A stretch of DNA of 54,155 bases, from positions 1-54,155 of IMG/VR virus record IMGVR_UViG_3300022602_000132, one strand, 5' to 3'. How positions within the stretch are numbered: position 1 is the first letter of the stretch; each line of letters begins with the position of its first letter. The DNA comes from a virus. Both the position numbers and the translations under genes were made by a program. Under the pieces are notes generated by a model that did no database searches, was not told where the DNA came from, and was given only the letters and a program-made list of their open reading frames with translations. Positions 1 through 54,155 of the stretch are shown one piece after another.

Positions 1-1
1 A

Positions 2-3000
2 ATAGGTCAAGATATTATTAAAATTGGAACAAAGGTTCTCGAACTGGGAAATAAGATATCAAGCATATTCCAAGGCTTGCCAGGCCCAGTAAAGTTCTTC
101 TTAGGGCTTTTGGCGGGACTCACAGTAATAGCTGGACCTATTATCATGTTAACTGGTCTTATGGCTAACTTTGTTGGAAACATACTTAAGGGTGTTATTA
201 ACTTAAAAGACCTTATAAGTGGTGGAAAAACAATGCGTCAATTGTTCACTCCAGAATTAGTAGCAGCACAAAATGCAACATATTTATTTGCAGATGGATT
301 AAAGGGCGATGTTGATCAAGTTCAACTTCTAACACAAGCTATTGAAGATTTAACTGCAAAGCTTGGATTAATGAAAGATCAGATGAGTGTTGGAGCAGGA
401 ATTGATAATCTTAAATCTGCTGTTGGAGCTACTGCACAAGTTGAAACAAGCATATTTGAACAAATGGCATTACCAGGATTTGCAGGTGGCGGAATAATAT
501 CTGGCCCTGGGTCGGGAACTTCAGATAGCATTCTTGCAAGAGTTTCTAATGGTGAAACAATTCTTACTGCAGAACAAACAAGAAAAAATGCAGGTGTTAT
601 TGCAGATATCATTACTGGAAGACATATTCCAGGGTATGCTGATGGAAATATTGATCCTACAAGTTTTGTTGAAACATTTATGTCAACCAATAATCGAAAA
701 GGAAGACCAAATGTACAAATTGGGGATGAAGTTCCAGAAAACTTAAGATCATCAGTAAGTGATTGGTTGAAACAATGGTTAACTAATCAAGTAAGATCAA
801 TACAAGAAGCAAACCCAAATATAAACAAAACTGACCTTACAACGGCATTGCGTAGAGCATATCATAATTCTGAAATATCAATAGAAGAAATACCTCAAGA
901 ATTACAAGGATTTTTTCAAAACATTAAAGATGAAATGGGAAAGAATTTAAGTCCAAGACAATTTGTTCAAAAATCTTTTAGAACTTTACAAAATAGACCA
1001 GATTTTGCTCACGCTAGCGAAACTCCTAGCATAACACCTTCTAGTGGCGATATTAAATTTACCCAAGCTTGGCAAGATGAGCATATTGCAGACCCAAAAG
1101 TAAAAAATGATTTACAATTAATTAGCCAAACTCCTGAATTACAAAATGTAAATGTAGGGTTTAAGGGTAGTTGGGGATACTCTCAAGCTCATGCATTGAA
1201 TAACCGTATGCAGGGTAATGCACCTGTGCCAGTTTCAGAGTTTAATACAGACTTTTTAAGTCGTGGTGTAGAAAAGTGGAACGATTCTTTCAAGGTAATT
1301 GGAAAAAAGATAACAGACTTATCGCAAGAATCACAAGATGCTTTAACAGAATATGACAATAATATTAAAGAAGGTCTTGAGCAATTCGCACAATCAAGTG
1401 CAGATGGTTTAATTAGACAAAGTGATTTTGATGCAATTGAAAGAGAAGCAAGAGAAAACCTTCCAGCCAATTTAAAGGGTATTGTTGACAATTTAGATAA
1501 TACTATAAGTGAAATTAGGGCAACAACAGCTGACCCAGTAGCCCTTGCTAAAATTAATGAGCTTAAGCAAAGCGGAGCTTGGAGCTATGCTGCTCAAGCA
1601 GAGTCGGGTAAGCGAATAGGTTTGGGTGCAAGCTCTACTACTGCTTTTAGAAAAGTTGGTAAAAATACTGGTGTTGCAGGAGTAGGAAATTTTTCTGATG
1701 ATATTGATGAGCAAAGAGAAATAGTTAAACGTACACAAGAAATTAATAGCCCGTCAGAAGTTTGGGCAAATGAAGTAGGAAAGCCTATTGCACAAGGAAT
1801 TGGTAAAGGATTTACGGAAACAATTTCTTCTGTTGGCTCACAAATGCATGAAGATCTATTAAATTTTATACCTGAAATTAAAGCAATTGCTCCAATGACA
1901 GAAGAAGCTTCTCAAAAAATTGGTAGTTCAATGTTGGCTGGAATTACCGTTCCACTTAATACATTAGGTGGGGCAGTTCAAGAAAAATTCATGCAAATGG
2001 CTGCACAAATTACAGCCGAAGGTCCTGCATTAACTGAAGCAATTGTTGCACCTGTAGAAGCTGCAAATGTTGAAATTCAGGATATGCAAATGGAGCTTCC
2101 ATTATCTTCTTCGCAGACACCTGATTTAACACCTCAAGTTGGCCCAAGAATGGCAAATGGTGGATTCTATTCTAATGAAATTGCTCCAGGAATAAGCGGT
2201 ACTGCTGAAGAAGCAGCAAATGCAGATGCTGAAGCAACATCTAAATTAGCTAAGGCAAAAGAATCTTTATTAAAGAAGGTTCAAAAAGAAGACGGATCAA
2301 TGAAAGCATCTGTAAGGGGCGGATTAGGTATGGCTGCAATGGTAGGCGGTCAAGCTATTGCTTCAAATTTGCCACAAGGAAGTATTGCTCAATCAGCAGC
2401 AAGTAATATGTCAACTTATGTAGGAATGGGATCAATGTTTGGCCCAGAAGGTGCTGCAGCAGGTGCAGCAGTAGGTGCGTTGGCAACAGCAATTCAAATT
2501 ATGGGCAATAATGCTAAACGATCAGCACAAGCATGGATGGATACCCAGTCTTCATCAGCAGCAGACTTGCAAATGTTAGGTGGAGTTGCAAATGCAACAG
2601 TTCCAAGATTTAGTGCTCTTGCAACAACAACACAAACAGCGGGTGATAATGCAGCTACAGCTGCTGGACAAATTGGTGGTCTTGCCACAACATTTGGTGC
2701 TTTTGCTCCAAAAGTAAATGCAATGATAAATTCTATAAATCAGTTGCCAGATACTGATCCAGAAAAACAACTTAACAAGCAATTGAAAAGTTATGGTGAT
2801 ACCTCAGCAATAGGAACACTTAAAACTTCGGTTTTAAATAAGCTTTCAACAAATCAAATGTCGCCAGATGACATGAAAGCTTATGTTGCAGCACAACTTC
2901 AATTGGCTGGAAAGATGTCTGATTATGGTGCAGCAATGAAAGAAATTACTGCATCAACTGGATATCAAGAAAAGAAAGACAAAAATGGAAACGTTACATA

Positions 3001-4333
3001 TTCAGTAGATTATTCCAAAATTGCACAAAATACTGCGGGATTGTATGTAAATCAAAAAGATTTTCAACAAGGAACAAATATGGCGGTATATGCAGCAACT
3101 GGCGGTAATGCTGGTTTTGATAAGAAGATTAATATGAATAAGGGCGGTCCGTCTGCAGCTAGTTCCTACAATCAGCTGAACGGAGGTTTCATGAATACAG
3201 CTATTCTAGAAACATCTTCTCAATCAGCAAAAGCTTTTGCAGATCATATGGGCGATGTTGCAGCTGCTGCAACTAATGGAACTATGTCGTATGCTCAACT
3301 TACAGCAACTCTTAAAGGATTAAAATCAAGTACAGATGATACGGGAGCATCATTTACTGCTTTGTATCAAAAATCAATGGCAGGAACTTCAGATGTAAAA
3401 AATAATTTTACTAGTGCGATGGATATTATAAAAAAATCTGGCAAACAATATTCAGCTTCCCTATCTTTGGAAATTCAAACACTTTTGGCTGCAGGAGTTA
3501 ATGAAAAAACATTAAATGATTGGATTACAACAGCTAAAAAAACAGGTGAAAAAGTAGGTGTAACCCTTAGCTCAACTATATCTGATAAGATGGATGCTTA
3601 TTTCAATAGCCCAAAAGGAAAAGAAGCTATAGCATCATTAAATTCAGGTCAAACTGGGTATAACGCCGCAACTGGCGATGATGGCCATAACCCACCTCCT
3701 GATTCAACTCCAGCACCATTTACAGGAACTACTGCAGAAAAAGCAGCCCAAAAGCAAATTCAAGGTAATTTGGATGCTCAAAATGCACAATTAAAAATTG
3801 CAAAAGATCAATTATCTATGCAACAAAAAATTTCTCAAGAAAATAAAGCACAACTACAATATCAGCAACAAATTACAGGCTTGCAGAATGATATGAAAAC
3901 TGCTATGATTAGTGGTAATTATTTGCAAGCAGCTTCATTAAAGCAGCAAATTTCTGGTGCAAGAGTTGATTTTAATGCTACATCTGTTCAGCAAAAAATG
4001 CAAGATCAAGTTGATACAATGCAGTCAAATGCTGATTTAATTAATCAGGGATTGCAAGATTTAAAGGATGCTATTTCTAATGGTGTATCAAGTCTTAGCA
4101 AAATGCCTGCATCTGTTGCAAAAGCTCAAGCACTAGCAACTGTAAATTCACAAGATTTAGCTGCTGGGGTAGCAACAGGTCAGGGAGCAACTGTTACAAC
4201 AATTATTCAAGTAACAGGAACCGTCACTGGTACTTCAACTCAAAGTTCTCATCCAGGCACAAAATCTTCTGTTCAGGTTTCGGGTAGCGGGGTAAATTCA
4301 AATGGATCAAAAGCTTTGGCAGGAAGAAATTAA
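2..4333 (+). CDS. Tail tape measure protein (5' partial)
   Basis: This protein sets tail length and is packed inside the tail tube. The frame is open from base 2, so the gene starts upstream of the window; the TTG at 77 is only an internal codon. A hydrophobic segment of the kind typical of tape measures (PGPVKFFLGLL, then IAGPIIMLTGL) lies at about bases 80-190. A Gly-rich loop (GFAGGGIISGPGSGTSDSI) followed by SNGETILT at about 478-560 is also a recurrent tape-measure motif. A second Gly/Ala-rich hydrophobic stretch lies near 2310-2515 and a Gln-rich coiled coil at about 3735-4060. The tail is Thr/Ser-rich. At over 1440 residues it suggests a long tail. It heads a plus-strand tail gene run. 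Confidence 0.93.
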   Translation: MGQDIIKIGTKVLELGNKISSIFQGLPGPVKFFLGLLAGLTVIAGPIIMLTGLMANFVGNILKGVINLKDLISGGKTMRQLFTPELVAAQNATYLFADGLKGDVDQVQLLTQAIEDLTAKLGLMKDQMSVGAGIDNLKSAVGATAQVETSIFEQMALPGFAGGGIISGPGSGTSDSILARVSNGETILTAEQTRKNAGVIADIITGRHIPGYADGNIDPTSFVETFMSTNNRKGRPNVQIGDEVPENLRSSVSDWLKQWLTNQVRSIQEANPNINKTDLTTALRRAYHNSEISIEEIPQELQGFFQNIKDEMGKNLSPRQFVQKSFRTLQNRPDFAHASETPSITPSSGDIKFTQAWQDEHIADPKVKNDLQLISQTPELQNVNVGFKGSWGYSQAHALNNRMQGNAPVPVSEFNTDFLSRGVEKWNDSFKVIGKKITDLSQESQDALTEYDNNIKEGLEQFAQSSADGLIRQSDFDAIEREARENLPANLKGIVDNLDNTISEIRATTADPVALAKINELKQSGAWSYAAQAESGKRIGLGASSTTAFRKVGKNTGVAGVGNFSDDIDEQREIVKRTQEINSPSEVWANEVGKPIAQGIGKGFTETISSVGSQMHEDLLNFIPEIKAIAPMTEEASQKIGSSMLAGITVPLNTLGGAVQEKFMQMAAQITAEGPALTEAIVAPVEAANVEIQDMQMELPLSSSQTPDLTPQVGPRMANGGFYSNEIAPGISGTAEEAANADAEATSKLAKAKESLLKKVQKEDGSMKASVRGGLGMAAMVGGQAIASNLPQGSIAQSAASNMSTYVGMGSMFGPEGAAAGAAVGALATAIQIMGNNAKRSAQAWMDTQSSSAADLQMLGGVANATVPRFSALATTTQTAGDNAATAAGQIGGLATTFGAFAPKVNAMINSINQLPDTDPEKQLNKQLKSYGDTSAIGTLKTSVLNKLSTNQMSPDDMKAYVAAQLQLAGKMSDYGAAMKEITASTGYQEKKDKNGNVTYSVDYSKIAQNTAGLYVNQKDFQQGTNMAVYAATGGNAGFDKKINMNKGGPSAASSYNQLNGGFMNTAILETSSQSAKAFADHMGDVAAAATNGTMSYAQLTATLKGLKSSTDDTGASFTALYQKSMAGTSDVKNNFTSAMDIIKKSGKQYSASLSLEIQTLLAAGVNEKTLNDWITTAKKTGEKVGVTLSSTISDKMDAYFNSPKGKEAIASLNSGQTGYNAATGDDGHNPPPDSTPAPFTGTTAEKAAQKQIQGNLDAQNAQLKIAKDQLSMQQKISQENKAQLQYQQQITGLQNDMKTAMISGNYLQAASLKQQISGARVDFNATSVQQKMQDQVDTMQSNADLINQGLQDLKDAISNGVSSLSKMPASVAKAQALATVNSQDLAAGVATGQGATVTTIIQVTGTVTGTSTQSSHPGTKSSVQVSGSGVNSNGSKALAGRN

Positions 4334-4342
4334 GGAGATAAA

Positions 4343-4876
4343 ATGGCATATCAAATAGCACAAGGAGTTCAGGTATCCATAGATGGATCGAATTGGTATG
4401 CTTTGACAGATCATAATCGTCAACCAATAAGCATTACTTATAACTTAGTTGAGCAAGCAGATAGAATGGCTAATGGAACAATGCGTAAATATGTTATTGC
4501 AAGAAAATTTACTCATAAGGTTTCATGGAAAGATGTTCCAACTTTGGATAGCTATTTAGTGGATGCCCCATCCAATGGCCCAGCTTGGATAAAAGCTTTT
4601 TATGAAGGTAATTATAGCAATCCAGTTTATGTAAGATTTATTTTTGCTCAACAAGAGCCTCAACAAAATAACTATCCAGCTGCAGGAACTTATACTTCCT
4701 CTCAAAATCAAAATCCAATAGGAACTAATCCACAAACTGGTAATGCTTGGAATGTTTATCAAGCTTTTATGACTACATTTACATATGACATAACAAAAAG
4801 AATGAAAGGCAATGCCATAACGGGCGGAGTTGGTTATGATCATGTTGATGTTACAATAGAATTTACGGAGGTATAA
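4343..4876 (+). CDS. Putative tail protein, downstream of the tape measure
   Basis: A 177-aa protein that I do not recognise by sequence. It starts at ATG 4343 behind a good Shine-Dalgarno (AAGGAG) and its stop overlaps the ATG of the next tail gene by one base, so the two are probably translationally coupled. It is rich in Tyr, Asn and Gln with alternating hydrophobic residues, as expected for a beta-rich virion protein, and has no signal peptide or membrane segment. In long-tailed phages the slot after the tape measure often holds the distal tail protein or a baseplate adaptor. That role is inferred from position only. Confidence 0.75.
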   Translation: MAYQIAQGVQVSIDGSNWYALTDHNRQPISITYNLVEQADRMANGTMRKYVIARKFTHKVSWKDVPTLDSYLVDAPSNGPAWIKAFYEGNYSNPVYVRFIFAQQEPQQNNYPAAGTYTSSQNQNPIGTNPQTGNAWNVYQAFMTTFTYDITKRMKGNAITGGVGYDHVDVTIEFTEV

Positions 4877-7800
4877 TGTTAAATAGTCAATACGCAAACG
4901 TATTCTCTGGAACAAACCCCGCAACATCTGTAACTTTAACACCAGTGGTGTCTGCAGAATGGAATCAAAATTTATTCAATCAACCATATATTACGGTAGC
5001 AGGAAATGGAATACCAGAAGATAACACTGGCAATCCTTCAGCAGTGGGAGTAAATGATGATAGAACAACATTCCCAATAACAGTAAATACATCTCAGGCT
5101 TCAGACCAAAACTCTTATGTGGGAATTGAAACTAAAAAGTTTTCGATGAGCACTAATCAATCTATACTTTCTTATTCTATTAGTACGGCAAATAGTTCTC
5201 CAGCTTATAAAATTATTACTTACATCCAAACAGATTCTGATTTGCCAATACAAGCAAACGCCTATGCTTCTGGCGGATCAACTCAGTATGGTTCATCAAC
5301 AATAGATGTAAATGCATTTGGATATGTAAGGTTAATCACATATATTGGTGGGTCTGATTATACTGATGGGATAGGAGAAATAAATTATTCTATATCATTC
5401 AATTCTTATGGTAGCAATGATATAACTTCCCCAATTAATATATATTACACTACCCCACAAGTTTATGAAACAACATTTTTTGATTATCAGTATGGATCAC
5501 TTTGGCCTACCGAAAGCCCATTTGGATTTTTTAGGCCAGGAGAATCATATGTGCCAAGTGGTAATTCCCTGTTTTCTTTCCCATCAAATTATCGTGAAAT
5601 TACGACAAATATAATTAATGGTAAAAGTGGTTTTTATTCACCAGTAACACCAGTTATTCAAAACCCAGGTTTTACTATTGCAACAGCACCAAGTCCTTTG
5701 TATAAACATGTGTTTCCAAGTGATATGTCTGTTTATAAGTATTTTGTTTCTGATAGTGCAACTAATCTTTCAAATTATTCCAACCATCAGTTACCTCAAA
5801 TTACTGCTATTTATGAACCCAAGGTTAATGCTAATAAAATAGTTCTAAAGTTTAATACTCTTCAAACCATTCCAAACATTACGGTAAAAATTGATGGTAC
5901 ATCAATTTGGACGGGCGATGTAAAAAGCTCAGTAACTAATCAAGCAGAATCAGATCAAGGTGTAGTAACGCTATACTATAATGGAGCATCTTGGTCAACA
6001 TCAAAATGGTCTACAATGCCACATTTCAGTTCCACTGGAACTATTACTCCATTGCTTAACTTTAGTAAAATTACAGTTATCCAAAATTCTAAAACTACCA
6101 AATCTGATTTTACTGATTTTGAAAACAGTAGTATATACGTAAGTCAAGATTTAACTGCCATGCATTTGGTAGAAGTTTCCCCAAGAATTGAAATAGATAT
6201 ATCTCCATATGTAATGGAACTTGATATAACAAAGGCTTTGGATTCAAAAAATAACTACATTCCTATTTCTTCAATAAATCCAAATCAAGCTAGCTTAACG
6301 TTGTCTGCTATACCTTTAACTGTTAATGATTCTCCAGTTCCTATTTTTTCAAGTCAAAACCAATCATCTGTTCTTTATGACATGATGAAGAAAAACATTA
6401 AGTTTTATTTTGGCTGGAACTTACAAAACTATTTCCTTAGTGGAGAAAATTATCCTAATGCATACATACCAGCAGGAATATACTGGGCTAGTGCTTGGGA
6501 TGAAACAGATATTCAAACTGTAAAAGTTTCTTGTTTTGACATAGTTAATTATATGCAAACTACCCCAGCACCAGATTATGTTGCAAGCAATAAAAATATT
6601 TTTGATATCTTGACGAATTTGTTTGATTTGGTTGGGTACACAGATTATGACTATGACTCTTTGTATAAAGTTACGCAAGATTCATATACGCCAATGGACA
6701 TGTATTATTTCTTTAGCAACTCCCAGTCTGGAACTCTTTATGACGTAATGTCTGAACTTTTCTTAGCCCATCAAATCGGTGCTTATGTTGATGAGTATGG
6801 TGTTATGAAATTCTTAAGTCTAACAAATATAATGAGATATCACCCAGTTACAACAACATTTAGTGATGCAAGTGTAATTCAAGGCGGTTATTCAATAACC
6901 AATAAGACAAAGCCAGGTTCTATTACTGTAAGTTATCAAGAGCCAAAAGTTACACAATCTCTTGCTTTGCAAAATGCTACTAATCCACTAGTACAAAATT
7001 CTCCATCGTTTATTTATACAACATCTAATGAAGTTGTATGGTCTCAAAAAGACGCAGACTCTGTGGGATCCAACTATCTTTCAGATAGCATGATGCAAGA
7101 AGATAATTATTTTCAAATGAATAACAATAGTCTTCTTGATATTTTTCATACATATCTTTTAAATAATGATGGTTATGCTGTAATTGAAAATGAAATAGTT
7201 TCATTCTTATACAAAGAATACCTACTTCAACAAACAACAGATCCAACAGTTCAACAAAAAGTTTATCCAAAAACAGATCTAGAGCTAAGTGCTGCTATTA
7301 ATGATTTTATAAAACAAAATCAAATTGGTTTTGTTCCCTCAAGTTTTGATATAACTCATGCTGTTGCCAATGGCACATCAATCACATATACTATTGCCAC
7401 GGGCGGACATAATACTTTTCAGGTTGGAATGAATGTATTTATAAGTGAAGTTGTTCCAACACAATTTAACGTTTATGGGTATATAACTGCTGTTACAGAA
7501 AATTCATTTACAATAAAAAGTAGTCTTGCTAGTACCTATAGTTATACTTCGGGTGGTAAAGCAACTGCTTCATTAGGTGATAACAGTTATGACATAACGG
7601 TAACGCCGACTGGCAAAATAGCTAATATTCAAAGAGGTATGTTCGGAACTTTTGCATCAGATCATTTAGTTTTACAATCTGATATATATGAAAAATACTT
7701 GACAGCAAGCAATTGCTCAACAGCAATTGTAAATCAAAGTTTGTCAGTAGAAGATAATCCATCTGTTGCTAAAATAGCAGTAACCCCAAATTCAGGTGAT

Positions 7801-9321
7801 GCTTATATTTACAATAACAATGTAGAAAACCCTGGATTTAATACATACTCATGCAAATTTGATTTAAATGGAATAGATATGTCCAAGGGTGGGGTGTTCT
7901 TTAAATCTGGCGATACAACGTATACTGTAAATCTTTTGCAAATAAATAATTTTACTTCAGAATATGAAGGATCTTCTTTGGCAGCAAACTGGTCTAATCC
8001 TAAAAAATATAATTATTATATAACAGTAAATAAAATTGAAAGTGGAGCTGAATCAATATTGGCGGTTTGTGAAGCTAATGGTATAGCTTTTGATGTTCAG
8101 TCAAGATGGGAAAAGGTTTTAACTAAAGTAAAGCCAACAACAGCAAATCCTCAAGGTTATGCATACTCATATGGGACTGATCAAGAGTATTCGCTAAAAG
8201 TAGTTTTAACTACATCTGACGGAACCGATGGCGAGGTGCCAGGACAGCTTTTAGATGTATACCTAAATAATATTATCATAACTGGATGGCAGATACCAGA
8301 TAACACTGGTAACAACTCTATTATAGATGATGATGGTAACGTAACAACATTAAAGTGGAAATCACCAGGAGTTAACAGTATAACTGGCATAGTTCAGAAA
8401 GTCAATATATCTTCTGATCCAGTTTCATTTGAAGGACAAGGTAATTTTGGATTTGTAACTTCAATAACACCTATGATTCCAGGAACTTTTCCAAATCCAC
8501 CAACGGGTCAAAATTCAGCTGTATCTGCAAATTTAAGAGAAATATATGCTTGCGAAAAACCTTTGATAGAAAGAAGCGTAAGCTATTATTATCAAGATAG
8601 AGAATTTTTAAATGGAATGATTCAGGGAAACAGGTTGTTTAATCAATATAAATCATATATGATGCAAACAAATCCAGAAGTTACAGGAATAAATTATTAT
8701 GATGTTCAATTCCAAACACCTGCAGCTACAAGCGTGGATGTTTTGCCAATCGAGTACCTTTGGTATTATTTTCCAGGCACTCAACCAGTAGATCAACAAT
8801 ACTATCAGAGCCAAATGGTTGATGAATATTCGTTATCATATTCCACACCAATCAATACTGGGTTTAGAGCAAGAATGGCTATAGTAAATAATGTGGGGCA
8901 CATGGTATATCTCACGCATGCATCTGATAGTGTTAATCAATTTACAGTATCATTAAATCTATGGACGCATGAAATAGTTGCTCCGTCCGATGCACAAACA
9001 TTACAAAGAGTTATTGATCAGGCAAATAAAACAGAAGTTATTCAAATTGACTCTCCTTGGATTCAATCCAGACAAACTGCAAACAGAATTATAGATGTTA
9101 TAGCCATAGGAAACGACGGGTTTTCAAAAGACACCCAGCTTCAGGTTTTTGGCAACCCATTGATTCAAGTTGGAGATATAATTAATCTTAGCTATAGTTT
9201 GGCTGGTATTAATAGTGCTAAATACCTAGTGCATCAGGTAGAGCATACATTTAATAAAGGACTAAAGACTACATTAACTATTAACTCGCTCAACAAGTCC
9301 GTAAATCCTACAAATCAATAA
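4876..9321 (+). CDS. Large minor tail / baseplate protein (1481 aa)
   Basis: A very large beta-rich structural protein, probably part of the tail tip or baseplate. The N-terminal 400 residues are Ser/Thr/Asn/Tyr-rich. A central part (about residues 430-680; VSPRIEIDISPYVMELDIT, and a segment around YDVMSELFLAHQIGAYVDEYG) resembles tail-hub and minor-tail proteins that follow the tape measure in actinophages. About residues 826-900 form a beta module (TSITYTIATGG ... FTIKSS ... YTSGGKAT) that recurs in the 1437-aa fibre downstream. The C-terminal part (VGDIINLSYSLAG) looks like a tail-hub closing domain. It starts on the stop codon of the previous gene. Function is by context and composition; no catalytic motif is seen. 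Confidence 0.8.
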   Translation: MLNSQYANVFSGTNPATSVTLTPVVSAEWNQNLFNQPYITVAGNGIPEDNTGNPSAVGVNDDRTTFPITVNTSQASDQNSYVGIETKKFSMSTNQSILSYSISTANSSPAYKIITYIQTDSDLPIQANAYASGGSTQYGSSTIDVNAFGYVRLITYIGGSDYTDGIGEINYSISFNSYGSNDITSPINIYYTTPQVYETTFFDYQYGSLWPTESPFGFFRPGESYVPSGNSLFSFPSNYREITTNIINGKSGFYSPVTPVIQNPGFTIATAPSPLYKHVFPSDMSVYKYFVSDSATNLSNYSNHQLPQITAIYEPKVNANKIVLKFNTLQTIPNITVKIDGTSIWTGDVKSSVTNQAESDQGVVTLYYNGASWSTSKWSTMPHFSSTGTITPLLNFSKITVIQNSKTTKSDFTDFENSSIYVSQDLTAMHLVEVSPRIEIDISPYVMELDITKALDSKNNYIPISSINPNQASLTLSAIPLTVNDSPVPIFSSQNQSSVLYDMMKKNIKFYFGWNLQNYFLSGENYPNAYIPAGIYWASAWDETDIQTVKVSCFDIVNYMQTTPAPDYVASNKNIFDILTNLFDLVGYTDYDYDSLYKVTQDSYTPMDMYYFFSNSQSGTLYDVMSELFLAHQIGAYVDEYGVMKFLSLTNIMRYHPVTTTFSDASVIQGGYSITNKTKPGSITVSYQEPKVTQSLALQNATNPLVQNSPSFIYTTSNEVVWSQKDADSVGSNYLSDSMMQEDNYFQMNNNSLLDIFHTYLLNNDGYAVIENEIVSFLYKEYLLQQTTDPTVQQKVYPKTDLELSAAINDFIKQNQIGFVPSSFDITHAVANGTSITYTIATGGHNTFQVGMNVFISEVVPTQFNVYGYITAVTENSFTIKSSLASTYSYTSGGKATASLGDNSYDITVTPTGKIANIQRGMFGTFASDHLVLQSDIYEKYLTASNCSTAIVNQSLSVEDNPSVAKIAVTPNSGDAYIYNNNVENPGFNTYSCKFDLNGIDMSKGGVFFKSGDTTYTVNLLQINNFTSEYEGSSLAANWSNPKKYNYYITVNKIESGAESILAVCEANGIAFDVQSRWEKVLTKVKPTTANPQGYAYSYGTDQEYSLKVVLTTSDGTDGEVPGQLLDVYLNNIIITGWQIPDNTGNNSIIDDDGNVTTLKWKSPGVNSITGIVQKVNISSDPVSFEGQGNFGFVTSITPMIPGTFPNPPTGQNSAVSANLREIYACEKPLIERSVSYYYQDREFLNGMIQGNRLFNQYKSYMMQTNPEVTGINYYDVQFQTPAATSVDVLPIEYLWYYFPGTQPVDQQYYQSQMVDEYSLSYSTPINTGFRARMAIVNNVGHMVYLTHASDSVNQFTVSLNLWTHEIVAPSDAQTLQRVIDQANKTEVIQIDSPWIQSRQTANRIIDVIAIGNDGFSKDTQLQVFGNPLIQVGDIINLSYSLAGINSAKYLVHQVEHTFNKGLKTTLTINSLNKSVNPTNQ

Positions 9322-9325
9322 AAGC

Positions 9326-9334
9326 TGGTATAAT
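9326..9334 (+). promoter_or_regulatory. Extended -10 promoter for the fibre genes
   Basis: TGG-TATAAT (extended -10, TATAAT at 9329-9334) lies in the 39-bp gap between tail genes, with no clear -35. The next gene follows after an AAGGAG ribosome binding site. It would give the fibre operon its own start of transcription. Confidence 0.55.
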
Positions 9335-9360
9335 TTAGTATATATATATAAGGAGAAAAA

Positions 9361-9897
9361 ATGGGATATGTAAAGATTTCTGACCCGAACATACTTGACA
9401 TTGCTGCATGGCAACAGTTAATTAATGTGGTAAACCAGCATAGCGATAGCATCACAGCCCTTACAAACAGCTTTAATGGCACCTCTGGAGCAGCTACAGA
9501 CTGGGGATCTACAACTTGGTCGCACGTCTGGGATCCTGGATCACAAGCAATTGTTTATGGAAAAATTAAATTTACTATTGGTTCAAGCGGAACAGTCACT
9601 GCCCCAGCCAGCGGTGTATCTTATGCAAGCACTGGCGATGTTTATTATGGAGATGCAAGTTTTTCAGATCCAAACATATCGTCTGTTTTTCAATTTTCTT
9701 CTGCACCAGCTATCACTGCTACAATAACAACTCAGAATGCAAGTGGTACAACAGGATATCCAACTACAAATACTGCTGCAATAATAACAACAAGTAATAT
9801 AGGGACGTCGGGATTTAGCTGGAGAGTTACTAGTGCAAGCTCACAAAAATTAAGTGGACAGATTACAGTATATTGGACAGCTATAGGTCCAAGATAA
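9361..9897 (+). CDS. Small virion protein, putative tail-tip/fibre component
   Basis: A 178-aa protein with a short N-terminal helix (NILDIAAWQQLINVVNQHSDSI) followed by a Gly/Ser/Thr-rich beta domain ending in GQITVYWTAIGPR. A helical trimerisation stalk followed by a compact beta head is a common plan for small phage head or tail fibres. The start at ATG 9361 is supported by an AAGGAG site, and an extended -10 box precedes it. The fibre gene at 9911 follows after 13 bp. I recognise no named family, so the role is inferred from its position among tail genes and its composition. Confidence 0.75.
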   Translation: MGYVKISDPNILDIAAWQQLINVVNQHSDSITALTNSFNGTSGAATDWGSTTWSHVWDPGSQAIVYGKIKFTIGSSGTVTAPASGVSYASTGDVYYGDASFSDPNISSVFQFSSAPAITATITTQNASGTTGYPTTNTAAIITTSNIGTSGFSWRVTSASSQKLSGQITVYWTAIGPR

Positions 9898-9910
9898 AGA
9901 GGTGTAGAAC

Positions 9911-12900
9911 TTGACTCAACCAACTCCACCGCAATATAGATCATCAACATCTACTGCACGTAGAAATACTTTATTTGTTGACTCTGAAGATCCACGTTTA
10001 CAGCCAGGAAATGCTAATAACCATAGGGGTCGAAGTGGTGCTGATATTGCAGAAATTGATGCAGGTAATTCAGGTTCACTAAATGCAGCGGGAGTTTCAG
10101 CTACTTTATCTGAAGGCGGTGGAGGAACTGAACAACCACCAGTATATGTACCTCCTATGGGAAATCAACCCCCAAAATATTATCCTGGCGGTAGTGGCCC
10201 ATATGTTTATATTTTAGATACACCAGTCATCACAAATGTGCAGTGGCAAACATCTGATCCAAATAGCCTAGAAATAGATTTTACATGGGATCCATCAGCA
10301 CCAGATAATGCTACCGCATCATCTTTCACAGTTTACCTAGTTGATACTTATGGTAATTCTGTGCCATATGCAGGCCTTCCAATCGCCCCAGGAACTACAA
10401 GTCAAAAAGTTATAGTTACTGCTGCAATGAATGAAGCTATGTTTAACGTGTTTACAGTAGCATTTAGCGATGTGGGAATACAAGCGGCGGATCCACTTAA
10501 TAATACTTCATCAATTGCTTATGCTTCTAAGATGACTCCTCCAATTGCAATGCCAGTTTATGTTTTGCAATTGAACCCACCAAAAATAATACCAGCTGGC
10601 GTAAGCCTTGGTTACACTATCAATTTCTGGGAAGACTCAGGTACTTACGGAAATGGAACTTTTGCTGCAGGAGAAACTGTAGGTATACCACCATTTGGTA
10701 GTGCAGCATATGACGGAATTGAAATTTGGGAAGTTGAATCACCCATAAATAATGTACCTACTGTTTTATTAAATTCAGGCGGGTTCCCTATTGGATGGAC
10801 AAGATCTTATATTGGCAAACTAGATCCAGTAACAATAAATACAACGGACACTCTTTACAGATATGTAATTGCAAGATTTGCTTCTATTGGTGGGGTATAT
10901 AGTCAATTTTGTAGTCCAGTAGGCGTACAACCAATAAGCCCAGTATCAGTAAACATCAAGGTTCCAACAGAAGCAACGGCAACAGCAGCTTGGGGTGGTG
11001 CAAATAATACCTCTATTATTATCAGCTATACTCTTCCAGGATCTACAGCATCAATAACTGCTGCATCTGGAGATGGAACAACAATAACTTATACCGCACA
11101 AAATACATTCAATGCGGGGGATCCAGTTCAAATTACTGGAGTTACCCCATCTTCTTACAATGTAACTGGGGTAGTTGGAGCTAATCCCACTTCAACAAGC
11201 TTTACTGTTTTAGGTACTACTACATCAACTTATACTTCTGGTGGAACTGCGACTTCAACAAATAATGCTGGTGTTTCGTTTATTACAACTTTAAGTTCTA
11301 ACAATCAGACTGGATTTTTTTACTACACACCAACATCAATATCTTTAACTGGAACAATTACTTTATCCGCAAATGATCTTCTAAACTATTTTTCACAACC
11401 ATTACCAACTTCATTTAATATATTACTTCAAAGTGTATCTGCAGTTGGTGTAAAGAGTAATGGAATTAGCGTATCTATAGGTTCAAGAACAGATTCACTA
11501 ACTTCTGTAAAACCAGATGGATCAGCAGTTTCGGTAGCTTCAGTTGTTGATGGCTATACAGTCAATGCTAACTATTCAGCAACAGATGCAAATACAATGC
11601 AAATTTATCAATTTTTTACAAATCCAACTTGGGTGGGTGACAATGATGTGCCAGACTATATGGATGCAGTGGTCTCTAGCCCATGGTCATCATCATCTCC
11701 AAACCAACTTATTGTAAATAACTTAACTGCAGAAAATGGTGGATACCAAATACCATCAGGAACGTTGCCTTATGCTGGATATCAGATAACATCTTCAACA
11801 GCAGGCTCAACATATATAGCTGGTTCAGACTACAATTACATTACAGGCATAACAGGATCTGGTCCATATACATTAACTTTAAAAAATCCATTAACATCAT
11901 TAACTGCACCCCCATTAAATACTAATGTTCATTTGCAATCAAAATCTTATGATGGTGCAGGACCAGCAGATATATTTTTAAACTATACCAGTCAAGTATG
12001 GCTTGTAGTTGCGTTTTATAATATTTATGGGGGAAGATCTAAAAGCTCTACAGTATTTACTGTAACACCTACAAATGCAACAACAACTTTAATTAATCAA
12101 GCAATCGCAGTAGCAAAAGGATCAGGATCAATATATCTGGGAGCCGATGCAGCTTCTCTCCCAAATGTAATAATAGGAGAGAATGGGTCAGGTTTAGGTG
12201 CTGAAGCAGGAATATTTGTATGGGGAACTGGATCTGGAACTACATTAAATACAGCACCATCAACATCAATTATAGGAGATGCAAATTCTCCATATACATT
12301 TGTAACCTCAAATGCACAAATTGCTGACTGGTCAATTACTGGAACACATATTCAAAATGATTTGTCTAATGGAACCTATCAAACTGGCTATGTTGGCCTA
12401 TCTGGTTCAAACCCAAGTTATTCAATTTGGGCGGGATCAACACATTCCGATAACTCTACTGGAGATGCTAAATTTAGTGTAACTCCATCAGGAAATGTTA
12501 AAGCTAGTAATATTCAAATAACAGGCGGTAACCTAGATTTGGGTGCTCCATCATACACATTAAATGCTACAGGAACTCTTAATACAAATACTTTAACTCT
12601 TACAGATACATCTTCTTTATCTAATGGAATGTACGCTTTTGCAAACGGTATCCCATTGGGAACAAAAATAACTGTAACCAACTCTACAACATTAACTTTA
12701 AGTAATAATTTAACTGTTGCGGTAAGTGGATTAGTTCAGTTTGTATCAACCACTGGAGCACATATAACAAGTACTGGTAATTTTGTTGCTAACAATGCAA
12801 TTTTAATCGGTTCCATAAATGCGACTACTGGATCATTTACTGGAAATGTAAATGTAGCGTCAGGTGGTTCCTTATATTCTGGAGGTTTAGATGGTAGTGG

Positions 12901-14224
12901 TAATTTAATTACTTCTGGCTATATCTTAAATTCAAGTGGACTATTCTTTAGTGGTAACGGTACAAACAGAAATACTTATATAACTTCTTCGGGCCTTACT
13001 ACAACAGCTGCAAATATTGGCGGATGGTCAATTAATTCAAATGCTATTTCTAGAACAGGGTCAGCTGGAAGCTCGGGAACGATATCCTTAGATTCATCAG
13101 CTGGAACAATATCTGTTTCTGCACCAAATGTTCCAAACTATGCAGCGGGAATAAATGCACCGTGGGTAGGTTCAAGTTCACCTCTTCAAATACCTTCGAC
13201 TTCAGGATCAGCGACTGGTGCCGAGAACGTATTTTGGGCTGGAACTGGTGGAGCATACTCAACGAGTAATTCTTTTAGAGTAACAATAGGTGGAGACTTA
13301 TATGCAACTAAAGCATATATTTCTGGCGGATTAATTCAAACATCTGGTGGAACTGGCTCTAAGAATGTAATTAAAATTGATGCTTCTAATGACTGGATAT
13401 CTTTAGGTGATTCTGCAGGTACAGGATATTTTGCTACAAGAAACAATAATATATACTTGATATCTCCTTCTAACTCAACTCCATGGTCAGGTGCAGCAAC
13501 TCCAGGAGCACCAACTGTTGCAGAGGGTAAGGCAGCTCCAGTATCAGGTAGCCCTTATTTAGCAGCAGGAAAAAGCTTTACAGATTCATATGGTCAAGCA
13601 GCATCAGGAATTGGAATATATACTGGAGCATGGGATTACTTTAACAATGGTGGAACAAGTGATCCTTTTATAACAGTAACTAAAACAAATGCTGGAACTG
13701 GCGGAAGCATACAGATCTCTGGTGGTCCAGCTATAGGTATACTTGTTGAAAAAGGTGGAGAAGCAACAGACAACTTTAGTCAACCAACAATTTTAATGTA
13801 TACCGCAAACAACACTGCTGGAAGTGGAAGCTATTCCCCATCAACAGCCTATGGATCTTGGATGACCTTATCAAATCAAGAAATTACTATATCTACTGCT
13901 TCACTGCCAGTTGGAACCTATACAGGTTCAGATGGCCAACAACATTCACAACCTGCACAACAGTATATTAAGTTTGGTAAAGATGGACTTCATATTAATG
14001 GTCTAACAGTATTTGGAAGTGATAATAGACTTGCTAATATAAGTCCAACGAATTCACCATTTACAAGAGTAATGCAATATGCCCCATATCAAACTGTAAG
14101 CGAAAATACTCAAATTAACGGTGGCGACATTGTGACTGGATTTGCGGTATACTATGGTAGTATATCACCTGTATCTGGCGGAGCCAGTACAGGTTTCATA
14201 GGAGATTTGTGGGTACAGTTCTAA
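9911..14224 (+). CDS. Tail fibre / minor tail protein with Ig-like and beta-solenoid-like parts (1437 aa)
   Basis: A large fibre protein, probably for host recognition. The start is TTG 9911 behind GAGGTG. About residues 95-340 carry fibronectin-III/Ig-like segments (VQWQTSDPNSLEIDFTWDPS). Residues of roughly 380-455 repeat the beta module also found in the 1481-aa tail protein (TTITYTAQNTF ... SYNVTGVVG ... YTSGGTAT). From about residue 770 on there are fibre-shaft motifs (IADWSITGTHI, AKFSVTPSGNVKASN, IGGWSINSNAI) typical of beta-helical shafts. The C-terminus (TGFIGDLWVQF) would be the distal tip. The stop TAA directly abuts the ATG of the next fibre gene. It is Thr/Ser/Gly/Asn-rich and Cys-poor, unlike its neighbour. 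Confidence 0.85.
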   Translation: MTQPTPPQYRSSTSTARRNTLFVDSEDPRLQPGNANNHRGRSGADIAEIDAGNSGSLNAAGVSATLSEGGGGTEQPPVYVPPMGNQPPKYYPGGSGPYVYILDTPVITNVQWQTSDPNSLEIDFTWDPSAPDNATASSFTVYLVDTYGNSVPYAGLPIAPGTTSQKVIVTAAMNEAMFNVFTVAFSDVGIQAADPLNNTSSIAYASKMTPPIAMPVYVLQLNPPKIIPAGVSLGYTINFWEDSGTYGNGTFAAGETVGIPPFGSAAYDGIEIWEVESPINNVPTVLLNSGGFPIGWTRSYIGKLDPVTINTTDTLYRYVIARFASIGGVYSQFCSPVGVQPISPVSVNIKVPTEATATAAWGGANNTSIIISYTLPGSTASITAASGDGTTITYTAQNTFNAGDPVQITGVTPSSYNVTGVVGANPTSTSFTVLGTTTSTYTSGGTATSTNNAGVSFITTLSSNNQTGFFYYTPTSISLTGTITLSANDLLNYFSQPLPTSFNILLQSVSAVGVKSNGISVSIGSRTDSLTSVKPDGSAVSVASVVDGYTVNANYSATDANTMQIYQFFTNPTWVGDNDVPDYMDAVVSSPWSSSSPNQLIVNNLTAENGGYQIPSGTLPYAGYQITSSTAGSTYIAGSDYNYITGITGSGPYTLTLKNPLTSLTAPPLNTNVHLQSKSYDGAGPADIFLNYTSQVWLVVAFYNIYGGRSKSSTVFTVTPTNATTTLINQAIAVAKGSGSIYLGADAASLPNVIIGENGSGLGAEAGIFVWGTGSGTTLNTAPSTSIIGDANSPYTFVTSNAQIADWSITGTHIQNDLSNGTYQTGYVGLSGSNPSYSIWAGSTHSDNSTGDAKFSVTPSGNVKASNIQITGGNLDLGAPSYTLNATGTLNTNTLTLTDTSSLSNGMYAFANGIPLGTKITVTNSTTLTLSNNLTVAVSGLVQFVSTTGAHITSTGNFVANNAILIGSINATTGSFTGNVNVASGGSLYSGGLDGSGNLITSGYILNSSGLFFSGNGTNRNTYITSSGLTTTAANIGGWSINSNAISRTGSAGSSGTISLDSSAGTISVSAPNVPNYAAGINAPWVGSSSPLQIPSTSGSATGAENVFWAGTGGAYSTSNSFRVTIGGDLYATKAYISGGLIQTSGGTGSKNVIKIDASNDWISLGDSAGTGYFATRNNNIYLISPSNSTPWSGAATPGAPTVAEGKAAPVSGSPYLAAGKSFTDSYGQAASGIGIYTGAWDYFNNGGTSDPFITVTKTNAGTGGSIQISGGPAIGILVEKGGEATDNFSQPTILMYTANNTAGSGSYSPSTAYGSWMTLSNQEITISTASLPVGTYTGSDGQQHSQPAQQYIKFGKDGLHINGLTVFGSDNRLANISPTNSPFTRVMQYAPYQTVSENTQINGGDIVTGFAVYYGSISPVSGGASTGFIGDLWVQF

Positions 14225-16954
14225 ATGGGATTTTTTGTAAAGAAGGATAGTTCTACTTGGACTAAATCCACGGGCTTCTTTGTAAAATCTGCAAATGGTT
14301 GGAAAGCAATAACAAATGCTTTTGTAAAAACAGCAACTGGATGGATTCAGTTTTGGCCAAAAGCTTTGGTATCTGATTCTAATGCTACAATTTCAATAAC
14401 CACATCTAATTATTTAATTACTCTTGTTGGAACAAATTATCATTGGACAAGCTCTTCTGCTGTTACATTAACTTATGATTTTCAATGGTCAACAGACAAT
14501 ATATCTTGGTTATCTATGTATACAGGCACAACACCAAATGGATTGTCTGGGTCACAATCAATGTCAAACCCATCATCTGGATCAAGCAATACTGTAACAT
14601 TTCCAATATCTAGTGCATCAAGTTTTGTTCAATCAGATGCAACTAACTATTATCAGTTTGTGGTTTATGCAAGTGCGGGTGGCGAGACAGGTTCTTCTTC
14701 TGCTGTAACAAATTTTGTTGGACCAACAACTCCAAGTTTAACTGCAACTTTACAATCTAATGGGTCAATTAAGCTTACACCTTCATCTTATGGTTCTGAT
14801 GCAAGTTTTAGTTATTATAGGTACGATAATTCATTAGGTTATTATGTTCAACTTAGTGGTTCAATAGATGGATCACCTCAGTCTGGCACCAACTCATATG
14901 AAGTATATGGATGGACAGGGCCGAGCCAAAATGGTTATCAAAGCAATAACTCAATCCCAGCCAACGCTACTTCAGCAACATTTTATTGTTTAACCCAAAC
15001 TCAAGCATTTCCAGGATATCCTTCAACCTGTTCCTGGACACACGCATCGTATGATCAGTCTGGATCAGGTACGGGCTATTCTACATCTTGTCAAATAAGT
15101 ACATATCCATCAAACTCAACTTGTATTTATCCATTATCAAATCCAGGAGGCGGGGATACAAGTTATACTGCAGATTATAAGTGCACAGCAGCAGTTATAG
15201 CATATCCAAACTTTAACTGTTTTTATATAGAATCTCAAACTAATCCAAATAATAGTTATACTTGCAACTACGCAAGTCCAACCTATCCTACTGTAAATGG
15301 TTGTGGTGGCAGAACAACTCAGAACCCTCAATTAGGAGATGCAACATCAATTGTTAATGGAACTCCAGTGGTCACTACAACTACTGTTCAGTATCCAATT
15401 TGTACTGATGGATCAGTCACTACAGATTCAGGCGGAAACCTGAAATATAATTCGGGAACTTACACAACATATTATAATGTTGTAGTTACAGCAACTCCAC
15501 AATTTATTAGTGGTGATGGACAGCAAACCCCATATATGGATACTACATATTATCCTCCAACTCAGCATTATGTGAATGAGTCAACTTATTACACGACTGC
15601 CAGTGCTTCTCAACTATGTAATGGCGGTTGTGGATATGCACCTACATCAACCAGTTCAACAGCTGTAAATTTGGACTTGTCTTCTAATGGAACAGATTAT
15701 CCAGGAACAGAGTCGGGTTGTACGGATTCTTCGGGTAATTTTAATACTAATGGAACATACTATACAGTTATGTCGTATGATACTTATGCTTATCCAGTTA
15801 CAAATTTATGTACAAATACAATTGTAGCTTATGTTAATCCATACAACGTAGTATTATCTAAAACTAGCACACAATCTTGTGGAAAATGTGGTTATACCTG
15901 TCAGTGGTACTGCACAACAAGTACTCAGTGTGCTGGTACGGGAAATTGTGGATATACTACTCCAGGATACGATGCTTCTGGAAGCGGAACTGGGTATAGT
16001 ACAGCATGTTCATATAACGGAACTGCAACATATCCAACTTGTGCTTCAACAAGCTGCCCAACATATTATTGCACTAAAGAAGTAGATGCTTATCCCTATT
16101 ATAGTTGCTATTACACAAGTGGATATTCTTCATCAGTTTCTGGATATACATGCCAGCTAAACAGTTATCCTGTAGTTGGAAATTGTACCTATCCTAATAA
16201 CTCAGGAACCCTAGGTCAAACACAAAATACTCAGGTGGCATCACCTTCACCAGTTGTTGCACAAAATACTCAGGTGGCATCTCCACCTGCACCAGTTCAA
16301 AATACTCAGGTTCCAGCACCAGTTTCCAATGGTGCTCCACCAATTCCAGCACCAGTTCAGCAAACACAAAATACTCAGGTGGCATCTCCACCTGCACCAG
16401 TTGTTGCACAAAATGCTGGTGTGCCACCAGTTGTTGCACAAAATACACAAAGTACACAGATTACGGGCGGATGTTTTGTGTATGGAACTCAAATTCAAAT
16501 GGCAGACGGTTCATGGCAAAATATTGAAGACTTGTATATTGGAGACGAAGTAATGGCAGCTATTGTTCCTACAGTTCCAGATATTGAAGATCCAGCAGCA
16601 GACTACATTTATACTTGGTCTGCAAACAATATTGATGGGACAACAAAGAGTTCAGCATACGTTACAAACGTTGTAAATAGAGCATTTACATCATATTACC
16701 TTATCAATGACGAGGTTAAGGTAACATTTGAGCACGTTGTTCCAGTACAACAAGATGGTGTATGGAGATTTATAGAAGTTCTTGCAATTAATGTTGGAGA
16801 CAACATAATGGATGAAAATCTAAATATAGTGCCAGTTAAATCAAAGGAGCTTATACAGGACCTAGTTCAAACAACATCTATATCTATGAATGAAAGAGAT
16901 ATTTATTTTGTTAAGGGTATGATGGCTCACAACTCACAAGCAGTAGCTAAGTAA
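14225..16954 (+). CDS. Cys-rich tail fibre protein with Pro/Gln repeat and C-terminal Hint domain (909 aa)
   Basis: A multi-part surface protein. The N-terminus has three short FVK-W units (GFFVKKDSSTW, GFFVKSANGW, AFVKTATGW). An Ig-like part follows to about residue 250. Residues of roughly 255-660 are very rich in Cys, Tyr, Ser and Thr and contain an internal duplication (SGSGTGYSTSC/SGSGTGYSTAC units near 15065 and 15980). About residues 665-745 are a Pro/Gln/Ala/Val repeat (NTQVASPPAPV). Residues 750-903 form an intein-like Hint domain: Cys750 after GG, T834/H837 in TFEH, and H902-N903 before Ser904. Only six residues (SQAVAK) follow. Many Cys suggest disulfides formed outside the cell. 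A 2OG oxygenase gene follows after 10 bp. The fibre role is from context; the Hint domain is clear by motif. Confidence 0.85.
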   Translation: MGFFVKKDSSTWTKSTGFFVKSANGWKAITNAFVKTATGWIQFWPKALVSDSNATISITTSNYLITLVGTNYHWTSSSAVTLTYDFQWSTDNISWLSMYTGTTPNGLSGSQSMSNPSSGSSNTVTFPISSASSFVQSDATNYYQFVVYASAGGETGSSSAVTNFVGPTTPSLTATLQSNGSIKLTPSSYGSDASFSYYRYDNSLGYYVQLSGSIDGSPQSGTNSYEVYGWTGPSQNGYQSNNSIPANATSATFYCLTQTQAFPGYPSTCSWTHASYDQSGSGTGYSTSCQISTYPSNSTCIYPLSNPGGGDTSYTADYKCTAAVIAYPNFNCFYIESQTNPNNSYTCNYASPTYPTVNGCGGRTTQNPQLGDATSIVNGTPVVTTTTVQYPICTDGSVTTDSGGNLKYNSGTYTTYYNVVVTATPQFISGDGQQTPYMDTTYYPPTQHYVNESTYYTTASASQLCNGGCGYAPTSTSSTAVNLDLSSNGTDYPGTESGCTDSSGNFNTNGTYYTVMSYDTYAYPVTNLCTNTIVAYVNPYNVVLSKTSTQSCGKCGYTCQWYCTTSTQCAGTGNCGYTTPGYDASGSGTGYSTACSYNGTATYPTCASTSCPTYYCTKEVDAYPYYSCYYTSGYSSSVSGYTCQLNSYPVVGNCTYPNNSGTLGQTQNTQVASPSPVVAQNTQVASPPAPVQNTQVPAPVSNGAPPIPAPVQQTQNTQVASPPAPVVAQNAGVPPVVAQNTQSTQITGGCFVYGTQIQMADGSWQNIEDLYIGDEVMAAIVPTVPDIEDPAADYIYTWSANNIDGTTKSSAYVTNVVNRAFTSYYLINDEVKVTFEHVVPVQQDGVWRFIEVLAINVGDNIMDENLNIVPVKSKELIQDLVQTTSISMNERDIYFVKGMMAHNSQAVAK
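16222..16460 (+). repeat. In-frame Pro/Gln/Val repeat inside the Cys-rich fibre gene
   Basis: Degenerate in-frame units built on the codons for QNTQVASPPAPVVA. A 37-bp segment at 16261-16297 recurs exactly at 16366-16402, and a shorter copy starts at 16222. The repeat encodes an extended Pro-rich linker between the Cys-rich part and the Hint domain. Identical copies imply recent slippage or recombination. Confidence 0.85.
16472..16933 (+). other. Hint (intein / BIL-like) autoprocessing domain, 154 residues
   Basis: This is residues 750-903 of the fibre protein. The first residue is Cys in GGCFVYGTQI (block A, with IEDLYIGDEV after it). Block B is VTFEHVVPV with Thr and His. The end is DIYFVKGMMAHN followed by Ser, matching the terminal His-Asn plus nucleophile of inteins. 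The length matches a mini-intein without a homing endonuclease. Whether it splices, or only cleaves and rearranges as bacterial intein-like domains do, cannot be read from the sequence. Confidence 0.82.
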
Positions 16955-16964
16955 GGGGAATAAA

Positions 16965-17543
16965 ATGGAAAAAGAAGTAATTGGAGAAAAAATAGTAGTT
17001 TACAAAAACTTAATAGATGGTGAACAAATAATTAAAGATGCATATGCGTTGTCATCTAAATTTCAATTAAAGTGGACTACTGGTGTTATTAATGAGGGGG
17101 TAGTTGATAGAAATGTGAAAAGCTGTTCAATCATTAACCTGCATGATAACGCAGCCGATTCAAGAGATCTGTATCGTGAAAAGAATAAAATTACTAGAGT
17201 GCTAGATGAATCATTTGGTCCTGCTATGATGGATTACGCAAAAACATATGGCTTTAGAGTAAAGCAAAAAGAAGGTTGGGAATTTATGAGGTATGAAGAG
17301 ACTGAGAAATTTGATTTTCATACTGATCAGTCAGAATTTCATCCTTGCGAAATATCAATGGTTGTTTATCCTAATAGTGATTATGAAGGTGGCCAGATGC
17401 AATTTTTTAATTACATGGACGGGTACCCATGGAAACCTGTTGCAAATAGCATAATCTTTTTCCCATCAACTGCAGACTATAGACACAGAGTGCTTCCAGT
17501 TACATCTGGAACAAGATATTCAATTATTAACTTCGCTTTTTAG
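16965..17543 (+). CDS. 2OG/Fe(II)-dependent oxygenase, prolyl-4-hydroxylase-like
   Basis: A double-stranded beta-helix dioxygenase that would couple oxidative decarboxylation of 2-oxoglutarate to hydroxylation of a substrate. Iron ligands are His119-Thr-Asp121 and His174; the 2OG-binding Arg is Arg184 in SGTRYSI. The YEGGQMQFF strand and the IIFFPS strand are typical of P4H-like enzymes. At 192 aa it is a minimal catalytic domain with no signal peptide. It lies 10 bp after the Cys-rich, Pro-repeat fibre gene behind AAGGGG, so the two are likely co-transcribed, and the fibre is a plausible substrate. The substrate could also be a free amino acid or a host protein. Confidence 0.88.
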   Translation: MEKEVIGEKIVVYKNLIDGEQIIKDAYALSSKFQLKWTTGVINEGVVDRNVKSCSIINLHDNAADSRDLYREKNKITRVLDESFGPAMMDYAKTYGFRVKQKEGWEFMRYEETEKFDFHTDQSEFHPCEISMVVYPNSDYEGGQMQFFNYMDGYPWKPVANSIIFFPSTADYRHRVLPVTSGTRYSIINFAF

Positions 17544-17573
17544 TTGACATAAAAAGAAATGGTATGGTAGAAT
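17544..17573 (+). promoter_or_regulatory. Promoter TTGACA-N18-TAGAAT, leaderless
   Basis: -35 TTGACA at 17544-17549 and -10 TAGAAT at 17568-17573. The ATG of the next gene is at 17579, so transcription would begin at or next to the start codon, giving a leaderless mRNA. Confidence 0.75.
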
Positions 17574-17578
17574 AAAGC

Positions 17579-17800
17579 ATGGCTAAAACGTTAGAAGGAA
17601 TTCCAGACGACTGGAAATGGATTGCACTTATTATAGATGATGAGATAGTATCCAAAATGGCTTGGGACCCAAGGCTTGCATCAATCCTTTTGAGTAACCC
17701 TCAGATTGTTGATGTTACAGATATTTGGGATCAGGTTCATGAAGGATTTAAATTTGATGGCAAAGATTTTATACCGAATGGAGAAGAAGTTGAGTGGTAG
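17579..17800 (+). CDS. Small acidic hypothetical protein (73 aa)
   Basis: An unrecognised 73-aa acidic protein rich in Trp (DDWKWIALIIDD, MAWDP, DIWDQVHEGFKFDGKDF). It has no Cys or membrane segment. There is no ribosome binding site, but a good promoter ends 5 nt before the ATG, so the start is set by leaderless transcription. Its 3' end overlaps the next gene by 23 bases in another frame, which supports both being translated as a pair. Confidence 0.75.
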   Translation: MAKTLEGIPDDWKWIALIIDDEIVSKMAWDPRLASILLSNPQIVDVTDIWDQVHEGFKFDGKDFIPNGEEVEW

Positions 17801-18068
17801 AGAGTGGGATAACCTCCCAGAAGAACAGAAGCGTGTAGCTCGTCCTTGGGATATTTTAGATCCCAATATGCCAAAGGTAACTGAAAAAATCCGTAAAGAG
17901 CGAATTGATGCTTGCATGGGTTGCGAAAACTTAATCAAGTTTACAAAGCAATGTAAAAAGTGTGGTTGTTTTATGAAGGTTAAGAGCAATATTCCATGGG
18001 CATCCTGCCCTATTGGAAAGTGGGATGCTGTGGCGGACGAGCCAGTAAATAACCCACCAGTGGTATAA
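17778..18068 (+). CDS. Small zinc-finger protein, CxxC...CxxC type
   Basis: A 96-aa protein starting at ATG 17778 inside the end of the previous gene; longer frames upstream only add out-of-context residues. The C-terminal half has CMGC, then CKKCGCFM, then WASCPIGKW, a cysteine pattern fit for one or two zinc sites. The N-terminal half (NLPEEQKRVARPWDILDPN) is charged. Proteins with this CxxC-CKKCGC-CPxGKW layout are recurrent small phage proteins without a known role. Binding to DNA, RNA or protein is possible; nothing in the sequence decides it. Confidence 0.75.
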   Translation: MEKKLSGREWDNLPEEQKRVARPWDILDPNMPKVTEKIRKERIDACMGCENLIKFTKQCKKCGCFMKVKSNIPWASCPIGKWDAVADEPVNNPPVV

Positions 18069-18069
18069 T
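18064..18069 (+). promoter_or_regulatory. -10 box TATAAT before the coiled-coil genes
   Basis: TATAAT at 18064-18069 is set in a run of TA repeats, with no convincing -35. The following gene has a leader with an AGGGGG ribosome binding site. Confidence 0.4.
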
Positions 18070-18103
18070 ATATATATAGTGTTTATAAAATATAGGGGGA
18101 AAA

Positions 18104-18349
18104 ATGGCAGAAATATCAATTGATGAAAAGATCAACATTGTTGAATCACACATCAAAAATGTTGAGTATAATCAATATAATAACCAGCTTGGAATTCTTG
18201 AGGAAAAAGCAAAGGCTTCTCCTAGCCAAGCAAACCTTTCTTCTCTCTCAGCTAATGCTGCAGACTATGTTAATCAGCTAGCCTCGCTTAATGCTGAGCT
18301 AGTTACCTTGCAGGCACAGCAAACAGTAGTGCCACCAGCAGCCAACTAA
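18104..18349 (+). CDS. Small coiled-coil protein (81 aa)
   Basis: Unrecognised. Heptad-like helices run over most of the length (IDEKINIVESHIKNVEY, then YVNQLASLNAELVTLQAQQ) and it ends in a short Pro/Ala tail. A strong AGGGGGA site lies before the ATG at 18104 and a TATAAT box lies about 35 bp upstream. It is followed after 15 bp by another short helical protein, and the two may associate. It could be a small structural or chaperone-like protein. Confidence 0.7.
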   Translation: MAEISIDEKINIVESHIKNVEYNQYNNQLGILEEKAKASPSQANLSSLSANAADYVNQLASLNAELVTLQAQQTVVPPAAN

Positions 18350-18364
18350 TAGAATAGGTATACA

Positions 18365-18559
18365 ATGGAAAAAGCAGAATTAGTTATTACTGCTCTACAA
18401 CAACGCATCGGTGAAATGGCAGCTCAATTTGAGCTAGAAAAAGCTATGTTAAGAGCAGAGTACACAGAACTTTTAAATAAGCATGAAGAATTAAATAAAC
18501 AAATTTCACTTGAAGAATACTCTCAGGATGTTTCTGATAAAGCGGGAATTAAAAATTAA
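18365..18559 (+). CDS. Small coiled-coil protein (64 aa)
   Basis: Unrecognised. Nearly the whole chain is predicted helical by eye (LQQRIGEMAAQFELEKAMLR, then LLNKHEELNKQISLEEY), with many Glu, Leu and Lys. It has no Cys. It sits between the preceding 81-aa helical protein and the glycosyltransferase-oxygenase fusion gene 8 bp downstream, so it belongs to the same transcript. A role as a partner of the modifying enzymes is possible but untested. Confidence 0.7.
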   Translation: MEKAELVITALQQRIGEMAAQFELEKAMLRAEYTELLNKHEELNKQISLEEYSQDVSDKAGIKN

Positions 18560-18567
18560 GTAGATAT

Positions 18568-20064
18568 ATGATATATGTTTCTATATGTTCATACAGGGAT
18601 CCGTTACTACAATCAACAATAAATGATTTATTTGCAAAGGCAGATAATCCAGATAATATATTTGTTGGTTGTTTTATTCAGACTTCAGATAAGTATTCAG
18701 ATCACAACAGCTGCCTAGTTGAAGAAAGAAAAAATCTAAAGTTTGAGATTGGCATTCCTGGAGAAACATTTGGAATAAATATTTGCAGAAATAAAGCCTT
18801 GCAATGGATTGGCTCAGAGCACGAATTCGTTTTTCAAATGGATTCGCACATGAGGTTTAAGCAGGGCTGGGATACAAAGATTATTGAGTCCTATAAGTCT
18901 TTAAATAATGATAAAGCTTTAATAAGCACAACTACTACACCTTGGTATATAAATGAAAACCTTGAAGAGGTATATAATAGTGATGACAACATAATCACTA
19001 TACAAGAATTTAATAATAAGTATGCTGAAGATTGTTTTAAAAAGTTTTATGAATTTATTCCAGAAGGGATAAGTTTTGATGCCAAGTCTGATTTTCATAA
19101 AGGCTGGTATTTATGTGGTCATTATATATTTGGAAAAGCTAATTATTTTATAGAAAATCCTCAAGAAGAGTGGATATTATTTTGGGGCGAAGAATTAATC
19201 AATAGTATTAAGGCATTTATAAATGGCTGGGATGTATATGTTCCAGCTAAAAAATATGCTTACCACATGTTCCCTCAGCATATGACGCATACAAAATTAA
19301 ATAAAATATGGAATGATTTTCCTGAAAACTGGAAGCCAATGCAAATGGAAACCAATAGAAAAATAATTGGTTATTTAAATAGTCTTGATAAAAAAGAAAG
19401 ATCATATGACGATCTTGTAAAAATGCTTGGATATGATATGAGGCAGCTTTTTAATTTATGGTACAATGATGTTGTGCGTGAGGAGAAGAATGTGGATAGC
19501 GAAATAATATTTGAAGAGCTTGCACCAGGAATAATATCTTTTAAAAATGTTTATCCCAGATTAACCAACTTGCTTGAACATGTAATAGAAGCAGAAACAA
19601 AGTGGCTTCCTGCTCAAGTTTTAATAGACAATGCTATTTCTGGAGAAGATTATAGTCAAAGAAATACAGATATGATTCCTATGAGAAGTCAAGAAAATCC
19701 TCATATTATAAATTTTGCAGAGACATTCCATAAAGAAATCTGGCCATACATAGATGCATACCAAAGGCAATATGGTGCACACATAGAGTCAGTAGAAGAG
19801 CCTCAGCTGCTCAGGTACGGAGTCGGACAAGAATTTAAAAATCACATAGACGATCATCCTAAAATAGGAGTTAGAAGAATATCTTTAAGTTATTATCTAA
19901 ACGATGACTATGAAGGAGGAGAAATTCTTTTCCCTCGATTTAATGTTTCTATTAAACCAGAAGCAAATCAGCTAGTAATATTTCCATCAAACTTTGTATT
20001 TAATCATACTGTAATGCCAGTAACAAGTGGTACAAGATATGCGGTAGTTCAGTGGATGTGGTAA
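18568..20064 (+). CDS. GT60-like GlcNAc transferase fused to a P4H-like 2OG/Fe(II) oxygenase (498 aa)
   Basis: A bifunctional enzyme. The N-terminal half (about residues 1-290) is a GT-A glycosyltransferase resembling the GlcNAc transferase family of Skp1 modification (GT60). It opens with IYVSICSYRDPLLQSTINDL and has FQMDSHMRF, where Asp92-Ser-His94 takes the place of the DxD metal site, then WD. The C-terminal domain (about 310-498) is a 2OG/Fe(II) oxygenase with His426-Ile-Asp428, His480 and Arg490, and strands YYLNDDYEGGEILF and LVIFPS. In Dictyostelium a P4H hydroxylates Skp1 and a GT60 enzyme adds GlcNAc to that hydroxyproline; here the two activities are joined. The gene is followed with no gap by another oxygenase. 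The substrate is unknown. Confidence 0.87.
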   Translation: MIYVSICSYRDPLLQSTINDLFAKADNPDNIFVGCFIQTSDKYSDHNSCLVEERKNLKFEIGIPGETFGINICRNKALQWIGSEHEFVFQMDSHMRFKQGWDTKIIESYKSLNNDKALISTTTTPWYINENLEEVYNSDDNIITIQEFNNKYAEDCFKKFYEFIPEGISFDAKSDFHKGWYLCGHYIFGKANYFIENPQEEWILFWGEELINSIKAFINGWDVYVPAKKYAYHMFPQHMTHTKLNKIWNDFPENWKPMQMETNRKIIGYLNSLDKKERSYDDLVKMLGYDMRQLFNLWYNDVVREEKNVDSEIIFEELAPGIISFKNVYPRLTNLLEHVIEAETKWLPAQVLIDNAISGEDYSQRNTDMIPMRSQENPHIINFAETFHKEIWPYIDAYQRQYGAHIESVEEPQLLRYGVGQEFKNHIDDHPKIGVRRISLSYYLNDDYEGGEILFPRFNVSIKPEANQLVIFPSNFVFNHTVMPVTSGTRYAVVQWMW

Positions 20065-20616
20065 ATGAATAATGATATAAGGCTTTATGAAAGTTTTTTG
20101 TCAGAAGAAGAATGTAAATATTTTATTGATTTTGCATTGAATTCAAATAATTGGTCTTCTGGAGGTAAAGACTGGGAAGATAGAATTTTGTTTTTCGAGC
20201 ATTTAGATCCCGATAGCCCAGTAAGAGAAAAAGCAATGGTGATTGCTAGTAAAATTAAAGATAAAATAATCAATGATTTTAACATCAGGGATATATGGCC
20301 AGATACAATACATGTTGTAAGGTGGCCAGAAGGCTCCGTGCAAGAACCACATGCCGATTCTGTATGGCAGGACGGCACCCCTAACATATCCTCTTGGAGA
20401 AGCTTTGGATCAATTATTTATCTGAATGATGACTTTGATGGTGGAAAAACTTATTACACTAATTATGAGTATGAGGTTGAACCAAAAATAGGCTCTTTAT
20501 TAATACATTCTGCAAATCTAAAATCAACGCATGGTGTTACTCAGGTAGGTGGCGGGACAAGGTATACAATAGCTTCTTTTTGGACAACAGACGTTTCGAG
20601 AAGTGTAAACGGGTAA
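20065..20616 (+). CDS. 2OG/Fe(II)-dependent oxygenase, P4H-like
   Basis: A 183-aa catalytic domain. Iron ligands are His96-Ala-Asp98 and His156; the 2OG Arg is Arg166 in GGTRYTI. The core strand IIYLNDDFDGGKTYY and the segment KIGSLLIHSA are typical of the prolyl-4-hydroxylase-like group. The ATG follows the stop of the GT-oxygenase fusion directly, so translation is probably coupled. No targeting signal is seen. A long loop (WQDGTPNISSW) between the HxD and the next strand differs from its neighbours, so the substrate may differ too. Confidence 0.88.
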   Translation: MNNDIRLYESFLSEEECKYFIDFALNSNNWSSGGKDWEDRILFFEHLDPDSPVREKAMVIASKIKDKIINDFNIRDIWPDTIHVVRWPEGSVQEPHADSVWQDGTPNISSWRSFGSIIYLNDDFDGGKTYYTNYEYEVEPKIGSLLIHSANLKSTHGVTQVGGGTRYTIASFWTTDVSRSVNG

Positions 20617-20626
20617 AGGTCATTTG

Positions 20627-20635
20627 TGATATAAT
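20627..20635 (+). promoter_or_regulatory. Extended -10 promoter, leaderless
   Basis: TGA-TATAAT with TATAAT at 20630-20635. The ATG at 20643 lies 7 nt after it, where transcription should begin, so the mRNA would be leaderless. It also fixes the start of the next gene. Confidence 0.6.
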
Positions 20636-20642
20636 GGTTATT

Positions 20643-21182
20643 ATGAATCCAGTAGTAAGAAAAAATATCTTAAATGAAGATGATTTTTCTGTGCTGCTAA
20701 ATTATATTTCCAGCCATCCAAATATTAAAGATAATAACTATGATGGGTATGGCAGAAAACTAATAGGTGGAAATGGTTCGGGAGTCTTAGAAAGCCTTCA
20801 TAATAAATTAACTGATCTTGCGAGAGAAATATTTCAAAGCAAAACTTTGGTGCCAACATACTCTTTATTTGCAGAGTATTCTGGCAAAGATGTACTTTTA
20901 GATAAGCATACAGATAGTAATGCTTGTACATATACAATTGATTTAGTGGTTTATCAAAATAAACCATGGGGGTTGTGGATTAATAATGAAGAGTATATAG
21001 CTTTTCCTAATGAAGCAATATTTTTTATGGGTGAAGACCAGGAGCACTGGAGAGAAGTGAAGCATAATAATGAAGATGTCCTTGGCGTTGTTTTTTTTCA
21101 TTACGTAGAGCCAGATCATTGGTGGTTTACAAAAGGCCCAGAATATGTTGAAGTGATCAGGAGGAATAAAGGGTATGGATAG
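20643..21182 (+). CDS. 2OG/Fe(II) oxygenase-like protein
   Basis: A 179-aa protein with a double-stranded beta-helix pattern: His89-Thr-Asp91 and His135 as iron ligands, between them the strand TYTIDLVVYQ and the turn NEEYIAFPNEAIFFMG. The 2OG Arg of the P4H group is not in its usual place, as the strand after His135 reads LGVVFFHYVEPDHWW, so 2OG binding may use another residue. The frame is open further upstream, but an extended -10 box 7 nt before ATG 20643 makes that the start. It overlaps the next gene by 8 bases. It shares the ending PDHW with that protein, so the two are probably related. Confidence 0.75.
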   Translation: MNPVVRKNILNEDDFSVLLNYISSHPNIKDNNYDGYGRKLIGGNGSGVLESLHNKLTDLAREIFQSKTLVPTYSLFAEYSGKDVLLDKHTDSNACTYTIDLVVYQNKPWGLWINNEEYIAFPNEAIFFMGEDQEHWREVKHNNEDVLGVVFFHYVEPDHWWFTKGPEYVEVIRRNKGYG

Positions 21183-21879
21183 TTTTGAGCCAGCATCAAT
21201 TAAAAATTTTTTACCAGATGACATGTTTGAAAGAGTAAAAGAAAAGGTTCTTTCTAAAAACATGGGTCCACATGGTCCTCATTTTTATCATACTGTGATA
21301 GGACGTTGGCTTACAGATATATCTTTTGATGATGAAATTGAAAGCTTTATTCTGAATAAAGTAAGAGATTATTTTAATGAACCAGACTTGGTAAGAGCTG
21401 GTGTTCATACTGCAAGATATCAAATGCAGAATGGAGTGATTCCTCAATTATGGAAGCATTATGATCAGTCAGCATGCCAGTACTCGCTGGACATCTGCAT
21501 AGACAAAAATTTTGATTGGGGAATTTTTGCGGGTGATAAATATTTTGATGAAGAACCCAATTCTTGCGTAATCTTTAGCGGAAATAATCATATGCATTAT
21601 AGACCAGATTACCCTAGCAGGGATGAAAATGATTATGTAACATTACTATTTATGCAATTTACAAAGCCAGACCATTGGATTTTTGAAGGTGAAGATGCCT
21701 TTAAGAAGTATAGTGCTATGGCTGATTTTAAATTCAGGGAAGACTACGGATATTGGGCGCAGCCAGATTATGAAGGAAGAGAAGTATGTCCATGTTGCGA
21801 TTATCGTAGAGTGTTAGATCATGAAGAAGAATATCAAAAAGGCAAAAGAGCTTCAGACTTTCTAAAGAAAATGGAATAA
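21175..21879 (+). CDS. 2OG/Fe(II) oxygenase-like protein with C-terminal Cys cluster
   Basis: A 234-aa protein. His95-Tyr-Asp97 is the likely HxD pair and His139 or His141 the distal ligand (GNNHMHY). The pattern ACQYSLDICID and PNSCVIFSG matches the previous protein, and both share the motif KPDHW/EPDHW after the fold. The C-terminal extension holds CPCC (205-208), which with other residues could bind zinc or form a disulfide. It overlaps the previous gene by 8 bases, consistent with coupled translation. It differs from classical P4H-like enzymes in lacking the GTRY arginine. The substrate is unknown. Confidence 0.72.
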   Translation: MDSFEPASIKNFLPDDMFERVKEKVLSKNMGPHGPHFYHTVIGRWLTDISFDDEIESFILNKVRDYFNEPDLVRAGVHTARYQMQNGVIPQLWKHYDQSACQYSLDICIDKNFDWGIFAGDKYFDEEPNSCVIFSGNNHMHYRPDYPSRDENDYVTLLFMQFTKPDHWIFEGEDAFKKYSAMADFKFREDYGYWAQPDYEGREVCPCCDYRRVLDHEEEYQKGKRASDFLKKME

Positions 21880-21880
21880 T

Positions 21881-22255
21881 ATGTTTAAGAAAAAAATAAA
21901 AAAACAATATAACCCTATTGTTCCAAGTGGGCTAATTGCACATACGGAAAAAGGTTATTTTTATATCAAGGGAAATAAAAGGTTTAAGTTTGTTTCTGAT
22001 AAAGCCATGAATTCATGGTCTTTGCCAATTGTTGAAACCTCAGAAGTTTCTTTAGTTGGATTTTCATCGGCGGGAGTGTTAGGTTTTCGTGATGGCAGTT
22101 TGATTAATGACATCTCTGATGGTAGAATATATCTTATAAGCGATTCAAAACGTCGTCACATAGTTGATCCAGACGTGCTAGAATGGCTTGATAGTGAAAT
22201 CATCAAGGTAGGGCAAAAAGAAATTTTTGTTCATCCAGAGGGAGAAAAACTATAA
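21881..22255 (+). CDS. Hypothetical beta-repeat protein (124 aa)
   Basis: A basic N-terminus (FKKKIKKQYNP) is followed by two or three beta-hairpin units: GYFYIKGNKRFKFVSDKAM, GSLINDISDGRIYLISDSKR and IVDPDVLEWLDSEIIKVG. The unit YLISDSKRRHIVDPDVLEWL recalls short repeats found in secreted and cell-wall proteins of actinobacteria, but I cannot assign a family. No signal peptide is seen. It begins one base after the preceding oxygenase and ends one base before the HNH gene. Confidence 0.68.
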   Translation: MFKKKIKKQYNPIVPSGLIAHTEKGYFYIKGNKRFKFVSDKAMNSWSLPIVETSEVSLVGFSSAGVLGFRDGSLINDISDGRIYLISDSKRRHIVDPDVLEWLDSEIIKVGQKEIFVHPEGEKL

Positions 22256-22256
22256 C

Positions 22257-22517
22257 ATGTATCAGCCTATCAAGTTTTGGACAAAGCGTGATAGGAAGAT
22301 CGGTAAAGAAGGGTATGTGCTGGTAAAAGTTCCAGAACATCCAAAGAATTTTAAAGGCTGGTATTATGAGCACCGCCTAATAATTGAAAAACAAGTAAAT
22401 AGGATAATAGAAGATTGGGAAACTGTTCATCATATCAATCATGATAAAACGGATAACAGATTAATCAATCTTTTTCTGTGTTCAAGAATAGAACATAATA
22501 AAGCTCACGCAGCTTGA
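22257..22517 (+). CDS. HNH endonuclease-like protein
   Basis: An 86-aa protein with an HNH motif of the small phage type: EHRLIIEK, VHHINHDKTDNRLINL (His-His and Asn of the beta-beta-alpha metal finger) and a final EHNKAHA. Such free-standing HNH proteins are often homing endonucleases or nicking enzymes of phages. ATG 22257 is taken as the start because it follows the previous stop at once; the longer frame would overlap the previous gene. A promoter for the next operon begins at its last codons. Confidence 0.82.
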   Translation: MYQPIKFWTKRDRKIGKEGYVLVKVPEHPKNFKGWYYEHRLIIEKQVNRIIEDWETVHHINHDKTDNRLINLFLCSRIEHNKAHAA

Positions 22518-22543
22518 CAAAATCAAACAAGTAGCAGTACAAT
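22514..22543 (+). promoter_or_regulatory. Promoter TTGACA-N18-TACAAT for the replication operon
   Basis: -35 TTGACA at 22514-22519 and -10 TACAAT at 22538-22543. It lies at the 3' end of the HNH gene, 25 bp before the metallophosphoesterase ATG, which has an AAAGGA site. It probably starts the early/replication transcript. Confidence 0.75.
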
Positions 22544-22568
22544 ATACTAAACCTAAACAAAGGATTCT

Positions 22569-23372
22569 ATGAGTAACGACTTAAAGTGGATGCTATCATC
22601 TGATCAGCAATTCCCGTATCAAGATGATAAGGCCATTGAACTGTGGTTCAAGGTTATGAAGTGGATGAAGCCAGATGTTGTTGACTATCTAGGTGACACA
22701 GATGACCAAGCATGCTATAGCAAATATACGGAGGGACGTTCAGCAGAATTCCTTCAATTACATAAGAATGATAGCAAAGATCTTATTGTTCCTATGATGA
22801 GACATGAAGCAAAAGGTGCAAGAGATTTCTATGCTAAGACAAGAGAGATGCTTCCAAATGCACAATTGTTTTCAGCTTTAGGAAATCATGATATCCGAAT
22901 CTTTGATTATCTTGATAAAAAGCTTCCAGAATATCTTTCTGAAGTTACACCAGAGTCCCTTTGGTCATTAGATTCACTTGGGTACGATTATATTTATTAT
23001 AATGAATTGCCTAAGCATCGTTTTGGAGATATCCATGTTCATCATGGACTTTCAATTGCAGATACGGGTGCAGTTAGAAAAGATATTGATGATTTACAGA
23101 TTTCTTTAATTAGAGGTCATTCACATAGAATAGCCTCACATTTTCAAACTTATGAGTTGCCAGTTGCAACTAATGGAAGAACAATCCGTGGATATGAAAT
23201 TGGTCATATGTGCGATGAAAAAAGTGATGGTATGAAGTATGCCACTAACCACAACTGGCAAAAAGGTTTCGCAGTCGCAACAATTGAGAATGGACAACAT
23301 CCTCATGTGCAGATTGTGGAAATTTCCCCTAACTACACTTGTGTAGTTGATGGAAAACTATTTAGTCTATAA
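22569..23372 (+). CDS. Calcineurin-like metallophosphoesterase
   Basis: A 267-aa binuclear metal phosphoesterase. Motifs in order: SSDQQFP (Asp12, with Gln where the usual His of DxH stands), YLGDTDD (GDxxD), GNHDIR, HVHHG and RGHSHR. The chain ends near the usual length for the phage type. It could act on nucleic acid ends, cyclic nucleotides or phosphoproteins; the sequence does not decide. It is first in the operon behind a good promoter and is followed by small proteins and then the helicase, so a role in DNA metabolism is plausible. Confidence 0.88.
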   Translation: MSNDLKWMLSSDQQFPYQDDKAIELWFKVMKWMKPDVVDYLGDTDDQACYSKYTEGRSAEFLQLHKNDSKDLIVPMMRHEAKGARDFYAKTREMLPNAQLFSALGNHDIRIFDYLDKKLPEYLSEVTPESLWSLDSLGYDYIYYNELPKHRFGDIHVHHGLSIADTGAVRKDIDDLQISLIRGHSHRIASHFQTYELPVATNGRTIRGYEIGHMCDEKSDGMKYATNHNWQKGFAVATIENGQHPHVQIVEISPNYTCVVDGKLFSL

Positions 23373-23382
23373 AGGAGACAAA

Positions 23383-23679
23383 ATGAAGATAACAAATTCG
23401 GAGAAGGCTCTAGTAGAGCACTACGTATATGCAACAGCATCAGCAGCAGTCATTCTTTGGCAGCGTGGTGGTGTAGCAAACCATAACCTCAAGCATGTTG
23501 CATTTGCAGCACTGTATGGTGTTATTGGACCAGTTCTTGCAAAGGTTAACCCTCGTGGTTTGGTTGCAAAGCTTACTAAGCAGGAGCATTTGTCTGCACC
23601 AGAGGCAGCAGTACTTACTAATGTTGTAGCAACAGCACAGTCAGATGCTGAAAAGGCACTTGCAAAGGCAGCTAAGTAA
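23383..23679 (+). CDS. Small putative membrane-associated protein (98 aa)
   Basis: Unrecognised. The start at ATG 23383 follows a strong AAAGGAG site; an upstream in-frame ATG would overlap the previous gene and lacks one. Two moderately hydrophobic stretches (YVYATASAAVILWQRGG and HVAFAALYGVIGPVLAKV) could be short membrane or amphipathic helices, with an Ala-rich helical tail. This recalls small holins, but no lysis genes are adjacent, so that is weak. Confidence 0.7.
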   Translation: MKITNSEKALVEHYVYATASAAVILWQRGGVANHNLKHVAFAALYGVIGPVLAKVNPRGLVAKLTKQEHLSAPEAAVLTNVVATAQSDAEKALAKAAK

Positions 23680-23694
23680 TTAGATAATTAGATA

Positions 23695-23880
23695 ATGCTT
23701 AATTGTAAAAAATGCAGTGGCCGAGTATTTATAGATAGAGTTTATTCTCAAAATCTAAGAATAGAGCTGTTCTGCATTATGTGTGGTAAGAGATGGATGG
23801 TTAAGAGAGATACTAGGTTCGGTACATGGCTAGCAAAAAGAGAGCAAGCAGTTCAACTGGGTTACGGTATTTCTATTTAA
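23695..23880 (+). CDS. Small zinc-ribbon protein (61 aa)
   Basis: Two CxxC knuckles, LNCKKCSG near the start and LFCIMCGKRW after a short hairpin, make a typical zinc ribbon. The tail is basic. The 3' end overlaps the following DNA-binding protein gene by 55 bases in another frame. Such ribbons in phages often contact nucleic acid or RNA polymerase; no specific role can be given. Confidence 0.75.
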   Translation: MLNCKKCSGRVFIDRVYSQNLRIELFCIMCGKRWMVKRDTRFGTWLAKREQAVQLGYGISI

Positions 23881-24341
23881 ACGGAGTGCTGCATAGAGTC
23901 CTTAGACGTTCTCGTGCAGAAGACCTTCTCATCGCTTGGGACTACAAAAACGAAAAGCGTGTTGCTTATAATTTAACAGATGTTAATAAAAATAAGCAAC
24001 ATGCTTATCCCATATCGCAAGTGGTAAAAATTATCGGTAAGCATGAGGATACAATTAATCTTCATATGAGGCGTGGTAATTTAAAGTACCCACAAAGATC
24101 TTATTCTTTAAATGGAAATAAAACTCCAGGAAAATATTTTTGGAGTGAAGATGACATTCGGGAGATGCATGATTTTTTTAAAACAGTTCATAGGGGCAGG
24201 CCTAGAATTGATGGCGGTGTTACACCTGGCAATATGCCATCGAGAGCCGAACTAGAAGCTATAATTAAACAAGAAAACATTTTGTACATAAAAAACAACG
24301 ATGGGGATTTTGTCCCAGTTTGGAAGCAACCTGAATGGTAG
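23826..24341 (+). CDS. Putative DNA-binding protein with MerR/excisionase-like helix-turn-helix
   Basis: A 171-aa basic protein. An N-terminal part (YFYLNGVLHRVLRRSRAEDL) is followed by a likely winged helix-turn-helix at about residues 60-118: YPISQVVKIIGKHEDTINLHMRRG, then a wing KTPGKYFWSEDDIREMHDF. The pattern of a helix-turn-helix with a wing and a Trp-Ser-Glu-Asp helix is seen in MerR- and excisionase-type proteins. The C-terminus (GRPRIDGG, ending KQPEW) is basic and loose. It may regulate phage genes or help replication. It overlaps genes on both sides. Confidence 0.72.
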   Translation: MASKKRASSSTGLRYFYLNGVLHRVLRRSRAEDLLIAWDYKNEKRVAYNLTDVNKNKQHAYPISQVVKIIGKHEDTINLHMRRGNLKYPQRSYSLNGNKTPGKYFWSEDDIREMHDFFKTVHRGRPRIDGGVTPGNMPSRAELEAIIKQENILYIKNNDGDFVPVWKQPEW

Positions 24342-24565
24342 ATAAAAAAGTAAATAAAGAAGCAAAGCATGTTCTTGATCAAGCTTTGCGTGTGTTAGAA
24401 TTCACAATGGATATGGCTGTACAAAAGCAGGACATTGATGCTATGATAGGTATATCCGACAGGTTGATGATTTTGTACCAGCATTTATCTGAGGGTGATG
24501 TAAAAAAGTTTAAGCCAGGATTTGCTATGATGCATAAGGAAGAAGTACAGGATGAATCAGACTAA
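24335..24565 (+). CDS. Small helical hypothetical protein (76 aa)
   Basis: Unrecognised. Mostly helical (KEAKHVLDQALRVLEFTMDM, DIDAMIGISDRLMILYQHL) with an acidic end. The start ATG overlaps the stop of the DNA-binding protein gene, and its own end overlaps the next gene by 14 bases. It lies within the tight run leading to the helicase gene, suggesting a replication-associated role, which is inferred only from position. Confidence 0.68.
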   Translation: MVDKKVNKEAKHVLDQALRVLEFTMDMAVQKQDIDAMIGISDRLMILYQHLSEGDVKKFKPGFAMMHKEEVQDESD

Positions 24566-24767
24566 CGTTAAGGTTGATTTGCAATTTACTCGTAACCTAG
24601 GTAACTATGAAAGTTTAAAGGTCGGGATTGGCATTGAAGATTTTAAGCGTGATGGTGAAACCATTGATGAAGCAACAGATAGAGTTTATGCTTTTGTTGA
24701 AAAAAAGTTAATGGAAAAGGTAAATGAGATTGAAGCAGAGTTGAATTCGAATAAGGCAAAGAAATGA
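24552..24767 (+). CDS. Small hypothetical protein of the replication run (71 aa)
   Basis: Unrecognised by name. A beta strand region (VKVDLQFTRNLGNYESLKVGIGIED) is followed by a helix (TIDEATDRVYAFVEKKLMEKVNEIEAEL). A short sheet plus long helix next to helicase loader and helicase genes is a recurrent small phage protein layout. The gene ends in an ATGA overlap with the next one. Confidence 0.68.
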   Translation: MNQTNVKVDLQFTRNLGNYESLKVGIGIEDFKRDGETIDEATDRVYAFVEKKLMEKVNEIEAELNSNKAKK

Positions 24768-25096
24768 CAAAAGACGAAGCAAAAGAAGCCTATGGATTAG
24801 TAGGACTTTTTTGTGCTCTTTATAAAGAAAAGTATAAGAAGGTCCCAGTAGTAAATAAGTATCGTGAAAAGTGGGCCATGAAAGATGTCATTGATAGTGT
24901 TGGATACGAAAGAGCAAAACAGCTTTTAGAACAATATTTTAAATTAAATAAATCAGATCATAATCTCACTTGGTTCTTCTACAACTTTGACAAGATTGAT
25001 TCCGCTTTGGTAGAATCAGAAAAGGATAAAGCTCGTAGAGAATTAATTATTAAGCAAACGGAATTAATGGTTAAAGAAAGAGATAATGAACACTGA
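24764..25096 (+). CDS. Putative helicase loader or replication accessory protein (110 aa)
   Basis: A charged helical protein (MTKDEAKEAYGLVGLFCALYKEKY, YREKWAMKDVIDSVGYERAKQLLEQYF) with a conserved-looking aromatic end (DHNLTWFFYNFDKID) and a basic C-terminal helix. Position directly upstream of, and overlapping by 11 bases, a DnaB-like helicase gene fits a helicase loader, as small helical proteins of this kind do that job in other phages. It has no ATPase motif. The role is inferred from context. Confidence 0.7.
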   Translation: MTKDEAKEAYGLVGLFCALYKEKYKKVPVVNKYREKWAMKDVIDSVGYERAKQLLEQYFKLNKSDHNLTWFFYNFDKIDSALVESEKDKARRELIIKQTELMVKERDNEH

Positions 25097-26312
25097 ATCA
25101 GCGGTAATCACAGCGGTATGCGAGAACAAAGATATTTCTACTGTTCTTGCTGATAATATTGATGAGGTATTCACATCTCATAGAGATGTTTGGGAAGGCC
25201 TAAAATCATATTATTTGAAGTTCAAGGCTGTTCCAGATATCTCTGTTCTTACCGAGCGGTTTAAAGATTTTGAACCAGTTAAGGTAAAAGGCGAGACTGC
25301 ATATTACCTTGATCAACTTAAGAATGAATATCTAGCAGGTAGAATCAGAAACCTTCTGTTGACTACTGGTGCTAGTTTAAAGACAGAAGCATCTGCAAGA
25401 GTTATTGGTGAGATGCAAAAAGAACTTACGACATTAGGAAGATTGACAGCTAATGTAAGAGATATTGATTTGACTGACTATAAGCTTGCGGAAAAGCATT
25501 TTGAAGCGGTTAGAACACGTTCGGATGCCATGGGTGGTAGTCCAGGAATTATGACTGGCTTTAAGGCTATTGACTACGCATACCCCACAGGAATGGCTCC
25601 AGGACACCTTATAGTCATGATTGGTTGGCCAGGTAAGGGTAAGACTTGGTTCTCCTCTTATTTGGCTTGTAAGGCTTGGGAGCAGGGTTTTAAGCCTATG
25701 ATTATCTCTCTTGAGATGACTCCTGAGAATATGCGTGACCGTATCTATACAATGCTCGGCTCTGGGCTATTTAAGTCTTCAGATTTTTCTCGGGGTAGCG
25801 TTGATATAGCAGAATTTGATGACTGGGGGTCTAAGAAGTTCCTAGACAAGAATGGGTTTATACTAGTTTCAAATGAAGGTTCTGGTGTAGTAAGTCCTAC
25901 AACAGTTCAAGCTAAAATTGATCAACATAAACCAGACTTGGTTATCTTGGATTATCATCAGTTGTTTGTTGATTCAAATAACTCAAAAGCACCAACTGAA
26001 AGAAACATGAATATCTCTCGTGAATTTAAGATGCTTGCTATGAGAAATAATATTCCTATTATTGATATTACTGCAGCAACGGCAGAGGAAACATCAGACC
26101 ATGATGCACCACCAATGCTAAATCAAGTTGCTTGGTCAAAGGCTATTGAGTATGATGCTGATATGGCTATTGCAATTCACAAAAACCCTGATTCAAATAT
26201 CATGGAAATTGTTAGTAGAAAGAACCGTCATGGTACAGAATTCGGTATGTATCTAGATTGGGATCTAAACAGAGGTATTGTTAAAGAGGTTTACGACATA
26301 CCTGTGGGTTGA
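25086..26312 (+). CDS. DnaB-like replicative DNA helicase
   Basis: A 408-aa SF4/RecA-fold hexameric helicase that unwinds the fork. The N-terminal 110 residues are helical (primase-interaction type domain). Walker A is GWPGKGKTW at about residues 180-188, followed by the SLEMTPENMRDRI motif (the conserved SLEM of DnaB). Walker B is LVILDYHQLF. A later segment KNRHGTEFGMYLDWD matches the DnaB arginine-finger region. The length is somewhat shorter than bacterial DnaB (about 450-470). It precedes primase by one small gene. Confidence 0.92.
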   Translation: MNTESAVITAVCENKDISTVLADNIDEVFTSHRDVWEGLKSYYLKFKAVPDISVLTERFKDFEPVKVKGETAYYLDQLKNEYLAGRIRNLLLTTGASLKTEASARVIGEMQKELTTLGRLTANVRDIDLTDYKLAEKHFEAVRTRSDAMGGSPGIMTGFKAIDYAYPTGMAPGHLIVMIGWPGKGKTWFSSYLACKAWEQGFKPMIISLEMTPENMRDRIYTMLGSGLFKSSDFSRGSVDIAEFDDWGSKKFLDKNGFILVSNEGSGVVSPTTVQAKIDQHKPDLVILDYHQLFVDSNNSKAPTERNMNISREFKMLAMRNNIPIIDITAATAEETSDHDAPPMLNQVAWSKAIEYDADMAIAIHKNPDSNIMEIVSRKNRHGTEFGMYLDWDLNRGIVKEVYDIPVG

Positions 26313-26334
26313 TTTATGTAATCAATCTATAACT

Positions 26335-26343
26335 TGATATAAT
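26335..26343 (+). promoter_or_regulatory. Extended -10 promoter between helicase and primase genes
   Basis: TGA-TATAAT with TATAAT at 26338-26343, in a 52-bp gap, followed by an AGGAAAG site. No good -35 is visible. Confidence 0.5.
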
Positions 26344-26364
26344 TATCAGGAAAGATTGGTGATC

Positions 26365-26646
26365 ATGTACCCACGAAAAATACATGACTTTTGGATAAAT
26401 GGAACCATCAAAGATGACTCCAAGCTCCGAAGCTCAAGGGAGAACTATGAAAGACTTTTGGTCCAGCAGATGCGAGACAAAGGTTATGTTCCAGTTCTTG
26501 ACATACAGCCACAATTTAATATAAAATATAATCACGAGAAAGATCACTATACTTTCAATTTAGTTTTGTACGGCATGTACCTAGGCAAAGCTAAGGCGTT
26601 GATATACGAAGGTTTTTCTGGTCAGAGTTTAATACCAAGAGGATAA
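26365..26646 (+). CDS. Hypothetical protein between helicase and primase (93 aa)
   Basis: Unrecognised. A compact alpha-beta protein with a basic N-terminal helix (YPRKIHDFWINGTIK, NYERLLVQQMRDKGYVPVLD) and beta strands (FNIKYNHEKDHYTFNLVLYGMYLG). ATG 26365 is preferred to TTG 26356 and GTG 26359 because AGGAAAG lies 10 nt upstream of it, while the others are too close. It ends two bases before the primase gene, so it may assist priming. Confidence 0.68.
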   Translation: MYPRKIHDFWINGTIKDDSKLRSSRENYERLLVQQMRDKGYVPVLDIQPQFNIKYNHEKDHYTFNLVLYGMYLGKAKALIYEGFSGQSLIPRG

Positions 26647-26648
26647 AA

Positions 26649-27611
26649 ATGGCAGACACATACACTAAAGCGGATCTCCGCTCTATTTTGCGTTCTTGTA
26701 ATATAGAGATTATTTCTCAAACAGGAACAGACTTTCTTTGCTTATGCCCGTTCCATCATAATACAGATTCTCCAGCATTTGCAGCAAGTTATTCCAAAGG
26801 CCTATATGTTTGCTACAATCAAAATTGTAATGCAGCTGGAACGATACTAGATTTAGTTGTAAAATTAACTGGCAGAAATACTTTTGAAGCAATGCGTTTT
26901 ATATCTTCAAATAAAATGTCTGATGCAGAGTTGCTTGAAGAAGAGTTGAAAGAATTGTTGGATGAAAAACCAGAATTTGAAGAATTTTCAGAAGAGACAT
27001 TGGTTAAACTATACAATGGGCTTTTGGCAAATGAAAAAGCTAAAGATTACTTTGCTTCTCGCAAAATTAATTTCAGTTCCATAGCACATTTCTCTTTGGG
27101 TTATTCGGAAAATATGAATATGGTGACTGTTCCACTGCATAGCCCAGACGGCATTCCCGTTGGGGTTATTGGTCGTTCAATAGAAGGAAAGTCTTTCAAG
27201 AATAGCCCTAACTTGCCACGCAACAAAACCATGTTCAATCTACATAGAGCAAAACGAGAAGGCGGGACTATTATTGTAGTTGAGTCTAGTTTTGATGCTA
27301 TCCGTTTATGGCAGGCGGGATTCCCAAATGCTGTGGCTACGTTAGGTGGGAGTATATCGGATACTAACATTAATCATTTAAATAAATATGCATCAACTAT
27401 TATTATTATGACAGATAATGATAGGGCGGGCAGAGCATTAGGTGAAACTATTGCTAATAAATTAAAGAATAAAAATGTATTGTGGGCACGTTATGATAGT
27501 TTAAATATGTATCCACATGATGCAAAAGATGTGGGCGATCTCACAGATGAAGAAATAAAGCAATGTATAAAGAATGCTATCCCGCATTTTGAATACGCTA
27601 ATATTGACTAG
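26649..27611 (+). CDS. DnaG-like DNA primase
   Basis: A 320-aa primase with the CHC2 zinc-binding domain (Cys33, His36, Cys55, Cys60 in CPFHHNTDSPAF ... YVCYNQNC) and then a Toprim catalytic core: IIVVESSFDAIR, with Glu and Asp, and MTDNDRAGRAL with the DxD pair. It lacks the C-terminal helicase-binding domain of bacterial DnaG, so it is about half the usual length, as is common in phages. It makes RNA primers for the polymerase encoded downstream. Confidence 0.92.
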   Translation: MADTYTKADLRSILRSCNIEIISQTGTDFLCLCPFHHNTDSPAFAASYSKGLYVCYNQNCNAAGTILDLVVKLTGRNTFEAMRFISSNKMSDAELLEEELKELLDEKPEFEEFSEETLVKLYNGLLANEKAKDYFASRKINFSSIAHFSLGYSENMNMVTVPLHSPDGIPVGVIGRSIEGKSFKNSPNLPRNKTMFNLHRAKREGGTIIVVESSFDAIRLWQAGFPNAVATLGGSISDTNINHLNKYASTIIIMTDNDRAGRALGETIANKLKNKNVLWARYDSLNMYPHDAKDVGDLTDEEIKQCIKNAIPHFEYANID

Positions 27612-27637
27612 ACAAAACCAATATTGGGTGCTATAAT
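27609..27637 (+). promoter_or_regulatory. Promoter TAGACA-N17-TATAAT
   Basis: -35 TAGACA at 27609-27614 and -10 TATAAT at 27632-27637, upstream of the ssDNA-binding protein gene, which also has a strong AAGGAG site. The same hexamer pair type is used at 45586-45614. Confidence 0.68.
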
Positions 27638-27681
27638 AAAGACACAGGACAAGTTAGAGTCCATTACACTAAGGAGAATAT

Positions 27682-28371
27682 ATGGGTATCGTAAGAGGCC
27701 TTAATGCACTAAATCAACAAATGGAAAAATCAGAGTATTCAGGCGATGGCCAAAAGGGTACTTGGTTAAAGATTAATGATGGTCAATCTGTAAAGATTCG
27801 TTTTATGCAAGAGATTGATCCAAACTCACCAAACTACAATGAAAAAGCAGGAACTGCTTTTATTGCTGTTGAGCACACAAATCCAGATCACTACCAACGC
27901 AAGGCACTTTGTTCTATTGAAGACCAAGGTCGTTGCTTTGGATGTGAGATGCATCGTCGTGACCCAAAGGCAAAGTGGGGCGGTAAGAAGCGTTTTTATG
28001 CAAATGTAATTGTAGATGATGGTTCTAAGGATCCATATGTTGCAATCCTTTCACAAGGCCTAGGGCCAAAGGCAATCACAGAATCTGTCATTGCTTGGGC
28101 TGGAGAAACTGGAAGTATTACAAATACAAACTGGAAGGTAAAGCGTACTGGTAGCGGTGCAACCGACACTAGCTATTCAGCAATTCCTCTTCCAACTGCA
28201 AGTGTTGAGCCAATTGATTTAGATAAGTACGAAATGTTTGATCTTGAAAAGACAGCAGTTCGTGATGTGCCTTATGCAGAGCAAGAGGCATTTTATTTTG
28301 GAACATCAACTGATTCAGCATTATCAAATACGGGATCTTCTGCTGAAACTTCATCAGCAGTTGAATGGTAA
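27682..28371 (+). CDS. Putative single-stranded DNA-binding protein (gp32-like)
   Basis: A 229-aa protein coating ssDNA at the fork. An OB-type core is suggested by GTWLKINDGQSVKIRFMQEID and later strands. A small zinc-type cluster (LCSIEDQGRCFGCEMHRRD) is followed by KKRFYANVIVDDGSKDPYVAIL, as in phage gp32-like proteins. The C-terminus is Ser/Ala/acidic and flexible, ending in AVEW, which fits the acidic tail that recruits partners. It has its own promoter and strong ribosome site, fitting a protein needed in bulk. It sits between primase and polymerase. Confidence 0.8.
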   Translation: MGIVRGLNALNQQMEKSEYSGDGQKGTWLKINDGQSVKIRFMQEIDPNSPNYNEKAGTAFIAVEHTNPDHYQRKALCSIEDQGRCFGCEMHRRDPKAKWGGKKRFYANVIVDDGSKDPYVAILSQGLGPKAITESVIAWAGETGSITNTNWKVKRTGSGATDTSYSAIPLPTASVEPIDLDKYEMFDLEKTAVRDVPYAEQEAFYFGTSTDSALSNTGSSAETSSAVEW

Positions 28372-28398
28372 TGGTTACCTACTAAAAGAAAGTTAAAC

Positions 28399-31300
28399 AT
28401 GTCTGACTTTGTTCACTTGCACGTACATTCGCACTACTCCCTGATGGATGGTTTAAATACCCCTCGTGAGTTGTTGCAGGCTGCAAAAGATATGGGTCAG
28501 ACAAGTTTGGCTATCACAGATCATGGAACGTTGTCATCTCATAGAGATATGCAAATCGCAGCTAAAGAATTAGGCATGAAGCCTATACTCGGTCTAGAGG
28601 CTTATATCTCGGCTACGGACCGTTTCGATAAAAGAGCAGTTGCAAAACGAGATGACAACACTTCCTTGTATAACCACATTATTCTTTTGGCAAAAGATGA
28701 TTTGGGACTTAAGAATCTTCAAAAGCTTTCTCAGATTGCTTGGACAGAAGGCTACTATCACAAGCCAAGAATTGATATTGATTCCCTTTGGGAATTTGGT
28801 GACGGTATAATTGTATTGTCTGGTTGCATGAATGGCTTAATGTCAAAAGCAATTGAACGTGGGGATAATGAAAAGGCAAGAGAGTATGTCAAAATGTTTA
28901 AAAATCGTTTTGGCAAAGACTTTTATATCGAAGTGCAAGCTCATAATCCCAAAGAATTGAATATCGCTCTGCTTAAACTAGCAGACGAATTGGGGGTGAA
29001 GCCAGTTGCTACAGGCGACTGTCATTTTGCAAAGAAAACTGAGAGGGATTTGGAAGAACTCCTACTCATCCTCTCAACCAAGCCAGCCCAAAATAAAGAA
29101 GCAGATTATGAAAGTGGTCGTAAAAGATCTACTATCCTTGATCGCTTTGATCATATTTATCCCGATAGGCCTATTAGTTTCGCTGATATTAACGTTTATA
29201 TTCAATCCCGCTCTGAAATTGAGGCAGACTTTGTTGCAGCGGGTTTTGAAAGAAAAGACATATACGAATCATCTGTAGAGATATCGGATAAGGTAGAGGA
29301 ATACGAATTTCAAGAAAACCTTGATTTGCTTCCAGTACCTAAAAAGAATGCATTAAAAACATTAAAAGAGATGTGTGAAACATCATTAAGTGAAAAGGGT
29401 TTAGAAGATGAAGTATACAAAGAAAGACTCCAAGAAGAGCTTCAAGTCATTTCTGATAAAAACTTTGCTAGTTACTTCCTTGTTGTTAGCGATATGGTTA
29501 ATTGGGCAAAAAACAACCAAATCATGGTTGGCCCAGGACGAGGATCCGCTGCTGGAAGTTTAGTATGTTATTTGCTGGGTATTACAGAAGTAGACCCAAT
29601 TAAGTTTGATTTGCTGTTCTTTAGATTTATTAATCCAGAGCGTAATGACTTCCCTGATATTGATACGGATTTTATGGACCGTCGTCGAGGTGAAGTAAAA
29701 GAATACCTAAGAAAAAAATTCAAGCATGTAGCATCTATATCTACCTATACATATTTTAAGGATAAAGGTGTTATTCGTGACGTAGCAAGAGCTTTTCTTA
29801 TCCCACTAGGAGAAGTTAATAAGGCTCTAAAGGGAGTTGAAACTTTCGATGAATATGAAGTGTCGCCAAGCACTGCAGAGTTTAGAACCAAGTATCCAGA
29901 AGTAACTAAGTATGCCTCTATGTTGCGTGGTAAGATTCGTTCTAATGGTATGCATGCTGCGGGAGTCGTTGTAGCTAAAGATGATATTAGCAAGTATGTT
30001 CCTATTGAAACACGTAAAGACCCAGACGATTCAGTCTCTGGACGTATCCCAGTGGTTGCTTATGACATGGAGCAAACAGCAGATCTGGGCTTGATTAAGC
30101 TTGATGTGCTCGGACTTAAAACACTTTCTGTCATTGATGATGCTATTACTATTATTAAAAATAATAAAGGTGAAAACGTTGTATTAAAAGATATTCCCCT
30201 AGATGATGAAGCAGTTTATGCAGATTTATCAAGTGGTTTTACTAAAGGTGTCTTTCAAGCTGAAGCAACGCCATACACCAATCTACTAATGAAGATGGGG
30301 GTAGATAATTTTGAAGACCTTGCTGCATCCAATGCTTTGGTACGTCCAGGAGCAATGAATACTGTAGGAGCCTCTTACATTAAGCGTAAGCGTGGTGAAG
30401 AAATGATTACATATGCCCATCCAATTATGCAGGAGTTTACAAAGCGTACATACGGAGTTATTATTTATCAAGAACAGGTTATGCAGGCTTGCGTACACTT
30501 GGGCGGTATGTCATGGGCAGATGCAGATAAAGTTAGAAAAATTATCGGAAAGAAGAAGGATGCAAGTGAATTTGATGCGTACAAAGACCAATTTATTACG
30601 GGTGCTTCACGTCACATTACCGTTGAAGATGCCACAAAGCTATGGCATGATTTTGAAGCTCATGCGGGTTATTCGTTTAACCGTTCTCATGCTATTGCTT
30701 ACTCTATGCTATCTTATTACACTGCTTGGCTTAAGCACTATTTTCCTATTGAGTTTATGTTTGCCATTCTCAAGAACGAAAAGGATAAAGATGCTCGTAC
30801 GGATTATCTCATCGAAGCAAAGCGATTGGGTATTAAAGTTCTTCTCCCGCATATTAACGAATCTGCACTAGAATTTACAATTCAAGGCAACTCTTTAAGG
30901 TTTGGTTTGTCGGATATTAAATATATATCTGATAAGGTAGGAAGCAAAATCATAGCTAACAGACCTTATAAATCAATGACAAATTTTACTGAGGTTGCGG
31001 GAATGAAGGGTAGTGGAATTAATTCGAGAGCAATAGACTCCCTAAATTCTATTGGTGCTGCATCCTTCAAAGATAACCCATTACGTGGAACTGAGAATGA
31101 AAACCTTTACGAATATTTGGGTATTCCAAAGTTTGATACAGGAAAGCTAAGCCCAAAGATTAAAGCACAAGTTAACCCGTTAGAAGATTTTCTTGAGCAG
31201 GGATGCTTTGTTTTGCTAGCCATGGTTAAGTCAATTAAAAAGGGTCCAACTTGGTCAAGAGTTGAGCTTGTTGATGATACAGGATCAATCGGTATTTTTC

Positions 31301-31674
31301 ATGAAGTCAATACTCAGATTGAGCCAGGCATGATGTATTTCTTTTTGGTCGGAGATAATAGAATTCACAAGTATGTAACAGTTGAAGATGTTGTAAATCA
31401 AGTTGATGATACATTTGTTCACTGGTTATATCGTGATAAGTTAAAGATTGACACAGGCAAGAGGCTTGTGGTAGACTTTACACACTACAAAACAAAAGCT
31501 AATAAAATGATGGCTCATATTATTTTATCTGATGCAGATAAAAATCTAGAGCGTGTTATTGCTTTTCCTAAGTTCTATCCCACTGCTTTAGGCAAGATGA
31601 GAACAGGAATGATTTGTGACCCAGCCATTTCTAAAATGGATGATGGCACTCTATATGTAAAGGAGGTGATTTAA
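28399..31674 (+). CDS. DNA polymerase III alpha subunit (DnaE-type, PHP domain)
   Basis: A 1091-aa replicative polymerase of family C. The N-terminal PHP domain is clear: FVHLHVHSHYSLMDG, AITDHGTLS and ATGDCHFA. The catalytic core follows: VGPGRGSAAGSLVCYLLGI, then FPDIDTDFMDRRR with the catalytic Asp residues; the little-finger motif YSFNRSHAIAYSMLSYYTAWL follows. A C-terminal OB fold is marked by SRVELVDDTGSIGIF. It is a little shorter than bacterial DnaE (about 1160). A family C polymerase is less common in phages than family A or B. The neighbouring genes complete the replisome. Confidence 0.95.
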   Translation: MSDFVHLHVHSHYSLMDGLNTPRELLQAAKDMGQTSLAITDHGTLSSHRDMQIAAKELGMKPILGLEAYISATDRFDKRAVAKRDDNTSLYNHIILLAKDDLGLKNLQKLSQIAWTEGYYHKPRIDIDSLWEFGDGIIVLSGCMNGLMSKAIERGDNEKAREYVKMFKNRFGKDFYIEVQAHNPKELNIALLKLADELGVKPVATGDCHFAKKTERDLEELLLILSTKPAQNKEADYESGRKRSTILDRFDHIYPDRPISFADINVYIQSRSEIEADFVAAGFERKDIYESSVEISDKVEEYEFQENLDLLPVPKKNALKTLKEMCETSLSEKGLEDEVYKERLQEELQVISDKNFASYFLVVSDMVNWAKNNQIMVGPGRGSAAGSLVCYLLGITEVDPIKFDLLFFRFINPERNDFPDIDTDFMDRRRGEVKEYLRKKFKHVASISTYTYFKDKGVIRDVARAFLIPLGEVNKALKGVETFDEYEVSPSTAEFRTKYPEVTKYASMLRGKIRSNGMHAAGVVVAKDDISKYVPIETRKDPDDSVSGRIPVVAYDMEQTADLGLIKLDVLGLKTLSVIDDAITIIKNNKGENVVLKDIPLDDEAVYADLSSGFTKGVFQAEATPYTNLLMKMGVDNFEDLAASNALVRPGAMNTVGASYIKRKRGEEMITYAHPIMQEFTKRTYGVIIYQEQVMQACVHLGGMSWADADKVRKIIGKKKDASEFDAYKDQFITGASRHITVEDATKLWHDFEAHAGYSFNRSHAIAYSMLSYYTAWLKHYFPIEFMFAILKNEKDKDARTDYLIEAKRLGIKVLLPHINESALEFTIQGNSLRFGLSDIKYISDKVGSKIIANRPYKSMTNFTEVAGMKGSGINSRAIDSLNSIGAASFKDNPLRGTENENLYEYLGIPKFDTGKLSPKIKAQVNPLEDFLEQGCFVLLAMVKSIKKGPTWSRVELVDDTGSIGIFHEVNTQIEPGMMYFFLVGDNRIHKYVTVEDVVNQVDDTFVHWLYRDKLKIDTGKRLVVDFTHYKTKANKMMAHIILSDADKNLERVIAFPKFYPTALGKMRTGMICDPAISKMDDGTLYVKEVI

Positions 31675-31931
31675 TGACAGACGAAACAACACCAGTAGAT
31701 GCAGCACCTGCTGATCCAGGAATTCAGATTAGCGTAGAACAGATCCTAGCATCTATTCTATCTTTGGGACCTTCAACAGTTCCTTTGGAGAATCTTGTTG
31801 CAAATTATGGCGGTAAGAATATTGCTGTAAATCAAGACCCAGATACAAAGGCAGTAACTTTTGAGCTTGCTGATATCGTTCTTCCAGTAGAAGATAACGA
31901 GCCAGTAGCAGAAAATACTCCTGCGGAATAG
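31674..31931 (+). CDS. Small acidic hypothetical protein (85 aa)
   Basis: Unrecognised. Flexible acidic ends (TDETTPVDAAPADPG, VEDNEPVAENTPAE) flank a short alpha-beta core (ISVEQILASILSLGPSTVPLENLVANYGG). The ATG overlaps the polymerase stop by one base and sits behind a near-perfect Shine-Dalgarno (AAAGGAGGTGAT at 31659-31670), so it should be translated well above its neighbours. Confidence 0.72.
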   Translation: MTDETTPVDAAPADPGIQISVEQILASILSLGPSTVPLENLVANYGGKNIAVNQDPDTKAVTFELADIVLPVEDNEPVAENTPAE

Positions 31932-31933
31932 TG

Positions 31934-31939
31934 TATAAT
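31934..31939 (+). promoter_or_regulatory. -10 box TATAAT, leaderless start
   Basis: TATAAT at 31934-31939, 8 nt before the ATG at 31948, with no ribosome site. No -35 is evident. Confidence 0.45.
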
Positions 31940-31947
31940 ATAAGTAT

Positions 31948-32202
31948 ATGGCTGACTCCTATGTACTTAAAGGAACGGAGAACGAGTATCTTCTGGTTAT
32001 AAGAGCAGAAGATGAAAAAGCAATCTATCTCGTTATAGACGCTTTGTCAGCAAGTCGTAACGAACAAATAAAAGAAGTAGCAGTTGAATTAGAGAAGAGT
32101 TTACATGATAACGGAAGAGATTCTAGCAAAGCTGGATCCAAAAACAAGAGCAAGATTACAACTAGCAACAACAGTAAACGTAGAAAAGCAAAAGACACCT
32201 AG
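31948..32202 (+). CDS. Small hypothetical protein overlapping recA (84 aa)
   Basis: Unrecognised. An ordered N-terminal half (YVLKGTENEYLLVIRAEDEKAIYLVIDAL) is followed by a very basic Ser/Lys tail (GSKNKSKITTSNNSKRRKAK). The last 98 bases overlap the start of the RecA gene in another frame, which explains the biased tail. It lies behind a TATAAT box with no ribosome site. It may be a small regulator or DNA-binding partner of RecA; nothing shows this directly. Confidence 0.65.
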   Translation: MADSYVLKGTENEYLLVIRAEDEKAIYLVIDALSASRNEQIKEVAVELEKSLHDNGRDSSKAGSKNKSKITTSNNSKRRKAKDT

Positions 32203-33103
32203 TATTGGTTTAACAATGGCCCTTAAGGGTGGCTTAGGTTTTGGTCGCCAAGTTCTTATTTGGGGAAATAAATCTGCTGGAAAATCATCATTCTGTTTGC
32301 AGATGATTGGTCAGGCTCAAAAAGAAGGTAAGACATGTGCATGGATTGATGCAGAAGCATCATATGATCCAGCATGGGCTGCACGATTGGGCGTTGATTC
32401 AGACTCTCTTATATATTCGCCTGCTAAATCTATTAATGATATGGTTGATGTTGCACAACAACTTATGGAAGCGGGAGTAGATATTATTGTTGTAGATTCT
32501 ATTTCAGCACTACTCCCCGCCATCTATTTTGAAAAAGATAGTTCTGATCTAAAGAAACTTGAAGACACCAAGCAGATTGGTGCAGAAGCAAAGGATATGA
32601 CACATGCAGTCAAAATGCTTAACTACGCTAACAAAAACACGTTACTCGTTCTTATTTCTCAGCAGAGAAACCAATTTGGTTCTATGCATGCAAGCCACAT
32701 CCCAACAGGGGGCATGGCAGTTAAGTTTTTCTCCAGCACCGTTATCAAGCTTTGGGCATCGGAAGCTGATGCGAATGCTATTAAGTCTGGAGTCCAAGTT
32801 GGCGACAAGATTATTGAACAAAAAGTTGGCAGACCTGTCAACTGGATCATTGACTACAATAAAACTGGACCAATGGGCCTCAGCGGTCAATATGATTTTT
32901 ACTTCCAAGGGGATCAAGTCGGAGTTGACTCCGTTGGAGAAATCCTAGATGTTGCTGAAATGATGGGTATTGTACAAAAAGGCGGGGCTTGGTATACAGT
33001 TGGAGAAGAACGTTTTCAAGGTAGGTCAAAGACCGTAGAGTATATTAGAGAGAACCCCGATATTGCACAGAAGTTAATTGGAGAGATATATGACAAGTCT
33101 TGA
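32105..33103 (+). CDS. recA: RecA-like recombinase
   Basis: A 332-aa strand-exchange ATPase. Walker A is GNKSAGKSS at residues 54-62 (GPESSGKT in bacteria), followed by CAWIDAEASYDPAWAARLGVD (the conserved AE.A.D strand), Walker B IIVVDSISALLP, and LVLISQQRN, which matches the L2-side SQ.R motif. The C-terminus is truncated compared with cellular RecA (about 350). The ATG lies inside the previous gene; no better start is seen. It serves recombination-dependent replication and repair of phage DNA, next to RuvC- and Cas4-like enzymes encoded downstream. Confidence 0.93.
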   Translation: MITEEILAKLDPKTRARLQLATTVNVEKQKTPSIGLTMALKGGLGFGRQVLIWGNKSAGKSSFCLQMIGQAQKEGKTCAWIDAEASYDPAWAARLGVDSDSLIYSPAKSINDMVDVAQQLMEAGVDIIVVDSISALLPAIYFEKDSSDLKKLEDTKQIGAEAKDMTHAVKMLNYANKNTLLVLISQQRNQFGSMHASHIPTGGMAVKFFSSTVIKLWASEADANAIKSGVQVGDKIIEQKVGRPVNWIIDYNKTGPMGLSGQYDFYFQGDQVGVDSVGEILDVAEMMGIVQKGGAWYTVGEERFQGRSKTVEYIRENPDIAQKLIGEIYDKS

Positions 33104-33287
33104 TAAATTTAATGAAAGAACTCAGGATGTAATTCATAAAGCAGAAGAGCATGATATTGCCCTAGGCATGTTTAGTTGTCAAAATTCTGAATGTCAAGAA
33201 GTTAACACAGAAGCAGATATAGACAAGTCCAGAAACAAGCTTAGCTGGGTTTGTTCCAATGGGCACAAATCGAGTGTAGCTTTCTAA
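33090..33287 (+). CDS. Small zinc-ribbon protein (65 aa)
   Basis: An N-terminal helix (SLDKFNERTQDVIHKAEEHDI) leads to a zinc ribbon: FSCQNSECQEV, then WVCSNGHKSS, i.e. Cys/Cys and Cys/His ligands. ATG 33090 follows GGAGAGA and overlaps the end of recA by 14 bases. The stop overlaps the next ATG. The role is unknown; a link to recombination is by position only. Confidence 0.7.
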   Translation: MTSLDKFNERTQDVIHKAEEHDIALGMFSCQNSECQEVNTEADIDKSRNKLSWVCSNGHKSSVAF

Positions 33288-33985
33288 TGTCTTACGAGGT
33301 AAATGCATATTTGCAAAATAAAGAAGTCAGAATAGATCCTCTTACAATCAAAAGAGATTTTTTTGATAATTCTGATGGAAAAGCTGCATATAGATGTTTA
33401 CCAATATCTTCAGCAAATATTATTGGCTGGGGCATATCATTTCCAGAAGACATATCTTTTATATGGGATGGAGAGCTTAATAATTTTCAGGAACATGTAA
33501 AGATATTGTCTGGTGAAAATTATATAGTGCCAATGGAAAATAAAACATTATCATTTAATTCGGGAATATCCTTAAAAACTGGTGAAGACTTAAGTGTTTT
33601 TTTGTTTCCAGTTCCAAATCAATTTTCAAATGAATGGTCAACTATGTCTGCAGTATTTTCTACTTCTTTTTATAACGATGAAGTAAGGCCAGCAATAGTA
33701 TTGCATAAATCAAACCAAGTGATTACAATTAAAGCAGGCACACCAGTAGCAGCACTGATACCAATATCTTTAACAAACTTAAATAACTCTACAATAAAAG
33801 TAGAAGATTGGGATAACAAAGATTTTTCTGTTTACAATGAAGACTATGCAAAAGCAATGGAAGATTCTAGGTACGCACCAGAGCTTGTAAGTTTTTACAG
33901 AAATGCTTGGAACCATAAAAAAGAAAAAATTGGCAAGCATGAAGTAAGTTATTTAAATTTAAAAACAATAGGTTATGAGGAATAA
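33287..33985 (+). CDS. DUF6065-like protein, first copy (232 aa)
   Basis: Resembles the DUF6065 family: AYRCLPISSANIIGWGISFPED followed by ISFIWDGEL (pattern clPl..AN..Gw ... WdG), then FSTSFYND and the strand GTPVAALIPIS. No catalytic role is known for the family. A second copy lies at 34286-34975 with a nuclease gene between them. Both copies end in IGKHEV. ATG 33287 overlaps the previous stop, so translation is probably coupled. In this window both copies lie beside three 2OG oxygenase genes, which suggests a shared pathway. Confidence 0.75.
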   Translation: MSYEVNAYLQNKEVRIDPLTIKRDFFDNSDGKAAYRCLPISSANIIGWGISFPEDISFIWDGELNNFQEHVKILSGENYIVPMENKTLSFNSGISLKTGEDLSVFLFPVPNQFSNEWSTMSAVFSTSFYNDEVRPAIVLHKSNQVITIKAGTPVAALIPISLTNLNNSTIKVEDWDNKDFSVYNEDYAKAMEDSRYAPELVSFYRNAWNHKKEKIGKHEVSYLNLKTIGYEE

Positions 33986-34293
33986 TGTCTGAAAGAGGAG
34001 AAGTAAAACGTGATGGTGCAAAAGCTCAAAAGAATTCTGGTAGAGGCGTATATCAAAAGGGTGATAGCCAATGGCATGATTTCGTGGTTGATTATAAGGA
34101 GTATAGTAAATCCATCTCCATTTCAAAAGAAATTTGGGCGAAAATTTGTACGGATACTTTTAAGGTTAGCAGGGACAAGTATCCTGTACTTAAATTAATT
34201 TTGGGTGGGGAAGGTCAAAAGACTAGACTTGCTGTTATAGAATGGGCTTTGTTTGAGCAAATGGTAGAGGCTTGGGAGGAAAAAAATGTATAG
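33985..34293 (+). CDS. Putative PD-(D/E)XK nuclease / Holliday junction resolvase-like
   Basis: A 102-aa protein. The N-terminal part (RGEVKRDGAKAQKNSGRG, then QKGD) and the strand DFVVDYKEY (Asp36-Tyr-Lys38) match the layout of small Hjc-like and related nucleases, where an upstream Glu, an Asp and a D/ExK motif hold the metal. The C-terminal helix (RLAVIEWALFEQMVEAW) is hydrophobic enough for a dimer contact. It lies between two DUF6065 genes and overlaps both. Since a RuvC-like resolvase is also encoded (40525), this enzyme may have a different DNA substrate. Confidence 0.7.
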   Translation: MSERGEVKRDGAKAQKNSGRGVYQKGDSQWHDFVVDYKEYSKSISISKEIWAKICTDTFKVSRDKYPVLKLILGGEGQKTRLAVIEWALFEQMVEAWEEKNV

Positions 34294-34975
34294 TGCTGAA
34301 GTTTATCCAATGAATCATAATGTTCCTACTGCAAAAATAAAACAGCTTGGAGTAAAGCGTGATTGGATGCATACAAGTATTTATAACTGCACACCGTTGA
34401 CTTTGGCAAACACTTTTGGTTATGGAGTTTATTTTGATAAAGATATTTCTTTTATCTGGGATGGAGATGTTAGGAATCCAGCACAAGTTTTAAAGGGAGA
34501 ACAGTTCTTTGGACCAGATCGTGGAGGAGGAACAGTTAGTTTTCATACAAATTTAATTTTTAAAACTGATGAGAATACTAGCCTATTAACAATGCCAGTA
34601 CCAAATCAACCATTAAAAGATGCAACTGTTTTAACAACTATACTGTCTACTTCATTTTTTACACAGCTACTGCCCATAGTTTGGAAATTAGAAGTTCCAA
34701 ATAAAGAATATTTTGTTCCAGCAGGAACATGTGTAGGAGCAATATTACCAATATCTGTGGGTAGTTTTCAAAATTCAAGTTTAAATTTTCATAAAGAAGA
34801 AGCTCCAGATCAACATATTCATGCCGATGAATATATAAAGGCTTTAAAAGAAGGTCAAAGACAAGGAAAGTTTTTGCGTTTTTATCACAAGGGTATAGAC
34901 CAAAATGGAAAAGTTATTGGAAAACATGAAGTAAAGAACTTAAGACTAAATGTAAATGAGGCTAAAGATGTTTGA
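34286..34975 (+). CDS. DUF6065-like protein, second copy (229 aa)
   Basis: Paralogue of the protein at 33287. It has YNCTPLTLANTFGYGVYFDKD followed by ISFIWDGDV, then the strand PVPNQPL, LSTSFFTQLLPIVWKL and GTCVGAILPIS, and ends with IGKHEVKNL. The start has a GGGAGG site and overlaps the previous gene by 8 bases. Its end overlaps the oxygenase gene at 34968, so both are probably made together. The family has no known activity. The duplication on both sides of a nuclease gene is unusual. Confidence 0.78.
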   Translation: MYSAEVYPMNHNVPTAKIKQLGVKRDWMHTSIYNCTPLTLANTFGYGVYFDKDISFIWDGDVRNPAQVLKGEQFFGPDRGGGTVSFHTNLIFKTDENTSLLTMPVPNQPLKDATVLTTILSTSFFTQLLPIVWKLEVPNKEYFVPAGTCVGAILPISVGSFQNSSLNFHKEEAPDQHIHADEYIKALKEGQRQGKFLRFYHKGIDQNGKVIGKHEVKNLRLNVNEAKDV

Positions 34976-35822
34976 AAAACTAAGAGTCGCACCACAAATT
35001 GTTGTCTATAAAAATCTTCTTAAAAATTCAGATGAACTAATAGCTTTAATAGAGGACAAAGATAAAAAAAATTCTTTATGGCCTAACTGGGAGCCTTGGT
35101 ATGATCAAGGAGAAAATATCAATCAACTTTTTTCAAGAAGTGAATTTGAACCTGCAGACAATCCAGAAAAAGCAATGCTTAAATATATTTCCGAGGTTTA
35201 TGACTTTATTCAAAAGGATTATATGGATGAGTATTCGGGGGACAAAGGAGTTTGGCCTGATTATATAAGTCAATGGAGTAAAGTCTACGATAAGCTAGAT
35301 CCAATTCATATTAATATATATAAGTATAGCGATGAGCATTTTAGTAAAAAAAATAAAAAAGGTTTGATGCTTGAGTATCATGTTGATGAGATGCCAGAAG
35401 TAAATGAATCCCCTTGGCATCAAATTGCTACTATCACTTTTTATCTCAATGACAATTATGAAGGTGGAGAAATTTGCTTTTATTCTGAAGCAGAAAATAA
35501 GGCCTATAAGTATAAGCCTAAAAAAGGAGATGTCACAGTCTTCCCTTCTGGGGCACCTTTTTATCATGCTGTAGAAAACTTTTCGGGTGCTGATAGATAC
35601 TTTATGAGAATCTTTATTCCTTATTCCACAGAAGGCGATAAAGAGTTTATTGAAAAAAGTGTTTTTTATGATCAAGAGTTTATGAGAAAGCAAGAAGATA
35701 AAATAAATGATTTTGTATCTAAATATACTCATGCTGTTACACTTCAATTTCCAGGGCAACAAGTAGACAAAGTGTATGGCAAGCTGGTACAATTAGATGA
35801 GCAGATTAATATTATAGAATAG
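34968..35822 (+). CDS. 2OG/Fe(II)-dependent oxygenase, P4H-like (paralogue 1)
   Basis: A 284-aa dioxygenase. His138-Val-Asp140 and His200 bind iron; Arg210 in ADRYFMRIF binds 2OG. The core is TITFYLNDNYEGGEICFYS and YKPKKGDVTVFPSG. It shares its N-terminal pattern (xPxxVYxN) and fold with the genes at 35830 and 37380, so the three are paralogues. ATG 34968 fits a GAGG site 5 nt upstream better than ATG 34956. A C-terminal extension of about 60 residues (FYDQEFMRKQEDKIND) is shared by all three and may bind the substrate or a partner. Confidence 0.88.
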   Translation: MFEKLRVAPQIVVYKNLLKNSDELIALIEDKDKKNSLWPNWEPWYDQGENINQLFSRSEFEPADNPEKAMLKYISEVYDFIQKDYMDEYSGDKGVWPDYISQWSKVYDKLDPIHINIYKYSDEHFSKKNKKGLMLEYHVDEMPEVNESPWHQIATITFYLNDNYEGGEICFYSEAENKAYKYKPKKGDVTVFPSGAPFYHAVENFSGADRYFMRIFIPYSTEGDKEFIEKSVFYDQEFMRKQEDKINDFVSKYTHAVTLQFPGQQVDKVYGKLVQLDEQINIIE

Positions 35823-35829
35823 GTTTATT

Positions 35830-36720
35830 TTGGATAAAATAGTTATAGAGCCAATGATACATGTGTATCAAAACGTGTTTTACAATATTGATGATATTTT
35901 TAATTTTGTAAAAAGCACAGAAGAATATAAAGAGAATACTGGCATGCTAGAAACTTGGCAGGAGTGGGCGGGATTTTGGAAGGGCGGGGCTTTAAAGACA
36001 GAAAGTCGTAAGCTAAGCAACAATCCTACAGAAGAACAGAAAAAGTATATAGGAGAGATCGTAGATGCTTTTTTAAAAGTCTCAAAAGATTATTTAAATG
36101 ATTACAAGAACAATGATGCTTGGCCAGATTTTATTGAAGACTGGAGCAACCTAGATCAGCACCCTTGGAGAAACGATACTTATATTGATTTTTTAAAGTA
36201 CAATAAAAATCAACCCGAGCATCTGGCAGATAGTTTAATTGCAATGAATTATCATACAGATTTTGACAATTTTGATAAGGAATCTGCAGATAATAAAAAA
36301 GTAATTACTGTAACTATTTACCTTAATGATAATTATGAGGGAGGTGAAATATCTGTATATTCACCTGAAACTGAAAAAATTTATAACTATAAGCCCAAGG
36401 CAGGTGACATTGTTGTATTTCCTTCAGGAATGAATTATTACCATGGTGTCTTATCGTTTTATGGAAATGACAGATATTTGGTCAGAATGTTTAAAACATA
36501 CGAGTATGCTGGCTCAGAGGAATGGTTGAAGAATAAACAATTCTATGGTGAAGATGTCTGGGAAAGCATGGAAAAGAAAAGATTACAGCATGCTTGGGAG
36601 AACGGATATAACTTAGTAAAAATGGTTTTTTCAGATAAAAGTTTGGGTAACCTAAACTTAAATGAAATACAGATAAAAGAAGATCCAATTTATATAGACG
36701 GGACAAAAAATGATAACTGA
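35830..36720 (+). CDS. 2OG/Fe(II)-dependent oxygenase, P4H-like (paralogue 2)
   Basis: A 296-aa dioxygenase with His142-Thr-Asp144, His205 and Arg215 (GNDRYLVRMF), core TVTIYLNDNYEGGEISVYS and YKPKAGDIVVFPSG. The start is TTG 35830; it is supported by alignment of the N-terminus (VIEPMIHVYQN) with the paralogues' (VAPQIVVYKN, VIPKVVIYHN). Ribosome site support is weak. The 3' end overlaps the next small gene by 11 bases. Two Trp-rich stretches (TWQEWAGFWKGG, HPWRND) before the core are not shared with smaller P4H enzymes and could shape the substrate pocket. Confidence 0.88.
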   Translation: MDKIVIEPMIHVYQNVFYNIDDIFNFVKSTEEYKENTGMLETWQEWAGFWKGGALKTESRKLSNNPTEEQKKYIGEIVDAFLKVSKDYLNDYKNNDAWPDFIEDWSNLDQHPWRNDTYIDFLKYNKNQPEHLADSLIAMNYHTDFDNFDKESADNKKVITVTIYLNDNYEGGEISVYSPETEKIYNYKPKAGDIVVFPSGMNYYHGVLSFYGNDRYLVRMFKTYEYAGSEEWLKNKQFYGEDVWESMEKKRLQHAWENGYNLVKMVFSDKSLGNLNLNEIQIKEDPIYIDGTKNDN

Positions 36721-36892
36721 AGATAGTCAAGAAGAATTTTTAATTTGGTTTAATAATGGTGTTGAAAGAGGATGGATTTCAGATATGGTGTGTGCTACAC
36801 ATGATGGCATACCTCCTATTGATGAAGAAGAAGAAAAAGAATGGGAAGCTGGCGGGGACCCTTGTCAGTTTGTAGTAAGAATACTAGAATAG
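36710..36892 (+). CDS. Small acidic hypothetical protein (60 aa)
   Basis: Unrecognised. It is acidic (DEEEEKEWEAGGD) with an aromatic N-terminal half (FLIWFNNGVERGWISDMVCATHDG) and ends in QFVVRILE. It starts inside the end of the preceding oxygenase gene and is followed after 7 bp by the glutathione peroxidase gene. It could be an accessory or inhibitor-type protein. Confidence 0.65.
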   Translation: MITEDSQEEFLIWFNNGVERGWISDMVCATHDGIPPIDEEEEKEWEAGGDPCQFVVRILE

Positions 36893-36899
36893 GAAAAAT

Positions 36900-37364
36900 A
36901 TGAATATATATGATTTTAGCTATACAGATAGTAATGGAGAGCAAGTACCATTTTCTAATTATAAGGGCAAGGTCTTGCTGGTAATTAATGTTGCAAGTCA
37001 TTGTGGGTTTACCAAGCAATATGAAGGCCTTGAAAAGCTTTACAAAAAGTATAATCAGCAAGGTTTTGAAATTGTTGCTTTTCCTTGTAACCAATTTGGT
37101 GCACAGGAGCCAGGAAATATTGAAGAGATTAAAGAATTTTGCAAGTTAAATTATGATGTAACATTTACTATAGCGTCTAAGATTGATGTGAATGGTGAAG
37201 ATGCTGCTCCATTTTATAAGTACTTGACTTCAGAAATTGGAAAAGAGATAGCTTGGAATTTTGAAAAATGCTTGATTGATAAGTATGGTAAAGTAGTTAA
37301 CTATGCACCACATAGAGAGCCACACGAAATGGAAGAATTCCTAAGCTTTATATTGATTCAGTAA
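36900..37364 (+). CDS. Glutathione peroxidase family thiol peroxidase
   Basis: A 154-aa thioredoxin-fold peroxidase that reduces hydroperoxides. Catalytic Cys35 lies in NVASHCGFTKQY, Gln69 in FPCNQFGAQEPG and Trp119-Asn120 in WNFEKC, the standard tetrad. Cys81 is at the resolving-Cys position of thioredoxin-dependent members, so the reductant is probably thioredoxin rather than glutathione. Cys124 in WNFEKC is unusual, since Phe is common there. It lies between 2OG oxygenase genes, whose uncoupled turnover makes reactive oxygen, so protection of Fe(II) enzymes is a possible role. It is rare in phages and probably host-derived. Confidence 0.93.
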   Translation: MNIYDFSYTDSNGEQVPFSNYKGKVLLVINVASHCGFTKQYEGLEKLYKKYNQQGFEIVAFPCNQFGAQEPGNIEEIKEFCKLNYDVTFTIASKIDVNGEDAAPFYKYLTSEIGKEIAWNFEKCLIDKYGKVVNYAPHREPHEMEEFLSFILIQ

Positions 37365-37379
37365 AAGGATGATTAAAAA

Positions 37380-38324
37380 ATGATTGATAAAACAGTAGTA
37401 ATCCCAAAGGTAGTAATCTATCATAATGCACTAGAGAAGGTTTCTGGCATTCTAGAGCTTGCTAAAAATGGACAAAACCATGAGGATTCGCATGGAATAA
37501 TGCAGGGAATAAGTCCTTGGGGTTACTACGGCACTCTTATACAGGTAAGAAATTATAATCATGATATTCTTGAAAGCGATTCAAAAGAAGAAATCAATCA
37601 AAAAGAACTATTAAACTCTTTGTATGATTCTTTTGATGATGTTGTTATGGATTATATAAGTGAGTACAAGGATTCTGGTGGGTGGCCAGAGTATATAGAT
37701 CCCGAGCATATTGATGGTTTGGGAGACTATAAGAATAATCAATTTTGGAATTCTAGCTGGCTATCCTTTTTAAAGTATCACCCTAGAGATTATGTCTTAG
37801 ATAATTTAAATCGTGAGTCTGGAGATAAGAAAAGATTTGCTATGGAATTTCATACAGATTATGATGAAAGATTTTCTGAGATTCCAGAATCAAAACCGTT
37901 TATAACTGTGACTGCTTATTTAAATGATGATTATACTGGCGGTGAGATTTGCTTTATTGATGAGGTTACTGGTAAGCTATATTCTTATAAACCTAAAGCG
38001 GGCGATATAACAGTTTTCCCCTCTTCAGCACCGTATTGGCATGGAGTGTTGCCAGCCTATGATTCCGAAAGGCACCTGATTAGAACATTCCTTATGTACA
38101 ATTATCCAGGAGATAAGGAAGTTATAAATAAGTATGGAAAACAAGATACTGATTTTTGGACAAAATTTAAAAAAGAAAAGTATCAAGAGTTAGAAAAAAC
38201 TAATGATCCTAAATACATGTTGACTCTTGTATTTTTGCCAGGAGAAGAAGTTAATGTTGATGAAAAAGAATATAGAAAAGTTATATCAATTAAAGAAGGA
38301 CCTATAAAAGTTGGTGAGGAATAA
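37380..38324 (+). CDS. 2OG/Fe(II)-dependent oxygenase, P4H-like (paralogue 3)
   Basis: A 314-aa dioxygenase with His158-Thr-Asp160, His221 and Arg231 (DSERHLIRTF), core TVTAYLNDDYTGGEICFID and YKPKAGDITVFPSS. N-terminal VIPKVVIYHNALEK matches its two paralogues at 34968 and 35830. ATG 37380 is preceded by AAAAGGATG. It is the longest of the three, with a larger insert before the core. The peroxidase gene separates it from the others, so the cluster was built by duplication with an inserted gene. The end overlaps the next gene by one base. Confidence 0.88.
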   Translation: MIDKTVVIPKVVIYHNALEKVSGILELAKNGQNHEDSHGIMQGISPWGYYGTLIQVRNYNHDILESDSKEEINQKELLNSLYDSFDDVVMDYISEYKDSGGWPEYIDPEHIDGLGDYKNNQFWNSSWLSFLKYHPRDYVLDNLNRESGDKKRFAMEFHTDYDERFSEIPESKPFITVTAYLNDDYTGGEICFIDEVTGKLYSYKPKAGDITVFPSSAPYWHGVLPAYDSERHLIRTFLMYNYPGDKEVINKYGKQDTDFWTKFKKEKYQELEKTNDPKYMLTLVFLPGEEVNVDEKEYRKVISIKEGPIKVGEE

Positions 38325-38647
38325 TGGAAAAACCAGTAATTGAATTAATTAGTGAGCTTACAGAATTTAATGATATGAAAGCTTACATGAATGATGCTGA
38401 CCTTGATTACGCTTTAGACTTGATCATTAAGCTAATTGCTAAACCAGATGTTCCATCAACAAAAGCACCTGACCTTATTGTAAAAATGCAAGCCCTTGCT
38501 GCTAAATTTGCAATCATGTCTAGGTATTACACCACTTTTGAAAAAGGCGGAGAGAACTCAAAGAAAAAGAACGTATACTACACAGCAGAAGAAGCAATTA
38601 ATAGACTCGTTGATGCTCTTAAGTATTCAGCAAGATTTGGAGCATAA
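38324..38647 (+). CDS. Helical hypothetical protein (107 aa)
   Basis: Unrecognised. All-helical by eye (DADLDYALDLIIKLIAK, APDLIVKMQALAAKFAIMSRYY, AEEAINRLVDALKYSARFG). It starts on the stop of the preceding oxygenase gene and its own stop overlaps the ATG of a 39-aa gene. It comes just before the Cas4-like nuclease and may belong to recombination or packaging; many phages carry a small helical protein of this type beside such genes. This is by position only. Confidence 0.68.
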   Translation: MEKPVIELISELTEFNDMKAYMNDADLDYALDLIIKLIAKPDVPSTKAPDLIVKMQALAAKFAIMSRYYTTFEKGGENSKKKNVYYTAEEAINRLVDALKYSARFGA

Positions 38648-38766
38648 TGAATATATTCAAGATTTTTCATAAGCACAAAACGGAAGATGTAGCTTGTCCA
38701 TTTACAGGCAAGACTTACATAATGTGTATTTCATGTAACAAGAGAGTCGGTATTCGCAATGGGTAG
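38647..38766 (+). CDS. Very small Cys-rich protein (39 aa)
   Basis: A 39-aa reading frame from ATG 38647 to TAG 38766 overlaps its neighbours on both sides by 1 and 8 bases, which supports it as a real gene in a tight operon. The sequence has CPFTGKTYIMCISCNKR, three Cys that could bind zinc, after a basic N-terminus (NIFKIFHKHK). It is too short for family assignment. Confidence 0.6.
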   Translation: MNIFKIFHKHKTEDVACPFTGKTYIMCISCNKRVGIRNG

Positions 38767-39541
38767 AGATGTAATTGCTAATCTAAAATTTCAAAAACCT
38801 TTGGATGGAGGTTTTGATCCAGTTAAGTTTGCAAAAATGTATGAGGAGGCAGTTTTAAATGGAAAAAGAAAAGATGAGTTTACTCAAAAGAAAACCTTTT
38901 CTCCTAGCAGCGTTGGTTATGGCAATGGTAATTGTCCTAGATATTGGTTCATTGCTTTTACTGGTGCTGAATTTGAAAATGAAACCGATGCTATGGGTGT
39001 TATTAACATGGATAATGGTACGTATGTTCATGATCGTATCCAGAAAGTTATGGCTAAAACGCCAGTATTCAAAGCAAATGAAACAGAAGTTACTCATGAT
39101 GACCCTCCGATTAGAGGATTTGCAGATACTTTTATTGAATGGGAAGGCAAAGAGGTAGTAGGAGAAATAAAGTCTGCTAAACAGGAAATCTTTGATATAA
39201 GACAAGCAGAAATGCAAGGACTTCCTTATCATAAGATTCAACTGCTTACATACATGAAAATTCGTGGTGCAGAACAAGGATTCTTCTTCTATGAAAATAA
39301 GAATGATAATTCATTTTTGATTATTCCGATTAACATGGATGAGAAAAACACTAAGCTCATCGAGGGTGTGTGGGATTGGCTTAGAAAAGTTTATTTAGCC
39401 TATGAAGCTGGTACATTACCAGAACGTACATTCACCAAATCTCAGTGGGCATGCAAAGGTTGTCCTGTAAAGAAGGTCTGCTGGGCAGATAAGAAGGACC
39501 TCGGCGAAGTTTACATAGAACCGTTGGTGCTTGAAAAATGA
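38759..39541 (+). CDS. Cas4-like PD-(D/E)XK exonuclease with Fe-S cluster cysteines
   Basis: A 260-aa nuclease of the RecB/AddB/Cas4 group. All signature residues are visible: Cys59 in GNCPRYW, His91, Asp123 in RGFADTF, Glu136-x-Lys138 in GEIKSAK, Gln161 in HKIQLLTYM, then Cys232-x2-Cys235-x5-Cys241 (ACKGCPVKKVC). The four Cys normally hold a 4Fe-4S cluster. In phages such enzymes process DNA ends for recombination with the RecA-like protein. No CRISPR array or other cas gene is seen here. Confidence 0.9.
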   Translation: MGRDVIANLKFQKPLDGGFDPVKFAKMYEEAVLNGKRKDEFTQKKTFSPSSVGYGNGNCPRYWFIAFTGAEFENETDAMGVINMDNGTYVHDRIQKVMAKTPVFKANETEVTHDDPPIRGFADTFIEWEGKEVVGEIKSAKQEIFDIRQAEMQGLPYHKIQLLTYMKIRGAEQGFFFYENKNDNSFLIIPINMDEKNTKLIEGVWDWLRKVYLAYEAGTLPERTFTKSQWACKGCPVKKVCWADKKDLGEVYIEPLVLEK

Positions 39542-40251
39542 AAAAAGCAGTATTGTTTACGGTTTTTAATAGAGTAGATTATCTAAGAGAAACGCTGGAA
39601 AGCTGGTCAAATGTAGATTTAATAAAAGATTATGATTTTTGTTTTTATGTGGAACCTAGCGATGTATCCAAACAGATTACAGATTTGATCTATAATTTTG
39701 AGGATAAAACAGACATTAACTTTAGTATACATTACAATGAAAATGTCCTTGGAACGGGCGGTAATACTTGGAGAGGTTTTGAAGATTTATTTAAAAAGTA
39801 TGATTTTGTTATATTGGCAGAAGATGATGTAGTTGTTTCTAAAGATGTTTTAAGATATTTTAATGCATCAGAAAAGATGTATCGTGAAGATGATGAGATA
39901 GCAATTATTTCTGCAAATACTAAATGGGATACTAAAGATCCTACTTTAGTTATTCGTGAACAAGGATTTAATGGACTTGTGTGGGGAACTTGGTCTAAAT
40001 ACTGGAATAATTACTTTAGAGATAATTGGGATAAAGATTATTCTTCTGATCCAGTACATAATGGCTGGGATTGGCATTTAAATTTAAGAATTTTGCCTAA
40101 TAATAGTTTAAAGAATATTAATCCTTTAGCTTCAAGATCAAATCATATAGGTATAAAAGGAATGCATTGTGATGAAAAAGCTTTTGATTTAACTAAGTCA
40201 CCTTCCTTTAGGATAGATCATAACTGGTATTGGCTGGAGGAATCTAAATAA
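39538..40251 (+). CDS. Glycosyltransferase, GT-A fold (GT2/GNT-I-like)
   Basis: A 237-aa transferase. The opening AVLFTVFNRVDYLRETLESW is the nucleotide-binding strand of GT-A enzymes, and VILAEDDVVVSKD with Glu95-Asp96-Asp97 is the metal-binding EDD site, as in GNT-I-type GlcNAc transferases. A second part (GFNGLVWGTWSKYWNNYF, GWDWHLNLRI) would bind the acceptor. It has no membrane segment. It starts in an ATGA overlap with the Cas4-like gene. Along with the GT60-like fusion it gives the phage two sugar-adding enzymes; the acceptor may be a hydroxylated protein, DNA base or cell-wall glycan. Confidence 0.85.
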   Translation: MKKAVLFTVFNRVDYLRETLESWSNVDLIKDYDFCFYVEPSDVSKQITDLIYNFEDKTDINFSIHYNENVLGTGGNTWRGFEDLFKKYDFVILAEDDVVVSKDVLRYFNASEKMYREDDEIAIISANTKWDTKDPTLVIREQGFNGLVWGTWSKYWNNYFRDNWDKDYSSDPVHNGWDWHLNLRILPNNSLKNINPLASRSNHIGIKGMHCDEKAFDLTKSPSFRIDHNWYWLEESK

Positions 40252-40553
40252 TGAAATGTGCCCATAATCAATGCGGTAAGGAATTTACTCCCAGAACTCA
40301 TAACATGAAATATTGTTCTGATGAATGTTGCAGAACAGCAACTAACGAAAAGCTCAGAGATGCCTATTACGAGAAAAAAGATAGGCTTGCGGGTAAAAAG
40401 CGGGTGTGCAAAACTAATGGTTGCGATGTATTGTTAAGTAGATATAACGAAGGTAAAATCTGCAGTAAGTGTGAGAACGCAAAAAGAACTTCAGACAGAA
40501 ATGAAATCATAGAGATGGTAAGAAGTGTCACTGGCAAAACTAGCAAAGCCTAA
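40251..40553 (+). CDS. Zinc-finger protein upstream of ruvC-like gene (100 aa)
   Basis: Two zinc modules are seen: CAHNQCGKEF with YCSDECCRTATN, and VCKTNGCDVLLS with ICSKCENAKR. The N-terminal one resembles small MYND/treble-clef fingers found in phage proteins. Basic helices link and follow them. The 3' end overlaps the RuvC-like gene by 29 bases. It may bind DNA or guide the resolvase; no direct evidence. Confidence 0.75.
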   Translation: MKCAHNQCGKEFTPRTHNMKYCSDECCRTATNEKLRDAYYEKKDRLAGKKRVCKTNGCDVLLSRYNEGKICSKCENAKRTSDRNEIIEMVRSVTGKTSKA

Positions 40554-41082
40554 AGCAGAGAAAGTTCTCGGAATAGATGCAAGCACAAATAGCTTTGCTT
40601 TCTGTCTGATGGACAATGATCGTGCTGTAAAATGGGGAGAAGTTACTTTTGAAGGTGCCGATGTTTATGAAAGAATATTGGACGCTAAAAATAAAATCAA
40701 ATCATTTAAGCATACATTAGATTTTGATTTTGTTGTTATAGAAGCAGCAATTTCAGTTAGATCTGTTCATACTGGAATGAAGATGGCTTACGTTTTCGGT
40801 GCTATAATGGGAGAGTTACTTAGTGAAAATGTTGAAGTTGTTGAAGTACATCCAATAACATGGCAGTCTTACATAGGTAATAAAAATTACACCAAGGCGG
40901 AAAAAGATGCAATCAAGGCTGAGTTTCCAGGAAAATCAGATAACTGGATCAAGGGGAAAATCAGAGAGCGTAGAAAGCAAAGGACAATTGACTTTGCTAG
41001 AAATTTGGGCATCAAAACTGAGTCCGATAACGTGGCAGATGCTGCGGGAATTGCATGGTATGCAGTAAATGAAGTTGTGTGA
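40525..41082 (+). CDS. RuvC-like Holliday junction resolvase
   Basis: A 185-aa RNase H-fold nuclease. Asp18 is in VLGIDASTNSFAF, Glu73 in FVVIEAAISVRS and the C-terminal Asp pair in SDNVADAAGIAWYA (Asp168, Asp172), matching the DEDD set of RuvC. The start is GTG 40525, giving the normal spacing to the first catalytic Asp. It resolves branched DNA before packaging; the terminase genes follow within 1.3 kb. Confidence 0.9.
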   Translation: MSLAKLAKPKAEKVLGIDASTNSFAFCLMDNDRAVKWGEVTFEGADVYERILDAKNKIKSFKHTLDFDFVVIEAAISVRSVHTGMKMAYVFGAIMGELLSENVEVVEVHPITWQSYIGNKNYTKAEKDAIKAEFPGKSDNWIKGKIRERRKQRTIDFARNLGIKTESDNVADAAGIAWYAVNEVV

Positions 41083-41091
41083 GGAGGTATA

Positions 41092-41265
41092 ATGGCTAAG
41101 AGTACAAAACTTTGGGAAAACAAAGACTGGGTAATCAAGAGATATTCAGTTGAGAAGAAGACTGTTCTTCAAATGGCTATGGAAGCAAAGTGCTCCCATA
41201 TGACAATCCAGCGAGCGTTGGAAAGATTCGAACTAATTAAAAAACCTAGAAAGTGGACTAAGTAA
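41092..41265 (+). CDS. Small helix-turn-helix protein (57 aa)
   Basis: A basic 57-aa protein from ATG 41092, behind a strong GAGGAGGT site. WENKDWVIKRYSVEKKTVLQMAMEAKCSHMTIQRALERF is a short helix-turn-helix of the homeodomain-like kind common in small phage proteins, with a basic tail (IKKPRKWTK). It is likely to bind DNA, perhaps as a regulator. The stop overlaps the ATG of the next gene. Confidence 0.75.
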   Translation: MAKSTKLWENKDWVIKRYSVEKKTVLQMAMEAKCSHMTIQRALERFELIKKPRKWTK

Positions 41266-41606
41266 TGTTGAAACCTGTTTATGGAGATGTAAAACAATTC
41301 AGTTGTGATGACCTATATATGCATGCAAATAGTGCTCCCTCTGGCTATAAAATTTGGAATGCATGCCATGAAATTGCACAACTTTTAATTGAAAAGAATA
41401 TATCTTATGGAGATTCCGCCCTATCTCCAAGTCGTATATTTGCACAATCTGACAGTGTAGAGCAATTAAAGGTTAGAATTGATGACAAATTAAACCGTGT
41501 AAAGAACAACCAAGGTTTTGCTGGAGACAATGATATTGATGATTTGATTGGTTATTTAATTTTACTTAAAATTTCGGTTGACAAAAGTGACAGTTGGAAG
41601 GTATAA
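41265..41606 (+). CDS. Nmad1/DUF1599-like protein
   Basis: A 113-aa helical protein. LLIEKNISYGDSALSPSRIF and RIDDKLNRVKNN then DDLIGYLILLK match the small phage group with the KNxxYGdS and RIDDKLxR motifs (nucleotide-modification-associated domain 1, MazG-like helical fold). This group is often linked to nucleotide or DNA base metabolism. No base-modifying enzymes are next to it here other than the 2OG enzymes and glycosyltransferases elsewhere in the window, so its role is open. Confidence 0.75.
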   Translation: MLKPVYGDVKQFSCDDLYMHANSAPSGYKIWNACHEIAQLLIEKNISYGDSALSPSRIFAQSDSVEQLKVRIDDKLNRVKNNQGFAGDNDIDDLIGYLILLKISVDKSDSWKV

Positions 41607-41607
41607 T
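41578..41607 (+). promoter_or_regulatory. Promoter TTGACA-N18-TATAAT, leaderless
   Basis: -35 TTGACA at 41578-41583 and -10 TATAAT at 41602-41607, overlapping the end of the preceding gene. The ATG of the next gene is at 41613, so the mRNA for the zinc-ribbon and terminase genes would be leaderless. Confidence 0.78.
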
Positions 41608-41612
41608 TAAGT

Positions 41613-41792
41613 ATGCCAACATATGAATATAACTGTGTAACTTGTGAAGAAAAGACTGAAGTAACACGAGGTTTTAAAGACGAAGAAGTTCTACCGCCAT
41701 GTCCAAAATGTGGATATAAAATGGCAAGAGTCTATACCCCAGCAGGTATACAATTTAAGGGATCAGGATTTTATAAAACAGATAATGGATAA
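41613..41792 (+). CDS. FmdB-family-like zinc-ribbon protein (59 aa)
   Basis: PTYEYNCVTCEEKTEVTRGF then PPCPKCGYKMARVYTPAG fits the short FmdB-type zinc ribbon: a Tyr-x-Tyr-x-Cys-x2-Cys start, a second CPxCG knuckle and a GIQFKGSGFY end. These are widespread small regulators or nucleic-acid-binding proteins of unclear role. The start is set by a consensus promoter 5 nt upstream. The stop overlaps the start of the terminase small subunit gene by 8 bases, so this protein is tied to packaging expression. Confidence 0.82.
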   Translation: MPTYEYNCVTCEEKTEVTRGFKDEEVLPPCPKCGYKMARVYTPAGIQFKGSGFYKTDNG

Positions 41793-42312
41793 TCAAATTG
41801 AAGTAGCAGGTAAGTTTGATCAAATGAATAAAGTTGTTGAAGAGCTTCTAAAGGGAAGCACTCCAGCATCTATTGCTCGTGCTCTTGACTTAACCCGTGT
41901 TCAGGTTGATAATCATATACAGACTTGGAAGGAATTGGTCCAAGATAACAGTGCTATTAAGGCTCGTGCCAAGGAAGCCCTTGCTGGTGCTGATGAGCAT
42001 TACAGTATGCTTATAAAAGAAGCTTGGCGTACGTTAGAGCAGGCTGATATGCAAGATGCACTGCCAGTTAAAACTCAAGCACTAAAGTTGATTGCTGATA
42101 TTGAGGCTAAGCGTATTGATATGTTGAACAAGGCGGGAGTCTTGGAAAACAATGATATGGCAGATGAGATATTAGAGTCAGAAAGAAAGCAAGAAATTTT
42201 AGTAGGAATATTAAGAGACGTGACTTCATCATGTGATCATTGTAAGTGGGAGGTTTCAAAAAGACTATCTCAGGTTACTGGTCAGGTAGAGGCTGTAATT
42301 ATTAATGAGTGA
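41785..42312 (+). CDS. Putative terminase small subunit / DNA-binding protein
   Basis: A 175-aa protein. A helix-turn-helix near residues 22-48 (LLKGSTPASIARALDLTRVQVDNHIQTW) is followed by long helices (DEHYSMLIKEAWRTLEQADMQDALPVKTQALKLI), as in terminase small subunits that recognise phage DNA and assemble as a ring. Two Cys and a His near the C-terminus (SSCDHCKW) could bind zinc. ATG 41785 is favoured, as longer frames would run through the zinc-ribbon gene. It overlaps the large subunit gene by 8 bases. Sequence similarity is not strong; position supports the call. Confidence 0.75.
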   Translation: MDNQIEVAGKFDQMNKVVEELLKGSTPASIARALDLTRVQVDNHIQTWKELVQDNSAIKARAKEALAGADEHYSMLIKEAWRTLEQADMQDALPVKTQALKLIADIEAKRIDMLNKAGVLENNDMADEILESERKQEILVGILRDVTSSCDHCKWEVSKRLSQVTGQVEAVIINE

Positions 42313-44152
42313 TTTTAATATCTTTTTAGATGCTTTAAGTGGTGATGAATTTGATGAAACTCCAGCCAGTCTGGAAACTTTTGTAACTGAAAAAGAATAC
42401 CTTGGTTTACCACCATTATCAGAGTTGCAATATACAATGATTAAAGCATCAACCCAAATCTATAAACGTGAAACTTTGCATAAAATTTATGGAGAAGTAG
42501 AAGGCGAAAAGATATTTAAGCAAACTTGCAATGAAGTTATTTTGCAATTGGGTAAAGGATCTGGAAAAGACTACACATCTACCATTGCTTGTGCATACAT
42601 GGTGCATATGCTTTTGTGCCTTAAAGATCCAGCAAAGTATTATGGCAAACCTCCAGGAGATGCTATTGATATTATTAACATTGCTATTAACGCTGTTCAG
42701 GCTAACCGAGTATTCTTTAAAGGATTTAATCAGCGTATCGAAAAGTCTCCTTGGTTTCAAGGTAAATACATAGCAAAAGCTAACATGGTAGAGTTTGATA
42801 AAGGCGTTACTGTACACTCAGGCCACTCAGAATCTGAAGCTTGGGAAGGATATAACGTTATTGCTGTTATCCTAGATGAAATTTCGGGTTTCGAGTTAGA
42901 ATCTACATCTGGTCATCAGAATGCTAAAACTGCATCATCTATTTATAAGATGTATAAAGCATCTATTACATCTCGTTTCCCAGATTTTGGAAAGCTCGTA
43001 TTGCTTTCTTTCCCACGCTTTAAAAATGACTATATTCAGCAGCGTTATAATGAATCTATAGCTGAAAAAGAAGTTGTATTAAGACATCATAAGTTTAAGG
43101 TTGATCCAGATCTTCCAGATGGAACAACGGGTAATGAATTTGAAATTGAATGGGAAGAAGACCACATCATCTCTTACAAGCTGCCTAGGATATTTGCATT
43201 AAAGCGTCCAACATGGGAAATTAATCCAACGAGAAAAATTGAGGATTTTACAGAAGCTTTTTATACAGATCCACTTGATGCTTTGATGCGTTTTGCATGT
43301 ATGCCACCAGAAGCAACAGATGCGTTCTTTAAAAATCGTGCTGTAATTGAAAAAGCATTTAGCAATCCAAAGCTAAATGTAGATGAGTATGGTAGATTTG
43401 ATGATCATTTTCAACCAGATCCAGATAAGCTTTACTTTGTTCACGTAGACTTAGCCCAAAAACATGACCATTGTGCAGTTGCAATGTCTCACGTTGATGG
43501 CTGGGTAACAATGAAGATTGGCGATAAATACAAGGAAGCAGCACCTAGAATTATAGTTGATGCTGTACGTTTTTGGACCCCGACTGCATCTAAATCTGTA
43601 GATTTTACTGAGGTAAAAGAATACATAATTAGTCTAAGACAGCGGGGATTCAATTTAAAGATGGTTACATTTGACCGATGGAATTCTCATGACATGATGC
43701 AGCAATTAAAAGCACACGGAATAAATACTGAATTACTTTCTGTTGCAAAAAAACACTATGAGGATATGTCTTTGTGTCTTACAGAAGAGCGTGTTTTGGG
43801 CCCACAAATACAATTGCTTATTGATGAATTGTTGCAATTGCGTATTGTTAAGGATAAGGTAGACCACCCTAGAAAAGGCTCTAAAGACCTTTCTGACGCT
43901 GTTTGCGGTGCGATATACAACTCTGTAGCATTAACTCCTCGTGATCTAAATGGTGAGTTAGATATCTATACTTATTCTGGTGTATTTGCTGATGAATTAC
44001 AGCAGCTTAAAGAAGAGTCAGATGCTAGACTTGCAGCAAGTAATCAGATTAGAGTTCCAGAAAAGAAAGATATACCATTAAATTTGCGAGAATACATGGG
44101 GCTGGATGATGATGAAGAAGATTTTAGAGTTGACAGCATGAGAATTCTGTAG
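42305..44152 (+). CDS. terL: Terminase large subunit (TerL)
   Basis: A 615-aa packaging motor with ATPase and nuclease. Walker A is LGKGSGKDY at residues 82-90 and Walker B is VILDEISG with Asp191-Glu192; FGKLVLLSFPR after it is the coupling motif. The C-terminal RNase H-fold nuclease starts at LYFVHVDLAQKHDHCAVAMSH, with VKMVTFDRWNS and KDLSDAVCGAIYNS as later acid sites. The length fits the usual TerL range (about 450-620). It follows the small-subunit candidate. Confidence 0.93.
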   Translation: MSDFNIFLDALSGDEFDETPASLETFVTEKEYLGLPPLSELQYTMIKASTQIYKRETLHKIYGEVEGEKIFKQTCNEVILQLGKGSGKDYTSTIACAYMVHMLLCLKDPAKYYGKPPGDAIDIINIAINAVQANRVFFKGFNQRIEKSPWFQGKYIAKANMVEFDKGVTVHSGHSESEAWEGYNVIAVILDEISGFELESTSGHQNAKTASSIYKMYKASITSRFPDFGKLVLLSFPRFKNDYIQQRYNESIAEKEVVLRHHKFKVDPDLPDGTTGNEFEIEWEEDHIISYKLPRIFALKRPTWEINPTRKIEDFTEAFYTDPLDALMRFACMPPEATDAFFKNRAVIEKAFSNPKLNVDEYGRFDDHFQPDPDKLYFVHVDLAQKHDHCAVAMSHVDGWVTMKIGDKYKEAAPRIIVDAVRFWTPTASKSVDFTEVKEYIISLRQRGFNLKMVTFDRWNSHDMMQQLKAHGINTELLSVAKKHYEDMSLCLTEERVLGPQIQLLIDELLQLRIVKDKVDHPRKGSKDLSDAVCGAIYNSVALTPRDLNGELDIYTYSGVFADELQQLKEESDARLAASNQIRVPEKKDIPLNLREYMGLDDDEEDFRVDSMRIL

Positions 44153-44158
44153 TAAACT
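44130..44158 (+). promoter_or_regulatory. Promoter TTGACA-N17-TAAACT, leaderless
   Basis: -35 TTGACA at 44130-44135 within the end of terL and -10 TAAACT at 44153-44158. The next ATG, at 44165, is 6 nt beyond. Confidence 0.6.
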
Positions 44159-44164
44159 ACAGGC

Positions 44165-44452
44165 ATGATAGCAAACGGAACATTAAAAACAATTAATGAT
44201 GATGAAGACATTTATGTGTCTCTAACTCAACTATGTGAGTATTTTACTCAGTCCAGTCTGAATATGAAAAATGAAGCAGATCTTGTTGATAATAAAAATA
44301 AAAGGTATGCACAAGGAATGGTGGACCTCATGTTCACCATTGCTGAAGAAATGATTCAATTTGGAAAATTTGAAGCACAAAAAAGAATGATTGATGGGCC
44401 AGAAGATTTGCTTGCTATGATTGACAAAGCAGGTGGAGGTATAGTAGAATAA
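44165..44452 (+). CDS. Helical hypothetical protein after terminase (95 aa)
   Basis: Unrecognised. Helical and acidic (DDEDIYVSLTQLCEYFTQSSLNM, YAQGMVDLMFTIAEEMIQFGKFEAQKRM) with a Gly-rich end. It starts leaderless behind a promoter at the end of terL. The tRNA promoter lies within its last codons. Its position after the terminase and before tRNAs gives no clear role. Confidence 0.7.
   Translation: MIANGTLKTINDDEDIYVSLTQLCEYFTQSSLNMKNEADLVDNKNKRYAQGMVDLMFTIAEEMIQFGKFEAQKRMIDGPEDLLAMIDKAGGGIVE
44421..44450 (+). promoter_or_regulatory. Promoter TTGACA-N18-TAGAAT for the tRNA genes
   Basis: -35 TTGACA at 44421-44426 and -10 TAGAAT at 44445-44450; transcription would begin around 44457, just before tRNA-Asn. 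A second TATAAT at 44456-44461 runs into the tRNA itself and is less likely to be used. Confidence 0.65.
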
Positions 44453-44460
44453 TACTATAA

Positions 44461-44533
44461 TGGGGTGTAGCTCAGCAGGCAGAGCATTCGACTGTTAATC
44501 GAAGTGTCACAGGTTCGATCCCTGTCACCCCAG
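44461..44533 (+). tRNA. tRNA-Asn (anticodon GUU)
   Basis: A full cloverleaf: 7-bp acceptor (TGGGGTG with CACCCCA), D-stem GCTC/GAGC, anticodon stem TTCGA/TCGAA with loop CTGTTAA, and T-stem ACAGG/CCTGT with loop TTCGATC. Anticodon GTT reads Asn codons. No CCA is encoded. Confidence 0.95.
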
Positions 44534-44537
44534 CTAA

Positions 44538-44611
44538 GGTCCGTTAGTTCAGTCGGTTAGAACGCCACCCTGTCACGGTGGAGGTCAGGGATTCAAGTTC
44601 CCTACGGATCG
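44538..44611 (+). tRNA. tRNA-Asp (anticodon GUC)
   Basis: Cloverleaf with acceptor GGTCCGT/ACGGATC, D-stem GTTC/GAAC, anticodon stem CCACC/GGTGG with loop CTGTCAC, and T-stem AGGGA/TCCCT with loop TTCAAGT. It lies 4 bp after tRNA-Asn on the same transcript. Confidence 0.95.
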
Positions 44612-44770
44612 CAAGGCAACACTTGTATTGCTTCTCAATGGTTGGAAGTTTACGCAAGTATCTAAGTGGACGCTAGCACGACTTAGACGGTATCATCGGA
44701 ATACTCGGTTACGAGACCTTACAGTGTGGTGAAAGATAAACTGATCCGATACATTATTAACAAACTAACA
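44612..44770 (+). ncRNA. Non-coding stretch with possible RNA structure between tRNA genes
   Basis: About 160 nt with no reading frame of note. By eye it can form AGTTTA (44647-44652) with TAAACT (44737-44742), a 7-bp hairpin TCTAAGT/ACTTAGA (44661-44667/44681-44687) and CTCG/CGAG (44704-44707/44712-44715). GTATC (44690-44694) can pair with GATAC (44748-44752), which would cross the first helix as a pseudoknot. It lacks a T-loop, so it is not a tRNA. It may be a processed small RNA or only a spacer. Confidence 0.3.
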
Positions 44771-44777
44771 GAAAGAG

Positions 44778-44783
44778 TATAAT
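44778..44783 (+). promoter_or_regulatory. -10 box TATAAT that decides the start of the next gene
   Basis: TATAAT at 44778-44783 directly abuts an ATG at 44784. Transcription from it would begin about 44790, which is itself an in-frame ATG, so the 44784 ATG cannot be on this mRNA. Confidence 0.5.
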
Positions 44784-44789
44784 ATGAAT

Positions 44790-45020
44790 ATGATGGCAGA
44801 AAAGACAGAAGAAGTTAAGTCTTATGTACTTGGACCACAAGATCGTTGTGACTCATGTTCTGCGGAAGCTTTAGTTTGGGTGAACGGCGTGGCGGGAGAG
44901 TTGCTATTCTGTGGTCATCATTATAATAAGCATGAAGAAAAGCTTAAAGATTATGCATTTGAAATTGTTGATGAAAGAGATAAGCTGATACAAAATAGAG
45001 CAGTTGGATCTGAAAACTAA
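44790..45020 (+). CDS. DUF7455-like zinc protein (76 aa)
   Basis: A small zinc protein with DRCDSCSAEALVWVNG, GELLFCGHHYNKHEEKL and a helical end with IVDERDKL. This DRCDxC ... ELLFCxHH layout is that of a short actinobacterial family (DUF7455), which speaks for an actinobacterial host and for host origin of the gene. ATG 44784 is also in frame, but the -10 box ends at 44783, so a leaderless start at 44790 (or 44793) is more likely. The biological role of the family is unknown. Confidence 0.82.
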   Translation: MMAEKTEEVKSYVLGPQDRCDSCSAEALVWVNGVAGELLFCGHHYNKHEEKLKDYAFEIVDERDKLIQNRAVGSEN

Positions 45021-45028
45021 ATAGTTTT

Positions 45029-45103
45029 GCTCTAGTAGCTTAATCTGGTTAAAGCATTAGTCTTATATACTAACGAGTGTCAGTTCAAATCTGACCTAGA
45101 GTA
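45029..45103 (+). tRNA. tRNA-Ile (anticodon UAU, reads AUA)
   Basis: Cloverleaf with acceptor GCTCTAG/CTAGAGT (first pair G-U), D-stem GCTT/AAGC, anticodon stem TTAGT/ACTAA with loop CTTATAT, T-stem GTCAG/CTGAC with loop TTCAAAT. The anticodon TAT reads AUA directly, without lysidine. AUA is frequent in the genes of this AT-rich window and is usually rare in actinobacterial hosts. Confidence 0.9.
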
Positions 45104-45104
45104 C

Positions 45105-45178
45105 GGAGCATTAGCTTAGTTGGTAAAAGCCCCGAACTCATAATTCGGTAATCCTCAGTTCAAGTCTGAGATGCTCCA
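45105..45178 (+). tRNA. tRNA-Met (anticodon CAU; elongator, Ile2 not excluded)
   Basis: Cloverleaf with acceptor GGAGCAT/ATGCTCC, anticodon stem CCGAA/TTCGG with loop CTCATAA, T-stem CTCAG/CTGAG with loop TTCAAGT. The first pair is G-C and the anticodon stem lacks the three G-C pairs of initiators, so it is not an initiator tRNA. A lysidine-modified Ile2 tRNA cannot be excluded. Confidence 0.9.
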
Positions 45179-45197
45179 CTTAAATGAAAAGGAAAAA

Positions 45198-45596
45198 ATG
45201 GAACACAAGGAAGAAATAATTAGATTGAGAAATAATGGTTTGTCGTATAGACAAATCGAAGAAGAGTTAGGATGCTCAAAGAGCACGATATCCTACCATG
45301 TTGGCGAGGGCCAAAAAGAAAAATCTTTGATTAGACAAAAAGAGAACAGAGAAGCAATCAATTCTTATATAAGAGATTATAAGGAAAGTAACCCTTGTAA
45401 AGATTGCAATAATTTTTTTCCATACTATGTAATGGATTTCGATCATTTAAAAGACAAGAGTTTTCAAATTTCAAGGCACAAAAACCACACTAAAAAGCTT
45501 GATGTTGTAAAGCAAGAAATTGATAAATGTGAACTTGTATGCTCAAATTGTCATAGAATAAGAACTAATAATAGAAAGAATGGACTAGACAAATAA
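45198..45596 (+). CDS. HNH endonuclease with N-terminal helix-turn-helix
   Basis: A 132-aa protein. The N-terminus (EIIRLRNNGLSYRQIEEELGCSKSTISYHV) is a helix-turn-helix. The C-terminal HNH/zinc part has CKDCNNFFPYYVMDFDHLKDK and ELVCSNCHRIRTNNR, with two CxxC pairs and the DHL and CHR residues of the metal finger. Such proteins are often free-standing homing endonucleases. ATG 45198 has an AAGGA site; the longer frame would start within tRNA-Met. It lies between tRNA genes and the structured leader RNA. Confidence 0.85.
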   Translation: MEHKEEIIRLRNNGLSYRQIEEELGCSKSTISYHVGEGQKEKSLIRQKENREAINSYIRDYKESNPCKDCNNFFPYYVMDFDHLKDKSFQISRHKNHTKKLDVVKQEIDKCELVCSNCHRIRTNNRKNGLDK

Positions 45597-45614
45597 ATGT
45601 GATTGGTGTATACT
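45586..45614 (+). promoter_or_regulatory. Promoter TAGACA-N17-TATACT for the structured leader RNA
   Basis: -35 TAGACA at 45586-45591 and -10 TATACT at 45609-45614. Transcription would begin at about 45621-45622, exactly at the base of the 12-bp terminal stem of the RNA. Confidence 0.65.
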
Positions 45615-45621
45615 ATATTTA

Positions 45622-45742
45622 GGTTGTGAGCGACACACCTTAGGTATGGATATAGTTACGAATAACCAAGTAACCCGTGTGAACAGAGTTCTGCGGGAGA
45701 CTCTTAGGGCAGCCATTCAGTGCTGGAATATCGCTCACAGCC
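45622..45742 (+). ncRNA. Structured leader RNA, riboswitch-like, upstream of a 2OG oxygenase gene
   Basis: About 121 nt closed by a 12-bp stem (45622-45633 with 45731-45742, one G-U pair). Inside are CACAC/GTGTG (45634-45638/45677-45681) enclosing GTTAC/GTAAC (45655-45659/45670-45674), then AGAGT/ACTCT (45685-45689/45700-45704) and CAGC/GCTG (45710-45713/45722-45725). CTGC in the loop at 45691-45694 can also pair with GCAG at 45709-45712, an alternative or pseudoknot. A promoter places the 5' end at the stem base. No terminator follows, and an AGGAG site for the oxygenase gene lies 8 nt after the stem. I do not recognise a known class. Confidence 0.5.
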
Positions 45743-45760
45743 CCAATTTTAGGAGAACAC

Positions 45761-46345
45761 ATGCCCTTTAAAGATATGTCTAGTATAAAGATATTGGGGG
45801 ATGAAATATATGTATACGAAAACTTTTTATCCAAAAAAGAATTAAGTAAAATAAATAATAAATTAAATAATATACCAGAAGAGCTTTGGAGCAAGATGTG
45901 GGATGCAGAAGGACAAGTTCCAGATGTTAGTCCAAAGATGAGAATAACTAAAAAAATAATCAAAAGATTAAGTAAAAAGGTAAATGGACTTAATGTAAAT
46001 ATAAATGAAGTTTTTAGCAAAATGAAAACTGGAATTAGCTGGGGAGAACATGCTGATAATGCAGACTTTTTGGCGATAAGAAAATTATCTAAAACATTAA
46101 AAGATAAAGAAAAATTTAAGCTTGTTAAAAATTCAAAATATGGTGTTGTTCTTTATATAAACGATGATTATAAAGGTGGGGAAATATACTATGTTGGTCA
46201 AAATATATCTTATAAGCCAAAAGCTGGAGACCTAGTAGTTCATAGTTCAGAGGAAAAATGTAGACATGGGGTTAAACGTGTCACTTCTGGTGTAAGATAT
46301 GCATGGTCAAGTAATTTGCATGAATTACTAAGGATTCCAGAATGA
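45761..46345 (+). CDS. 2OG/Fe(II)-dependent oxygenase, P4H-like, behind a structured leader
   Basis: A 194-aa dioxygenase: His97-Ala-Asp99, His169 and Arg179 (SGVRYAW), core VVLYINDDYKGGEIYY and YKPKAGDLVVHSS. It is very rich in Lys and Asn in the N-terminal half (KKELSKINNKLNNIP). It starts at ATG 45761 with AGGAG and is the first gene after the structured RNA at 45622-45742, which may control its translation. The final ATGA overlaps the next gene, which encodes a cupin-fold protein that may act with it. Confidence 0.88.
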   Translation: MPFKDMSSIKILGDEIYVYENFLSKKELSKINNKLNNIPEELWSKMWDAEGQVPDVSPKMRITKKIIKRLSKKVNGLNVNINEVFSKMKTGISWGEHADNADFLAIRKLSKTLKDKEKFKLVKNSKYGVVLYINDDYKGGEIYYVGQNISYKPKAGDLVVHSSEEKCRHGVKRVTSGVRYAWSSNLHELLRIPE

Positions 46346-46893
46346 ATAATATTTTTTTAGATTTATTTAATGAAGCAAGAGAAAATAAAAAACCATTGCT
46401 TTTAAAAAAAGTTTTACCAAATGTTCCTGGATGGGAAGATTTTATAAAAAATCTTTATAACAAGGCAAATTCAGAGCAATTAATGAAGTATGGTCATGGC
46501 AGAAATTTAAAGGATATAGCAGTCTATAATTATTTGGATCCATTTGTTGCTTTTGCAGCAAACACAGAAGATGAAAATGGTTTAAAGGGATTAAAAAATG
46601 TTACTGATTTTCTAAATATATACTTGGGTGCTGAGTTTTTCAATATTAAATCAATTATAAATTTTGCGGGGTATGAGGCTGATTACTTTAAGCATGAAGA
46701 TCCAAATGATGTTATATCTTGGCATTGCATAGGTACTGTAGAATGGCGTATATACAACGGTGATGAGTATGAGTCATATCATCTAAATCCAGGAGATATA
46801 TTTTATTGTCCCAAAGGAACAGTTCATCAAATAGTTGTGTCTGAGCCAAGAGCATCTATAGTTTTAGACTATTTCAATCCTCTAGACAATTGA
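46342..46893 (+). CDS. JmjC/cupin-like protein, possible 2OG/Fe(II) oxygenase
   Basis: A 183-aa beta-barrel protein. His118-Glu-Asp120 (FKHEDPNDVISWHC) and His162 (CPKGTVHQIV) match the HxD...H iron triad of JmjC-like and cupin_8 hydroxylases, with a middle strand VEWRIYNG and the turn YHLNPGDIFYCPKG. This is the PGD-x-Y-PxGxxH pattern of JmjC ribosomal oxygenases. It overlaps the preceding oxygenase gene. It could hydroxylate a protein or be a non-catalytic cupin; the triad argues for catalysis. Confidence 0.75.
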   Translation: MNNIFLDLFNEARENKKPLLLKKVLPNVPGWEDFIKNLYNKANSEQLMKYGHGRNLKDIAVYNYLDPFVAFAANTEDENGLKGLKNVTDFLNIYLGAEFFNIKSIINFAGYEADYFKHEDPNDVISWHCIGTVEWRIYNGDEYESYHLNPGDIFYCPKGTVHQIVVSEPRASIVLDYFNPLDN

Positions 46894-46895
46894 TG

Positions 46896-46901
46896 TATAA
46901 T
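46896..46901 (+). promoter_or_regulatory. -10 box TATAAT, near-leaderless start
   Basis: TATAAT at 46896-46901, 9 nt before the ATG at 46911. A weak -35 (TTCAAT, 46873-46878) lies 17 bp upstream. Confidence 0.5.
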
Positions 46902-46910
46902 TAGTCTATT

Positions 46911-47351
46911 ATGACAGATGCACACAAAGCTAAACTAAATATACATTTAATAACTTCAATTCCAGAACATGCTCCACGTGAAGATGATCCAAATTATCAT
47001 CTATTTAATAATGCTAAAAATAGAATTAAAAGGCAGGGTCTTTGGAAGTGTATTATTAATGATGACCTATGTTCTGGAGAACCAGAACTTCATCATAGTT
47101 TTATAGAATTTAGTCAGATTAACGACATGGATCCAAATAAAGTGGCAGCAGCATTTGGGCTACATTTTGAGAATGATCAAGATTTTCAAAACTTTATTGA
47201 AAGTCCAGGAAATCTAGAGGTATTATGTGCTGCTCATCATAGAACACATTTTGGTATTCATCAAATTCCCGCACCTTTGTGGGAGACATTTCGCTTTAGG
47301 AAAGCAGGAACTGAGCCTGCTGCTGAGGTAATAACAGAACAAGATAAGTGA
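46911..47351 (+). CDS. HNH endonuclease-like protein (146 aa)
   Basis: A 146-aa protein. WKCIINDDLCSGEPELHHSFIEFSQ and NLEVLCAAHHRTHFGIHQIP give an HNH-like metal finger: His-His after an E-L strand, then Asn and His-His near the end (LCxxHHR), as in phage HNH proteins. A helical part between them (DPNKVAAAFGLHFENDQDFQNFIE) is longer than usual. It has a leaderless-type start. A homing or nicking role is possible, and the ending PAPLWETFRFRKAG is a pattern seen in related phage HNH proteins. Confidence 0.78.
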   Translation: MTDAHKAKLNIHLITSIPEHAPREDDPNYHLFNNAKNRIKRQGLWKCIINDDLCSGEPELHHSFIEFSQINDMDPNKVAAAFGLHFENDQDFQNFIESPGNLEVLCAAHHRTHFGIHQIPAPLWETFRFRKAGTEPAAEVITEQDK

Positions 47352-47357
47352 TATAAT
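47349..47357 (+). promoter_or_regulatory. Extended -10 promoter, leaderless
   Basis: TGA-TATAAT with TATAAT at 47352-47357, at the stop codon of the HNH gene; ATG 47364 follows after 6 nt. Confidence 0.6.
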
Positions 47358-47363
47358 TAAACC

Positions 47364-47951
47364 ATGAGTATTAAAAAAGATTTTGCAGCTAACTCTGGTC
47401 GCATCAGCGGTGGAGTTGGCTGGTCCATTCAATTTAATACTCCAGATTGTCAACATGGTTGGTCAGTTGTTAAAGAAGGAACTGGTCAATCAATTGGCTG
47501 TTATTTTAAAAAAGAAGATGCAGAAAAAGCATTGGAGGCACTTGCTGTGACAGAGCCTATTGTGAACAAATGCATGACTTGTGGTTGCGATGATATGGGA
47601 AATGATCATCACTATATTTCTGATGTAGAAAAGTGTGCATATTGCTTAGATAAAGGTCAAGGTCCTTGTTGGGACGGCTATGAATATGCTGGAACAAAAC
47701 AGCAAGGCAAAAAAACTGTTCCTAATTGCATACCAGTTAAAAAAGATGATGTTAATGGTCAAACAAAACAAGATGAACAAGAAGGAATAGGTTCGCTTTC
47801 TTTTTGGAATGGATCTTTTGCACCAGTTTTTGGAAATCAAAAAGTTCAATATAGCTGGATGTCAACATACAATACTCCACCACAAAATGATGGTAAGCCA
47901 TCTGTAGGATATGGAAACCATTCAGATCCAAAGGGAAGAAGTAATTCTTAA
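47364..47951 (+). CDS. Putative virion or morphogenesis protein with Cys motifs (195 aa)
   Basis: The N-terminal part (HGWSVVKEGTGQSIGCYFKKEDAEKALEAL) resembles a short module found ahead of phage prohead proteases and capsid-related proteins. A Cys-rich middle (CMTCGCDDMGNDHHY, CAYCLDKGQGPCWDGYEYAG) is followed by GKKTVPNCIPVKKDD, another recurrent phage motif. The C-terminus has SFWNGSFAPVFG and a disordered Gly/Pro/Ser tail. It starts leaderless at 47364. Taken together it is probably a structural or assembly protein, but no protease catalytic site is evident. Confidence 0.6.
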   Translation: MSIKKDFAANSGRISGGVGWSIQFNTPDCQHGWSVVKEGTGQSIGCYFKKEDAEKALEALAVTEPIVNKCMTCGCDDMGNDHHYISDVEKCAYCLDKGQGPCWDGYEYAGTKQQGKKTVPNCIPVKKDDVNGQTKQDEQEGIGSLSFWNGSFAPVFGNQKVQYSWMSTYNTPPQNDGKPSVGYGNHSDPKGRSNS

Positions 47952-48259
47952 TGCTACATAAACTATCATTATATATACAGAAATATCCAGCGAGAGTAGG
48001 TGGATATATGTCTGCTATAACGCTAAATGCATCAAAGTATTGGTCAAATCTGCCACTAGGCTTAATTGTTCCAATTGCTATGCTTTTAATAATGATGGGC
48101 GAGGGAAGCCAAAGACTCGAAGACAAAAAGACTTTAGAAGCATTATACACAGAAAACGATCCTCATAAGCCAGATGAGGAGATTCTTAATGAAATGATAG
48201 AACATTTAGAGATAGCTAAAAGGGGGAAGAAAAATGGCAGAGCAAAAAGATCTAGTTGA
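47951..48259 (+). CDS. Small membrane protein, holin-like possible (102 aa)
   Basis: One clear membrane segment (LPLGLIVPIAMLLIMMGE, about residues 34-51) follows a basic amphipathic N-terminus (LHKLSLYIQKYPARVGG), and the C-terminal half is charged with a basic end (KRGKKNGRAKRSS). It starts on the stop of the previous gene and overlaps the Dps-like gene by 26 bases. A holin or other phage membrane protein is possible, but no endolysin gene is next to it. Confidence 0.68.
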   Translation: MLHKLSLYIQKYPARVGGYMSAITLNASKYWSNLPLGLIVPIAMLLIMMGEGSQRLEDKKTLEALYTENDPHKPDEEILNEMIEHLEIAKRGKKNGRAKRSS

Positions 48260-48692
48260 TTCACTTGTAAAATTACAGTCGCTTGTAGTAAAGATGTATG
48301 GACAGGCACACGGCTACCACTGGAATGTAGAAGGTGCAGGTTTTCCACAATACCATAAATTTCTTTTAAAGATTTATTCAGATGTCTATGAGTCAATTGA
48401 TCCAATTTCTGAAAACTTGCGTAAGCTTGGAGCAAAAGCTCCGTTTGGCGTAAAAGAGTGGAATGAAAATAGTGATCTTGAAATTAATGATTCAGAGGGG
48501 CTGGGCGTTAAACAGATGCTACAAGAATTATTAAATACAAATACAATAGTATTAGCAATGCTAAAGCGTACATTTGATATATCTAATGATATTGATGAAC
48601 AGGGAATTTGTAATTTTATTGCTGGTAGAATTGAGCAGCATCAGTTTTGGGCATGGCAGTTGACATCAACACTTAAGCCTACTATAATATAA
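48234..48692 (+). CDS. dps: Dps-like ferritin-fold protein
   Basis: A 152-aa member of the Dps/ferritin superfamily that oxidises and stores iron and can shield DNA. The ferroxidase ligands are visible: His29 in GYHWNVEG, His41 in QYHKFL, then Asp56 and Glu60 in SIDPISENLRKLG. This matches the inter-subunit site of Dps. An AGGGGGA site precedes ATG 48234. In a phage with many Fe(II) enzymes, iron handling or protection of packaged DNA are both plausible. The promoter for the next gene is inside its 3' end. Confidence 0.88.
   Translation: MAEQKDLVDSLVKLQSLVVKMYGQAHGYHWNVEGAGFPQYHKFLLKIYSDVYESIDPISENLRKLGAKAPFGVKEWNENSDLEINDSEGLGVKQMLQELLNTNTIVLAMLKRTFDISNDIDEQGICNFIAGRIEQHQFWAWQLTSTLKPTII
48660..48688 (+). 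promoter_or_regulatory. Consensus promoter TTGACA-N17-TATAAT, leaderless
   Basis: A perfect sigma70-type promoter: TTGACA at 48660-48665 and TATAAT at 48683-48688, within the last codons of the Dps-like gene. ATG 48696 follows after 7 nt. Confidence 0.85.
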
Positions 48693-48695
48693 ACC

Positions 48696-49409
48696 ATGAG
48701 CATATTTATTTTTGGTGATAGCCATGTCATTAGACTTTGGAAGTCACGTGGAGATCAAGCAGAAGTTGATCAATGCTATTTTCCATATATGCACCCAAGC
48801 CAACCAGTTCCAAAAAATTATCAAAAATCTTCATGTGAGTATGAACATATATATGAGGGAAGAGATTTGCCAGTTGATCTTTGGTTTTCTTATCATAAAG
48901 GTAAGTGTGCTTGGAACGTTCCAAAGATTTTAAATGAACTTAATCCTTGTATTAAAAAAATTATTCCAGAAGACGCTACAATTCTTCCTTACTTTGGTTA
49001 TATGGATGCAAAAACATATTTAACTCAATATAAAGATCCAGAAGCAACTGTAATTAAATATATGGATGCTATCAAAGAAAATTTTCCAAATAATCCAGTA
49101 AGATATATTGAGCCTATTCCTCAGTTTGTAAGAGACATTGGAACTGGCAATGGATTGATGCCATTTGAAGAAAGATATCCAATGCATAAACGTTTTGTGT
49201 CAGAACTAAGAAGGCAGTGCGAAATTCGTGGTCTGGAAGATCCTATAAGTCCAGAAAAGATTTTGGGTGTTGATAAATTAGAACAGTCGTATGAGTGTCA
49301 TGAATGCGAATATTGCTTATATCCAAGCAGTGCTGGTATACTTTGGGATCACCTAAAGGTTGAATATAACAGAATGATTTTTGACGAGATCTTAAATCAA
49401 TATTCTTAA
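48696..49409 (+). CDS. SGNH/GDSL-like hydrolase
   Basis: A 237-aa protein opening with SIFIFGDSHVIRLW, where GDSH is the block I nucleophile site, and ending with ILWDHLKVEYNRMI, where DHL gives the Asp-x-x-type catalytic pair of block V. PYFGYMD and VRYIEPIPQF in the middle fit blocks II-III. Such esterases remove acyl groups from glycans or lipids, and phage forms can act on cell-surface sugars. A Cys cluster (YECHECEYCLYP) is an unusual insert and may bind a metal. It is driven by a consensus promoter as a leaderless mRNA. Confidence 0.75.
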   Translation: MSIFIFGDSHVIRLWKSRGDQAEVDQCYFPYMHPSQPVPKNYQKSSCEYEHIYEGRDLPVDLWFSYHKGKCAWNVPKILNELNPCIKKIIPEDATILPYFGYMDAKTYLTQYKDPEATVIKYMDAIKENFPNNPVRYIEPIPQFVRDIGTGNGLMPFEERYPMHKRFVSELRRQCEIRGLEDPISPEKILGVDKLEQSYECHECEYCLYPSSAGILWDHLKVEYNRMIFDEILNQYS

Positions 49410-49415
49410 CAGCAT

Positions 49416-49488
49416 GCCTTCGTAGCTCAGTGGATAGAGCATACGGTTTCTACCCGTCAGGTCGGGAGTTCAAATCTCTCCGAGGGCA
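49416..49488 (+). tRNA. tRNA-Arg (anticodon UCU, reads AGA)
   Basis: Cloverleaf with acceptor GCCTTCG/CGAGGGC, D-stem GCTC/GAGC, anticodon stem TACGG/CCGTC (first pair T-C mismatched) with loop TTTCTAC, T-stem GGGAG/CTCTC (G-T at one position) with loop TTCAAAT. The anticodon TCT reads AGA, a codon favoured in this AT-rich phage. Its 3' half is antisense to the end of the minus-strand oxygenase gene. Confidence 0.88.
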
Positions 49489-50182
49489 CTATACTTTCTT
49501 GAAGTGTCTTCATTCTCTCGTTAGTTGAGAATTGATGTAGGTACGAGAAATGATCTGGATGGCTTGGGTCATAAGGATCTTCGTTTGAAATATGATGTTT
49601 AAATAAATTATTATCAACATAAAATTTAGAGCGTATGATATTAGAGTGAGTATATCTTATGCCAGATTTGACAGGATTGACTCCATGAGGAGTTTCTACA
49701 CAATGTACTACTAAGTCTCCTGAAATAGCTTTATAGTTAATTCCATATTCAGGATAAGATATTTCTCCTCCTTCGTAATCATCATTTAAATAAATTATAA
49801 ATGCCAAAGGATTTAGAAGTATTTCTTCTTTATCTCCAATAAAATCTTTATCAACTATCATCTCTAAAAGCGGGTTCATATGATTAACAAAATCAATATG
49901 TATTTTTTGATGATCGCCCCGATATCTTACTTGAATTTCAGATATAGGCTCAAAGTGTATATCTCCTTCAAAACAAGAGCGTAATCTTTCGTCATATTTT
50001 TTTATTGATTCGGGGTATATCTGATGTTGATCTACTGCAGAATTCATGATAGAATCAATCTCTAGTCTTATACTTGATATTTCTTCGGGGGATAAAAAGT
50101 TATGATAAACAAACGCTTCATCATGAAGTTTTTCAAATTTATCATTAAGCTTTATATCCATATGACTAGAAAGAATTGACAT
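49457..50182 (-). CDS. 2OG/Fe(II)-dependent oxygenase, P4H-like, on the minus strand
   Basis: The only minus-strand gene in the window, 241 aa. His95-Ile-Asp97, His166 and Arg176 (SGIRYTH) form the iron/2OG site, with FIIYLNDDYEGGEISY and YKAISGDLVVHC as core strands. The start ATG (50182 to 50180) has GGAG 7 nt upstream. The last ten residues (IVPSERFELPT region) are read from the antisense of tRNA-Arg and the stop lies in the tRNA anticodon-arm region, so the natural C-terminus was probably extended by read-through into the tRNA. It shares a promoter region with the subtilisin gene. Confidence 0.85.
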   Translation of the reverse strand: MSILSSHMDIKLNDKFEKLHDEAFVYHNFLSPEEISSIRLEIDSIMNSAVDQHQIYPESIKKYDERLRSCFEGDIHFEPISEIQVRYRGDHQKIHIDFVNHMNPLLEMIVDKDFIGDKEEILLNPLAFIIYLNDDYEGGEISYPEYGINYKAISGDLVVHCVETPHGVNPVKSGIRYTHSNIIRSKFYVDNNLFKHHISNEDPYDPSHPDHFSYLHQFSTNERMKTLQESIVPSERFELPT

Positions 50183-50215
50183 GTATTACTCCATTACTGT
50201 ATAATACAATTATAC
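50176..50215. promoter_or_regulatory. Overlapping divergent promoters on a palindrome
   Basis: Plus strand: TTGACA at 50176-50181, 18-bp spacer, TATAAT at 50200-50205, driving the subtilisin gene at 50234. Minus strand: TATAAT at 50214-50209, driving the oxygenase gene that starts at 50182. The two -10 boxes form a perfect inverted repeat (GTATAAT-ACA-ATTATAC) and each lies in the other's initiation zone, so the two RNA polymerases would compete. The plus -35 box covers the minus gene's start codon. Confidence 0.78.
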
Positions 50216-50233
50216 TACTAACAAAGGAATAAA

Positions 50234-51151
50234 ATGAAGGCAAAGAAGATTGTATCGTTGATTGGAATCATTGCAATAATCGGCTATTTGGCATTTTTGG
50301 GGATTTCAAAGGCTTCTGCATCAAGTATCCCTACTGTAGCAATCATTGATACTGGATATGACCCATCAATTACACAGTTTGCCAATAAAATTGTGGCAGA
50401 ACAGTGCTATACAACATTTTTTGCATCGTGTCCTAATGGTCAAAAAACAATGACGGGTGCAGGATCTGCAGCGTTAACTCCATCACAACTTGCTGTAGTA
50501 GGCACAGGTCATGGAAGCGAAATGATGGCTGGAGAAATTGCAACAAACCCAAATATTAATTTTGTATACATTCGTGCGTTTTCAATTGAAACAAAACCAT
50601 CTTTAATGGTTGCACCATTTGATACTGATTTGCCAATTATCTTGAATTGGATTGCAGCTAACGCATCAACTTATAATATTCAGGCAGTTGCTATGAGTTT
50701 TGCAAGACCAGTAACTGGTGCATGCCCAATTAATTCAGCAATTGCAGCATCTACTGCAAAACTAACATCATTAAATATTCCAGTATTTGCTGGTGCAGGC
50801 AACGAGGGTAATGAATCAAGTATTGATTTCCCAGCATGCAACACTGGGATTATCTCAGTGGGCGGGGAAATGAATAATGTTCCTGCTTATTGGAGTAACT
50901 ACAGCCCTAACATTGGTTGGGATGCCTTAGGAACATTGACTGTAAATTCAGTTGGTAATAAGCCAGTAGTATCTATTGGAACTTCTATTGCTACACAAAT
51001 TTCAGCAGCATCTTGGGTAGCCATTAAGCAAGCAAAGCCTAACCTTAATTATCAGCAGATTTATTCTTTGATTAAAAGCACAGCAAGTGTCTCAAATGCT
51101 ACCTATGCCAAGAACGTGCCAACTTTAAATCTGACAGCAGCTTTGAAGTAG
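50234..51151 (+). CDS. Secreted subtilisin-like serine protease (S8 family)
   Basis: A 305-aa S8 peptidase. An N-terminal signal peptide (KAKK, hydrophobic core IGIIAIIGYLAFLG, cleavage likely after ASA near residue 29) sends it out of the cell. The catalytic triad is Asp39 (AIIDTGYD), His93 (GTGHGSEMMAGEIA) and Ser251 (GTSIATQISAASW); the oxyanion Asn is Asn190 (GAGNEGN). No propeptide of normal length is seen between the signal and Asp39, which is unusual. It has its own promoter and an AAAGGA site. A secreted protease may act on host surface proteins, competing cells, or phage virions such as the Cys-rich fibre. Confidence 0.92.
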   Translation: MKAKKIVSLIGIIAIIGYLAFLGISKASASSIPTVAIIDTGYDPSITQFANKIVAEQCYTTFFASCPNGQKTMTGAGSAALTPSQLAVVGTGHGSEMMAGEIATNPNINFVYIRAFSIETKPSLMVAPFDTDLPIILNWIAANASTYNIQAVAMSFARPVTGACPINSAIAASTAKLTSLNIPVFAGAGNEGNESSIDFPACNTGIISVGGEMNNVPAYWSNYSPNIGWDALGTLTVNSVGNKPVVSIGTSIATQISAASWVAIKQAKPNLNYQQIYSLIKSTASVSNATYAKNVPTLNLTAALK

Positions 51152-51159
51152 GGTATAAT
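51131..51159 (+). promoter_or_regulatory. Promoter CTGACA-N17-TATAAT, leaderless
   Basis: -35 CTGACA at 51131-51136 and -10 TATAAT at 51154-51159 at the end of the protease gene; ATG 51166 follows after 6 nt. Confidence 0.7.
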
Positions 51160-51165
51160 TAATAT

Positions 51166-51501
51166 ATGGATGAGCCAGACTTTGATGAATTTTTTGATGG
51201 CATGACTGATGAAGAAACAGAGTTTGTGATTCAGTATTTAGTTGATCGTGGTGCTGCCGAATGGGATGGCATGGATGAGTACGGTGAAAGAATGTTCAGG
51301 TTTAATATGGATATCTTAGCCGAAGTTATGCCAGAACTTTGGGAGCAAGTAATGGCAGATGTTGATAATACTCTAATTGAGCTATTCGAGGCTGGCTTGG
51401 CAAATGTTGAGTATGATGAGAACTTAGAGGCAACTATTAGCCTAACAGAAGAAGGAGAAGCTATTCTTAAGCAAATGGGGATGGATTTTCCAGAAAACTA
51501 A
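51166..51501 (+). CDS. Acidic hypothetical protein (111 aa)
   Basis: A very acidic protein (EPDFDEFFDGMTDEETEFV, ending in PEN). The pattern EFVIQYLVDRGAAEWDG, MDILAEVMPELWEQ and ATISLTEEGEAILKQMG is like a winged-helix fold with a helix-turn-helix and a wing, but with too few basic residues to be a simple DNA-binding protein. It might mimic DNA or bind a protein partner. Its start is leaderless behind a good promoter. Confidence 0.7.
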   Translation: MDEPDFDEFFDGMTDEETEFVIQYLVDRGAAEWDGMDEYGERMFRFNMDILAEVMPELWEQVMADVDNTLIELFEAGLANVEYDENLEATISLTEEGEAILKQMGMDFPEN

Positions 51502-51525
51502 CTTCTAATTTTGGCATTAATAAGG

Positions 51526-51531
51526 TATAAT
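51526..51531 (+). promoter_or_regulatory. -10 box TATAAT before structural-like genes
   Basis: TATAAT at 51526-51531 with no correctly spaced -35; a strong AGGTGGTGA site follows before ATG 51556. Confidence 0.35.
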
Positions 51532-51555
51532 AAACGTAAAGGTGGTGATTTAAAT

Positions 51556-51795
51556 ATGGACAATAATCAGCAAGGTAAAGATGGCGGAACACAGCAACCA
51601 GCATCCGCTACTCCAGTAACAGAGCAGGCAGGACCTAACGGTGACTCAACGTCACCATCAGTAAAAGATTTGGGTGTTAACAACCCAGGAAAAGCTACTA
51701 CACAAGGTGCTTTTACAGGAAAAGATGTTTCAATGACAACTCCTCAGTATGCAGGTGGACCAATTGCAACAACTGAAGCAGGATCTCACGCATAA
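51556..51795 (+). CDS. Disordered hypothetical protein (79 aa)
   Basis: A low-complexity chain rich in Gly, Thr, Pro, Gln and Ala with no Cys or membrane part (QQGKDGGTQQPASATP, VSMTTPQYAGG). It starts at ATG 51556 after AGGTGGTGA; the longer TTG frame upstream runs through the promoter box. Its stop overlaps the ATG of the next gene. Similar flexible proteins occur near portal and capsid genes, where they are assembly factors or minor virion parts. Confidence 0.65.
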   Translation: MDNNQQGKDGGTQQPASATPVTEQAGPNGDSTSPSVKDLGVNNPGKATTQGAFTGKDVSMTTPQYAGGPIATTEAGSHA

Positions 51796-52421
51796 TGAAT
51801 AGCGTGGAAAAATTTTTCGAAGACGTTAAAGATGCTTTTTCTAAAGCAATTGGAACTTCTTCGTCAGTAGATCAGGAACGTGACGAAAGAAGCGTTGAGA
51901 ACTATGTAAGACAAACTGCAAATACAAATGTAATTGCAGGACAACCTAACGACTACACGATTGGAGGAAACACAATGTCAGATCAAACAACAGAGCCAGA
52001 TCCAAAGGGAAATATTGCTGTTCAGAAAGATTTTCCAACTGCATCGGGTAATCTTGTAAACCAAGAGACACGCCCAGAGGGTGATGTTTCAGTTTCAGAT
52101 GCACCTAATAATCCAGGAGTTGTACCAAACCAAGCAACAATTCCTAGCGATGCAACATCTGCGGTTGCACCATCTCGTTCAGATGAGATGAACCAACCAA
52201 CAAAGATTACAAAGTCAACAACTTGCCCAGACTGCGGTGCCGATATGGTACACGAGTGCTGGGGAGATTCTTCAAATGTAAACAAGGCTGCGGGAGCAGA
52301 TGAAGTTACAGAAGAAAACGATAATGATCAACCTGTAGAGAAGGCTGCTGATGCACCAGTTGCAACAGAACCACAGCTTAAGAAGTCTCTTTGGGGTGGA
52401 GCATTTTCACCACGTAAGTAA
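51795..52421 (+). CDS. Putative virion/assembly protein with zinc-type cluster (208 aa)
   Basis: The N-terminal helix (SVEKFFEDVKDAFSKAIG) is followed by a long disordered stretch rich in Asn, Pro, Thr and Asp, then CPDCGADMVHECW (a small Cys/His cluster) and a C-terminal KKSLWGGAFSPRK. The last motif recalls WNGSFAP in the protein at 47364. It is coupled to the 79-aa disordered protein and ends at a strong hairpin (52444-52475). The composition suits scaffolding or a minor head protein, as the capsid genes should lie beyond the right end. Confidence 0.65.
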   Translation: MNSVEKFFEDVKDAFSKAIGTSSSVDQERDERSVENYVRQTANTNVIAGQPNDYTIGGNTMSDQTTEPDPKGNIAVQKDFPTASGNLVNQETRPEGDVSVSDAPNNPGVVPNQATIPSDATSAVAPSRSDEMNQPTKITKSTTCPDCGADMVHECWGDSSNVNKAAGADEVTEENDNDQPVEKAADAPVATEPQLKKSLWGGAFSPRK

Positions 52422-52443
52422 TTAATTATATATACGTATATAT

Positions 52444-52478
52444 ACACATAAGGACGGGAAACCGTTCTTATGTGTTTT
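52444..52478 (+). terminator. Hairpin with GAAA loop followed by TTTT, probable intrinsic terminator
   Basis: A 14-bp stem (52444-52457 with 52462-52475, one G-U pair) closed by a GAAA tetraloop at 52458-52461 and followed by TTTT (52475-52478). It ends the structural-like gene pair. The next gene starts at 52491 with AAAGGA. The T tract is short, so partial read-through is likely. Confidence 0.75.
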
Positions 52479-52490
52479 AGAAAGGAAATC

Positions 52491-52859
52491 ATGAGAGCAT
52501 TAGTTTTTGGTAGTAAAGAGTGGACTGATTATAACGATTTAGTTCGTCAAGTCACTCTCCTTTTGGAAGATAACAAACATCATTATCCAGATGATAAAGA
52601 ATTTGTATTTGTCCATAAAGGAAATCAAGGTGCAGAAAACATGATTACAGAGTATATCGGTAAGGTAGAAAAGCTTCTGAAGCAAAAGGGTTACAAGATT
52701 AAAGAAGAATTAGTTAGAGATAAATCTTCATTTTCTGATGTAACCATGATTGAATCAGAGCCAACCATCGCATTAGTTTTTGGGGAATCTTCCAGAAACA
52801 AGCAGGCTATTAGCCTACTTAAAACATATGGAATCCCATATAGATATTTTAAAGAATAA
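52491..52859 (+). CDS. SLOG/DUF2493-like Rossmann protein
   Basis: A 122-aa alpha-beta protein opening with MRALVFGSKEWTDYNDLVRQV, then FVHKGNQGAENMITEYI, and later TIALVFGESSRNKQAISLLKTYGIPYRYF. This matches the SLOG-type fold (DUF2493/YspA-like) with a VFGSrxw opening and the G-x2-GA loop, which binds nucleotides or their derivatives. The phage role is unknown. The start ATG 52491 has AAAGGA; an upstream in-frame ATG lies in the terminator hairpin. Confidence 0.78.
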   Translation: MRALVFGSKEWTDYNDLVRQVTLLLEDNKHHYPDDKEFVFVHKGNQGAENMITEYIGKVEKLLKQKGYKIKEELVRDKSSFSDVTMIESEPTIALVFGESSRNKQAISLLKTYGIPYRYFKE

Positions 52860-52861
52860 GC

Positions 52862-52890
52862 TTGACAGATAATAATAACGCTGATACAAT
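52862..52890 (+). promoter_or_regulatory. Promoter TTGACA-N17-TACAAT (extended -10)
   Basis: TTGACA at 52862-52867, TGA-TACAAT with the -10 at 52885-52890; a further TATAAT sits at 52890-52895. It drives the GroES-like gene, which has an AAAAGGA site. Confidence 0.75.
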
Positions 52891-52918
52891 ATAATATAAC
52901 TACTATAAAAGGAAAATA

Positions 52919-53224
52919 ATGACTAATATTGAGCCACTAGGTGGTCTTGTCTTAATCAAGGAAATTGCAGAACAAGATACGCAGACAGCATCTGGTCTTA
53001 TTATTACTGCTTCTGCAAAAGAATCACAACTATCAAAAGGTAAAATTATTAAGATTGGTCCAGGAGAGCGTGATCAAAATGGAGTAGTGCATCCACTACC
53101 ATTAAGTGTTGGGGATATAATCATTTACAACGGAATGCAAGCAACTGAAATAACTGATAATCTTGGAGACAAGTATCATTTTATTAGTTGGAGAAACCTA
53201 TTTGGAACGGAAAATAATGTCTGA
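52919..53224 (+). CDS. groES: GroES-like co-chaperonin
   Basis: A 101-aa protein with the Cpn10 layout: IEPLGGLVLIKEIAEQDTQTASGLIIT (the strand and mobile-loop region), SKGKIIKIGPGER, LSVGDIIIYNGMQATEI and a final FISWRNLFG. It would cap host GroEL and may replace host GroES to fold phage capsid or other proteins, as T4 gp31 does. It has its own promoter, so it may be expressed strongly at one stage. It overlaps the next gene by 8 bases. Confidence 0.92.
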   Translation: MTNIEPLGGLVLIKEIAEQDTQTASGLIITASAKESQLSKGKIIKIGPGERDQNGVVHPLPLSVGDIIIYNGMQATEITDNLGDKYHFISWRNLFGTENNV

Positions 53225-53459
53225 AATTACTGAAGTAGTTAAATTTAATTATGAGGAAGCTCATGATTTTGTTGCAAAAAATAAGTACAATGGATTTTAT
53301 TGGGATGGCTACACCATCATGAGATGGTTTCCAAGCCCTAAGGGATACATGCAAAACAATGGTTTATTTAAAAATAATCAATGGGGAGAAGCATTCCGTA
53401 ATCCTATGACTGAGAACGGAGAATGGGTTATCCCAGAAGTTTATGGAAAATTTATTTAA
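53217..53459 (+). CDS. Small hypothetical protein (80 aa)
   Basis: Unrecognised. Aromatic-rich (YNGFYWDGYTIMRWFPSPKGYM, NQWGEAFRNPMTENGEWVIPEVYG). The start at ATG 53217 overlaps the GroES-like gene end, and its own end overlaps the WhiB-like gene, so it is part of one coupled operon. Confidence 0.68.
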   Translation: MSEITEVVKFNYEEAHDFVAKNKYNGFYWDGYTIMRWFPSPKGYMQNNGLFKNNQWGEAFRNPMTENGEWVIPEVYGKFI

Positions 53460-53769
53460 TTTCTTAGGCATTGATGACAAGGATGCAGAATGGTATCATC
53501 TTGCATCATGTAACGGCATGACTACAAGCAGCGAATACGATTGGTTTTACGATCTTTATGAGACAGATAAAGAAGTAGCAAAGCAAGTTGATCAAATATG
53601 TATCAGCTGCCCTGTTATTAAAATTTGTCATTATGAAGGGGTAAAGAATAAAGAGAAGGGTGTTTGGGGTGGAGTTTACATGGATCTTGGCAGACCAGAT
53701 AAACAATACAACGAGCACAAAACACCAGAAGTATGGAGAAAACTAAAAAAGCTTCATGGCAAAAATTAA
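53443..53769 (+). CDS. WhiB-family iron-sulfur transcription regulator
   Basis: A 108-aa WhiB-like protein. Four Cys bind a 4Fe-4S cluster: Cys23, Cys53, Cys56 and Cys62 (CISCPVIKICHYEG), followed by the family turn GVWGGVY (73-79) and a basic C-terminal helix (EVWRKLKKLHGK). The gap between the first and second Cys is longer than usual. WhiB proteins are found only in actinobacteria and their phages, where they contact the principal sigma factor; a phage copy could redirect host transcription. This is the best host marker in the window. Confidence 0.93.
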   Translation: MENLFNFLGIDDKDAEWYHLASCNGMTTSSEYDWFYDLYETDKEVAKQVDQICISCPVIKICHYEGVKNKEKGVWGGVYMDLGRPDKQYNEHKTPEVWRKLKKLHGKN

Positions 53770-54031
53770 TTATACAAGAGAAATGGCAAAAAAAATACGA
53801 GAGATTAAACCTCCCGTAAGAAATTTGCTTCTAGATATTAGGGATAGACCTAACTATCTTGCTTTGACTGTATATGAAAGTAATATCATGGAGTATAATG
53901 AATCAGATAGAATGGCAATCATGAACTATCTGCTTTTAGTTAGACAGCTTATTCAATCATTCGGAGTACCATGCGAGCTAGAGGGGATGAAATACACTGA
54001 TGAGCAACTCAGAAGAAGAAGATCTAAGTGA
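53756..54031 (+). CDS. Small basic helical protein (91 aa)
   Basis: Unrecognised. Basic and helical (INYTREMAKKIREIKPPVRNLLLDI, NYLLLVRQLIQSFGVPCELEG) with an Arg-rich end (QLRRRRSK). It overlaps the WhiB-like gene by 14 bases and the next gene by 32. It could contact nucleic acid or RNA polymerase. Confidence 0.66.
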   Translation: MAKINYTREMAKKIREIKPPVRNLLLDIRDRPNYLALTVYESNIMEYNESDRMAIMNYLLLVRQLIQSFGVPCELEGMKYTDEQLRRRRSK

Positions 54032-54155
54032 AGGAACAGTAACATATGTTTATATTCCTGATGAAGGCATCTATGGAACCATCATTAGTCATGGAGCTTG
54101 GGCATCAATGATTGAGTATTTTGATGGTGGTGTAGGGTATGTTGTAGAAGTGCCA
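54000..54155 (+). CDS. Hypothetical protein, 3' partial
   Basis: An open frame from ATG 54000 runs to the window end (52 codons). It opens acidic (SNSEEEDLSEGTVTYVYIP) and then has strands (GIYGTIISHGAWASMIEYFDGGVGYVVEVP), like a small SH3-like barrel. No name can be given. Confidence 0.62.
   Translation, partial: MSNSEEEDLSEGTVTYVYIPDEGIYGTIISHGAWASMIEYFDGGVGYVVEVP

Follow-up and report, generated by a model that had tools for sequence, protein, structure and literature searches.

A GT60 glycosyltransferase–2OG-Fe(II) oxygenase fusion in a recurring phage tail cassette that may modify a Pro-rich tail fibre

The window analysed here, the whole 54,155-nucleotide stretch of IMG/VR virus record IMGVR_UViG_3300022602_000132, encodes a DNA polymerase, a DnaB-like helicase, a primase, a terminase, and a minor tail protein, in keeping with the phage setting that an earlier sequence-only reading had given it. 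Within it lies a run of genes in the order tail-fibre-like protein, 2OG-Fe(II) oxygenase (2OG), DUF6171 protein, two small genes, a fusion of GT60 and 2OG domains, a further 2OG, and two probable 2OG-like genes (Table 1). With eight clear and two probable 2OG-Fe(II) oxygenases, the window carries an unusual density of these genes; similar 2OG arrays lie past a PFFPPFFPP repeat protein in two other loci (L359 and L371). The families phrog_2297, phrog_274, phrog_3531, and phrog_2954, labelled 'DNA endonuclease (V)' or 'ferrochelatase', match 2OG oxygenases here, and judging from these matches the PHROG labels look wrong. Five tRNA genes (Asn, Asp, Ile-TAT, Met, and Arg-TCT) are located at 44461–45179 and 49416–49489.

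Table 1. Features of the fusion ORF and its surroundings (coordinates are those of the window).
Feature	Coordinates	Strand	Details
Tail-fibre-like protein, likely substrate	14225..16954	+	909 aa; Pro/Ser/Thr-rich residues about 666–741, C-terminal Hint
Pro-rich repeat stretch VASPPAPV / PAPV / PPIPAPV	16220..16447	+	Within tail protein
Candidate repeat peptide TQVASPPAPVQNTQVPAPV	within 14225..16954	+	In tail-fibre-like protein
Hint (intein-like) domain	16472..16954	+	Cys750 to His902-Asn903/Ser904; weak Pfam match, Hom_end_hint 3.2e-5
Stand-alone 2OG-Fe(II) oxygenase (P4H-like)	16965..17543	+	PF13640 1.4e-12; first gene past tail protein
DUF6171 protein, Cys-rich, zinc-ribbon-like, cassette marker	17706..18068	+	PF19668 2.6e-6
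Small conserved cassette protein	18365..18559	+	64 aa; 44% identical to L364:5274; phrog_10610
Fusion ORF, GT60 + 2OG-Fe(II) prolyl-hydroxylase-like domain	18568..20064	+	498 aa; PHROGs/Pfam/AF2
GT60 (PF11397) GT-A domain	18568..19482	+	Residues 1 to about 305; D92-x-H94, E208/E209, H233
SD-like GAGGAG and in-frame GTG (codon 309) at domain border	19480..19494	+	Relic or active internal start for the 2OG part
2OG-Fe(II) oxygenase domain	19504..20061	+	Residues about 313–498; H426, D428, H480, R490
2OG-Fe(II) oxygenase directly 3' of fusion	20065..20616	+	PF13640 5.4e-8
Probable divergent 2OG-like protein	20580..21182	+	Contains HTD; phrog_2954 4.2e-14; 51% to L361:7737
Probable divergent 2OG-like protein	21175..21879	+	Contains HYD; phrog_2954 1.7e-8; 62% to L361:8432
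Clear 2OGs of the window	16965–17543, 18568–20064, 20065–20616, 34956–35822, 35830–36720, 37380–38324, 45761–46345, 49457–50182(-)		

The reading frame of the fusion is uninterrupted, with neither a stop nor a frameshift across the domain border. Its N-terminal half matches the Pfam GlcNAc family PF11397 (E=2.9e-31; 109.7 bits against a cutoff of 21) and its C-terminal half matches PF13640, 2OG-FeII_Oxy_3 (E=6.6e-19; 69.1 bits against a cutoff of 27); in PHROGs, residues 2–256 correspond to the glycosyltransferase family phrog_24687 and residues 311–498 to the 2OG oxygenase family phrog_61. The sequence-only reading had called the N-terminal half GT60-like on the strength of SYRDPLLQSTINDL and a DSH motif, here D92-S93-H94; both features are present, and the PF11397 match upholds the assignment and rules out a GT family other than GT60. 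Membership of GT60 is indicated by the profile score above the curated cutoff together with the D-x-H motif and a distal His. Nine residues (D92, H94, R96, F97, W101, D102, G207, E209, and H233) are invariant in an alignment of 15 sequences, and E208 and most of these nine are nearly invariant across 65 sequences; viral and bacterial GT60s alike retain D-x-H, GEE, and the distal H233. By analogy with GT27, D92, H94, and H233 would form the Mn-binding set. In the C-terminal half the HxD...H triad and basic residue, located exactly where the same reading had numbered them, combine with a double-stranded beta-helix model to identify a 2OG-Fe(II) oxygenase, and the triad and the Arg are also kept in fused bacterial relatives. 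The best solved relatives by sequence are the bacterial P4Hs 3itq and 5hv0 (2.7e-7). The motif and domain pattern of the ORF is not a product of chance.

The assignment of both halves also stands in structure prediction. A confident AlphaFold2 model built on a 65-row alignment (pLDDT 83.7, pTM 0.70) has its GT-A half joined by a helical link to a double-stranded beta-helix. Foldseek searches match the 2OG half to Dictyostelium PhyA (6t8m), PHD2, and the chlorovirus PBCV-1 enzyme vCPH (5c5t), with E of 1e-9 to 1e-10 and target TM of 0.6–0.7, so that the closest matches to the predicted fold are P4Hs, as had been proposed from the sequence. An AlkB identity for this half was considered and rejected, its fold matches being P4Hs. 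The GT half resembles GalNAc-T2 and other GT-A enzymes by fold. The top full-length match to the model in the PDB is human LH3, at a TM-score of only 0.31, indicating a different domain arrangement from that of the fusion. Enzymes of the 2OG-FeII_Oxy_3 family have diverse substrates, and the P4H-like fold of the 2OG half leaves the hydroxylated residue unfixed; the choice of proline would rest on the Pro-rich neighbour.

That neighbour, the tail-fibre-like protein, has an N-terminus with 32% identity to a gene of another phage cassette (L364:574) and a 51-residue segment 63% identical to a second (L015:2304). Residues 660–745 (86 residues) contain 16 Pro and 16 Ser+Thr, and its best 30 residues hold 9 Pro, fewer than in most cassettes; collagen-like Gly-X-Y was not seen in this protein. 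From the cassette association described below, its repeat stretch is proposed as the site of hydroxylation and glycosylation. The Hint domain matches those of L025 and L021, and an HMM built here finds it common to the window tail protein, L014, L015, L021, and L025. Hint domains follow Pro-rich stretches also in L014, L015, L021, L025, L332, and L372, a recurrence suggesting that the tail fibre may undergo self-cleavage or ligation.

The 2OG at 16965 resembles cassette 2OGs of L332 and L352, and returned no matches when used alone as bait. The DUF6171 protein is 42–57% identical to DUF6171 genes in other cassettes, and the ORF preceding it (17579–17800) matches the N-terminal part of the one L015 gene that corresponds to it. 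DUF6171 (CKKCGCFM...CPIGKW) behaves as a marker gene across the window and loci L294–L373, and we found no papers on it in the open-access literature. The 2OG directly 3' of the fusion shares 37% identity with its positional counterpart in L364, the gene that immediately follows GT60 there.

The window shares its arrangement with a cassette that recurs in phage tail regions and comprises a Pro-rich repeat protein, DUF6171, 2OG, and GT60. The repeats are of PTPTPT, PPVTPPVT, or PPFFPPFF type, and the Pro-rich protein sometimes also carries Hint. A PTPTP+Hint protein (L332) or a (PT)n protein (L352) is followed in order by DUF6171, 2OG, and GT60; a PPPTT protein is followed by DUF6171, GT60, and 2OG (L364), and a PPVVPPVS protein by DUF6171 and 2OG (L361). 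A Thr/Pro-rich+Hint protein, 2OG, DUF6171, and GT60 are neighbours in L025, and in L015 a poly-Pro tail protein with Hint is accompanied by DUF6171 and GT60. Homologues of the window genes at 20580 and 21175 are carried by L361, and those of the genes at 18365 and 20065 by L364. In L549, L563, L567, L571, and L501 a second cassette lies at about 15–17 kb, roughly 8–10 kb further downstream along the tail region; there a PPFFPFFPP repeat protein precedes one or two 2OG genes. In the cultivated cyanophage S-SCSM1 (L497:2060–3325), the gene for a short tail fibre that contains an insert of RQPR/FRAPFNFRVP-like repeats is flanked by 2OG genes, three on each side, making this phage a possible experimental model.

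We measured the association using DUF6171 as a bait that is independent of Pro, 2OG, and GT60 content, and counted an ORF as Pro-rich if any 30 residues contained 11 Pro or more. Numbers in this and the following comparisons are small, and they rest on HMMs built here and on removal of redundancy by DNA identity only. Among 55 non-redundant loci, a Pro-rich ORF is present in 25 of the 34 with 2OG/GT60 versus 2 of the 21 without (p=3e-6); where at least 3.5 kb is available on both sides, the counts are 12/17 and 0/8 (p=0.0012). The Pro-rich ORF in most cases begins 1.1–3.3 kb upstream of DUF6171, and the nearest 2OG starts 0.2–0.3 kb downstream of it in 13/17. A structural tail-region gene was used as bait to rule out a simple tail-region effect, and Pro-rich ORFs were present in 14/16 loci with 2OG/GT60 versus 0/5 without (p=0.001). 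At a cutoff of 12 or more Pro within 30 residues, Pro-rich genes are likewise more frequent in viral GT60 loci than in random viral loci (12/558 versus 1/761; p=2.4e-4). The reverse bait, PTPTPTPT, gave a modest enrichment of GT60/2OG (9/93 versus 2/98; p=0.02); Pro-rich proteins occur in many contexts, and the strong direction is therefore from cassette to Pro-rich protein. These data point to a widespread phage cassette with a Pro-rich tail fibre as its likely substrate, which the sequence-only reading had overlooked.

GT60 and 2OG domains are also joined in bacteria, where 8 of 80 GT60 loci encode both on one ORF, seven in the GT-2OG order (L113, L134, L139, L119, L112, L125, and L136) and one reversed (L140). 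Like the window fusion these proteins carry PF11397 and PF13640, but unlike it they often have several GT60 copies and longer linkers, and in trees they fall in different lineages. Bacteria fused the two families independently of the phage, and the recurrence of the fusion counts as Rosetta-stone evidence for a functional link between the two activities. Six of these loci (L112, L119, L125, L134, L136, and L139) are alphaproteobacterial and encode proteins of 1300–2200 aa with several GT60 domains and a 2OG domain; the 605-aa protein of L113 adjoins a gene pair resembling a two-partner secreted adhesin. We know of no function for any of the bacterial GT60-2OG proteins.

We lean, with some reserve, towards a two-domain enzyme that hydroxylates and glycosylates, in GlcNAc-type fashion, the phage's own Pro-rich tail fibre. 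The fusion would be made in the infected cell as a modification enzyme acting on the Pro/Ser/Thr-rich stretch of the tail-fibre protein before virion assembly, its 2OG-Fe(II) domain hydroxylating prolines there and its GT60 domain attaching a sugar. The sugar is most likely alpha-GlcNAc from UDP-GlcNAc because of GT60 family membership (PMC6939170, PMC8724618). The fusion would represent a joined version of a cassette usually encoded as separate genes. Hydroxyproline is our leading but tentative candidate for the GT acceptor, fitting the Skp1 precedent and the fusion itself, with Thr/Ser, in line with the (PT)n repeats seen where GT60 occurs without 2OG, the next and similarly tentative choice; Ser/Thr is present in the repeats of some GT60 cassettes and almost absent from those of others. 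In many phages a GT60 cassette combines (PT)n repeats with no 2OG gene that could be detected, and since many cassettes encode just one of the two enzymes, hydroxylation and glycosylation need not go together.

Alternatively, the tail protein could undergo two independent steps, GT60 acting on Thr/Ser and 2OG on Pro for stiffness or stability, with the fusion merely co-localising them. GT60 does include Thr/Ser GlcNAc transferases, such as the T. cruzi pp-alphaGlcNAcT acting on mucins, and the GT half folds like the Ser/Thr enzyme GalNAc-T2. (PT)n-type repeats predominate in GT60 cassettes, the median of Ser+Thr in the best 40 residues being 13 for GT60-only and 10 for GT60+2OG versus 6 for 2OG-only cassettes (p=0.056), and the Ser+Thr content of the window's own Pro-rich stretch agrees. 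We nonetheless regard independent steps as rather unlikely: some GT60 cassettes have repeats nearly without Ser/Thr (FFPP in L009 and PPPDPG in L015), hydroxylase fusion in phage as well as in bacteria is consistent with a sequential reaction, and the Hyp-specific Skp1 Gnt1 also belongs to GT60 (PMC6939170). A target elsewhere, either a host surface glycan or protein or a nucleic acid in AlkB-like repair, is the least probable reading we considered. AlkB is a 2OG enzyme, helicase genes adjoin some phage 2OG genes, and a review grouped cyanophage P4H-domain genes with repair genes (PMC2984593); against this are the P4H fold matches of the 2OG half, its kinship to 2OGs adjoining Pro-rich tail genes, the protein targets of characterised GT60 relatives, and the statistical link of 2OG/GT60 to Pro-rich tail proteins.

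The fusion might also be functionally meaningless, the product of a stop codon lost in the genome or through contig error, with the 2OG still made from the GTG at 19492. The domain border coincides exactly with the sequence GAGGAG-AAGAAT-GTG, an arrangement otherwise uncommon (an SD-like site precedes 5 of 329 internal starts in long ORFs), and the starts of stand-alone 2OG proteins align next to this GTG. Model confidence drops below pLDDT 50 in the linker (residues 308–311), and the phage fusion is seen on one contig only. We consider this reading improbable: consensus errors are rare in such contigs, no stop or frameshift interrupts the border, and independent GT60-2OG fusions exist in bacteria. 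The occurrence of both families on one chain in Alphaproteobacteria likewise argues against the sequence-only reading's concern that an assembly error alone had joined the domains. A chimera of unrelated genomes was rejected, both flanks matching the same kinds of phage. The proposed modification of the tail fibre by the cassette would remain the reading even if the fusion did arise from a lost stop.

The two halves have separate origins. The GT60 half groups with stand-alone phage GT60s of L015 and L364 (SH-aLRT 99), and the 2OG half is sister to the stand-alone phage 2OG L361:7105 (SH-aLRT 97; 44% identical), from which it follows that the window joins parts that are separate in related phages. 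The fusion looks like a recent join of two neighbouring cassette genes, and the border SD and GTG are plausibly a relic or an active internal start, from which the 2OG part may additionally be made alone. A second 2OG-fused viral GT60 ORF was found neither among the 102 others of our first viral set nor in the DUF6171-baited set, in which L362 has DUF6171 fused to GT60. Nor was the same fusion found in cultured phages, whose GT60s (in XacN1 and two Stenotrophomonas phages) are all unfused; single-protein scans for relatives returned only GT60 relatives from viral contigs and none from genomes. The sequence-only reading knew of no phage equivalent, which holds for cultured phages and the other viral GT60 ORFs, although the architecture itself recurs in bacteria. 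The fusion is a rare local variant; of the two findings, the cassette that recurs among phages carries more weight.

2OG-Fe(II) oxygenases are common unexplained genes of aquatic phages. Our 2OG search matched 320 records, nearly all of cyanophages, labelled as DNA repair, ferrochelatase, or endonuclease, and no description of a phage cassette of Pro-rich tail protein, P4H, and GT60 was found in the open-access literature. The link to Pro-rich tail proteins and GT60 gives phage 2OGs a specific, testable function, tail-fibre hydroxylation and glycosylation, which if true would apply to many abundant phage enzymes. We judge the chances to be evenly balanced that tailed phages widely build hydroxyproline-rich, glycosylated (extensin- or mucin-like) tail appendages through a dedicated system of a Pro-rich tail protein (often with a C-terminal Hint domain), DUF6171, one to several 2OG prolyl hydroxylases, and GT60, occasionally fused. 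Phages would then be using the chemistry of plant cell walls and the protist Skp1 pathway to make the host-contacting part of the virion stiffer, better protected, or more variable, and GT60-2OG fusions would serve as compact tools for making glycosylated Pro-rich peptides.

Among the closest known systems is the Skp1 pathway of Dictyostelium and Toxoplasma, in which PhyA (a P4H) and Gnt1 (GT60) act in turn (PMC6939170, PMC8724618). The families are the same, a PHD2/PhyA-type 2OG oxygenase and GT60, and they are linked on one chain here and within one cassette in other phages. However, PhyA and Gnt1 are separate eukaryotic cytosolic proteins that modify one Pro of Skp1 in O2 sensing, whereas the window has one phage chain, lacks Skp1, and offers a Pro-rich tail repeat as the likely target. 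Human LH3/PLOD3 and mimivirus L230, the latter a characterised viral enzyme (PMC9546862), likewise combine hydroxylase and glycosyltransferase in a single polypeptide and modify a repeat protein. These act on collagen lysine with another GT family, and sequence kinship is limited to the 2OG superfamily; with PF11397 as its GT and a neighbouring tail protein in which no collagen-like Gly-X-Y was seen, the fusion would work alike but is not of their type. The T. cruzi polypeptide alpha-GlcNAc transferase is also GT60, and its Thr-rich mucin repeats resemble the phage (PT)n, but its acceptor is Thr and hydroxylation is not needed. Plant and algal extensins and AGPs follow the same logic, with (TP)n, (AP)n, (VP)n, and PPVx repeats modified by P4H and glycosyltransferases, although the latter are of GT31, GT8, and GT96 types and the substrates are secretory-pathway proteins (PMC8724618). 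It is probable that phages modify their tail proteins by hydroxylation and glycosylation in much the same way as plants and protists modify theirs.
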